In this document: piece after piece, positions 1-35,847 of the stretch | Position numbering within the stretch: position 1 is the first letter of the stretch | Layout: each line of letters starts with the position of its first letter | Origin: Candidatus Gastranaerophilales bacterium | GTDB taxonomy: Bacteria > Cyanobacteriota > Vampirovibrionia > Gastranaerophilales > Gastranaerophilaceae | Assembly (NCBI GenBank): GCA_947624975.1 | Contig: CANQMP010000019.1 | Coordinates: 1 to 35,847 of the forward strand | DNA length: 35,847 nt | Reading direction: 5' to 3' | Position numbers and translations under genes: made by a program | The notes under the pieces: model-generated | Seen by the model: only the letters and a program-made list of their open reading frames with translations | The model's database searches: none | Told to the model about the DNA's origin: nothing

Positions 1-120
1 ATTTCCGCAGTAATAGCCCAGGAGGCAAAATCTAAAGGTTACGACGTTGTTCTTTCAAAAAATGTCGTACTCTACGGCGGAGTTGACCTTACGGGTGATG
101 TTGCCAAAAAAGTTAAATAA
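1..120 (+). CDS. OmpH/Skp-like periplasmic chaperone, C-terminal end (partial)
   Basis: Only the last 39 codons are in the window; the start lies upstream. The tail reads YDVVLSKNVVLYGGVDLTGD and ends in charged residues. This matches the usual C-terminus of OmpH/Skp family proteins, where a VLYGG-D-T segment closes the globular base of the trimeric periplasmic chaperone that carries outer-membrane proteins. A strong hairpin terminator follows 40 bases after the stop, so this is the last gene of its transcript. The family call rests on this short motif alone, so LpxA- or BamA-linked context cannot be checked here. Confidence 0.72.
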   Translation: MSAVIAQEAKSKGYDVVLSKNVVLYGGVDLTGDVAKKVK

Positions 121-160
121 TTCCCTGAAATAAATAATAAAAAACAAGAAATCACAAAAA

Positions 161-187
161 AGCAACCCGAAACGGTTGCTTTTTTTA
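161..187 (+). terminator. Rho-independent terminator after the OmpH-like gene
   Basis: Stem AGCAACC / GGTTGCT with a six-base loop, followed by a run of seven T. It lies 40 bases after the stop codon. Confidence 0.85.
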
Positions 188-216
188 TGTAAAACTTGGA
201 ATTCTCATTAATCCCA

Positions 217-457
217 CGTCATTGCGAGCGAATGCCTCAGCTTATGAATCCGTATAAAGTGCCTATTAATTTGACCCCTCACCCTAACCCTCTCCCGCAA
301 GGGGAGAGGGGACAAACCCACCCCTAGCCCCTCTCTTAAAAATGGAGGGGAAAAAACTGTACCCCACCCCAGCCCTCCCCGTTAGGGGAGGGTGAATAAT
401 TACGGCACTGCGTGCAATTTTAAAGGCTGGATTGCTTCGCATTCGCTCGCAATGACG
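217..457. repeat. MITE-like intergenic repeat element with 19-bp inverted ends
   Basis: The ends are exact inverted copies: CGTCATTGCGAGCGAATGC at 217-235 and its reverse complement at 439-457. Inside are C/G-rich hairpins, for example CCCTCTCCC-gcaa-GGGGAGAGGG near 289-311 and CCTCCCC-gtta-GGGGAGG near 374-391. The C-rich phrases CCCACCCCTAGCCCC and CCCACCCCAGCCCT recur at 15457-15585. No open frame is supported across it. The GC-rich sequence contrasts sharply with the AT-rich surroundings. This stretch plus its flanks accounts for the gene-free interval from 121 to 582. Confidence 0.75.
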
Positions 458-582
458 GTTTTCCCCTCCCTTTCCAAGCGAGGGGTCGAAAGTATGATGG
501 GTGAAACAATTTTCATTTCACACATGCAACTTTCTTTGTAAATTAAAATTTACAATTTGTTACAATTTTGGTTTTTAAGTTA

Positions 583-810
583 TTAAACCTCATTATTAAA
601 GTCAAAAAGTGCTTTTATAGGCATGTCTAGTGCATTCGATATTTTTATGACGGTTTTTAATCCGGGTTTGTTTATATTGACCTCTATTTTGCCCAGATAA
701 TCAAGACTGATACCACTTTTTTCCGCAAGTTTTTCCTGCGTAAGGTGAACTTTTTCACGTAAATATTTGATTCTTTTACCAAGGTTTATATAAATTTCAT
801 TTTCATCCAT
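583..810 (-). CDS. Small XRE-family transcriptional regulator
   Basis: 75 residues, almost entirely one Cro/C1-type helix-turn-helix. The frame has the typical order LGKRIKYLRE (helix 1), LTQEKLAEKSGIS (helices 2-3) and a closing ALDMPIKALFDF, a C-terminal pattern shared with the other XRE proteins in this window. There is no partner domain, so it probably dimerises through the same small fold. No Shine-Dalgarno sequence precedes the ATG; a TAAAAT -10 box at 817-822 places transcription start at about the A of the ATG, suggesting a leaderless mRNA. A 19-bp palindrome fills the promoter spacer, so autorepression is likely (inference). Confidence 0.85.
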   Translation of the reverse strand: MDENEIYINLGKRIKYLREKVHLTQEKLAEKSGISLDYLGKIEVNINKPGLKTVIKISNALDMPIKALFDFNNEV

Positions 811-816
811 TTACAA

Positions 817-845
817 ATTTTACTGGATAATTACCAGTAGAAAGA
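817..845 (-). promoter_or_regulatory. Promoter with palindromic operator for the XRE gene at 583-810
   Basis: On the minus strand the -10 box is TAAAAT (817-822) and the -35 region TCTTTC (840-845, weak), 17 bp apart. The spacer is occupied by the palindrome TACTGG-N7-CCAGTA (821-839), which overlaps the -10 by two bases. An operator in the spacer is a classic repressor position; that the neighbouring XRE protein binds it is inferred. Confidence 0.5.
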
Positions 846-865
846 GTTTTTTTATGAAAAAATTT

Positions 866-943
866 TTTTATTACGCCCTAAGAGATTCTTCTCAGATGCA
901 GGCGAGCAGCACAAGCCTTGCAGATGAGGATATCGACAACGTC
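866..943. repeat. 78-bp direct repeat copy A containing a tRNA-Arg 3'-end copy
   Basis: Begins TTTTATTACGCCCTAAGAGA, which differs by one base from the 3' end of the tRNA-Arg gene and the sequence just past it (4594-4613). It continues into an imperfect hairpin (about 890-926). The whole 78 bp recurs at 1737-1814 with three differences. A second shorter similarity follows: the phrase AATTTGCATTAAAAAA with nearby bases occurs after both copies. Its look is that of an attachment-site remnant. Confidence 0.75.
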
Positions 944-1037
944 AATTTACTCAAAAAGTTTTTCCATCAGAAAAACTTTTTAGTTTAAATCGATAGGGTG
1001 TAATTTGCATTAAAAAAGATGGGTGGAATACTAAGAA

Positions 1038-1382
1038 CTAATCTTTATACCAAGGAATAAAGGTATTGATTTTATTTAAAAGTTCGTTGTAATCTCCTGT
1101 AAAATTTATACATCTATCATCAATTATTAAATATGCAGGTTCTTTTACATTAGTTACATTTTCTACATATTCATCAAGTCTATTTTCTATAATCCATTTT
1201 GAAGCAATTAAAGAATTTCTGGTAGTAAAAATAACAATTTTATAATCTTCTGATAGTTCTTTAATTAATTTATATGCCCCGTCTTTAATAGGTGGAATAT
1301 AATTTTTATCATATTCCCCCTCATAAGTATTTAAAACCCCATCTAAGTCAAATAGTATCGTTTTCTTGAATTTATCTGCCAT
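1038..1382 (-). CDS. HAD-superfamily phosphatase-like protein
   Basis: 114 residues. The N-terminus has HAD motif I, ILFDLDGVL (residues 9-17, nucleophile D12 and general acid/base D14). Motif II is the Thr-rich IVIFTTR segment near residue 50, a lysine lies near residue 80, and a late acidic pair occurs in YLIIDDR. This is a compact HAD hydrolase without a large cap, of the kind often seen on phages and islands (nucleotidase or polynucleotide phosphatase-like); the substrate cannot be told. It is divergent from the XRE gene at 1452 and shares a 69-bp control region with two operators. Its -10 TATAAT (1395-1400) leaves only a very short leader. Confidence 0.7.
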   Translation of the reverse strand: MADKFKKTILFDLDGVLNTYEGEYDKNYIPPIKDGAYKLIKELSEDYKIVIFTTRNSLIASKWIIENRLDEYVENVTNVKEPAYLIIDDRCINFTGDYNELLNKINTFIPWYKD

Positions 1383-1394
1383 GTCTCTATTTTG

Positions 1395-1445
1395 ATTATA
1401 TCACAAGTGGCACTTGTGGACAAGTCTGACTTGTGAAACGAAAAT
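1395..1445. promoter_or_regulatory. Divergent promoter region with two tandem palindromic operators
   Basis: Palindrome 1 is CACAAGT-ggc-ACTTGTG (1402-1418). Palindrome 2 is ACAAGT-ctg-ACTTGT (1420-1434). Centres are 17 bp apart. For the minus-strand HAD gene, TATAAT (1395-1400) and TTGTCC (1418-1423) are exactly 17 bp apart, so palindrome 1 fills the spacer. For the plus-strand XRE gene, TGGACA (1417-1422) and GAAAAT (1440-1445) are a possible promoter that palindrome 2 would cover. One repressor bound here could shut both genes. Confidence 0.65.
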
Positions 1446-1451
1446 ATTATT

Positions 1452-1670
1452 ATGGTTTTAGAGTTTAGAAAACAGTTAGATGAAAGGATAAAACAAATTC
1501 GTGAAAGCAAAAAACTTTCAAGAGAAGATGTTGCATTTGCCTGTAATTTCTCCGGCTCATATATGGGCATGATAGAGAGGGCTGAATATGATTTTAAAGT
1601 TTCTAAACTTTACAATATTGCAAAAGCATTGGATGTAGATATTTGTGAATTATTTGATTTCAAAAAATAA
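1452..1670 (+). CDS. Small XRE-family transcriptional regulator
   Basis: 72 residues, one Cro/C1-type helix-turn-helix (LDERIKQIRESKKLSREDVA then a recognition helix around GSYMGMIERAE) and the shared ending ALDVDICELFDF. The ATG at 1452 has no Shine-Dalgarno sequence. If the weak promoter TGGACA/GAAAAT is real, transcription would begin at the ATG. The two ACAAGT-N3-ACTTGT palindromes immediately upstream are the obvious candidate targets of this protein. It lies between the two 78-bp tRNA-end repeats, so it belongs to a mobile segment. Confidence 0.85.
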   Translation: MVLEFRKQLDERIKQIRESKKLSREDVAFACNFSGSYMGMIERAEYDFKVSKLYNIAKALDVDICELFDFKK

Positions 1671-1736
1671 ATTGCAAATTTTCTGCGATTTTTTGAATTT
1701 TTGGCATAAAAAACTCTCGAAGTGAATATCCGAGAC

Positions 1737-1814
1737 TTTTATTACGACCTAAGAGATTCTTCTCAGATGCAGGCGAGCAGCACAAGCCTTGCAGATGAGG
1801 ATATCGGCAATGTC
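1737..1814. repeat. 78-bp direct repeat copy B containing a tRNA-Arg 3'-end copy
   Basis: Same length as the copy at 866-943, with three mismatches. It starts TTTTATTACGACCTAAGAGA and is preceded by a small hairpin (TCTCG...CGAGA), while the tRNA-Arg copy at 4594 is also preceded by a hairpin. The sequence between copies A and B carries exactly one HAD/XRE gene pair. Confidence 0.75.
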
Positions 1815-1903
1815 TAGTTTGGGCAGAATTTGCATTAAAAAAAGATGAGTGGAAAAATCGTCATTCCACACATGCTATGCACTATTTTAAAATATTGAAA
1901 TTT

Positions 1904-2230
1904 TTAGTCTAATTCCTTTAAGTTTTTTAGGGACTTATATACATATTTTAACTGTTTTGAAGATAGAGTATTTATATTAGAAATAATTTTATTTTTTAAT
2001 TCATCATCAGATAAAATATGTCCAAAATCAAACAATTCATTTACTTCCACATCAAGAGCATCAGCGATTTTGGATAGTTTTTCAGCGGACATAAATTTTT
2101 TACCGTTCTCTATTCTGCTTAAATTATTAGTATCAGACCCAATAACCTCAACAAGTTCTTCTTGTGTAATATTTTTGGATTTTCTTAATTCTTTTATTCT
2201 TGCACCCAATCGAGCTCTAATATCTACCAT
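1904..2230 (-). CDS. XRE-family transcriptional regulator with C-terminal helical extension
   Basis: 108 residues. Residues 1-68 are a Cro/C1-type helix-turn-helix (LGARIKELRKSKNITQEELV, then a NLSRIENGKKF recognition region and ALDVEVNELFDFGH). Residues 70-108 form a helical tail with repeated Leu/Lys spacing, probably for dimerisation. The tail architecture closely resembles the XRE protein at 28776-29078, which guards a pilin gene. Divergent from the operon starting at 2414, so it may regulate it. The upstream region has no clear palindrome. Confidence 0.85.
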   Translation of the reverse strand: MVDIRARLGARIKELRKSKNITQEELVEVIGSDTNNLSRIENGKKFMSAEKLSKIADALDVEVNELFDFGHILSDDELKNKIISNINTLSSKQLKYVYKSLKNLKELD

Positions 2231-2296
2231 AGCATTACCAATACCATGATAAAATCAAAAATTGTAATAAAAATATACATAACTATCCTAGTTATA

Positions 2297-2325
2297 TTGA
2301 AAAATTTGTCATTAAATGCTAATAT
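2297..2325 (+). promoter_or_regulatory. Promoter for the 2414-4486 gene block
   Basis: TTGAAA (2297-2302), 17-bp spacer, TAATAT (2320-2325). Predicted leader of about 80 bases before the ATG at 2414. Confidence 0.5.
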
Positions 2326-2413
2326 TAAGTTCAGGACATAACAATAAATAGCAAAAAAAGATTCAAAATTTGGCATGAAGTTATAAACAAAAAATTAAAA
2401 AGGAATGCTGTAA

Positions 2414-3160
2414 ATGGGAATAGAAAATTTAATTTTAATTATTTCAGGAATTATCGTAGTGGGAATTTGGTTTTTTGATGAAAATCAAAAAAACAAAAAA
2501 TATAATAAAGAAGCTGACATATTTTTGTCTAAAATAGATTTTCATATAGATAAACGTATTCCTATTGATTTAATAAACAAAACTAAATTGGAATTTCTTG
2601 TTGATAATAATAAGCATGAATTTGCTATATTATATTGTGACACTGATACTAGTATTTTGGGAGAGGAACGAATTTTTCAAAAGAATTTTTCTATGAAAAT
2701 ATACAAGTTTTCTGATGTAATAAATTGTGAATTATTATTAGATAATGACCAAGTTTTACAAGGCAGAACATTAGCTACTACTGCAGGAGCCCTATTATTA
2801 GGGTTTACAGGAGCAATTATTGGTTCAAGTGGTAAAAAGCAAATTCAAAAAACTAATCGTTCTATAATTTTAAATATATATCTGAACAAAATTGACTGCC
2901 CTATTATTATTATCAATTTTCCAATAATTTATGATTCTGATTCATTGAGTGATTTTGCCTATAATAAAATCCTTGAAAATGCACAAACTATAAGGGCGAT
3001 TTTGCACTATGCTAAACAGCAGAATAATAATACAAATTCTAATACTGTAAATAATAATATTACAGCAAAAATTAAACAACTTGTAGATATGAGAAATCAA
3101 GAGTTGATTAGCGAAGAAGAATTTATCCACAAGAAAAAAGAATTATTAAATAACTTATAG
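2414..3160 (+). CDS. Membrane-anchored protein with C-terminal SHOCT domain, function unknown
   Basis: 248 residues. A hydrophobic N-terminal segment (about 4-21) is a membrane anchor. The middle (about 30-200) is a mixed fold with a Gly/Ala-rich hydrophobic stretch TTAGALLLGFTGAIIGSSG (about 122-140), which resembles phage- and island-borne proteins with a short re-entrant or second membrane segment. An Asn-rich linker (about 203-216) leads to the C-terminal SHOCT-type helix pair, KIKQLVDMRNQELISEEEF, about 30 residues long. SHOCT is a short oligomerisation domain. First of four co-directional genes; 9 bases separate it from the next. I do not recognise the specific family. Confidence 0.7.
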   Translation: MGIENLILIISGIIVVGIWFFDENQKNKKYNKEADIFLSKIDFHIDKRIPIDLINKTKLEFLVDNNKHEFAILYCDTDTSILGEERIFQKNFSMKIYKFSDVINCELLLDNDQVLQGRTLATTAGALLLGFTGAIIGSSGKKQIQKTNRSIILNIYLNKIDCPIIIINFPIIYDSDSLSDFAYNKILENAQTIRAILHYAKQQNNNTNSNTVNNNITAKIKQLVDMRNQELISEEEFIHKKKELLNNL

Positions 3161-3169
3161 GTGTAACTT

Positions 3170-3658
3170 ATGAAAAAAGTCATTATTTCTTTAATTTTAA
3201 TACAACTGATTGTTAATACATCATCTTGTGCTGAAATAAAAAATACTAAACAACTTAAAGCCGAACAATTAGTTCAAGAAAAGTTATTTGAAACGAATTT
3301 AGAAGAAAACGACTTAAGAAAATTATTTTTTATATGTTTAATTAAAGAGGATGGCATCTTTTTTGAGAAACATCTTGGCAATTCAGTAATAGAGGATTTA
3401 TCTATATATCTAGAAAAACATAAAGATCAGTATGATTCTAACAATTATATTTTGGCAAATAAATTATTTAACCAATATAAAAATTTATATGATTTAGTTC
3501 AAAGCATTAATATTAATACCTATAAAAATAATGCAGGTAAATTTGATTTAATGAAGCCAATTATAATATCTGATAAAGATTATAATGAACTTGATGACGA
3601 AATCAAACTTCCTTTATGTATATATAACCTTATAGTAAAGGAATTAAAAGAAAAATAA
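3170..3658 (+). CDS. Putative secreted lipoprotein, function unknown
   Basis: 162 residues. Residues 1-19 are a signal peptide (KK then a Leu/Ile-rich core) ending at NTSSC, an acceptable lipobox with Cys20 as the lipidated residue; a plain secreted form is the alternative. The mature part is Lys/Glu/Asn-rich and helical, with no motif I recognise. Shine-Dalgarno AGGTG precedes the ATG. It follows the SHOCT protein gene after 9 bases and precedes the superinfection-immunity-like gene, so these are probably co-expressed. Confidence 0.6.
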   Translation: MKKVIISLILIQLIVNTSSCAEIKNTKQLKAEQLVQEKLFETNLEENDLRKLFFICLIKEDGIFFEKHLGNSVIEDLSIYLEKHKDQYDSNNYILANKLFNQYKNLYDLVQSININTYKNNAGKFDLMKPIIISDKDYNELDDEIKLPLCIYNLIVKELKEK

Positions 3659-3682
3659 TAAATTAATAAGAAAGGAGTTAAA

Positions 3683-3973
3683 ATGGCATTATTTATAATA
3701 GTAACATACATAATTGGAGGATATATGTATTTTTTACCAGGGGTTATAGCCGGATATAAAAAACATAAAAATACAACTATAATAACAATATTAAACTTAT
3801 TAGTCGGATGGACTATAATAGGATGGATTGGACTTTTAATATGGGCATTAACAGAAAAAAATATTGATTATATACAAGAGCTTGAAAATCTTGCCAATTT
3901 AAAAGACAGAGGTGCTATAACAGAAGAGGAATACAATATTCAAAAAACAAAATTATTAAAAGCGCAGAAGTAA
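3683..3973 (+). CDS. Superinfection-immunity-like membrane protein fused to a SHOCT domain
   Basis: 96 residues. Two membrane segments, about 3-22 and 32-56, contain the family signature YFLPGVIAGYKKHKN followed by ILNLLVGWTIIGWIGLLIWA. This is the pattern of the T4 Imm-type superinfection immunity family, in which small inner-membrane proteins block DNA entry of a second phage. Residues 64-96 are a SHOCT helix pair (LKDRGAITEEEYNIQKTKLL), as in the protein at 2414. Strong Shine-Dalgarno AAGGAG. The phage-exclusion role is a family-level expectation only; many bacterial homologues are untested. Confidence 0.8.
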   Translation: MALFIIVTYIIGGYMYFLPGVIAGYKKHKNTTIITILNLLVGWTIIGWIGLLIWALTEKNIDYIQELENLANLKDRGAITEEEYNIQKTKLLKAQK

Positions 3974-4027
3974 GAATTTTAAAATATTTACTATTTGATA
4001 TTACTAAAAAATTTAAGGAAGTATTTT

Positions 4028-4486
4028 ATGAAAAGATTAATTTTAACTATATTGATTTTATTTATTTTTACACCGATTTGTTTTGCTTTTGACTATCAAG
4101 CATCTTGTCATTATTTAGACAGCATAAGTGGTTTATCCACAACAGGTGATAGTATGGGATGTATGAGCAGTTATAAAATGCTTGATTCTCATAGAAGTAA
4201 CTTAGCCTATTATACTGAAGGTTCCAAAAGTTATATAAATAATGTTTATTTGGTTTTAAATGTATACTATGAGTCAAGTAAAGAAAGTGTACATAACTCT
4301 TTAGTTCAATCAGCAAAGATTTTATCAAAAAAAGCAATTAACTATGAGTTACCACAACCTATTATTATGTGTTTGAAAAACGGGAACAAAGGTACTTGGA
4401 AACATGGTAAATATACAATCAAAGTAACAAAAGAAATTTTTCCCAGTGGTAGAGGCTATGAAATACATTTCATTATTGAGCAATAG
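4028..4486 (+). CDS. Secreted protein with signal peptide, function unknown
   Basis: 152 residues from the ATG at 4028, which has AAGGAAG nine bases upstream; an upstream TTG at 3995 would prepend 11 residues that spoil the signal peptide. Residues 1-20 are a clear signal peptide ending FTPICFA. The mature protein has four cysteines (two near the N-terminus, around CHYLDS and MGCMSS) and ends in a beta-rich tail. No domain recognised. Last gene of the island block, 114 bases from the tRNA-Arg gene on the other strand. Confidence 0.65.
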   Translation: MKRLILTILILFIFTPICFAFDYQASCHYLDSISGLSTTGDSMGCMSSYKMLDSHRSNLAYYTEGSKSYINNVYLVLNVYYESSKESVHNSLVQSAKILSKKAINYELPQPIIMCLKNGNKGTWKHGKYTIKVTKEIFPSGRGYEIHFIIEQ

Positions 4487-4567
4487 TAAGTAAGTTGGAC
4501 ATTCCGCCTTCCCAACAATATCAAAATGCTAAACTAGTTCAAATCGATTGGGCAGAATAAATAAACT

Positions 4568-4597
4568 AAAAACCTCAGATAAAAATCTGAGGTTTTT
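4568..4597 (-). terminator. Bidirectional terminator after tRNA-Arg
   Basis: Stem CCTCAGAT / ATCTGAGG with an AAAA loop, flanked by five A on the left and five T on the right, so it can stop both the tRNA transcript and the plus-strand island block. Confidence 0.85.
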
Positions 4598-4599
4598 AT

Positions 4600-4673
<74 letters not shown>

Positions 4674-4710
4674 TTGTTAAATTTTCAAAACTGACACCTT
4701 GTTCATAACA

Positions 4711-4738
4711 AGTGTAACAAAAAAAAATCTTTTTTCAA
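4711..4738 (-). promoter_or_regulatory. Promoter of tRNA-Arg
   Basis: Minus strand TTGAAA (4733-4738), 16-bp spacer, TACACT (4711-4716). A 15-bp palindrome CTTGTT-cat-AACAAG (4698-4712) overlaps the -10 and the start region. Confidence 0.5.
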
Positions 4739-4826
4739 GACTTTTTTTATTTTTTTAGTGCAATTTACCCTTTTTGCCCGCAATATTTAGCAAAAATCCT
4801 TAAAATATAAACCAAATCGTTACAAT

Positions 4827-4855
4827 TTGATAGCTTTTGAGATAAGTTATATAAT
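4827..4855 (+). promoter_or_regulatory. Promoter of the amidase-murI operon
   Basis: TTGATA (4827-4832), 17-bp spacer, TATAAT (4850-4855). Expected start at about 4862, one base before the ATG at 4863. This argues for a leaderless message and rules out the in-frame TTG at 4827, which is the -35 box itself. Confidence 0.75.
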
Positions 4856-4862
4856 AATAAGT

Positions 4863-6695
4863 ATGAGAAAATTGCTTTTATATTTAATCATTTGCATTAG
4901 CTTTGTATTTATTTCAATAGGAGAGGCTTTTTGCGAGGAATTACACAAATTCACATCCGCAAATTTTGACACCTCAAATTCGATAATTGTTTTGACGGGT
5001 CAGGATTCGCAAGAACCCGTCATGCAAAATGTTAAACTTGTCAAACTTGAGGAGAAGGCATATTTTGATATTGATAATTCGATTATAACTTTTCCGAAAC
5101 AAGACTGGGTGTTTAACTCGGGCGGAATTAAAGAGATAAAAATAAATCAATTTTCAAATAACCCTTGCAAAGTAAGAGTTGTAATGAATTACGATAAAGA
5201 TTTTAATCCCGATAATATAATGTTTTTCAGGCTTAACAACAATGTTATAATTAAGTTAAAAAACGGAAAAATCGGTGATAATGAGTATTTTCAGAACACA
5301 TACAGGGATGAACATTCATCCTCAAGCGATTTTTACGAATATCTGACGATAACAACACCTGTCGAAAGTTCCTCAGACAGCATTACGGGGCAAATTGAGA
5401 GTGCTTTTAACGCTCAACAAAAAGTTATGGCAAAAAAAGAATTGAAACTTAACACAAAATATTATCTCAACAATGTTTCCATCAAGCCTAACGGCGTTTT
5501 GCTAAACGGTTTCGGCTCTGCATCAATAGAACGTCCGATGATTTTGCAAAATCCGGCAAGGATAGTTTACGACCTTCCAAACACGCTCGTTAATACAAAA
5601 ATAAGGAATAAAGAATTTAAGATTAACGATACGGAAACGGTAAAAATCGGGCAGTTTTCTGTCAATAAGGCGAGAATTGTAATAACCACGGAGGCTGTAG
5701 GGGATTATATTCCAATATATTCAAGCGACAACCAGTCTTTAATCATCGCTAATTACAAAAAGACCACAAATTCGAGCTTATACAGCAACACGGCAAACGT
5801 AATCGACTACAAAAAAGAGAAAAAAGATTCTTTGACAGAATCAATGGTGTTGAAGTTCGATGCACCGATAGTTCACGGTCTTGACAGATACAACGACAAA
5901 CTGATTTTACATTTATACAATGTTTCAAAATACAACGAAACGAACTTTAAAACGGCGTATCAGGGAACGTTTTTTAACACATCGACCGTTGATTTAATGC
6001 CCAAAGTCGGGTTAAAGCTGACAATTCCCGTTGAGCAGGATGCGGTTGTAAGTACGTTTTTAGGTGCTGACGGAAAGAGTTTGAAAGTAACCGTAAAACA
6101 GGTTAAGAAGAAAATCCAAATTCCGCCTGTAATTTTGCCGAAACCGTCGGGCGAAAAAACTGTAAGAAAAGTGGTTATCGATGCAGGACACGGCGGAAGT
6201 GATGCAGGTGCTATCGGAGGGGGCATAAAGGAAAAAGATATTACCCTTGATGTCGCAAAACGGCTTGAAAAACTTCTTATACAAAAGGGTTATGAAGTTA
6301 AAATGACAAGGGAAAACGACACTTTTGTATCTTTAGAGGACAGAGTTGCTATCAGTGAGACTTATAATCCTGATATATTTGTAAGCGTGCATGTAAATTC
6401 GAGTGTAAAGCCCGAAATAACAGGTATTGAAACTCATTATTATCATCAGGAAAGTTTATCGCTTGCACAAATCGTACATTCATCTTTTGCAAGTGCAATT
6501 CATTCGCCAAACCGCGGATTGTTTAAATCAAAATTTTATGTTATAAATCATACTACAAGTCCCGCAATTTTGATAGAAATAGGATTTATTTCCAACAGTT
6601 CAGAGAGAGCCGAATTGACAGGGGAAAAGAGGAAACAGGCAACAGCCAAAGCAATAGCAGATGGAATTCAGAACTACTTCAAACAATATAAATAG
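4863..6695 (+). CDS. amiC: N-acetylmuramoyl-L-alanine amidase with AMIN repeats (AmiC-like)
   Basis: 610 residues from the ATG at 4863; no Shine-Dalgarno, and the promoter ends just upstream. A signal peptide lies at about 1-22 (ending SIGEAFC). Residues about 35-395 contain two or three AMIN-type beta domains, which target septal or outer periplasmic sites. The C-terminal Amidase_3 domain (about 433-610) cleaves the amide between N-acetylmuramic acid and the peptide stem. Zinc ligands are H443 (DAGHGG), E457 (GGIKEKD) and H510 (SVHVNS); the catalytic acid is E572 (ILIEIGF). All are intact. The gene overlaps murI by 35 bases. AMIN amidases are typical of Cyanobacteria, where AmiC works in septal peptidoglycan splitting. 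Confidence 0.92.
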   Translation: MRKLLLYLIICISFVFISIGEAFCEELHKFTSANFDTSNSIIVLTGQDSQEPVMQNVKLVKLEEKAYFDIDNSIITFPKQDWVFNSGGIKEIKINQFSNNPCKVRVVMNYDKDFNPDNIMFFRLNNNVIIKLKNGKIGDNEYFQNTYRDEHSSSSDFYEYLTITTPVESSSDSITGQIESAFNAQQKVMAKKELKLNTKYYLNNVSIKPNGVLLNGFGSASIERPMILQNPARIVYDLPNTLVNTKIRNKEFKINDTETVKIGQFSVNKARIVITTEAVGDYIPIYSSDNQSLIIANYKKTTNSSLYSNTANVIDYKKEKKDSLTESMVLKFDAPIVHGLDRYNDKLILHLYNVSKYNETNFKTAYQGTFFNTSTVDLMPKVGLKLTIPVEQDAVVSTFLGADGKSLKVTVKQVKKKIQIPPVILPKPSGEKTVRKVVIDAGHGGSDAGAIGGGIKEKDITLDVAKRLEKLLIQKGYEVKMTRENDTFVSLEDRVAISETYNPDIFVSVHVNSSVKPEITGIETHYYHQESLSLAQIVHSSFASAIHSPNRGLFKSKFYVINHTTSPAILIEIGFISNSSERAELTGEKRKQATAKAIADGIQNYFKQYK

Positions 6696-7461
6696 AAACC
6701 CTATCGCGTTTTTCGATTCGGGTGTAGGCGGATTAACCGTATTCAGTAAGGTTAAAGCACTTTTGCCGAATGAAAATTACCTGTATTTCGGCGATACAAA
6801 GAACATGCCTTACGGAGAAAAAAGCGAGAAAGAGCTGCTCGAATTTGCCGATAAAATATTCAAATTTTTTGAGCGGGAAGGGGCTAAAGCGGTTGTAATG
6901 GCTTGCAATACAACATCTGCCGTAACTTATGAAAAGCTCAAAAATAATTATAATTTCAAAATTTATCCGATAATCCAGTCTGTCTGTCCTTATTTGGCGA
7001 ATTTAAACGGCGTGAAAAAGCTTGCGGTTATTGCGACTTCGGCAACGGTTAATTCTCATATTTATTCAAAAGAAATAAAAAAATATAATCCTCAAACGGA
7101 AGTTTTTGAAATTGATGCACCAAAATGGGTCAAAATAGTTGAGGAGCACAGGATTAATGAAAGCTCAAATGAAGTGAAAGAAATTTTAGATAAACTTCCC
7201 GAAGTTGACAGAATTGTACTTGCTTGCACACACTATCCTTATTTGTTGATGGTTTTGAAAGAATTCATGCCTGCTGACAAATTCATAGACCCGTCATTGG
7301 ATTTTGCACGAATTATCAAATCGGACTTGGAGAAAAACGGACTTTTGAATGACAAATTTGAGTATGAGAAGTTTTACGTAAGCTCATCGCCAGAAAATTT
7401 TGTAAAATCTTCACAGGTGTTTTATGAATTAACGGAATTGCCAAAAGTTATAATTTTATAA
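6661..7461 (+). CDS. murI: Glutamate racemase
   Basis: 266 residues. Converts L-glutamate to D-glutamate for peptidoglycan precursors. The N-terminal PIAFFDSGVGGLTV motif, with the general catalytic pair C82 (ACNTTSA) and C189 (ACTHYPYL), is complete. Length fits the family. The start at 6661 lies inside the amidase gene; there is no alternative start before the conserved motif, so translation is probably coupled. The pairing with a peptidoglycan amidase makes a cell-wall operon. A strong bidirectional terminator follows three bases after the stop. Confidence 0.95.
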   Translation: MEFRTTSNNINRNPIAFFDSGVGGLTVFSKVKALLPNENYLYFGDTKNMPYGEKSEKELLEFADKIFKFFEREGAKAVVMACNTTSAVTYEKLKNNYNFKIYPIIQSVCPYLANLNGVKKLAVIATSATVNSHIYSKEIKKYNPQTEVFEIDAPKWVKIVEEHRINESSNEVKEILDKLPEVDRIVLACTHYPYLLMVLKEFMPADKFIDPSLDFARIIKSDLEKNGLLNDKFEYEKFYVSSSPENFVKSSQVFYELTELPKVIIL

Positions 7462-7463
7462 AC

Positions 7464-7489
7464 AAAAAGGAGGCATTTGCCTCCTTTTT
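7464..7489. terminator. Bidirectional terminator between murI and the 7508 gene
   Basis: Perfect 26-base inverted repeat: AAAAAGGAGGCA, tt, TGCCTCCTTTTT. It serves both convergent transcripts. Confidence 0.9.
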
Positions 7490-7507
7490 CGTTTATATTT
7501 GTTTTAA

Positions 7508-8230
7508 TTAAGCTTCTGTTTTATCGGAATGACCTTTTGTGCAAAGATACGTGATAACACCTGCAGTTGCGGCAGCGACAGCGCCATAAATACCTGCGGC
7601 TTTAAGTTTAACTTTGCGAGCAGAATCTTTAACAATTTTACCTATACTATCATCACAATTTACAAATTTCTTTGCGTCGGCATCCCAGAATCCTGAAATT
7701 CCCGATTTAACAAATTTTTTACTTACTTCTTGAGATTCTTGCTTCATTATTTGTCTGATTCCATCTAAAGAGCGTTCGCCATATTTTGAATCATACATCT
7801 CAAAGAATGCTTTTTTTACATCATCTATACTTTCTGCTGCTTTGACTTTGTTCTTAAAATCTTCCGAAAAAGTTAGTCCTGCATTTTCAGTAACTTCACT
7901 TCCCAGTTCTACGACTGATTTTAGTTGTTCCAAATCTTCAAACAAACCATAAGATGTATTAAACATAAAATTTTTCATGTCCTCAACAGTCTTAACTTCT
8001 TCAAATCCGGAGTTGAAACCGGATAAGGCTTCTTTGAATGGTTTCATTTCCGGACTTTTATCAGTATTTTTAATTACCTCTTTAACAAAAGTATCTGTGG
8101 CTTGCCCGTCTTTAAAAAGCGGCTTTGTATAGTATCCGGCTGCTGCACCTGCACCACCGCCGATAAGAGCTGCACCTGCTGTGTACATGCCGGCATTATT
8201 GTTGTTTACACTGTTTATACCTTCTAACAT
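7508..8230 (-). CDS. Conserved-looking protein with two membrane segments, function unknown
   Basis: 240 residues. Residues about 15-33 are a Gly/Ala-rich hydrophobic segment (GAALIGGGAGAAAGYY). Residues about 212-230 are a second one (GIYGAVAAATAGVITYL). Between them is a soluble, helical, Lys/Glu-rich domain of about 175 residues, with no motif I recognise. Gly/Ala-rich ends like these occur in small outer- or inner-membrane-associated proteins; the topology would leave the central part on one side. Shine-Dalgarno GGAGG lies just upstream. A TATAAT box at 8306-8311 (minus strand) gives a leader of about 70 bases; the 8231-8391 gap holds nothing else I can name. Confidence 0.65.
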   Translation of the reverse strand: MLEGINSVNNNNAGMYTAGAALIGGGAGAAAGYYTKPLFKDGQATDTFVKEVIKNTDKSPEMKPFKEALSGFNSGFEEVKTVEDMKNFMFNTSYGLFEDLEQLKSVVELGSEVTENAGLTFSEDFKNKVKAAESIDDVKKAFFEMYDSKYGERSLDGIRQIMKQESQEVSKKFVKSGISGFWDADAKKFVNCDDSIGKIVKDSARKVKLKAAGIYGAVAAATAGVITYLCTKGHSDKTEA

Positions 8231-8391
8231 TAGTTTCCTCCATTGTTATGTACCTACACAATTTATTAAATCTCGTGATAAAAAAAATTTGCCTGTCGCA
8301 AAATCATTATACCTCAAATATACGGTTTGTATCTACGTCTGTATAAGGAAAAGCGTATTTTGTAAAAAAATGTTAATAAATGTAAAATTTC

Positions 8392-9342
8392 TTAACAAAC
8401 CAATTTTAAACATTCTTCATAGGACGGAACAATTTTTATTTTGGGATTAATTTTTTCAGGTGTTATATCAACCACGGTTGAATTTTCTTCGACGGCATAA
8501 ACCGTTATATTTCGTTTAACAGCCTCAAAAACAGGCGTTGAACCGAGTGAATTATATGGCATTACAAGATAATCGAGGTTATCAATACCGATATTTCCGT
8601 CAAGCTGCGGAGCATTAGCCAACCCTATCAAAATACAAGGCAAAAATGTCGGAGTAATATACTCCGATGCCGCCCGCATGTCAACGATTTCAGGACTTAT
8701 TGCATAATTTGCAAACGCAGGCGAATGAGCACACGGGATTTTTAACTCTTTTGAAATATAGTGAGAAATCACTGCTTCAACACCACCTACAGGGTCAACG
8801 CCGATACCTTGTGCGTAATTTTCATCTTCGGAATCATCAAACATGCACACAATAGCTATGGCATTACAACCTTTTGCAGTGAGATTCTTTGCACTTTCAA
8901 GTAATGTATTCGGATTTTGAACAGTTCCTGTTGAAATTCCGTCAACCGAAAATTTCACACCGACATCGGATTTTGTAACTTCGATTTCCGCAACATCAAT
9001 TCCGTAAACACATTTAACCGCATTTATCGTGTTAATGTGAATATTCAAAACATCCTGCGGGATGGCTTTATCAAAAACAACTCCTATTTTATTATCTTTT
9101 GAGGGTCTAAGCTTCAAATTCCCCTTAAAAAATTCATCAAGCGAATACCCTTCCACATAAAACATGTTATCCGTAATCCCTGAAAATCCGCCAGCATTAA
9201 CGACATTTGGGTTAACGATAAGTTTTGTTTTTTGGGCAAACTTTCTTGCCCACAATGAGGCGTCACCGGCAAATCCGCCAATTGATGCACCAACACCCGT
9301 CGGCACGATAAAAGCTCCGAGTTTTTCTCCGTTATACGACAT
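8392..9342 (-). CDS. DUF3326 family protein
   Basis: 316 residues from the ATG at 9342. The family pattern runs throughout: IVPTGVGASIGGFAGDA near the N-terminus, NPNVVNAGG, YVEGYSLDEF, a central CNAIAIVCMFDD, GIGVDPVGGVEAVISH, IPCAHSPA and TFLPCILIGLANAPQL. DUF3326 is known mainly from Cyanobacteria and plants; its biochemical role is unknown. A longer reading from 9465 would run through the terminator of the upstream gene and is rejected. There is no Shine-Dalgarno before 9342, only about 15 bases from the terminator, so how it is transcribed is unclear: read-through or a promoter within the upstream gene. Confidence 0.85.
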   Translation of the reverse strand: MSYNGEKLGAFIVPTGVGASIGGFAGDASLWARKFAQKTKLIVNPNVVNAGGFSGITDNMFYVEGYSLDEFFKGNLKLRPSKDNKIGVVFDKAIPQDVLNIHINTINAVKCVYGIDVAEIEVTKSDVGVKFSVDGISTGTVQNPNTLLESAKNLTAKGCNAIAIVCMFDDSEDENYAQGIGVDPVGGVEAVISHYISKELKIPCAHSPAFANYAISPEIVDMRAASEYITPTFLPCILIGLANAPQLDGNIGIDNLDYLVMPYNSLGSTPVFEAVKRNITVYAVEENSTVVDITPEKINPKIKIVPSYEECLKLVC

Positions 9343-9357
9343 AACTATATTAATGCA

Positions 9358-9387
9358 CAAAAAAAGCGGTTTTAAAACCGCCTTTTT
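9358..9387 (-). terminator. Terminator after the coiled-coil protein gene
   Basis: Stem GCGGTTTT / AAAACCGC (9366-9381) with A and T runs on the outside. It lies two bases past the stop at 9389 and just before the DUF3326 start. Confidence 0.8.
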
Positions 9388-9388
9388 A

Positions 9389-9781
9389 TTATTGTCCTTG
9401 AGCTCCGCCGTATGAGAAGTCGCTTTTAATATTATTTTGAAGTAACTTCGTCCAACTGCTTTCAAATGTATTGACTTCGTTTAACTGAGCTTCAATGTTG
9501 TTTTTGTCGAGTTCAAGTTTTTCTTCCCAGGAATTTAGGTTTGCAAGTTCAAGTTCATGGTCTTGTTCGGCACGTTCCATCAAAATTTCGTAATTGTCAG
9601 GATCTTCTTCATAATATTCAAAATAGATGTCATTAATATTTTCATTGTACATCTGCTGACTGTTAGCGACCTGTTTTGAACAGTTTAACAAATTCATCAA
9701 AGTAGTGGAAAGTTTATCGTTCAATAAAGATTTCTGCTTTGTGTACAATAATAATGTTTCTTGAATGTTTGAAATTGCCAT
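9389..9781 (-). CDS. Coiled-coil protein, function unknown
   Basis: 130 residues from the ATG at 9781 (MAISNIQETLLLYTKQ), chosen because GAGAGAG precedes it directly and the upstream extension has no such site. The protein is predominantly helical with heptad-like Leu spacing (about 5-35 and 60-115), Glu/Asp-rich in the middle, and ends in a flexible GGAQGQ tail. It has no signal peptide and no recognised domain. It is upstream of DUF3326 but separated by a terminator. Confidence 0.65.
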   Translation of the reverse strand: MAISNIQETLLLYTKQKSLLNDKLSTTLMNLLNCSKQVANSQQMYNENINDIYFEYYEEDPDNYEILMERAEQDHELELANLNSWEEKLELDKNNIEAQLNEVNTFESSWTKLLQNNIKSDFSYGGAQGQ

Positions 9782-9938
9782 CTCTCTCGTCCTCTTATCA
9801 GTTCTTGTAATTATATAAACAATTTTTAAATCGTCGAATTTCAGTAAAAGCACAATTTGTTACATTTGTTTACAATTAGAAAAACCCGCAGAATACGGAG
9901 GTTTGTAACAATATCTTTACAAATACGCAAAAAAATGT

Positions 9939-9967
9939 TTGCTGTTTTTTTATAAATAGTGTACTAT
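9939..9967 (+). promoter_or_regulatory. Promoter of the four-winged-helix regulator
   Basis: TTGCTG (9939-9944), 17-bp spacer, TACTAT (9962-9967). The start near 9974 excludes the upstream in-frame GTG at 9970 and favours ATG 9985. Confidence 0.55.
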
Positions 9968-9984
9968 AAGTGAGGTGTGTGTGT

Positions 9985-11103
9985 ATGAATAATAGTGTTC
10001 AGAAAAAATCAAATTTAAAACAAATAAAAATCGACGAAATTTCAATAAATCTTCCTAATTTGAAAAACATCGGCGAATCGAAAGTTTCTGCCGTTACAAA
10101 ATGGCTTGTGAACACTATTGAAACGAACGCAAACGTTAAACCTGGATTTCTTCTTCCCTCAAAGCCTGAAATAGCTTATCTGTTGGGCGTAAGCATAGGA
10201 ACGATTCAAAATTCCCTCAGAGCTGTTGAGGATTTGGGGTACGTTGAATCGAAACAGTGTATCGGAACAATGGTTCGTGACCGCGATTTGTCGGACAAAA
10301 ATTTCAGAAAACTTACCTCGAAACGCGAAACGGCAATTAATTCCATAAAAAAATATATTCTCGAAAAAAATCTCAAAATCGGTCAAACGCTGCCTTCATC
10401 GAGAAGTCTTGCTCAAAATATCGGATGTTCGCAAAACACAATAAGACAAGCTCTCCAACATTTGACTTCATCGGGAATAATCGAAAACAGTTACGAAAGA
10501 GTTATAAAATCTTTGGATTTTGATGTTAAAAATTCCAATAATAAAACATTAGTTAATAAAGTAGCCGATGACCTGAAAAATTATATAAACGGCAACCTCA
10601 AAACAGGTGACAGAATGCCCGCACACGATGAGCTTTCTCAAAAGTTCCGTGCGAGCATAAAAACAATTCATGATGCCCTAAAATCGCTTATGGGAGAAGG
10701 AATTTTACTTGCAAGGAGAGGACGTTACGGTACAACCGTTATAAAAATGCCTGATGACAAAAACGTTGAAATCAAAAAAGAAACTTCAATTTTTGCCTCC
10801 GCCCCCGAAGCAGCTTTCTATTATTATGAAAAAACGCAAAACAACATAAAGAAAATGATTGCGGAAAATTTTGAAATCGGTGCGAAACTGCCGTCAATAA
10901 GCGAACTTTCAAAGCAGCTTGACCTTAGTCCGAATACTGTGAGAAAGGCTGTCCACAACCTTGCAAAAGAGGGTTATCTGACGTTTTCACGCGGACGTTA
11001 CGGCGGAACTTTTGTAACGGATATTCCCGATGAGCAGGCGTTTAAGTGGCTTGCGGTTAATCAAGGGTACGTACAGACTACTGCCACGGATAATCGGCTT
11101 TAA
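9985..11103 (+). CDS. Regulator with four tandem GntR-type winged helices
   Basis: 372 residues. Four GntR-type winged helix-turn-helix domains occur in a row, at about 34-98, 112-175, 185-252 and 275-345. Each repeats the pattern (hydrophobic helix)-x-G-x-x-LPS or MPA-x-x-x-L then T(I/V)xxA(V/L)xxL..G(Y/I/L). For example: LLPSKPEIAYLLGVSIGTIQ; LPSSRSLAQNIGCSQNTIRQ; MPAHDELSQKFRASIKTIHD; LPSISELSKQLDLSPNTVRK. Domains 3 and 4 keep the wing RGRYG-T. No effector-binding domain (FadR, HutC, aminotransferase) is present. The protein may bind DNA as a multi-site clamp. Its 3' end overlaps the convergent pilin gene by 26 bases. Targets are unknown. Confidence 0.85.
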   Translation: MNNSVQKKSNLKQIKIDEISINLPNLKNIGESKVSAVTKWLVNTIETNANVKPGFLLPSKPEIAYLLGVSIGTIQNSLRAVEDLGYVESKQCIGTMVRDRDLSDKNFRKLTSKRETAINSIKKYILEKNLKIGQTLPSSRSLAQNIGCSQNTIRQALQHLTSSGIIENSYERVIKSLDFDVKNSNNKTLVNKVADDLKNYINGNLKTGDRMPAHDELSQKFRASIKTIHDALKSLMGEGILLARRGRYGTTVIKMPDDKNVEIKKETSIFASAPEAAFYYYEKTQNNIKKMIAENFEIGAKLPSISELSKQLDLSPNTVRKAVHNLAKEGYLTFSRGRYGGTFVTDIPDEQAFKWLAVNQGYVQTTATDNRL

Positions 11104-11815
11104 TCTCCCATCCGTCAAGCATAATCAAAGCCGAACACCAGTAACCTGATTGGTTTGCATTACAAGCATAAGATACATCTGAAAGAATGTAATCTCTCTT
11201 ATTTTCAACATCATCAGGAATAAGCCAGCCTGTCGGGCCTTTGTCGCCGAGTGGAGTCAAACCGTATACGGAGGAAAGATAAAATAAAAATGTATCATGC
11301 CCCACCTTATTCGGTTTTTTCAGCCCGTTTATATCAATACCGACCCAAAGCCCCGAAGCGTCAGATGCATGCCTGTTTATTGTAATTTGTGAACCGTCTG
11401 CAATAATAAAATGTGCACCCGTTCCCGATTCAGAGCTTTCGCCGCCAAATGTTGTTCCGGTATAAGGTGTACCGTTGAGCTTAAAACGTGGAGCTAGTTT
11501 CTGTAAATCTGAAGCAGAAATTTCCTCTACGGATTTTAAATATGGTTTCAAATATTTTTCAAAAAATTGATGTCCGTCCAATGTATTGTCCCACGTATTA
11601 ACACTACCGTTATCAATTTGCGATAACTGTAATGCCTGAGAAATTATACTATAAGCTTTTTTAAGTCGAGTAACGGCGACCTGTTTTTGATATTTTTGGA
11701 TAAGAGTCGGAACGGTAAGTGCGGCAACAATGCCAATAATCGCCAATGTTATCAATACTTCCGCCAGAGTGAAACCGAAATTTTTCTTTTCCGTTTCTCT
11801 AAAACCAGAATTCAT
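11078..11815 (-). CDS. Type IV pilin-like (class III signal) protein, cassette 1
   Basis: 245 residues. Short leader (MNSGFRETEKKNFG) then [20 protein letters not shown], the hydrophobic N-terminal helix with Glu at +5 of the mature protein, as needed for pilus or type II secretion pseudopilus assembly. Leader cleavage would follow Gly14, the canonical residue. The globular part keeps the cassette family motifs: TRLKKAYS, QIDNGSVNTW, DINGLKKPNKVGHD and a DYPWQ ending, plus cysteines near the C-terminus. Strong Shine-Dalgarno AAGGAGG. Divergent from the XRE gene at 11920; the promoter is TTGACA-17-TATACT. Which pilus or secretion machine it joins is not visible here. Confidence 0.9.
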   Translation of the reverse strand: MNSGFRETEKKNFGFTLAEVLITLAIIGIVAALTVPTLIQKYQKQVAVTRLKKAYSIISQALQLSQIDNGSVNTWDNTLDGHQFFEKYLKPYLKSVEEISASDLQKLAPRFKLNGTPYTGTTFGGESSESGTGAHFIIADGSQITINRHASDASGLWVGIDINGLKKPNKVGHDTFLFYLSSVYGLTPLGDKGPTGWLIPDDVENKRDYILSDVSYACNANQSGYWCSALIMLDGWEIKADYPWQ

Positions 11816-11856
11816 ATTTTGCCTCCTTCATATTTTATTCAGATTATTACTAGTAC

Positions 11857-11900
11857 ACTATTATTAATAATAGTATAGTAGTTAGAAAAAATTTTGTCAA
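11857..11900 (-). promoter_or_regulatory. Promoter and palindromic operator, pilin cassette 1
   Basis: Minus strand TTGACA (11895-11900), 17-bp spacer, TATACT (11872-11877). The perfect 18-bp palindrome ACTATTATTAATAATAGT (11857-11874) overlaps the -10 and the start site. A possible weak divergent promoter for the XRE gene has -10 TAGAAT at 11906-11911. Confidence 0.75.
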
Positions 11901-11919
11901 GCAAATAGAATTAATTTAT

Positions 11920-12138
11920 ATGAAAGATGAATTGTTATTCAAAATAGGTCAAAGTGTCAGATATTTAAGGCTTAAACAAGGGATTTCTCAAGAAGAATTG
12001 GCGTTCAAAGCCGCATTGAACATGAATTCCATCAGCACACTCGAAAGAGGCGTCAATAATGTCAAAATTAAAACTCTATATAAAATTGCGGAAGCACTAA
12101 ACACGGATATTTGCGAGATATTGAACTGCAAGTTCTAA
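11920..12138 (+). CDS. Small XRE regulator paired with pilin cassette 1
   Basis: 72 residues, one Cro/C1-type helix-turn-helix (IGQSVRYLRLKQGISQEELA, then NSISTLERGVNN) and the typical ending ALNTDICEIL. No Shine-Dalgarno precedes the ATG; TAGAAT at 11906-11911 would start transcription about two bases before it, so the mRNA is probably leaderless. Probable repressor of the divergent pilin promoter (inferred from the palindrome and arrangement). Its stop codon overlaps the stop of the convergent HicB-like gene by four bases. Confidence 0.85.
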   Translation: MKDELLFKIGQSVRYLRLKQGISQEELAFKAALNMNSISTLERGVNNVKIKTLYKIAEALNTDICEILNCKF

Positions 12139-12398
12139 GGGCAAAGGCTCTCCCAGTCGGGTTCACCGTCATCTTCTCCCGGTTCGGCAATATGCTCTCC
12201 GCTTTCTAACATCACTTTCAGCGTCCATTTCAGCTGCTCTTTATAATTTGAGCGTGCCTTTTCAGCCGTTTTTGCACAAAACAAAAAACTCGGTATCTCT
12301 TTTATTTCAATATAATGATAAATATTATGGTCAAAATCCAAGTCCTGACCTTCAATTATCGTCCAATTTAAACCGAGGTAATAATCTAAATCTTTCAT
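12135..12398 (-). CDS. HicB-like domain protein (no HicA partner)
   Basis: 87 residues. The YYLGLNWTIIEGQDLDFD start and the FLFCAKTAEKARSNYKEQLK helix followed by VMLESGEHIAEP are the partial RNase H-like fold of the HicB/UPF0150 group. It lacks the DNA-binding tail of true HicB antitoxins, and no HicA toxin gene is adjacent, so a toxin-antitoxin role is doubtful. Its start codon directly abuts the stop of the GerMN gene, making it the last gene of the rbfA operon. Confidence 0.7.
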   Translation of the reverse strand: MKDLDYYLGLNWTIIEGQDLDFDHNIYHYIEIKEIPSFLFCAKTAEKARSNYKEQLKWTLKVMLESGEHIAEPGEDDGEPDWESLCP

Positions 12399-12995
12399 CT
12401 AGCCGTCCAGTGAATTTTCGTTAAGCGGCTGAGTAATCATTATGCCTTCACCGCCGATAACTTCCGCTTGTCTGCCTTCAATTTGCAGATAAACAGGTTT
12501 ATTGGTGTTGCGTTTTGCGGTTTTTATAAGCTGGTTGAGCCTTTTATAAACACTGTCCGTGCCGCCGCCCGTTTCAAATGCGGAATTCAAGTTAATCGTG
12601 ACTCTGTTTTGAGTTTCGGTCAAAGAAATTATCCTTGTGCCTGCAGGAATTTCCGAATACACGCCCTTAGCACGCTCGCTCTGCCTCGGGCCTGCTATTA
12701 GTGATTGAATCGCAAATTTTATCTGTGAACCGTCCACATCCTCGTCGTATTCACGGTTTACAGCCTTGTAAACCTCCTCTTTATTGGCATTTTGACCGAT
12801 AAAGAAAATGTTTACGTAAACTTTTTCCTCAGGCTGCTCGGGAACTTGCGGTTCTTGAATTTCGCTTTCGTTCGGCAAAATTTGCCCCGAAATATTATCA
12901 TCACCGTGATATAAATATCTCATTCCCAAAAAACAACATACAGCGACCATTATGACCGCAGTAACACCTAAAAATAATCTCTCGTCTTTACGCAT
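12399..12995 (-). CDS. GerMN-domain membrane protein
   Basis: 198 residues. Residues about 8-25 are a membrane anchor (single N-terminal helix), followed by a Pro/Glu-rich linker (about 38-58). A GerMN domain follows (about 60-185): VNIFFIGQN, a helix ending SLIAGPRQSERAKGV, then SEIPAGTRIISL and a VTINLNSAFE strand. GerMN domains are beta-alpha modules in spore germination proteins, but also in lipoproteins of non-spore-formers including Cyanobacteria. Here it is anchored outside the inner membrane. Two bases separate it from the DUF2993 gene; its start is an ATG with no strong Shine-Dalgarno. Confidence 0.8.
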   Translation of the reverse strand: MRKDERLFLGVTAVIMVAVCCFLGMRYLYHGDDNISGQILPNESEIQEPQVPEQPEEKVYVNIFFIGQNANKEEVYKAVNREYDEDVDGSQIKFAIQSLIAGPRQSERAKGVYSEIPAGTRIISLTETQNRVTINLNSAFETGGGTDSVYKRLNQLIKTAKRNTNKPVYLQIEGRQAEVIGGEGIMITQPLNENSLDG

Positions 12996-12997
12996 AT

Positions 12998-13846
12998 TTA
13001 ATCCTTATCTTTAAGAACAATTATTACACCGTCAACTTCAACCCTGCCGTCAAGAGTTTTGACATTTTTAAGCTTGAAGTTCGCATCTTTATTTTCTAAT
13101 ATTTTTGCCGAAAAATCAAGTGGGTTGATATAATTTAATAATGACAAAAGTTTGCTCAAATTTCTGTTTCCGTCGAGCAATTTCGTATCGGAAAGAGCGA
13201 TTTTGCCGTTAACTACACTAAGCGAAGAAACGGAAACGATTTCCGCCGTTTTTCTCGCAAACGGCAGTGAATATTTTAGTTGAAAATACATTTTACCGTT
13301 TTGGAATTTCACTTTCGTTGAGTCAATTCTGAAAATTTCACCGCCCCAGCTTTTGTTGATTTCATCTATCATACTTTGATAACCGCTTGATGCCATCGTT
13401 TTATCGACATCCGATTCGGTTATGACAAGCTTAACGGACATCGGCATATCTTCTTTTACCGTCAGATCGCCTTTTTTATTTTCTACGATATAGTTGAAAT
13501 CACAAAGAGTTTTTGCCTCCATCGATGAAACGTAAATTCCTTGTCCAACGAGGTTTTTGCCTTTAATTTCAATAGATTTGAACCTGCCGGCTTTCAAATC
13601 TCTTACGCTGTAAGATTTCAAATCCGCACTGACATCACCGCTTGTCAAATTCTTTTGCACGGCTTTTTTAATAAGTTTTCCCGCAATTTTTTCGGCAAGG
13701 AAGTTTTGTCCCGTAACTCCGCTGAAAAACCTTGAAGTTTCTGAGGTTAAATCGTAAGGGGCGGGGCATTTGTACTCATCGCAGGAACAATTTCCCGCCA
13801 AGCCCGCCAATAAAATTACTGTTAATATTAATAATTTTTTCATCAT
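12998..13846 (-). CDS. DUF2993 (LmeA-like) exported protein
   Basis: 282 residues. A signal peptide covers about 1-19, with a lipobox-like LAGNC (C20). The mature part shows the DUF2993 pattern: SGVTGQNFLAEKIAGKL at the start, DLKSYSVRDLKAGRFKSIEI and a long run of amphipathic beta-strands. DUF2993 resembles lipid-binding TULIP/BPI-type folds; LmeA of mycobacteria acts in lipomannan metabolism, and the family is common in Cyanobacteria. Start overlaps the truB stop by four bases (ATGA), so translation is coupled. Confidence 0.75.
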   Translation of the reverse strand: MMKKLLILTVILLAGLAGNCSCDEYKCPAPYDLTSETSRFFSGVTGQNFLAEKIAGKLIKKAVQKNLTSGDVSADLKSYSVRDLKAGRFKSIEIKGKNLVGQGIYVSSMEAKTLCDFNYIVENKKGDLTVKEDMPMSVKLVITESDVDKTMASSGYQSMIDEINKSWGGEIFRIDSTKVKFQNGKMYFQLKYSLPFARKTAEIVSVSSLSVVNGKIALSDTKLLDGNRNLSKLLSLLNYINPLDFSAKILENKDANFKLKNVKTLDGRVEVDGVIIVLKDKD

Positions 13847-14682
13847 AAAAACACTTTCTTTATTTTGATTTCACTGTTTTCCGCCATGCCAACCGCACAT
13901 GCATTATTATTATAAATCAAAATAACATTGCCTGCATGCCCGCAATTTTTTATTGCAACTCCGTTTTTAATTTTTTCCAAATCTTTTGGTGTAACGGGGA
14001 TTTTAGGCAAATTAATCATTTCAATAGGATTAATAATATTTTTTTCAACATCAATTTCATCAAGCATAACACTGTTTTCTATCCTGAATTTTCCTGCCTG
14101 CGTTCTGATTAACTCTGTCAAATACGCACCGCAGCCGAGATTTTTGCCCAAATCATTCGCAATAGAACGAATATATGTACCTTTTGAACATTTTATTAAA
14201 ATTTCCGCATTCTGCAAATCAGGGTTAAAAGATTTCATCACGATTTTTTCAACCGTAACTTTTCTCGGCTTAATTTCGACCTGCTCGCCTTTTCGAGCGT
14301 ATTCGTAAAGCTTTTTGCCTTTGACTTTAACGGCTGAATATATCGGCGGTACTTGTTCTATCTCGCCTTCAAAAGTTTTCAAAGCCTTTAAAACTTCTTC
14401 CCTTTGGACTTTTTTATCCGACACAAAATTCTTTTCGCCCTCAATATCGAAAGTCGTGGTCGACGCTCCGAATTGAACTGTTGCAAGGTATTCTTTATCA
14501 TCATCCAAATACTCAATAAGCCGTGTGGCTTTTCCGATACAAATCGGTAAAACACCTTGTGCAAAAGGGTCAAGCGTTCCCGTGTGTCCTATCTGTTTAA
14601 TTTTTAAAACACGTCTTAGAGTCGAAACAACGTCGTGCGAAGTCATTCCGACAGGTTTGTAAACATTTAAAAATCCGAACAC
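13843..14682 (-). CDS. truB: tRNA pseudouridine-55 synthase
   Basis: 279 residues. Makes pseudouridine 55 in the T loop of tRNAs. The N-terminus FGFLNVYKPVGMTSHDVV and the catalytic motif GHTGTLDPFAQGVLP (nucleophile D38) are intact, and a PUA-like tail follows at about 210-279. The start is GTG, overlapping the rbfA stop by one base (TAGTG). The order rbfA-truB is a common bacterial arrangement linked to ribosome assembly and translation factors. Confidence 0.96.
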   Translation of the reverse strand: MFGFLNVYKPVGMTSHDVVSTLRRVLKIKQIGHTGTLDPFAQGVLPICIGKATRLIEYLDDDKEYLATVQFGASTTTFDIEGEKNFVSDKKVQREEVLKALKTFEGEIEQVPPIYSAVKVKGKKLYEYARKGEQVEIKPRKVTVEKIVMKSFNPDLQNAEILIKCSKGTYIRSIANDLGKNLGCGAYLTELIRTQAGKFRIENSVMLDEIDVEKNIINPIEMINLPKIPVTPKDLEKIKNGVAIKNCGHAGNVILIYNNNACAVGMAENSEIKIKKVFL

Positions 14683-15026
14683 TACAGTTCTCCGCGAGAA
14701 ATCTTGTCGATAATTTCGTTTACCCTTGAACCTTTTTCCAAAGAATCGGTATAAACGAATTTCAATTCGGGAGTAAGTCTTAAACGAATACGTTTTCCGA
14801 CCTCAAATCGGATTTTCGGGGTACTTTTTTCGATAATATCTTTGGTTTTTTCGATTTGTTCTTGAGAGCCGAGTACGCTATAGATGACTTTAGCGAATGA
14901 ATTATCGTGAGAAACTTCAACATCAAGCACGGACACAACACCCGCAAGCCCACGGACTTCCTTTCTCAAAATATCCGAAATATCTCTCATTAACTCTTTT
15001 CTTACACGTTCGTTTCTAAGTGTCAT
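14682..15026 (-). CDS. rbfA: Ribosome-binding factor A
   Basis: 114 residues. KH-type fold factor for 30S subunit maturation. The pattern RVRKELMRDISDILRKEVR, SVLDVEVSHDNSFAKVIYSV and a RIRLRLTPELKFVYTDSLEK ending matches the family, and the length is typical. Shine-Dalgarno GGAGAA is present. First gene of the rbfA-truB-DUF2993-GerMN-HicB-like operon; its own promoter lies at the end of the upstream HTH gene, and the usual infB/nusA neighbours are absent. Confidence 0.95.
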   Translation of the reverse strand: MTLRNERVRKELMRDISDILRKEVRGLAGVVSVLDVEVSHDNSFAKVIYSVLGSQEQIEKTKDIIEKSTPKIRFEVGKRIRLRLTPELKFVYTDSLEKGSRVNEIIDKISRGEL

Positions 15027-15044
15027 AATTTATTCTCCGACAAA

Positions 15045-15073
15045 ATTATATCACAAAAAAATTAACGTCCCAA
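15045..15073 (-). promoter_or_regulatory. Promoter of the rbfA operon
   Basis: Minus strand TTGGGA (15068-15073), 17-bp spacer, TATAAT (15045-15050). It overlaps the last codons of the HTH gene, so the operon has an independent start just downstream of the cassette regulator. Confidence 0.65.
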
Positions 15074-15286
15074 TTTTATCTCGTCAATATCAATATAAAT
15101 TCTGTATCCCAAAATTTTGCAAATCATTTTCATTTCGGTATATCGCAGGGATTCTTTTGCAATTTTGTGTGAAATAAGGCTTTGGGAATAATTTTTACCG
15201 CTTAATTCGCTCATTCTTTTGGCAAGTTCTGTTATAGTCATGCATCTTGAGCCGAGCATTATTTTAACTTCCTCACGTACGTTCAT
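15062..15286 (-). CDS. Small HTH regulator paired with pilin cassette 2
   Basis: 74 residues from the ATG at 15286 (MNVREEVKIMLGSRCMTITE). An upstream TTG at 15313 would add nine residues but lies upstream of the promoter. The helix-turn-helix spans about 13-62 (MTITELAKRMSELSGKNYSQ, then SLISHKIAKESLR), more divergent than the other cassette regulators and closer to compact phage-type HTH proteins. TATAAT at 15293-15298 predicts transcription starting at the ATG, so the mRNA is leaderless. It is divergent from the pilin gene at 15391 and is its likely repressor. Confidence 0.75.
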   Translation of the reverse strand: MNVREEVKIMLGSRCMTITELAKRMSELSGKNYSQSLISHKIAKESLRYTEMKMICKILGYRIYIDIDEIKLGR

Positions 15287-15306
15287 AATGTAATTATACA
15301 ATTCGG

Positions 15307-15351
15307 TTGACAAATTATGAAAATAGTTATATAATCATGAATATAATTCAT
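15307..15351 (+). promoter_or_regulatory. Promoter and palindromic operator, pilin cassette 2
   Basis: TTGACA (15307-15312), exact 17-bp spacer, TATAAT (15330-15335), the bacterial consensus. The perfect palindrome ATGAAT-ata-ATTCAT (15337-15351) begins one base after the -10 and covers the start site; a further ATGAAT half-site follows near 15357. Confidence 0.8.
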
Positions 15352-15390
15352 AAATAATGAATAAAATACATAATTGGTAAAGGAGGATTT

Positions 15391-16212
15391 ATGAAAAAAA
15401 GTATGAAATTTATTGCGGAAAAAATTCGGATGTTTGGAGAAACGTCCTTGTGCAAGAACCCACCCCAGCCCTACCTTGAAAAGGGAGGGAGCAATAAACC
15501 ACCCCTAGCCCCGATGAATCGACCTTCGTGCGGGAGAGGGAGCTGTTGTGTGAGCGAAAGCGAGCTACAAATGCGGGTGAGGGGTAATTCTCATTACAAA
15601 CCTGAAAAAGCTGCTTTCACTTTAGCCGAAGTTCTTATCACTCTTGCAGTAATCGGCATCGTTGCAGCACTAACAATACCACCGCTAATCCAAAGTTATA
15701 AAAAACAAGTCGCAAGCACACGTTTAAAAAAGTTTTACAGCACCATGGAGCAGGCTATAAAGTTGTCCGAAATTGACAACGGTCCTATTAAAAATTGGAA
15801 AAAAGAGAAAGCTGGATCCGCAAAAGACGGAGAACATGCTAGGGAATTTTATACCTCCTATATAAAACCATACTTACGTGTTACCGATGAAGATTTTGAT
15901 GGTAATATAGTTTACTTATCTGACGGTTCAACTTTCGGCCTGCGAAATGGTGATTGTATTGATTTAGATTATGATATAAACGGCAGGAAATCCCCTAACA
16001 TATATGGCAAAGATATTTTTATTTTTTTAATATGTGTTTCAGATAATATATGGGGTTTTAGTAACAACCAACCGTTAAAACCATATGCATATAGAGATGT
16101 TATCTTACGAGAAAAACTGTTGGAACTATGCAAGAGTAGTGCTCGTTACTGTTCCGGATTGTTAATGTATGACAACTTCGAGTTTAAGGACGATTATCCG
16201 TATAAACTCTAA
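15391..16212 (+). CDS. Type IV pilin-like protein with repeat-derived long leader, cassette 2
   Basis: 273 residues. Strong Shine-Dalgarno AAGGAGG precedes the ATG at 15391. The pilin helix [20 protein letters not shown] begins at residue 76, so the leader would be 75 residues against 6-16 in the other cassettes. Residues about 22-66 are translated from a C/G-rich repeat (positions 15457-15585) related to the intergenic element at 217-457, which has stayed in frame. An internal ATG (15571, residue 61) would restore a 15-residue leader but lacks a good ribosome site. The mature part keeps [20 protein letters not shown], paired Cys and DYPYKL. Its stop overlaps the dnaJ-like stop by four bases. 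Confidence 0.85.
15457..15585. repeat. C/G-rich repeat of the 217-457 family, inside the pilin gene
   Basis: Shares phrases with the element at 217-457: CCCACCCCAGCCCT, CCACCCCTAGCCCC, GGGAGAGGG, and GGGTGAGGGG (reverse complement of CCCCTCACCC). The 19-bp end repeats are not present here. It lies between the pilin start codon and the pilin helix. Confidence 0.65.
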
Positions 16213-17219
16213 AATTCCGCGAGTTTTTTGTACAGCTCGATTTGTTTATCCGTCAAATCTTTCGGGATAACGATTTTTATCTTTGCGTTAAGATTTCCGT
16301 ATCCGCCGCCTTTTTGGGGAAGCCCCAGTCCTTTCAGCCTTAAAGCTTGTCCCGATGAAGTTCTTGGCGGAATTTTTATCCCGATTTTACCGTGCAAAGT
16401 TTCAATATCTTTTTTAGTACCCAAAACAGCCTCGGGAGGCGTAATTTCAACCTCTTTGGTTAAATCCGAACCGTCTATTTCATATTCAGAATCTTTGAAA
16501 TGAATTACAAGGTACAAATCGCCTTTTCTGCCGTAAGCATCGGTTTGTCCTTCGCCTTTCACACGGACTTTTTTGCCTTCCGTGACATCAGGTGGCAATT
16601 TGACCTTAATCGTTTTGAGTTCCGTTTTAATCCCCGTTCCGCCGCAATTTGAGCAGTAACCGCCGTTTGGCGGACATTGAGTACAACGCTCCATGTTATT
16701 ATATTTTACTGTAACGGGTTTTCTGTCAAAAACGTCTTTTGCCGTAACATTAAGGGTTTTTGTAATATCCAAATCCTCACTTGGTGGCTCTTGACGGCGT
16801 TTGCGTGAAGTCTGCGAAGTTCTGCCAAAATCAAATCCGCCGAAACTTTGAGCATTTCCGCCCATCATATCGCCGAAAAGCGAACTGAAAAAGTCGGAAA
16901 ATCCGCCCAAATCCTGACCGTTAAAACTGTAGCTTTGATAATTTCCGCCGCCAAACCCGAAATTTTCAAATCCGGGAGGCGGTGTGTAACTTTGTCCGCC
17001 CTGCCAATTTGAACCCAAACTGTCGTATCTTTGGCGTTTTTGCTTGTCACCCAAAACCTCATAAGCTTCATTTATATCTTTAAACTTACTTTCCGCTTCT
17101 TTGGTTTTATTCACATCGGGATGATATTTGCGGGCAAGTTTTCGGTAAGCCGACTTAATCTCAGCTTCCGTCGCTCCTCGTTTTAAACCCAATATCTCGT
17201 AATAGTCTTTGTATTCCAT
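16209..17219 (-). CDS. DnaJ-family co-chaperone with a reduced zinc region
   Basis: 336 residues. J domain at 1-68 (HPD at 33-35, activates DnaK ATPase). A Gly/Phe-rich region covers about 75-140. Two DnaJ C-terminal beta domains fall at about 160-335. Full DnaJ has four CxxCxGxG repeats; here one short segment, [18 protein letters not shown], supplies two CxxC pairs, enough for a single zinc site. This sits between DnaJ and CbpA types. No dnaK or grpE is adjacent. Shine-Dalgarno AGGAG. Its stop overlaps the convergent pilin stop. Confidence 0.88.
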
Positions 17220-17287
17220 AATAATCTCCTATTATTATGATAATATAAAATTTTTGTAATAACGGAATTATTAATTATTTTTTAACT

Positions 17288-17509
17288 TTATACATCAAAA
17301 TTAAAAAGTAAATATATATCCAAATTCAATGCCTTAGCGAGCCTTCCTATAGTTTGGAGAGTAATATTTCTGCGTCCTGTTTCGATATCGCTGATATAAT
17401 GTGCGGCAACAGAGAGTTTATTTGCAAGCTGTTCTTGCGTAAATCCGCGTTTTAATCTCCAATATTTTAATTTCACGCCGAAAGCAATTTGTAATTCCTT
17501 TTCATTCAT
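17288..17509 (-). CDS. Small XRE regulator paired with pilin cassette 3
   Basis: 73 residues, one clean Cro/C1-type helix-turn-helix (FGVKLKYWRLKRGFTQEQLA, HYISDIETGRRN) with the ending ALNLDIYLLFNFD shared by other cassette regulators. AGGA nine bases upstream is a modest ribosome site. Divergent from the pilin gene at 17600; it also reads toward the dnaJ-like gene 68 bases downstream. Likely local repressor. Confidence 0.87.
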   Translation of the reverse strand: MNEKELQIAFGVKLKYWRLKRGFTQEQLANKLSVAAHYISDIETGRRNITLQTIGRLAKALNLDIYLLFNFDV

Positions 17510-17549
17510 ACATTTATCCTAATAACAATTTGATATTAAATAAATAATA

Positions 17550-17578
17550 TTGACAAATACAATTTTGTATACTAAAAT
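17550..17578 (+). promoter_or_regulatory. Promoter and imperfect palindrome, pilin cassette 3
   Basis: TTGACA (17550-17555), 17-bp spacer, TAAAAT (17573-17578). The spacer end and -10 form ATTTT-N7-AAAAT (17562-17578), containing GTATAC, and a second GTATA...TATAC pair overlaps it (17567-17582). Confidence 0.65.
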
Positions 17579-17599
17579 ATACATAAAAAGGAGAATTGC

Positions 17600-18322
17600 A
17601 TGAAACAAGAATTTATTAATACAAATTCACACATCCGCCAAAAGCATTTTGCGTTCACACTCGCGGAAGTTTTGATTACACTTGCGGTAATCGGCATCGT
17701 TGCAGCACTCACCATGCCGACACTTGTAGAGAATTATAAGAAAAAAGAGTATTCTACAAGATTAAAAAAATTCTATTCCATGATGTCGCAGGCGATAAAA
17801 TTATCCGAAATCGACAACGGCCCGAGCGGACAATGGATAATACCTACTGCAATAACAGATAATGAAGGAAATGAAGATTTTGAAAAAGGATATGATAATG
17901 CTTTAAGTTTTTTTAATACTTATTTCAAGCCTTATATGAATATTGTCAGTACAGAAAAAGTTAGTAAAGAGCAAGTTGGAGGAGATAAATCTAAACCGTG
18001 TCTTCGTGTTTCACTTAACGACGGTTCTGTTTTTTATCTATCAACAGGAAACTGTGCAGATATTGACTTTGACGTTAACGGAGTAAAGCCGCCTAATGAA
18101 ACAGGCAGAGATATTTATAAATTTGTGTTCTGTTCTAATGCCGAAAATAGTATTAGGAATACTTTCTCTAAAAAAGAAAATCAAAATTTCAGTGTATATT
18201 GTCACCAGATTACCAACCGTGATGAGGCATTGGAAAGTTGTACAAAGGCTTCGTACAGATGCCCATGCCTGCTTCAATATGACAATTTTGAGTTTAAGGA
18301 TGACTACCCGTATAAACTTTAA
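17600..18322 (+). CDS. Type IV pilin-like protein, cassette 3
   Basis: 240 residues. Leader of 18 residues ending HFA, then [40 protein letters not shown] and NGPSGQW follow, then a variable middle, DVNGVKPPNETGRD, several cysteines (CSNAEN, ESCTKASYRCPC) and DYPYKL at the end. It is nearly identical to cassette 2 across the helix and the last 15 residues but unlike it in the middle, as expected for a surface-exposed variable domain. Strong ribosome site AAGGAG. Convergent with the end of the ribosomal protein block. Confidence 0.92.
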   Translation: MKQEFINTNSHIRQKHFAFTLAEVLITLAVIGIVAALTMPTLVENYKKKEYSTRLKKFYSMMSQAIKLSEIDNGPSGQWIIPTAITDNEGNEDFEKGYDNALSFFNTYFKPYMNIVSTEKVSKEQVGGDKSKPCLRVSLNDGSVFYLSTGNCADIDFDVNGVKPPNETGRDIYKFVFCSNAENSIRNTFSKKENQNFSVYCHQITNRDEALESCTKASYRCPCLLQYDNFEFKDDYPYKL

Positions 18323-18331
18323 TAAATAACA

Positions 18332-18362
18332 TTTTCCCTCACCCGCAAACGGTGAGGGAAAA
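18332..18362. terminator. Hairpin between pilin 3 and rplR
   Basis: TTTTCCCTCACC / GGTGAGGGAAAA with a seven-base loop. The T and A ends give a bidirectional terminator-like shape between two convergent genes. The stem phrase CCCTCACC resembles the C/G-rich repeat family. Confidence 0.6.
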
Positions 18363-18390
18363 TATTGTCATTTCAGTTGCAGCTTGTGAA

Positions 18391-18759
18391 TTAAAACATC
18401 AAGCCTGCTTCTCTGGCTGCATCAGCAAGAGCCGCAACACGACCGTGATATAAAAATCCTCCACGGTCAAATACAACACATTCAATGCCTGCTTTTTTAG
18501 CTTTTTGTGCGATAGCTTCGCCGACTGCCTTTGCCGCATCAATGTTTCCGCCATGCGTCAATTTGCTTTTCAGCTCTTTATCGTTTGATGATGCAGATGC
18601 CAAAGTTACATGGTTGTCATCATCAATTAATTGAGCATAAATGTGTTTTGTACTTCTGTAAACTGCCAATCTCGGAAATTCAGCCGTTCCTGCCAGTTTA
18701 GTTCTTATTGTTCTGTGTCTTTTTTGTACTCTGGGTTTTCTTGATTCTTGTTTAATCAT
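18391..18759 (-). CDS. rplR: 50S ribosomal protein L18
   Basis: 122 residues, full length. [35 protein letters not shown] and a [20 protein letters not shown] ending are diagnostic. It binds 5S rRNA with L5. It is the last gene of the block in this direction: the usual followers rpsE, rpmD, rplO and secY are absent, and the strand flips into pilin cassette 3. Confidence 0.97.
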
Positions 18760-18822
18760 TTTATTTTTCCTTTCTGCCCAAACCTTCTTGACATTTTCAA
18801 GGGTTTATGCGGGCTTTATTTA

Positions 18823-19362
18823 TTATTTTTTACCGGCTTTACCTGCTTTGCGTCTGATATGTTCGCCTTCATATCTGATACCTTTGCCTTTGTAAACTTC
18901 AGGCGGGCGTTTTGCCCTGATGAAAGCTGCGATATCGCCGACTGTTTGCTTGTTTGAACCTTTTACGGTAATTTTCGTGTTAGCTTCAACCGTAATTGTA
19001 ATGCCTGCGGGCGGTTCAACGATTACGGGGTGAGAATAACCCAATGCGAGATTCAAGTTTTTGCCTTCCATATTTGCACGGTAGCCGACACCTTGAATTT
19101 CAAGCTGTTTTACAAAGCCTTCTTTAACACCGTGAATGGCATTTGCAACAAGCGTTCTGAACAAACCGTAAAGTGCGTCGGTTTCTCTTGTTTCACCGAC
19201 TTTTGACATAACAACATGGTTGTCTTGCATTTTTACGGAGATTTCGGGACGAACTTCAACGGTTTCAGTGCCTAAAGGACCTTTTGCCGTAACGGTTTGT
19301 CCGTTAATCGTAACTTCAACTCCTTGCGGAATTTCTATAGGTTTTTTACCAATACGTGACAT
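18823..19362 (-). CDS. rplF: 50S ribosomal protein L6
   Basis: 179 residues from the ATG at 19362 (MSRIGKKPIEIPQGVEV), which has AAGGAG upstream; a longer reading from 19398 is not supported. It has the two-fold repeated L6 domain and the C-terminal signature around RAKRPPEVYKGKGIRYEGE. It lies near the sarcin-ricin loop in the large subunit. Follows rpsH after 83 bases. Confidence 0.97.
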   Translation of the reverse strand: MSRIGKKPIEIPQGVEVTINGQTVTAKGPLGTETVEVRPEISVKMQDNHVVMSKVGETRETDALYGLFRTLVANAIHGVKEGFVKQLEIQGVGYRANMEGKNLNLALGYSHPVIVEPPAGITITVEANTKITVKGSNKQTVGDIAAFIRAKRPPEVYKGKGIRYEGEHIRRKAGKAGKK

Positions 19363-19445
19363 TTTAGTTTTCTCCTTATGGTATAACTGTGTACGCAAAA
19401 CCCGATTTTTCTACCAATTATATCAGGTTTTTAATTTGCAAAAAA

Positions 19446-19844
19446 TTAGTAAACGTAGCAGAGAACTTCGCCGCCTACATTTTCTTTGCGTGCTTTTCTG
19501 TCTGTTAAAAGACCTTTGCTTGTGGAAACAATCGCAATACCCATACCGCCTAAAACTTTAGGAAGATTTTTAGCCTTGCTGTAGTTTCTCAAACCGGGTT
19601 TTGAAACTCTTTCTAATCTTGTAATAACGGGTTTGTTTTTCGCGTCATATTTAAGAGTGATTTCCAAAACCTTGAAGTTTCCTGAATCTTTCACGCTGTA
19701 TTCCGTAATAAAACCTTCTTCTTTCAACAATTTAGCGAGTTGAACTTTCAATTTTGATGAAGGCATTTCAACGGACGGGTGTGAAACCAACTGTGCGTTT
19801 CTGATTCTTGTTAGCATATCTGCTATAGGATCTGTCATTGACAT
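19446..19844 (-). CDS. rpsH: 30S ribosomal protein S8
   Basis: 132 residues, [20 protein letters not shown] to the [20 protein letters not shown] end; the core 16S rRNA-binding protein of the platform. In E. coli S8 also represses its own operon. Here it is the first gene of a separate transcript with its own promoter (19981-20009) and a 130-base structured leader, after a 389-base break from rpsN. Confidence 0.97.
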
Positions 19845-19859
19845 AATTTTTCCCTTTCA

Positions 19860-19974
19860 TAGACTTACCTTCACAGTTAGAAGGCAGTATCTTAACTATT
19901 ACACCGCTTATCGGACTAACGTTGCCACTCGGGAGAATTTGTCCCCTTGGCTTGCCCCGACAGTTCGGAACTGT
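19860..19974 (-). promoter_or_regulatory. Structured 5' leader of rpsH (candidate regulatory RNA)
   Basis: Reading the transcript from about 19974: hairpin ACAGTT-ccg-AACTGT (19960-19974); long pair CGGG...CCCG (closing near 19930-19956); hairpin GCGGTGT-N10-ATACTGC (19884-19907) with loop AATAGTTAAG; hairpin CCTTC-TAACTGT-GAAGG (19868-19884). The two last loops contain AGTTA and TAACT, which can kiss. TAACTGT can also pair with the first ACAGTT, giving an alternative fold. GC content is well above the surrounding spacer. It could be an r-protein autoregulation site (S8) or an unrecognised riboswitch; no known class fits fully. Confidence 0.5.
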
Positions 19975-19980
19975 ATCTCT

Positions 19981-20009
19981 ATACTATATTAAATAAATTT
20001 TAAAATCAA
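19981..20009 (-). promoter_or_regulatory. Promoter of the rpsH-rplF-rplR transcript
   Basis: Minus strand TTGATT (20004-20009), 17-bp spacer, TAGTAT (19981-19986). The start would be near 19974, at the first base of the leader hairpin. Confidence 0.65.
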
Positions 20010-20033
20010 GAGTAATGTAAATTTTCTGCAATA

Positions 20034-20058
20034 AAAACAGTCCGTTTAGGGCTGTTTT
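20034..20058 (-). terminator. Terminator hairpin, proximal of three after rpsN
   Basis: AAAACAGTCC / GGGCTGTTTT, ten pairs with one G-U, loop of five. On the minus strand it ends in CTGTTTTT. Confidence 0.7.
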
Positions 20059-20087
20059 GTCAAAATCTTTTTTCATTAAGGTAAAAA

Positions 20088-20135
20088 AATTCCGGTAAGT
20101 AATCCTCATTCGGCGTTTTAGTGCCTTACCGAATT
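20088..20135. other. Large hairpin in the rpsN-rpsH gap
   Basis: AATTC-c-GGTAAG (20088-20099) pairs with CTTACCGAATT (20125-20135) around a 25-base loop; one bulged C. It lies between two terminators. Role unknown. Confidence 0.45.
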
Positions 20136-20150
20136 AGTATTGGTAAACTG

Positions 20151-20176
20151 AAAAAGACCCCTAATGAGGTCTTTTT
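20151..20176 (-). terminator. Terminator after rpsN
   Basis: AAAAAGACC / GGTCTTTTT with an eight-base loop (20151-20176), extended by further T on the right and preceded by A on the left; works in both directions. It lies 58 bases past the rpsN stop. Confidence 0.8.
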
Positions 20177-20233
20177 TTATAATATTACACAAAGTACTTT
20201 GTAAATTAATACAAAAACCTCAGCGTATAGAGC

Positions 20234-20440
20234 TTACCAGCTTGCTTTTGTGACACCCGGAAGTAATCCTTCATGAGCCATCTTTCTCAAACAAATTCTG
20301 CAAAGACCGAAATCTCTGTGAAATCCGTGAGGACGACCGCATATACTGCATCTGTTATGAAGTCTTACCGACGGGTATTTGCCTGCTGCCGCAAGCTGTC
20401 TTCTTTTTTCTTCTTTGTTTATCATCGCTTTTTTAGCCAT
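20234..20440 (-). CDS. rpsN: 30S ribosomal protein S14, zinc-binding type
   Basis: 68 residues, short S14 with two CxxC pairs: [20 protein letters not shown]. This is the zinc (C+) form with the usual [16 protein letters not shown] ending. It is the last gene of the S10-S14 transcript; terminators follow. Confidence 0.96.
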
Positions 20441-20466
20441 GAATTTCTCCTTTATTTTTGTTGTTT

Positions 20467-21027
20467 CTATTTATTAAGTCCTTTGAAAGGCATTCCGAGT
20501 AATCTCAACAATTCTCTTGCCTCATCGTCTGTTTCAGCAGTCGTGATAACCGATACGTTCATACCTTTTACCAAATCAACTTCTTCATAAGTAATCTCAG
20601 GGAACAAAGCCTGCTCCTTTAAACCGAGCGTGTAATTTCCACGTCCGTCAAAACTTTTCGGCGAAACACCTCTGAAGTCACGAATACGGGGAAGAACTAC
20701 ACAAATAAGCTTTTGCAAAAAGTCATACATTCTCTCGCCGCGAAGTGTAACCATTGCACCAACAGGCATTCCTTCTCTTAATTTGTAAGATGCGATCGAT
20801 TTTTTTGCCTTCGTAATTACACATTTTTGACCTGCAATTTTTGTTAATTGACCTTCAATTACTTCTGCTATCTTTGAGTTGTGTGAAGCTTCGCCAACAC
20901 CCATGTTCAAAACAATCTTGTGAAGTTTCGGAACTTGATTGATGTTCTTGTAGCCGAATTTTTCTTTTAATGCAGGAATGACTTCTTCCTGATATCTTGT
21001 CTTTAAGCTTTTAGTTTTTGTTGCCAT
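20467..21027 (-). CDS. rplE: 50S ribosomal protein L5
   Basis: 186 residues, full length: [47 protein letters not shown] and a [15 protein letters not shown] ending. It binds 5S rRNA and the P-site tRNA. 28 bases after rplX, 26 before rpsN. Confidence 0.97.
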
Positions 21028-21055
21028 TTTCGTTTTTCCTTAATTCTGCGATGCC

Positions 21056-21397
21056 TTATAATTTAGCATCTAATTGTTCACCACATTTTTTACAAACACG
21101 AACCTTTTTGCCGTCAACGACTGCGTGTTTGATCCTTGTCGGTTTTTCGCAAGCAGGGCAGATAACCATTACGTTTGAAGCGTCAACCGCCGCTTCAACC
21201 TTGATTAAACCGCCTTGAATGCCGGCCATCGGCTGAGGTTTTTGTGCTTTTGTAACCATATTCAAGCCTTCAACCACAACAGTACCGTCTGAAGGATTTA
21301 CTTTTTTGACGTTACCGTCTTTTCCTTTATCTTTGCCTGCTATAATCATTACTCTGTCAGTATTTTTTACATGCAAGCTTTTCTTTTTGTCTGCCAT
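21056..21397 (-). CDS. rplX: 50S ribosomal protein L24
   Basis: 113 residues from the ATG at 21397 (MADKKKSLHVKNTDRVMIIA), where GGAGAAA is well placed; the upstream ATG at 21412 has no such site. KOW motif (VMIIAGKDKGKDGNVKKV) and a C-terminal zinc-ribbon-like pair of CxxC (CPACEKP, CKKCGEQ). Assembly-initiating large-subunit protein. Confidence 0.96.
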   Translation of the reverse strand: MADKKKSLHVKNTDRVMIIAGKDKGKDGNVKKVNPSDGTVVVEGLNMVTKAQKPQPMAGIQGGLIKVEAAVDASNVMVICPACEKPTRIKHAVVDGKKVRVCKKCGEQLDAKL

Positions 21398-21424
21398 TTT
21401 TATTTTCTCCATTTTTTATCGGAA

Positions 21425-21438
21425 CCGATAATTATCGG
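21425..21438. other. 14-bp perfect palindrome in the rplN-rplX gap
   Basis: CCGATAATTATCGG. It could form a hairpin in the transcript just upstream of rplX; possible processing or translation-control site. Confidence 0.35.
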
Positions 21439-21466
21439 CCCTCCTTGATATCTACAGGATAAAATC

Positions 21467-21835
21467 CTATATTACTTCCGGAGCAAGAGATACGATTTTC
21501 ATATAACCTTTATCTCTCAACTCACGTGCAACCGGCCCGAAAACACGAGTTCCGCGAGGGTTGCCGTCTTTGTTAATAATTACTGCTGCGTTTTCATCAA
21601 ATCTGATAACCGATCCGTCGTTACGTTTGATATCAGCTTTTGTTCTGACTACAACAGCTCTTACAACTTCTGATTTTTTTACGGGCATATTCGGGTTAGC
21701 ATCTTTTACTGCCGCAACGATTTCGTCACCTACAGCAGCAAATTTTTTGTTTGAGCTGCCCATTACACGGATGCACAAAAGTTCTTTTGCACCTGTGTTA
21801 TCTGCCACTTCTAATCTTGTTTCTTGTTGTATCAT
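21467..21835 (-). CDS. rplN: 50S ribosomal protein L14
   Basis: 122 residues, full length: [20 protein letters not shown], then [12 protein letters not shown] and the [20 protein letters not shown] ending. Sits at the inter-subunit interface. 61 bases after rpsQ. Confidence 0.97.
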
Positions 21836-21896
21836 TTTTCTGTTCCTTTATTGAATACTTACATTTGACAGCGCATTATTTTTGATAATGATGTCA

Positions 21897-22142
21897 CTAT
21901 TTAGCTTTTTCAACTATTTCGGCGAGTTTCCAGCGTTTGTCACCTGAAATCGGTCTTGATTCCACAATTCTAACCACATCGCCTTCGCTGCACACATTGC
22001 CTTCATCGTGTGCTTTGTAGTTTTTGTTTGATTCTATAATTTTTTTGTATTTCGGGTGCGGTTCGTAGTCTGCTACTTTTACAACAATGGTTTTATCCAT
22101 TTTGCTACTTATCACTACACCTTGTTTTTCTTTTTTTGGCAT
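21897..22142 (-). CDS. rpsQ: 30S ribosomal protein S17
   Basis: 81 residues: KQGVVISSKMDKTIVVKVAD, HPKYKKII and HDEGNVCSEGDVVRI are the OB-fold signature. Binds 16S rRNA early in assembly. 38 bases after rpmC. Confidence 0.96.
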   Translation of the reverse strand: MPKKEKQGVVISSKMDKTIVVKVADYEPHPKYKKIIESNKNYKAHDEGNVCSEGDVVRIVESRPISGDKRWKLAEIVEKAK

Positions 22143-22180
22143 TTATATTTCTCCTTTGTTGTCGTTTGCCGACCGGGGCA

Positions 22181-22372
22181 TTAAGCCTCTGTTTTTTGGT
22201 TTAAGACAGTTTTTGCTTGAGCTATAAGTTTTTTGGTTTTGGAAATCAATGCTGTATTTTCCAATTTGTGAGTGGAAAGCTGTAATTTGTAGTTGAACAA
22301 ATCTTTTTTCCAGTCAACTATAGCATTTTGCAATTCTTCTGCCGTTTTTTCACGCATTTCTTGTAATTTCAT
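22181..22372 (-). CDS. rpmC: 50S ribosomal protein L29
   Basis: 63 residues, two-helix protein: EMREKTAEELQNAIVDWKKD, then LFNYKLQLSTHKLENTALI. It lies at the polypeptide exit tunnel and with L23 helps dock trigger factor and SRP. Confidence 0.95.
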   Translation of the reverse strand: MKLQEMREKTAEELQNAIVDWKKDLFNYKLQLSTHKLENTALISKTKKLIAQAKTVLNQKTEA

Positions 22373-22401
22373 TTTTACGTTTCCTTATAAGCTTTAAGCT
22401 T

Positions 22402-22812
22402 TTACTTTGATTTTTCTACTACTTTTACCTTGATAGGCAATTTTTGAGCCGCCAATTCCAAAGCATGAACCGCAACACTTCTGTCGAAGTAATCAAGTTC
22501 AAAGAGAATTCTGTTGGGTTTAACAACTGCGACCCAGTATTCCAAATTACCTTTACCTGAACCCATACGAGTTTCAGCAGGTTTTGCCGTAATCGGTTTA
22601 TCGGGGAAAATTTTAATCCAGACATTACCGCCACGTTTAATTTCACGAGTCATTGCACGACGTGCAGCCTCGATTTGTCTGCTGGTAATCCAACCGGGTT
22701 CGACAGCCTGAAGTGCATATCCGCCGAATTCCAATTTAGTTCCTCTGGTTTCAGTGCCTTTCATTCTGCCTTTCATCATTTTACGGTATTTAGTTTTTTT
22801 AGGCTGTAACAT
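22402..22812 (-). CDS. rplP: 50S ribosomal protein L16
   Basis: 136 residues, full length: [19 protein letters not shown] start, [20 protein letters not shown] and [20 protein letters not shown]. It shapes the A-site tRNA contact. Neighbours rpsC and rpmC are the standard order. Confidence 0.97.
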
Positions 22813-22842
22813 TTTTATTTACTCCAATTTCTTTTTAATTTA

Positions 22843-23571
22843 CTATTCGGCAGTTTCTACTGCTCTGCGTCTTGGGCGTCTGCCGCCGACTTTTTCAGAA
22901 CCTTCTTTGCCTTTTGCTTTTATGTTCTGGTCTGCTTTTTCACCAGGCATTAAATCGCCTTTGAAAATCCAAACCTTAACACCGATTTTACCCATAATAG
23001 TATCGGCTTCGGTAAATCCGTAATCTACGTCTGCTCTTAAAGTTTGCAGAGGGATTCTGCCTTCTTTAGCCCATTCGGAACGTGCTATTTCAGCGCCGCC
23101 CAAACGTCCTGATACCATTACTTTAATACCTTGAGCACCTGCTCTCATTGTACGCTGCATAGCCTGTTTCATCGCACGTCTGAAAGCGATACGTTTTTCA
23201 AGCTGTTGTGCGATAGATTCGGCTACAAGCTGAGCATCAGCGTCAATTCTTGCAACTTCAACGACATTGATGACAACTGTTTTTCCGATGTATTTTGAAA
23301 CATCTTTTTTCAAATCATCAATACCTTGACCGCCACGTCCGACAACGATACCGGGTTTTGCAGTTACAACGGTAACGGTTATGTTTTGAGCCTTCCTTGA
23401 AATCAATATTTTTGATACTCCGGCTGCATAGAGTTTTTTCTTAATAAATTTTCTGATTTTTGCATCTTCTGCAACGAATGAGCCATAATCCTTAACCTTA
23501 GCAAACCATGTGCTTACCCAGGGTTGAATTATACCGATTCTAAATCCTTTTGGATGTGTTTTTTGTCCCAT
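22843..23571 (-). CDS. rpsC: 30S ribosomal protein S3
   Basis: 242 residues. Start [20 protein letters not shown] motif around [17 protein letters not shown]-terminal [20 protein letters not shown] and [20 protein letters not shown]. The tail past residue about 215 is basic and rich in Lys/Arg, somewhat extended. Part of the mRNA entry channel. Confidence 0.97.
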
Positions 23572-23595
23572 TTTATTTACCTTTTGTTACTACTA

Positions 23596-23931
23596 CTACT
23601 TTATATCGCTTACTTTCAAAGTAAGATGAGAAGTGCGTTTCAGTCTTTTATACATACGACCTTGAGCCCTTGCTCTTGCTCTTTTGTAAGTTACGCTTTC
23701 ATCTGCAAAGATTTCGGAAACCTTCAAAGATTCCGCACTTACGCCGAATTTTTCCTGTGCATTTGCAACAGCAGCTTTCAAGTTCTTTTCAACCACTCTT
23801 GCTGCGAAATAAGGCATAAAACGTAACATATCTTGAGCTTCAACGACAGATTTTCCTCTGACTTCGTTGATTACTCTGCGAAGTTTTCTTGCTGTCATTT
23901 TAATATCAGTTTGTCTTGATTTAGCTTCCAT
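23596..23931 (-). CDS. rplV: 50S ribosomal protein L22
   Basis: 111 residues: MTARKLRRVINEVRGKSVVE near residue 12, then a KVSEIFADESVTYKRARARA hairpin and the RTSHLTLKV end. Lines the exit tunnel. The first 11 residues are a short extension. Confidence 0.96.
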   Translation of the reverse strand: MEAKSRQTDIKMTARKLRRVINEVRGKSVVEAQDMLRFMPYFAARVVEKNLKAAVANAQEKFGVSAESLKVSEIFADESVTYKRARARAQGRMYKRLKRTSHLTLKVSDIK

Positions 23932-23967
23932 TGTTTTTTCCCTTTTGTTTTTTCTACTTTTTTTGCT

Positions 23968-24249
23968 TTATTTTCTTTTAGCAGTCTTATCAGAACCTGC
24001 GTGTCCTTTGTATAATCTTGTAGGTGCGAATTCACCTAATTTGTGTCCGATCATTTGTTCCGTTACATAAACGGGTACGTGAGTTTTACCGTTATGAACA
24101 GCTATCGTATGACCTAACATGTCAGGTACAATCATAGATGCTCTTGACCAAGTTTTGATAACTTTCTTTTCGGAACTTGCATTCATTTTAGCTATTCTGT
24201 TTTGTAGAGCTTCTTCTACGTATGGACCTTTTTTTAATGAGCGTGCCAT
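23968..24249 (-). CDS. rpsS: 30S ribosomal protein S19
   Basis: 93 residues: [40 protein letters not shown] and [18 protein letters not shown]. Head protein near the A-site finger. 33 bases after rplB. Confidence 0.97.
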
Positions 24250-24282
24250 TAATTTATTCTCCTTTGTATTTTGTAATTAATG

Positions 24283-25110
24283 TTATTTTTTCCTTCTTCT
24301 GACGATTAATTTATCAGAAGCTTTTCCTGCTTTTCTGGTCTTGTAACCGAGAGCGGGTTTACCCCAAGGTGTTTTCGGGTGTCCGCCGGGGCCTGTTTTA
24401 CCTTCACCACCGCCGTGTGGGTGATCGCAGGGGTTCATCGTAACACCGCGGACGGTAGGTCTGATTCCCATATAGCGTTTTCTGCCGGCTTTACCGATTT
24501 TAAGGTTTTTAAATTCGGAATTACCTAAAGTACCGACTGTTGCCATACATTCTTTTCTTACCATTCTCATTTCGCCTGAAGGTAATTTAACAGTTACGTA
24601 GTTACCTTCTTTTGCCATAACCTGAGCGGCATTTCCTGCGGATCTGACCATAACGCCTCCGCGTCCGGGTAACAATTCTATATTGTGAACAACCGTACCT
24701 AAGGGGATTAATTCAAGCGGGAGAGCATTTCCTGTTTGAACGGGTGCTTCGGGTCCGCTTACGATTACATCACCGACATTCAAGCCTTCCGGAGTTAAGA
24801 TATATCTTTTTTCACCGTCTGCGTAAAATACCAATGAAATTCTGACATTTCTGTTCGGGTCGTATTCAATAGTTTTTACGGTAGCGGGAACTCCGAATTT
24901 TTCGCGTTTGAAGTCGATTACACGGTATGTTCTTTTCACACCGCCGCCTTTGTGACGGCAGGTAATTCTTCCGGTATTATTTCTTCCTGCTGTTTTTTTC
25001 AAAGATTTCAACAGTGATTTCTCGGGAGTAGATGAGGTGATTTCCTGATAATCACTTTTTATCATCCCTCTTTGTCCGGGAGATGTAGGATTTATTTTTC
25101 TTGTTGCCAT
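24283..25110 (-). CDS. rplB: 50S ribosomal protein L2
   Basis: 275 residues, full length. [20 protein letters not shown] and the highly conserved [21 protein letters not shown] loop region (about 220-240) with the peptidyl-transferase-proximal histidine are intact. Largest of the large-subunit core proteins. 73 bases after rplW. Confidence 0.97.
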
Positions 25111-25183
25111 TTTTTATTTCTCCTTTTTGGCTTTGTACTGTTACGGGACTTGTGCCTTATGCCTTATTTCGGCTTTAACGCCC

Positions 25184-25492
25184 CTATACACCCGTGAGTT
25201 CTTCAATCGGGTCGCCTTCGATTGTTACGATGGCTTTTTTAGATGAATCGGTTCTGCCGAATTTGTAACCCATTCTTTTTTCGTGGGAAGGCATGTAAAC
25301 CGTTCTTACTTTTTTAACTTTTCTTCCGGGAAAAGCTAACTCGACAGCTTGAGCAATTTCAACTTTTGTAGCGTCTTTAACAACTTCAAAAGTGTATTGA
25401 TTAAGAGCTGTAGCCCCTACCGATTTTTCGGTAATTACGGGTTTTTTAATTATACTGTATAACTTTTCCGTATTTGTTCTTGTTTTACTCAT
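25184..25492 (-). CDS. rplW: 50S ribosomal protein L23
   Basis: 102 residues: IIKKPVITEKSVGATALNQY and VKKVRTVYMPSHEKRMGYKF. Exit-tunnel protein and chaperone docking site. Its ATG overlaps the rplD stop by one base (TAATG). Confidence 0.96.
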   Translation of the reverse strand: MSKTRTNTEKLYSIIKKPVITEKSVGATALNQYTFEVVKDATKVEIAQAVELAFPGRKVKKVRTVYMPSHEKRMGYKFGRTDSSKKAIVTIEGDPIEELTGV

Positions 25493-26118
25493 TATTGCAA
25501 CCTTTCTGTTATATCGTTAACTGCAGATTCAGTAATTACAACGGAATCAGCTTCCAGTAAATCTTTAACATTTAAGTTTGACGGCAAAATAACTTTTACG
25601 CTGGGGATGTTTCTTACGGAAAGTTCGAGGTTTTTATTTTCATCCGCTTTATAATCCGCAACGATTAAGATTTTACCTGAAACTTTTAAAGACTTTAACG
25701 TACTTGCCATCAATTTAGTTTTGGGTTCATTTATGGCAGAAAAGTCTTTAACTACTACCATTTGTTCGCTTTTAGCCGAAAGAGCCGATTTCAAAGCGAG
25801 TTGTCTTGCTTTTTGAGGCATATTAAAAGCATAGCTTCTGGGTTTTGGCCCAAAAATTACGCCGCCGCCTGCAAACAAGGGTGAACGTAATGAACCTGCT
25901 CTTGCTCTGCCCGTACCTTTTTGTTTCCAAGGTTTTTTACCGCCTCCTGACACTTCAGCTCTGGTTTTAGCAGAAGCTGAACCTTGACGGGCGTTGTTTA
26001 ATTGTCTTCTTAATGCCAAGTGCATTACATGTAAATTCGGCTCTACTCCGAAAACTTTGTCATTCAAAGTAATTTCGCCTAATTTTTCTCCGTTTGTACT
26101 TAATATTTCTTTTGACAT
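25492..26118 (-). CDS. rplD: 50S ribosomal protein L4
   Basis: 208 residues, with the extended tunnel loop KTRAEVSGGGKKPWKQKGTG and RSPLFAGGGVIFGPKPRSY intact. L4 in E. coli represses the S10 operon. 75 bases after rplC. Confidence 0.97.
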   Translation of the reverse strand: MSKEILSTNGEKLGEITLNDKVFGVEPNLHVMHLALRRQLNNARQGSASAKTRAEVSGGGKKPWKQKGTGRARAGSLRSPLFAGGGVIFGPKPRSYAFNMPQKARQLALKSALSAKSEQMVVVKDFSAINEPKTKLMASTLKSLKVSGKILIVADYKADENKNLELSVRNIPSVKVILPSNLNVKDLLEADSVVITESAVNDITERLQ

Positions 26119-26193
26119 TTTATTTTTCCTTTATCTAGTTTAAACTGCTTACCTCTTGCTATTTTGCTTTATATGGCAAGACCGGCCTTATCG

Positions 26194-26829
26194 CTAATTC
26201 CATTTAGTTCTTGTCGGAACTATAGTAACGAGTCTGCCTTCAAATCCCGGAACAGAGCCTTTAATCAAGACAAGTCCGTTAGCAGGGTCAACTTTAACCA
26301 ATTTCAATTTAGTTATAGTAACTCTTTCGTTGCCCATGTTACCTGCCATTCTTTTGCCTTTGATAACACGGGAAGGCGTAGTACCTGCACCGATAGAACC
26401 GGGTTCTCTGTGGTTTTTAGAGCCGTGACCCATAGGACCTCTTGAGAAGTTCCATCTTTTTACCGTACCTTGAAAACCTTTACCTATTGATTTTCCTGTA
26501 ACGTCTACTTTTTCAACATTATCAAGAACCGATAATTCAATCTTATCACCCACTTTGTAATCAGACGGGTTATCTACTCTGAATTCTTGCAGATGTCTGT
26601 AGTTTGAAAGATTGTTTTTCTTGAAGTGTCCCAATTCAGCTTTAGTCAAGTGTTTTTCCTTAGCTGCTATTGTACCTACCTGTATTGCGTTGTAGCCGTC
26701 GGTTTCAACGCTTTTAACCTGAGTAACGACGGTTTCATCGACTTTAATTACAGTAACGGGAATTGCCAAACCTTGTTCATCGAAGATTTGAGTCATTCCT
26801 ACTTTTTTTCCTATTACACCTAGTGTCAT
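26194..26829 (-). CDS. rplC: 50S ribosomal protein L3
   Basis: 211 residues from the ATG at 26829 (MTLGVIGKKVGMTQIFDEQG), the family start with AAAGGT just upstream; a longer reading from 26859 is rejected. The GKGFQGTVKRWNFSRGPMGH and GSIGAGTTPSRVIKGKRMAG segments reach the peptidyl-transferase centre. Preceded by a 167-base structured gap. Confidence 0.97.
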   Translation of the reverse strand: MTLGVIGKKVGMTQIFDEQGLAIPVTVIKVDETVVTQVKSVETDGYNAIQVGTIAAKEKHLTKAELGHFKKNNLSNYRHLQEFRVDNPSDYKVGDKIELSVLDNVEKVDVTGKSIGKGFQGTVKRWNFSRGPMGHGSKNHREPGSIGAGTTPSRVIKGKRMAGNMGNERVTITKLKLVKVDPANGLVLIKGSVPGFEGRLVTIVPTRTKWN

Positions 26830-26996
26830 ATTTTTACCTTTCTGCTCGCCAACGGACACAAATCCGTTTTGGTTTGCATTTACTCTTGCGAGCGCTACGT
26901 ACCTTTACCTTTTGAGGGCTTTCACCTCACATCCCGCCGAGGGGAAGTCGCAGTTCACATTACATGCATAATGCTTATTAAATTTTCAAACCGATA
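26830..26996 (-). promoter_or_regulatory. Structured spacer between rpsJ and rplC
   Basis: Longest intergenic gap inside the S10-L5 part. In the transcript, AACGGA-tttgtg-TCCGTT forms a hairpin enclosed by GCTCGC / GCGAGC, ending about 10 bases before the rplC ATG; a CCTC...GAGG pair lies upstream. It may hold a translation-control site for rplC. I see no promoter in it. Confidence 0.4.
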
Positions 26997-27314
26997 TTAT
27001 AATTTTACTTCAATATCGACGCCTGCCGGCAAATCTAATCTGCCTAATTCTTCGACTGTTTGTTGAGTCGGTTCGTATATATCGATAATACGTTTATGAG
27101 TTCTCATTTCAAAATGTTCACGAGATTTTTTATTAACGTGGGGTGAACGCAAAACGCAATATATACGTCTTTTTGTAGGTAAAGGAATAGGGCCTGCTAC
27201 TTTAGCATCAGTTCTTTTTGCTGTTTCCACGATTTTGTCCGAAGATACGTCGATAAGTTTATGATCGTAAGCTTTAAGACATACGCGAATTCTTTGTCTT
27301 TGTGTAGTTGCCAT
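26997..27314 (-). CDS. rpsJ: 30S ribosomal protein S10
   Basis: 105 residues from the ATG at 27314 ([20 protein letters not shown]), preceded by AAGGAA; the upstream reading from 27365 would translate the leader hairpin. The conserved [20 protein letters not shown] segment and [20 protein letters not shown] are present. S10 also serves as NusE in transcription antitermination. First gene of the operon. Confidence 0.97.
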
Positions 27315-27401
27315 TTGAATTCCTTTTTCTATTTTGTAATACACGCTCGGAATGCCTTGCGGCATATATTTCGGTTAGCGTAAATATTTCCAAGCATAGC
27401 A

Positions 27402-27430
27402 ATAGTAAAACAAACATTTTTTGCTGTCAA
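27402..27430 (-). promoter_or_regulatory. Promoter of the S10 operon
   Basis: Minus strand TTGACA (27425-27430), 17-bp spacer, TACTAT (27402-27407). The roughly 80-base leader contains a GNRA-capped hairpin, ATGCC-gcaa-GGCAT (27352-27365). Confidence 0.85.
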
Positions 27431-27496
27431 CAAGATAATTCGTAAATTGTTTAGAATTGTAAATATCAATTATTGTCACTATCGGATTTACACTTC

Positions 27497-27525
27497 TTGC
27501 CCATAAATATTTAGTATGTTAATAT
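27497..27525 (+). promoter_or_regulatory. Promoter of the HEPN/MNT pair
   Basis: TTGCCC (27497-27502), 17-bp spacer, TAATAT (27520-27525). Predicted start at 27532, the A of the ATG; no ribosome site, so leaderless. Confidence 0.6.
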
Positions 27526-27531
27526 TGGGTT

Positions 27532-27951
27532 ATGCAAATAGATATTTCAAATTTAAAATCGGCATTACAGACATTGAAATCAAGCATGGACGTGCTAGAA
27601 AGAAACAGAACATGCGAATTTGCCGATATGCTTGAAGATTCTTGCATAAAAAGATTTGAATACACTCTTGAAATTGCAAGAAAGCTTATGAAAAAAGTTT
27701 TAAAAAAGATTTACGGGAAGTCAGAAGAAGAATTAACCGTTAACAATACTTTCAGATTTATGCAGGGTTATAAATTTATTGATAATTGGGAAGACTGGCG
27801 TAAATATTATGAACAACGAAATAACACCGCACACGAATATGATATTTCAAAATCACGTGAACTTTTGAAGCTTGTGCCGAAATTTATTTCAGATACAGAG
27901 TTTCTCGTAAAAAAATTGGATGAAACATTAAATGATAAAAGGCATTTCTGA
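27532..27951 (+). CDS. HEPN protein of a HEPN/MNT pair (HI0074-like)
   Basis: 139 residues, all-helical. The substrate-binding HI0074 pattern is visible: FEYTLEIARKLMKKVLKKIY, FRFMQGYKFIDNWEDWRKYY, then RNNTAHEYD, which holds an R-x4-H motif typical of HEPN ribonucleases. In known HEPN/MNT systems the HEPN protein is an RNase toxin silenced by AMPylation from the MNT partner. Overlaps the MNT gene by 20 bases. It starts 218 bases from rpsJ, divergently. Confidence 0.82.
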   Translation: MQIDISNLKSALQTLKSSMDVLERNRTCEFADMLEDSCIKRFEYTLEIARKLMKKVLKKIYGKSEEELTVNNTFRFMQGYKFIDNWEDWRKYYEQRNNTAHEYDISKSRELLKLVPKFISDTEFLVKKLDETLNDKRHF

Positions 27952-28213
27952 AAAAGAGTACAATATAATTAAAAACATATTAAAGGATTATCCGTATCAA
28001 TTTTTTGCTTACGGTTCACGCACAAGAGGGGATTTTTCGGAACTTTCCGACTTGGATGTACTTATTAAGGGCAACAAAAGCGAAAATACAATACCCGAGC
28101 TTAAACGCAAATTCGATGAAAGCTACCTGCCTTATGTTGTCAATTTTGTTGATTTCAATTTAATTAACGACAGTTTTTATAATTTAATAAAAAATGATTT
28201 GGTTAAATTATAA
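27932..28213 (+). CDS. Minimal nucleotidyltransferase (MNT) of a HEPN/MNT pair
   Basis: 93 residues. The nucleotidyltransferase motif GSRTRGDFSELSDLD (about 31-45, GS-x-D-x-D form) is intact, with a third acidic residue probable in VNFVDFNL near residue 72. It would use ATP to modify the HEPN protein tyrosine region and so act as the antitoxin. Start overlaps the HEPN gene. Confidence 0.83.
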   Translation: MIKGISEKEYNIIKNILKDYPYQFFAYGSRTRGDFSELSDLDVLIKGNKSENTIPELKRKFDESYLPYVVNFVDFNLINDSFYNLIKNDLVKL

Positions 28214-28250
28214 ATAAATTGAAACATAAGCACTTGTTAATAAACTAAGC

Positions 28251-28577
28251 TTATTTTTCATCTTTCATATTAAAAATGCTCAAATCCATAGGTATTTTAT
28301 CTTGTTTGGATTCGGATTTTTCGTTTTTCGGCGTTTCATCTTTAATGCCCGCAACTTCATTTACTTCCGTCCGATTTTTTTCGCCAAGCATGTTTGTATA
28401 ATTTTTTCCTTCTCTTTTTGCGACAAAAATACTTAAATCTCTGTTTCCAAAAGATGCGATATTTGATAATTTTACAACAGTCCTGCCGTTAAAATCTTCG
28501 CTGCCAACCAACCTTATCATATCAGATTGTTTGAAATTCGGGAATTGTGAATAAATATCACCGACTGTAATTGCCAT
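28251..28577 (-). CDS. Small protein of unknown function
   Basis: 108 residues. An N-terminal part of about 65 residues looks folded (MAITVGDIYSQFPNFKQSDM, VVKLSNIASFGNRDLSIFV). The rest is a Lys/Glu-rich, low-complexity linker ending MDLSIFNMKD. No signal peptide or recognised domain. Good ribosome site AAGGAG. The XRE gene at 28776 lies upstream on the same strand, with a pentanucleotide repeat in between. Confidence 0.6.
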   Translation of the reverse strand: MAITVGDIYSQFPNFKQSDMIRLVGSEDFNGRTVVKLSNIASFGNRDLSIFVAKREGKNYTNMLGEKNRTEVNEVAGIKDETPKNEKSESKQDKIPMDLSIFNMKDEK

Positions 28578-28659
28578 AATTTTTCTCCTTTCTTTATTAA
28601 CTGATTCTTTCTGTATTAATAAAGTATTTTTGTCTGAAATTATTGCTAAGGGCGCAAAA

Positions 28660-28682
28660 ATGCTATGCTATGCTATGCTATG
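28660..28682. repeat. Pentanucleotide tandem repeat (ATGCT)
   Basis: The five-base unit ATGCT is repeated about 4.6 times, in the gap between the XRE stop (28776) and the start of the 28577 gene. An isolated related phrase TATAGC follows nearby. Confidence 0.85.
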
Positions 28683-28775
28683 AGCAAGTATAGCAAGGGT
28701 TTCGGGGGTTTGTAAACTCGTCTTTACATTTCTTTACATTGGCAAAAATTCGACTAAATTAAGAAATCGGGAACA

Positions 28776-29078
28776 CTAGTAAAGCATTTTATAAATCATT
28801 TTTACGTATCTGCTGTCTTTGTTGAGCATATCAATAACTTTTTCTTTCAGAATTTCAACATTGTCCAAATGTCCGAATCTGAAAAGTTCTTCTGCGGGAA
28901 TATCAAAGACTTCCATAATTTTATCAAGGGTTTGAACTCGCGGAAAAGTTTCGCCTTTTTCTATTTTTATGAGGTTTCTTGTTTCAATTCCGATAAGTTC
29001 CGAAAATTTCTCCTGAGTGTAATTTCTTTCTTTTCGCAGTTCTTTAATTCTTTTTCCGAATAAAACTTTAAAACTCAT
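28776..29078 (-). CDS. XRE regulator paired with pilin cassette 4
   Basis: 100 residues. Cro/C1-type helix-turn-helix at 1-68 (FGKRIKELRKERNYTQEKFS, NLIKIEKGETF, then AEELFRFGHLDN), plus a helical tail (70-100). It closely resembles the XRE protein at 1904-2230 in architecture and length. It has a proper ribosome site, AAGGAG, unlike most other cassette regulators. Divergent from the pilin gene at 29223. Confidence 0.87.
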   Translation of the reverse strand: MSFKVLFGKRIKELRKERNYTQEKFSELIGIETRNLIKIEKGETFPRVQTLDKIMEVFDIPAEELFRFGHLDNVEILKEKVIDMLNKDSRYVKMIYKMLY

Positions 29079-29149
29079 TTAAAACTCCTTTTTATATGAA
29101 TATACAACATGATTAAAGATTCTAATATGATAAATTAAATCATTTTTTA

Positions 29150-29178
29150 TTGACAAAAGTGATATAATTATGTATAAT
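29150..29178 (+). promoter_or_regulatory. Promoter, pilin cassette 4
   Basis: TTGACA (29150-29155), exact 17-bp spacer, TATAAT (29173-29178). The -10 sits inside the palindrome GTAT-a-ATAC (29172-29180); an ATGT...ACAT pair follows at about 29183-29196. Confidence 0.8.
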
Positions 29179-29222
29179 ACTGATGTAAAATGACATATTA
29201 AACACAAGGAAGGTGAAAAAAC

Positions 29223-29930
29223 ATGACAATATTAAATTACAAATCAGGAAAAATTGCTTTTACATTGGCGGAAGTTCTCATCACTCTTGCAATAATCGGA
29301 GTTGTGGCGGCGATGACAATTCCAAATTTGATACAAAGTTATAAAAAATCTGTTATCGAAACAAGGCTTGCGAAATTCTACAGTGTCATGAATAACGCGA
29401 TAAGAATGGCTGAAGTTGATTACGGCCCACAAAACACATGGTCGGATTACTATGAAGATGATGAATATGATGATGACCACAAAACATTATATGAAAAAGG
29501 AGAAAAATACGATGCTCACGTAAATAAATATTTTGCTCCATACATAAAAATTGTCAGCTCGGAAGAAATCCGAGATGTTACAAGCTCCGATGCAGTTCCT
29601 CAAAAAATTTATTATTTGGCTGACAGCACGGCATTCGGTTTTAGCCTGCATGAAAACAGAGAGATATGGTTTTATCCGTATGGGAATCCTAAAAAATGCT
29701 TAATTGATAAGAAACATTTATGCAAGTTTAATTTTGTTTTTATGCCGACAGGAGGATTAGTTGAATACAAACTCAATCATAGCAATGGAATGCAGCCTGC
29801 TAAATTTAACTTTGACGAAGAAAAAATCAAAAATCCTTGTACTAAAGATTCATGCCCTTATGTTTTAGAAAGAATTCGCAGAAACGGCTGGAAAATCAGT
29901 AAAGATATTCTCGACGTTTATAAATTATAA
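29223..29930 (+). CDS. Type IV pilin-like protein, cassette 4
   Basis: 235 residues. Leader of 12 residues ending KIA, then [40 protein letters not shown] and YGPQNTW. The C-terminal half departs from cassettes 1-3: the DINGxKxPN motif is replaced and the end reads ERIRRNGWKISKDILDVYKL. Four cysteines cluster at two places. Ribosome site AAGGAAGG. The downstream terminator is shared with minE. Confidence 0.9.
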   Translation: MTILNYKSGKIAFTLAEVLITLAIIGVVAAMTIPNLIQSYKKSVIETRLAKFYSVMNNAIRMAEVDYGPQNTWSDYYEDDEYDDDHKTLYEKGEKYDAHVNKYFAPYIKIVSSEEIRDVTSSDAVPQKIYYLADSTAFGFSLHENREIWFYPYGNPKKCLIDKKHLCKFNFVFMPTGGLVEYKLNHSNGMQPAKFNFDEEKIKNPCTKDSCPYVLERIRRNGWKISKDILDVYKL

Positions 29931-29940
29931 ATATTAACAA

Positions 29941-29970
29941 AAAAAATTGACCTTAGCGGTCAATTTTTTT
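29941..29970. terminator. Bidirectional terminator between pilin 4 and minE
   Basis: ATTGACC / GGTCAAT with A and T runs; loop TTAGC. The minE stop codon (29960-29962) lies within the hairpin itself. Confidence 0.85.
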
Positions 29971-30466
29971 CGGATTTTTTTGTTTTTGCAGGCTGTGAAG
30001 GTTTTTCTTCCGACTTTTCTTTTGAGGCATCTTCGGTGGTTTCTTCCGAATCTTCTTTTGAATCTTCTTCGGATAGTTCCTCCGATTCATCCGATTCTTC
30101 GGTTTCCTCAGGTTCTTCTTCCTCTGCCGATTCTTCTTTCTCGGCATCTTCTTTTGCAAGAACAGCCTTAATCTCCTCCTCATCCCGTGCTCTGATTACG
30201 GGAATTGACAGCATCAGGGCAACTTGCTCCCCGTCCTGTTCAAGATTTAGTTCAAGCGCTTCTTTATCCATTTCAACGTATTTAGAAAGTAATTCAACCA
30301 ATTCTTTACGCATTCTTTCCATAAGTTCGGGGGTAAGGTTTGTTCTGTCCTGCATCAGCACCACCCGCAAGCGGTTGCAAGCGGTATCTTTTGCCGACTC
30401 TGTCTGTTCAAGTTCGGTTCTGCGGAAAAATCCCAACACCTTATTATACAAATTAGCTAATATCAT
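29960..30466 (-). CDS. minE: Cell division topological factor MinE with acidic tail
   Basis: 168 residues. Residues 1-95 are a standard MinE: membrane-targeting start (MILANLYNKVLGFF), MinD-binding region (DTACNRLRVVLMQDRTNLTP) and the topological domain. Residues about 103-168 are a low-complexity tail of Glu, Ser, Asp and Lys, about 65 residues beyond the usual 85-95. MinE stimulates MinD ATPase and drives pole-to-pole oscillation. One base separates it from minD. Confidence 0.92.
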   Translation of the reverse strand: MILANLYNKVLGFFRRTELEQTESAKDTACNRLRVVLMQDRTNLTPELMERMRKELVELLSKYVEMDKEALELNLEQDGEQVALMLSIPVIRARDEEEIKAVLAKEDAEKEESAEEEEPEETEESDESEELSEEDSKEDSEETTEDASKEKSEEKPSQPAKTKKSEKN

Positions 30467-30467
30467 C

Positions 30468-31283
30468 TTATTTCTCCTTTCCTTTCAAACCCGAAAAGAA
30501 CTTTTTAACTTTTGCCAAAACTCCTTTGGGTTCTTCTAAGTCAAGGAACGGAACATCTTCGCCCGCAATTCTTCTTGCAACATTTCTGTAAGCCTGACCT
30601 GCGAGTGATTTTTCATCGTTAACTATTGGTTCGCCTTTGTTTGTTGAGGTAATAATTCCCGTATCCTCGGGGATTATTCCTATAAGTTCCGCCGAAAGTA
30701 TTTCAACAACGTCATCAACGCTCATCATATCATTGGATTTAATCAAATTCGGACGGACTCTGTTAAGCAGCAATTTGTAAGAAGTAATTTCTTCTTTTGC
30801 CTCCAAAAGTCCGATTATCCTGTCCGCATCACGAACGGCGGACATCTCGGGAGTCGTAACGACTATTGCTTCCGATGCTCCTGCAACTGCGTTTTGAAAT
30901 CCCTGTTCAATACCTGCGGGGCAGTCTACAAGAATAAAATCAAAATCTTTTTTAAGTTTTTCGCATATATCTTTCAACTGTTCTTCTGTAACGGCTGTTT
31001 TATCACGGGTTTGAGCAGCAGCCAAAAGACAGAGGTTAGGGTTTTTCTTATCCTTAACCAAAGCCTGTTTAAGTTTACATCTTTCTTCCACGACATCTAC
31101 GATTGTATAAACTATTCTGTTTTCCAAACCTAACAACAAATCTAAGTTTCTCAATCCCAAATCGGTGTCAACCATAACGACTTTTTTGCCCATGGAGGCA
31201 AGAGCCGTACCTATGTTGGCATTGGTGGTTGTTTTACCGACACCGCCTTTTCCGGATGTTATTACTATAACTCGTCCGCTCAT
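30468..31283 (-). CDS. minD: Septum site-determining ATPase MinD
   Basis: 271 residues. Deviant Walker A SGKGGVGKTTT (signature lysine K12, K17), switch I DTDLGLRNLD, Walker B FILVDCPAG, and a C-terminal amphipathic membrane anchor GVLAKVKKFFSGLKG. Complete and well conserved. It recruits MinC to the membrane and responds to MinE. Ribosome site AAGGAG; middle gene of minC-minD-minE. Confidence 0.97.
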   Translation of the reverse strand: MSGRVIVITSGKGGVGKTTTNANIGTALASMGKKVVMVDTDLGLRNLDLLLGLENRIVYTIVDVVEERCKLKQALVKDKKNPNLCLLAAAQTRDKTAVTEEQLKDICEKLKKDFDFILVDCPAGIEQGFQNAVAGASEAIVVTTPEMSAVRDADRIIGLLEAKEEITSYKLLLNRVRPNLIKSNDMMSVDDVVEILSAELIGIIPEDTGIITSTNKGEPIVNDEKSLAGQAYRNVARRIAGEDVPFLDLEEPKGVLAKVKKFFSGLKGKEK

Positions 31284-31296
31284 TGTTTCTCCTTTA

Positions 31297-32283
31297 TTAG
31301 TGTAATTTTTGTATTATTATCTGTTTTTTTCTAACGCTTGCGACTTCCGGCACAAAAGTATCCGTTTTTTGAATATACGGAATATTAATGCTGTCTGGAC
31401 GTCTTGCAAAGACATCTGCTATTCTTAACTGTATTGCATTCATTTTCAAAGCTCGAATGCGTGCATAACTGTTACCTTCAGACCCTGCATGAGCAATTCC
31501 GCCGAGAATTCCCCATACGGTAATATCACCTCGTGCAATTATCTCGGAGCCGGGGTTTGCATCGCCTATTATAACGATATTGCCGTCCGATGTAATACTT
31601 TGACCGGAACGCAAAGTCCTTTGAATATACAGAGTCGGGAGTTTTTCGGTTTCTCGCAGGTGTTTAATCAGTTCTTCATCATCGATTTCTTTTTCAAAAA
31701 TTTCTTCCGCTTTTTCTTCCGTTTTTACATCGGAAGTTTCTTCCGTAATCTCTGTTTCGCCCTTCAACTCATCACTTTCGGAATTCAAGTCCTCAATTTC
31801 CGTATTGATATCATCATTTTCGATATTTTCCTCAAACTCATATTCTTGCGGAACTTCTTTTTTCAATTCCGTAAGGGTGCTTTCTGCCGGGAAAGTTTTA
31901 ATTTCCGAGTTCTCATCGCCGAAAATCTTATCGAGAGCTTTTTCAAGTTCTTTGTTAACCTTGTCTTGATTTGCGTTAAATTCGGGCAACGGAACTTTAT
32001 TTTCAAGCACGGAAACTTCAATATCCATTTCACCTGCCGATTTTATCGTCACATTTGAACTTGTGCTGACAAATTCAATTTCCGAATTCATGGATTCCAC
32101 AAGAGCCTTAATGCTTGTGAGTTCGGGTACTGACAAGTCTACCGAACCGAGTTTAAGGCACACTTTTTTGCTTTGTGCATCCGGTAAATCAAGTATTCTG
32201 CTCAATTCATAAATAATTTCGGATGTTTTGTGAGCATTACTGACATCAACAATAAAGCCGTTCTCAATATATCCCTTATCCAT
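31297..32283 (-). CDS. minC: Septum site-determining protein MinC with long acidic linker
   Basis: 328 residues from the ATG at 32283 (MDKGYIENGF), with AAGGAA upstream; the reading from 32325 lies before the promoter. An N-terminal FtsZ-inhibiting domain covers about 1-105. An acidic Glu/Asp-rich linker follows at about 110-215, much longer than the roughly 15-30 residues usual. The C-terminal beta-helix (about 220-328) has RSGQSITSDGNIVIIGDANP and GDITVWGILGGIAHAG, which bind MinD and dimerise. The linker and the MinE tail share their composition. Confidence 0.94.
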   Translation of the reverse strand: MDKGYIENGFIVDVSNAHKTSEIIYELSRILDLPDAQSKKVCLKLGSVDLSVPELTSIKALVESMNSEIEFVSTSSNVTIKSAGEMDIEVSVLENKVPLPEFNANQDKVNKELEKALDKIFGDENSEIKTFPAESTLTELKKEVPQEYEFEENIENDDINTEIEDLNSESDELKGETEITEETSDVKTEEKAEEIFEKEIDDEELIKHLRETEKLPTLYIQRTLRSGQSITSDGNIVIIGDANPGSEIIARGDITVWGILGGIAHAGSEGNSYARIRALKMNAIQLRIADVFARRPDSINIPYIQKTDTFVPEVASVRKKQIIIQKLH

Positions 32284-32316
32284 TTTTGTTCCTTCCGCAA
32301 ATCTTACTATTCCATG

Positions 32317-32345
32317 ACAATACACGAAAAATTTTTGAACATCAA
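32317..32345 (-). promoter_or_regulatory. Promoter of the minCDE operon
   Basis: Minus strand TTGATG (32340-32345), 17-bp spacer, TATTGT (32317-32322). It excludes the upstream start at 32325. Confidence 0.5.
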
Positions 32346-32376
32346 TGAATTATGTAAAAATTGTAATATTTTGAAA

Positions 32377-33357
32377 TCATGCAAATAATGATTCATTAAC
32401 ACGTTTGTTGTCAACTCTTTGAGCCAGCTCGGCTTTGGTGATTTTTTTGTCATTGTTAATGTCAAGTCCTCTGTTGCTCTCATAATAGTTCAACAGTTTG
32501 CCGTCAGAACCTCTTTCACCTTCTCTGCAAAGTATTTCGCTGTTGGCTCTGCCGGGGAGGAATGTTATTGCGTATAAATCTGCCGCCGATAATTTTGCAT
32601 CACGGCTGAATTTATAACGTTTAGCTATCAATAAATATTTTTCAACCAAATCGAGCTGCTCTAACGATGACATATTGAGAATTTTTTCTTTCGTAAGATT
32701 TAAGCCGTAAACTTTGTTTAATTCATTAACAGATGATTTTGTAAATTGAAGAAGTCCGACGGCAGGTCCTATTTTACCTGTTTTTTTGTTATATCCCGCT
32801 TGAGGGTCAAAAGCAGATTCACTGTTAATTACTGCCATTAAATCTTCATAATTACAGTTAAGATTTTTTGCAACCTGTTTAATACGGTTTATAATTGCGG
32901 AATTCGTTCTTACGGTTTTTGGAATAACGACTTCTCTTTCAGGCTCAATTTTTTGCTGTTGAATTTGTTGAGTCTGTTGAGCCTTTTGAGTTTGTTTAGT
33001 TTGTTGAATTTGTTGAGTTTGCTGAGTTTGTTGGGAGTTTTGTTCAATCTTTGTACCATTATCAATGTCAATAACGCTTTCACCTACAGTCACAGTGTCG
33101 AGGTCACTCGGCGTGTAGGTGGTCGGATTTTCATACGCATTTCCCGAATAACGTCTGTAACACTGTTCAAATATATTATTTCTCGCCATTAAATAACTCA
33201 TCGGCTGATAATAAGTTTGCGGATAATAATTAAACACAGGCATCATAAAAGGATTTGTTCTGCAGCACATCATTGGTAAGAACAAATTGAATTGCAGCAT
33301 CGAGTTGTAACAACAACGATTAAATATATTAAAATTGTGCATTCTCCAAATATACAT
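32377..33357 (-). CDS. Lytic-transglycosylase-like (SLT) protein with Gln/Thr spacer
   Basis: 326 residues. The N-terminal 100 residues are Met/Tyr/Phe-rich with a hydrophobic stretch. A Gln/Thr-rich spacer (about 106-137, QQTQQTQQIQQ-like) leads to an SLT-type domain (about 148-300): VINSESAFDPQAGYN with the catalytic Glu, then GLLQFTKSSVNEL. The end holds one EF-hand-like loop DINNDKKITKAEL (about 300-312). It cleaves peptidoglycan if active. AGGGG lies upstream of the first ATG. No clear signal peptide is seen, which is odd for this family. Confidence 0.75.
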   Translation of the reverse strand: MYIWRMHNFNIFNRCCYNSMLQFNLFLPMMCCRTNPFMMPVFNYYPQTYYQPMSYLMARNNIFEQCYRRYSGNAYENPTTYTPSDLDTVTVGESVIDIDNGTKIEQNSQQTQQTQQIQQTKQTQKAQQTQQIQQQKIEPEREVVIPKTVRTNSAIINRIKQVAKNLNCNYEDLMAVINSESAFDPQAGYNKKTGKIGPAVGLLQFTKSSVNELNKVYGLNLTKEKILNMSSLEQLDLVEKYLLIAKRYKFSRDAKLSAADLYAITFLPGRANSEILCREGERGSDGKLLNYYESNRGLDINNDKKITKAELAQRVDNKRVNESLFA

Positions 33358-33502
33358 CTTATCCCCTTATATATCCCGTATATATATAAAAAATAATTTG
33401 TTTAGATAATTGCCTAAATTTGTCCGACATGTTAAAATTTGTTAATAAAGATTAAATACGGATTAATAAAAATAATCATGTTTATAATATTATAAAGGTA
33501 CT

Positions 33503-34183
33503 ATGATATTTAACGAAACAAAAACACACGAGATTACCGTAGACGTAGTTATACTGACATTAAAGAACAACGCGCTTCAGGTACTTCTTGTAAAGAGATT
33601 AAACGAACCGTTTAAAGACAAGTGGGCAATTCCCGGAGGATACGTAAGATTATCCGAAAACCTTGACGAAGCCGCATTGAGAGTTTTAAAAGAGAGAACC
33701 AACGTTGATAACATTTATCTTGAGCAGCTTTACACTTTCGGCGATCCGCTAAGATACCCCAACGCAAGGGTCATAACTTGTGCATACTTCGCACTAGTAA
33801 GAGCCGAAGACATTAACGTCAACACAACTCCGGAAATCGGCTGGCACAAGGTTAGCGAACTTCCGCCTCTGGCATTTGACCACAAAGAAATTATTGAGTA
33901 TTCTCTCAAAAGAACTCGTGAAAGATTAGAACTTTGTCCCGTTGCTTATCAGCTTTTGCACGAAAAATTTACACTCACGGAAATGCAAAGAGCTTACGAA
34001 CTTATTATGGACAAAAAACTTGATAAACGTAATTTCAGGAAAAAAGCACTATGCACGGACGGCTTGACAGAACTTGACGAATATACAAAATCCTCGTCAA
34101 AAAGACCGGCAAGACTTTATACTTTTGAGAATATCAAATTAAACTCAAAACGTGCACATTTCATTAAAAAGGAGAAAAAATAA
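33503..34183 (+). CDS. NrtR-like Nudix-domain transcriptional regulator
   Basis: 226 residues. Nudix fold at 1-145 with the family's KWAIPGGYVRL and QLYTFGDPLRYPNARVI. The Nudix box reads GGYVRLSENLDEAALRVLKE, continuing RTNV: the catalytic REUxEExGU becomes RVLKERTNV, losing one metal-binding Glu and the Gly. The C-terminal part (about 150-226) is the winged-helix domain seen in NrtR regulators of NAD metabolism. Probably binds an ADP-ribose-like ligand rather than hydrolysing it. -10 TATAAT (33483-33488), AAGG before the ATG. secG follows directly. Confidence 0.82.
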   Translation: MIFNETKTHEITVDVVILTLKNNALQVLLVKRLNEPFKDKWAIPGGYVRLSENLDEAALRVLKERTNVDNIYLEQLYTFGDPLRYPNARVITCAYFALVRAEDINVNTTPEIGWHKVSELPPLAFDHKEIIEYSLKRTRERLELCPVAYQLLHEKFTLTEMQRAYELIMDKKLDKRNFRKKALCTDGLTELDEYTKSSSKRPARLYTFENIKLNSKRAHFIKKEKK

Positions 34184-34411
34184 ATGTTACTAAGTACAGT
34201 TTGGACAGTACAAATTGTTTCGGCATTACTGCTTATCATATTAATTCTGCTTCACTCACCGAAAGGCGACGGAATTGCGGGAATGGGCGGTGCATCACAC
34301 GTTTTTGCCTCACAAAAAAGTGCCGAAAAAGGTTTAAACAAGCTTACCGCAATAATAGCGGCAATATTTTTGGTATGTACTTTCCTTTTGGGATTCGGTT
34401 TAATTAAGTAA
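34184..34411 (+). CDS. secG: Protein translocase subunit SecG
   Basis: 75 residues, two membrane helices (about 7-24 and 52-72) joined by HSPKGDGIAGMGGASHVFAS, the SecG loop pattern. Accessory subunit of SecYEG. Begins right after the Nudix stop and overlaps the SDR gene by one base. Confidence 0.92.
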   Translation: MLLSTVWTVQIVSALLLIILILLHSPKGDGIAGMGGASHVFASQKSAEKGLNKLTAIIAAIFLVCTFLLGFGLIK

Positions 34412-35115
34412 TGACGAACATTCTTGTTACCGGAGCATCTAAAGGCATAGGAAACGTAATTGCAAAAGAGCTTCAAAGTGCGGGCGAAGTTTACGTAACA
34501 GGACGCAACGAAAAGGCTCTCGTTGCTTGTAATGCCAAAGGTTTTTGCGTCTGCGACCTTTCAAAAGACATAAATAACCTTGCACAATTCATTGAAAAAA
34601 ATGAAATTGATGTTTTAATAAACAATGCTGGCGAATACGTTTACGGCGGGTTGGAAACGATGAAACCCGAGGACATTCAGCGAATTTTTCAGACCAATTT
34701 GATAGCTCCCGTCTATCTCATCTCAAAATCAATTCCTTATATGAAACAAAAAAAATGGGGACGTATTATAAACATAGGTTCAATTTCGGGGGTAATGGGA
34801 GAGGCTTACGCAAGCATTTATTCATCTTCAAAAGCGGGTTTAATCGGTTTAACAAAAGCACTTGCGCTTGAACTTGCCCAATACAATATCACCGTAAACA
34901 CAGTTAATCCTGGCTGGGTAGAAACCGATTTGGGCGAAAATTCCATCGAAGAAAGCGAGTTTTCACGGGAAGAAATCATTGAAAGCATACCGCAAAAAAG
35001 GTTTGTTAAACCTGAAGAAGTTGCAAAGCTTTGTAAATACTTAATTTCTGACGATGCAAAAGGTATAACGGGTCAGTCCATAAACCTTTGTGCGGGTTTA
35101 AGCGTAGGGATTTAA
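34411..35115 (+). CDS. Short-chain dehydrogenase/reductase, FabG-like
   Basis: 234 residues. NAD(P)-binding TGASKGIG (about 7-14), NNAG (about 70-73), active-site Ser in GSISG and YSSSK (Tyr/Lys) at about 145-149, and PGWVETDLG after. All catalytic residues are present. Resembles 3-oxoacyl-ACP reductase but is slightly shorter and not beside other fatty-acid genes, so the substrate is open. Start overlaps the secG stop; its own stop overlaps the convergent XRE stop by four bases. Confidence 0.85.
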   Translation: MTNILVTGASKGIGNVIAKELQSAGEVYVTGRNEKALVACNAKGFCVCDLSKDINNLAQFIEKNEIDVLINNAGEYVYGGLETMKPEDIQRIFQTNLIAPVYLISKSIPYMKQKKWGRIINIGSISGVMGEAYASIYSSSKAGLIGLTKALALELAQYNITVNTVNPGWVETDLGENSIEESEFSREEIIESIPQKRFVKPEEVAKLCKYLISDDAKGITGQSINLCAGLSVGI

Positions 35116-35327
35116 TCGCTAAAAGTTGAAAAAAATTCCGCTATTGTAATATCAAATCCTTTGCAGATGTTTTCTATAGTTGTAATTTTTATATCTCTTT
35201 GAGCTTTTTCCGCATAAGTAACGCAGCTTTTAGATAAATTGGAATACCATGCCAATTTTTCTGCCGTGAGTTTTTTTGTTTTTCTGAGTTCTTTTATCCT
35301 TTGAGCGACCTTTTCGTTAATATTCAT
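35112..35327 (-). CDS. Small XRE regulator paired with pilin cassette 5
   Basis: 71 residues, one Cro/C1-type helix-turn-helix (VAQRIKELRKTKKLTAEKLA, SCVTYAEKAQRDIKI) and a FDITIAEFFSTF ending. No ribosome site; TATTAA near 35331-35336 would start transcription about at the ATG. TAATACC half-sites lie between it and the divergent pilin gene. Confidence 0.85.
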   Translation of the reverse strand: MNINEKVAQRIKELRKTKKLTAEKLAWYSNLSKSCVTYAEKAQRDIKITTIENICKGFDITIAEFFSTFSD

Positions 35328-35331
35328 ATAT

Positions 35332-35401
35332 TAATACCCCTAAACTAATACCTTGACATTAATACCAACATGTGATAGTATAATTCACGATAATGGTATT
35401 A
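35332..35401 (+). promoter_or_regulatory. Promoter and repeated half-sites, pilin cassette 5
   Basis: TTGACA (35353-35358), 17-bp spacer, TAGTAT (35376-35381). TAATACC occurs at 35332-35338, 35346-35352 and 35360-35366, each 14 bp apart, and inverted as GGTATTA at 35395-35401. The promoter is bracketed by them. Confidence 0.75.
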
Positions 35402-35433
35402 ATATTGTTAACTTAAAAAAATAAGGAGGAAAT

Positions 35434-35847
35434 ATGAAAACAAATAAGAATGCGTTTACATTGGCGGAAGTTTTAATCACCTTAGCCGTTATCGGCGTTG
35501 TTGCAGCGTTAACAATTCCCCCATTGATACAAAGTTACAGAAAACAGGTCATAGAAACAAGATTAAAACGCTTTTACAGTGTCATAAATCAAGCTGTGAA
35601 GTTAGCTGAAATAGATAACGGTCCTGTTTCAAGTTGGCAGCTTAGCGGAGATACCTTTGTTGAGTATGTATTACCTCATCTAAAACTTATAGAGAAATCT
35701 GAAAAAAGTAATAATGCTTATAATGCCGAATATGTAGGTGGTTCATATTCATACCATTCTTTTTATCTATCCGACGGTAGTTTAGTTCTTATAAAAAAAG
35801 CACAATATTCAGACGGAAAAGATGAGGCAAGTAAAATTAATTATGTC
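35434..35847 (+). CDS. Type IV pilin-like protein, cassette 5 (3' end outside window)
   Basis: First 138 residues only; the frame is open to the window edge. Shortest leader of the set (MKTNKNA), then [40 protein letters not shown] and NGPVSSW, as in cassettes 1-4. Ribosome site AAGGAGG seven bases upstream. The middle region is unlike the other four. Confidence 0.92.
   Translation, partial: MKTNKNAFTLAEVLITLAVIGVVAALTIPPLIQSYRKQVIETRLKRFYSVINQAVKLAEIDNGPVSSWQLSGDTFVEYVLPHLKLIEKSEKSNNAYNAEYVGGSYSYHSFYLSDGSLVLIKKAQYSDGKDEASKINYV

Follow-up and report, generated by a model that had tools for sequence, protein, structure and literature searches.

A predicted S8 leader with two helix-21-like sites between rpsN and rpsH in Gastranaerophilales

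Gastranaerophilales are non-photosynthetic gut relatives of cyanobacteria, and in the 1.9-Mb genome of one of them the ribosomal protein genes rpsN (S14) and rpsH (S8) stand far apart, which raises the question of what the space between them does. The window analysed here, a stretch of 35,847 nt (contig CANQMP010000019.1), carries on its minus strand the genes for L14, L24, L5, S14, S8, L6 and L18, in that order. Among these, rpsN (20440–20234; S14 type Z, NCBIfam NF005974) is the last gene of an upstream unit, and rpsH (19844–19446; NCBIfam NF001109) is the first gene of a putative regulated unit that also includes rplF and rplR downstream (L6 and L18, 18391–19398, minus strand). The rpsN–rpsH gap measures 389 nt (19845–20233, minus strand). 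In E. coli it is 33 nt, and the median over 61 diverse bacterial loci is 27 nt, which agrees with the original prediction that most bacteria leave a few dozen bases at this boundary. The GC-rich leader claimed at the same time is equally apparent, with 47.5% GC; the remainder of the gap has 29% and the window as a whole 36%. The S8 protein encoded here shares 58% identity with its E. coli counterpart and retains the STSKG motif, whose serines touch A642 of the rRNA in solved complexes (PMC4176348). A DnaJ-like gene and a HipB-type HTH gene are located downstream of L18 (16209–17509); since dnaJ is found divergently upstream of rpsH at a related locus (L032), the neighbourhood has been rearranged.

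The arrangement of signals in the gap suggests that the upstream spc transcript terminates there and that a new one begins, probably at about position 19975. An intrinsic terminator on the minus strand, usable on both strands, lies behind rpsN (AGACCUCAUUAGGGGUCU followed by a U-tract, 20149–20172, −9.0 kcal/mol), and a possible second one, read from the sequence, follows at 20030–20058 on the same strand (ACAGCCCUAAACGGACUGU with UUUUUAUU). Two terminators had been claimed: the former is well founded, as a fold-based scan of 31 related loci detected an equivalent of −8 kcal/mol or lower in 25 gaps but in only 1% of shuffled ones, while the latter is weaker and contains one mismatch. Both gap terminators were overlooked by a generic consensus terminator scan, and it was the fold-based scan that recovered gap terminators. 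At loci whose leader holds two S8-like sites in tandem the terminator behind rpsN was present in every case tested (25/25), compared with none of six single-site loci. The predicted promoter, TTGATT-17-TAGTAT (19981–20009, minus strand; −35 at 20009–20004, −10 at 19986–19981), is weak judged alone, yet its position is conserved. Measured from the ACAGUU motif at the 5′ end of the leader, 45 of 60 related pseudoknot-type leaders have TTG at −35 and 36 have TGNTANNNT at −15, and this constant offset indicates that the promoter keeps a set position relative to the leader. Furthermore, rpsH heads the operon at two loci where either a divergent dnaJ (L032) or an unrelated gene (L038) stands ahead of the leader. 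The distribution of terminators, the promoter and these two contexts together suggest that the tandem leader heads its own operon and that the single-site form is intercistronic. A split of the spc operon between S14 and S8, as originally proposed, is thus supported by the terminator, promoter and regulatory leader found in the gap. As a separate observation, a near-identical terminator, AAAGGACCGAGGGATGCGGTCTTTTTTTGGTTT, stands behind rpsN in a dozen species (L003, L005, L006, L009–L013, L016, L018, L020, L023) whose gap lengths vary widely; it may represent a spreading or selected terminator unit.

The rpsH leader RNA would extend over about 130 nt (19845–19975, minus strand), and its 3′ hairpin (AGAUACUGCC..GGUAAGUCU, 19892–19861) copies the S8-binding core of 16S helix 21. 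The S8 recognition core comprises A642, the (G597-C643)-U641 triple and the A595-(A596-U644) triple (PMC4176348). This predicted proximal S8 site, or site 2 (AGAUACUGCCUUC-UAACUGU-GAAGGUAAGUCU, 19861–19892, minus strand), has equivalents of A642, C643-G597, U644-A596, A595 and G645.U594, which is the full core sequence, and the base triples of the core may well form in the leader sites too. Leaders of the genus read GGAUACUG / UAAGUCC and the window carries the variant AGAUACUG / UAAGUCU; helix 21 of a congener (L172) reads UUAAGUCUGG..CUGGAUACUGG and matches the genus-leader core, GGAUACUG being identical in the two, and the E. coli helix reads UUAAGUCAGA..UCUGAUACUGG. The mimic differs from helix 21 in that the order of the strands is swapped and the mRNA loop closes the opposite helix end. 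In two genomes, the 16S helix 21 is unlike that of relatives (L175 in G008, L176 in G077), and these genes probably come from another organism and were binned into the MAG. Among relatives, A-U stands at 640-598 of the proximal site in 78 of 78 cases, with U or A at 641. In the window the proximal hairpin is preformed according to nearest-neighbour folding, with pair probabilities of 0.77–0.999, and a Shine-Dalgarno sequence, AAGGG (19852–19856, minus strand), read from the sequence, begins 5 nt 3′ of it. The distance from the end of the site to the ATG is 7–27 nt, within occlusion range of the ribosome-binding site, and in many relatives GGAGG immediately adjoins the site. A pairing of AUACUGCC with upstream GGGGCAAG was considered and rejected, as relatives show its partner to be GGUAAGU in its own hairpin.

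It might be objected that such a hairpin resembles helix 21 by chance and that the region is merely a promoter with its 5′ UTR, a reading with which the mildly stable single-sequence fold (z-score −1.66) would agree. With a z-score of this size, the structure has to rest on comparative evidence, and that evidence in practice refutes chance similarity, to which we give hardly any credence: of 99 loci, 57 have a strict-descriptor match upstream of rpsH, where shuffled sequences gave 1.4 on average, and the pairs covary beyond a tree-based null. Alignment A1, built from 28 tandem leaders, has 97.5% of its cells paired, and both sides change in 14 of 31 pairs compared with 2–5 in slid controls, in a sample whose descriptor selection presupposes some pairs and, in the genus set, dropped truncated or single-site loci only. 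Under the tree-based null, custom-written in the manner of R-scape and applied to 60 leaders, four pairs of the proposed helices reached E<0.05, namely 28-38 (P3), 11-58 and 18-52 (site 1) and 82-94 (site 2); the pairs ranked next also fall, for the most part, within proposed helices. The covariation check suggested for the proposed stems has therefore been run, and the stems covary. A relaxed descriptor run over both strands of the window gave a single match, the proximal site, and none in 67 diverse bacterial loci; in 7.5 kb of E. coli its sole match on the operon strand was the known operator at the rplE start.

How far this element extends was assessed with rpsH loci collected from the genus, family, order and class, with later additions from CM matches. 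One recurring element was found upstream of rpsH in this set: counting descriptor and CM matches together, it lies ahead of rpsH in 47 of the 50 family genomes for which upstream sequence was available, in 1 of 20 from other families of the order and in 0 of 16 from the rest of the class. CM R1 matches the window at 19975–19858 with 82 bits and nowhere else in the window or the rest of the genome, and it was found in 96 of 239 family genomes, covering 17 of 41 genera, with one match per genome (one MAG has two fragments). These CM counts are lower bounds, because large searches used stricter filters, which miss weak matches such as the window's own site. In every locus fetched, barring one short contig end, rpsH comes next after the match. 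The single-site model, CM R2, was found through the family and in one sister-family genome, and CM searches of the rest of the phylum returned nothing credible; matches in four larger genomes (E 0.01–0.07) were taken as chance, 292 genomes having been searched. The S8 tree has too few columns to order gains and losses. Both the gap and the leader persist in close relatives, and the original view that the gap houses a regulatory RNA gains support from a covarying leader conserved among them.

A structured, conserved 5′ UTR might equally be expected of a riboswitch or another small-molecule leader. An Rfam scan at gathering score and at a relaxed E-value yielded nothing credible for the leader, the link to rpsH is strict, and the core is the rRNA site of S8, so that the small-molecule ligand once contemplated is not needed and we regard this explanation as very improbable. 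We consider it highly probable, on the comparative evidence, that the element is an autogenous S8 (uS8) leader through which S8 would repress translation of rpsH and the downstream genes by ribosome occlusion. S8 in excess of free 16S rRNA would bind and lock the proximal hairpin, 30S loading at rpsH would then be blocked and less S8 made, and the lowered translation of rpsH would reduce L6, L18 and later genes through coupling. The hairpin has no U-tract behind it, which suggests that translational occlusion is a better fit than attenuation.

Upstream of the proximal hairpin, descriptor match and covariation point to a second, distal S8-like site, or site 1 (19904–19968, minus strand), formed by CCGAACUGUCGG (19968–19957) with CCGAUAAGCGG (19914–19904). 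It encloses an apical domain (19915–19956, minus strand) with hairpin P3 (GCC..GGC), a conserved GGCAAnnUUA and covarying P3 pairs. Nearest-neighbour folding disfavours the distal site of the window (pair probability about 0.01, other pairings being preferred); the probability of its upper stem exceeds 0.5 in 50 of 61 relatives. At the equivalent of 594.645, distal sites show GU in 82 cases, AC in 20, GC in 8 and AU in 1, and the isosteric swap of G.U for A.C is as expected if helix-21 geometry is what is kept. The same replacement by A.C is seen in the divergent single sites of L043, L144 and L152 (ACUAAACUACAAG..CUUGCAAGUAG). Insertions have enlarged the distal apical domain in L116, L033, L112, L257 and L258 (site loop 84–108 nt), where both core strands are retained.

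The 5′ end of the leader carries ACAGUU (19969–19974, minus strand), and the loop of the proximal site carries AACUGU (19873–19878, minus strand). ACAGUU and the loop AACUG are both present in 57 leaders and both absent in 17, the sole discordant leader being out of register. The two strands likely form a pseudoknot that joins the leader 5′ end to the proximal-site loop; only two well-supported independent pairs on the S8 tree bear on it, which leaves it likely, short of proven. The pairing of ACAGTT with TAACTGT that had been noticed at the outset thus gains support from co-occurrence, now as a pseudoknot. The other proposed contact, kissing between AGTTA and TAACT loops, was rejected: the segments exist in the window, but the linker varies in relatives (AGUAA, AGAUA, AGUAG) whose loop keeps UAACU. 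As to mutually exclusive folds, the RNA might act as a conformational switch in which ACAGUU pairs with either the site-1 core (the AACUGU hairpin) or the site-2 loop, the choice being made by S8 or by co-transcriptional timing. Both pairings are possible in the window, and the free-RNA model there does not favour site 1. Comparison offers the claim no support, however, as the ACAGUU..AACUGU hairpin is degraded in most relatives (ACAGUUCCAGACUGC) and the pseudoknot partner is retained; moreover, a complement to CAGU is to be expected regardless, ACUG being part of the S8 core. We therefore think a switch unlikely.

Within the preferred explanation, S8 autoregulation, it has to be asked whether one site or both bind the protein. 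That only one does, the other (most likely the distal) being a scaffold or non-binding and the pseudoknot positioning the proximal hairpin, is a reading that we hold to be well possible, if short of probable. It draws on the contrast between the proximal site, strict at 640-598 and 641, and the distal one, which is looser: here the 641 equivalent is A, G or U, often G, where the 16S genes read U, and 640-598 takes three pair types. Against it, the distal core, ACU with AAG, is invariant in 28 of 28 aligned tandem leaders, and it is the sole survivor, the proximal hairpin core having been lost, in L261, L264 and L265, with 29 distal-only rows. This retention suggests that the distal site can bind S8 and that each site can probably serve as an operator. 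In these three and in L276 the proximal hairpin is in place without an S8 core and the distal site is intact, a natural decay of one of two operators. The distal site and the pseudoknot would probably contribute extra affinity or cooperativity, either through a second bound S8 or through a more stable fold. More tentatively, we propose a two-site S8 sensor in which both helix-21 mimics bind S8 cooperatively and are coupled by the pseudoknot; it may have an origin separate from that of the E. coli operator, the permuted helix-21 fold having evolved a second time, with an intercistronic single site arising before the head of a split operon.

In E. coli, the S8 operator lies in the spc mRNA at the rplE initiation region (reviewed in PMC10931766; structure in PMC4176348) and reads GCGAAACUGCAUGA..UCAUGCAAGUC at the rplE start. 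Like the leader, it presents a helix-21 core (AxACUG / CAAGU) on the mRNA of the S8-encoding operon, with the AxACU strand 5′ and the AAG strand 3′, an order that agrees with A+80-(A+81-U+11) of the E. coli operator (PMC4176348). On the other hand, the E. coli operator is one site overlapping the rplE start within a continuous operon, whereas the Gastranaerophilales leader stands before rpsH, is preceded by a terminator and by its own promoter, and combines two tandem sites with a probable pseudoknot. A descriptor able to find the E. coli operator detected no such site near rplE on either strand of the window; applied to sister families, the class outgroup and diverse bacteria, it matched L142 only, and there before rpsH, not near rplE. 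The leader is thus predicted to work like the E. coli operator and to differ from it in arrangement. The original suggestion that S8 acts here through a site other than that of E. coli accordingly applies to its position, before rpsH instead of rplE; the RNA motif itself, a helix-21 mimic, does not differ, and its strands come in the order seen in E. coli.

Leaders that mimic rRNA for S15, L20 and S4 (PMC7247131) are likewise lineage-confined, covarying 5′ UTRs upstream of the gene of their ligand; the present one differs in its predicted ligand, S8, and in its tandem sites. As with other r-leaders, a conserved covarying structure is found consistently upstream of an r-protein gene, here rpsH, and, as with the known S8 operator, S8 is encoded on the leader's mRNA, with rpsH as the first gene. 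None of the 20 leaders tabulated in a 2020 survey of r-leaders has S8 as its ligand, and no new S8 leader was reported there (PMC7247131). A 2024 review describes spc regulation as unknown in B. subtilis and in species beyond E. coli and, presumably, Vibrio, and its phylogenetic study as not advanced (PMC10931766). A literature search, with most subscription journals outside its coverage, returned no paper on an S8 leader or an rpsH leader. S8 control of this kind would thus have been known previously only from relatives of E. coli, and the leader appears to be a variant of the S8 operator, which provides a concrete, testable candidate from another phylum. The permuted rRNA mimic recurs here at a different gene boundary, one-site and two-site forms have turned over within a single family, and the split of the operon accompanies the tandem form. 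The single, tandem, distal-only and proximal-only leaders of these bacteria make up a natural series in which the evolution of rRNA mimicry may be studied.
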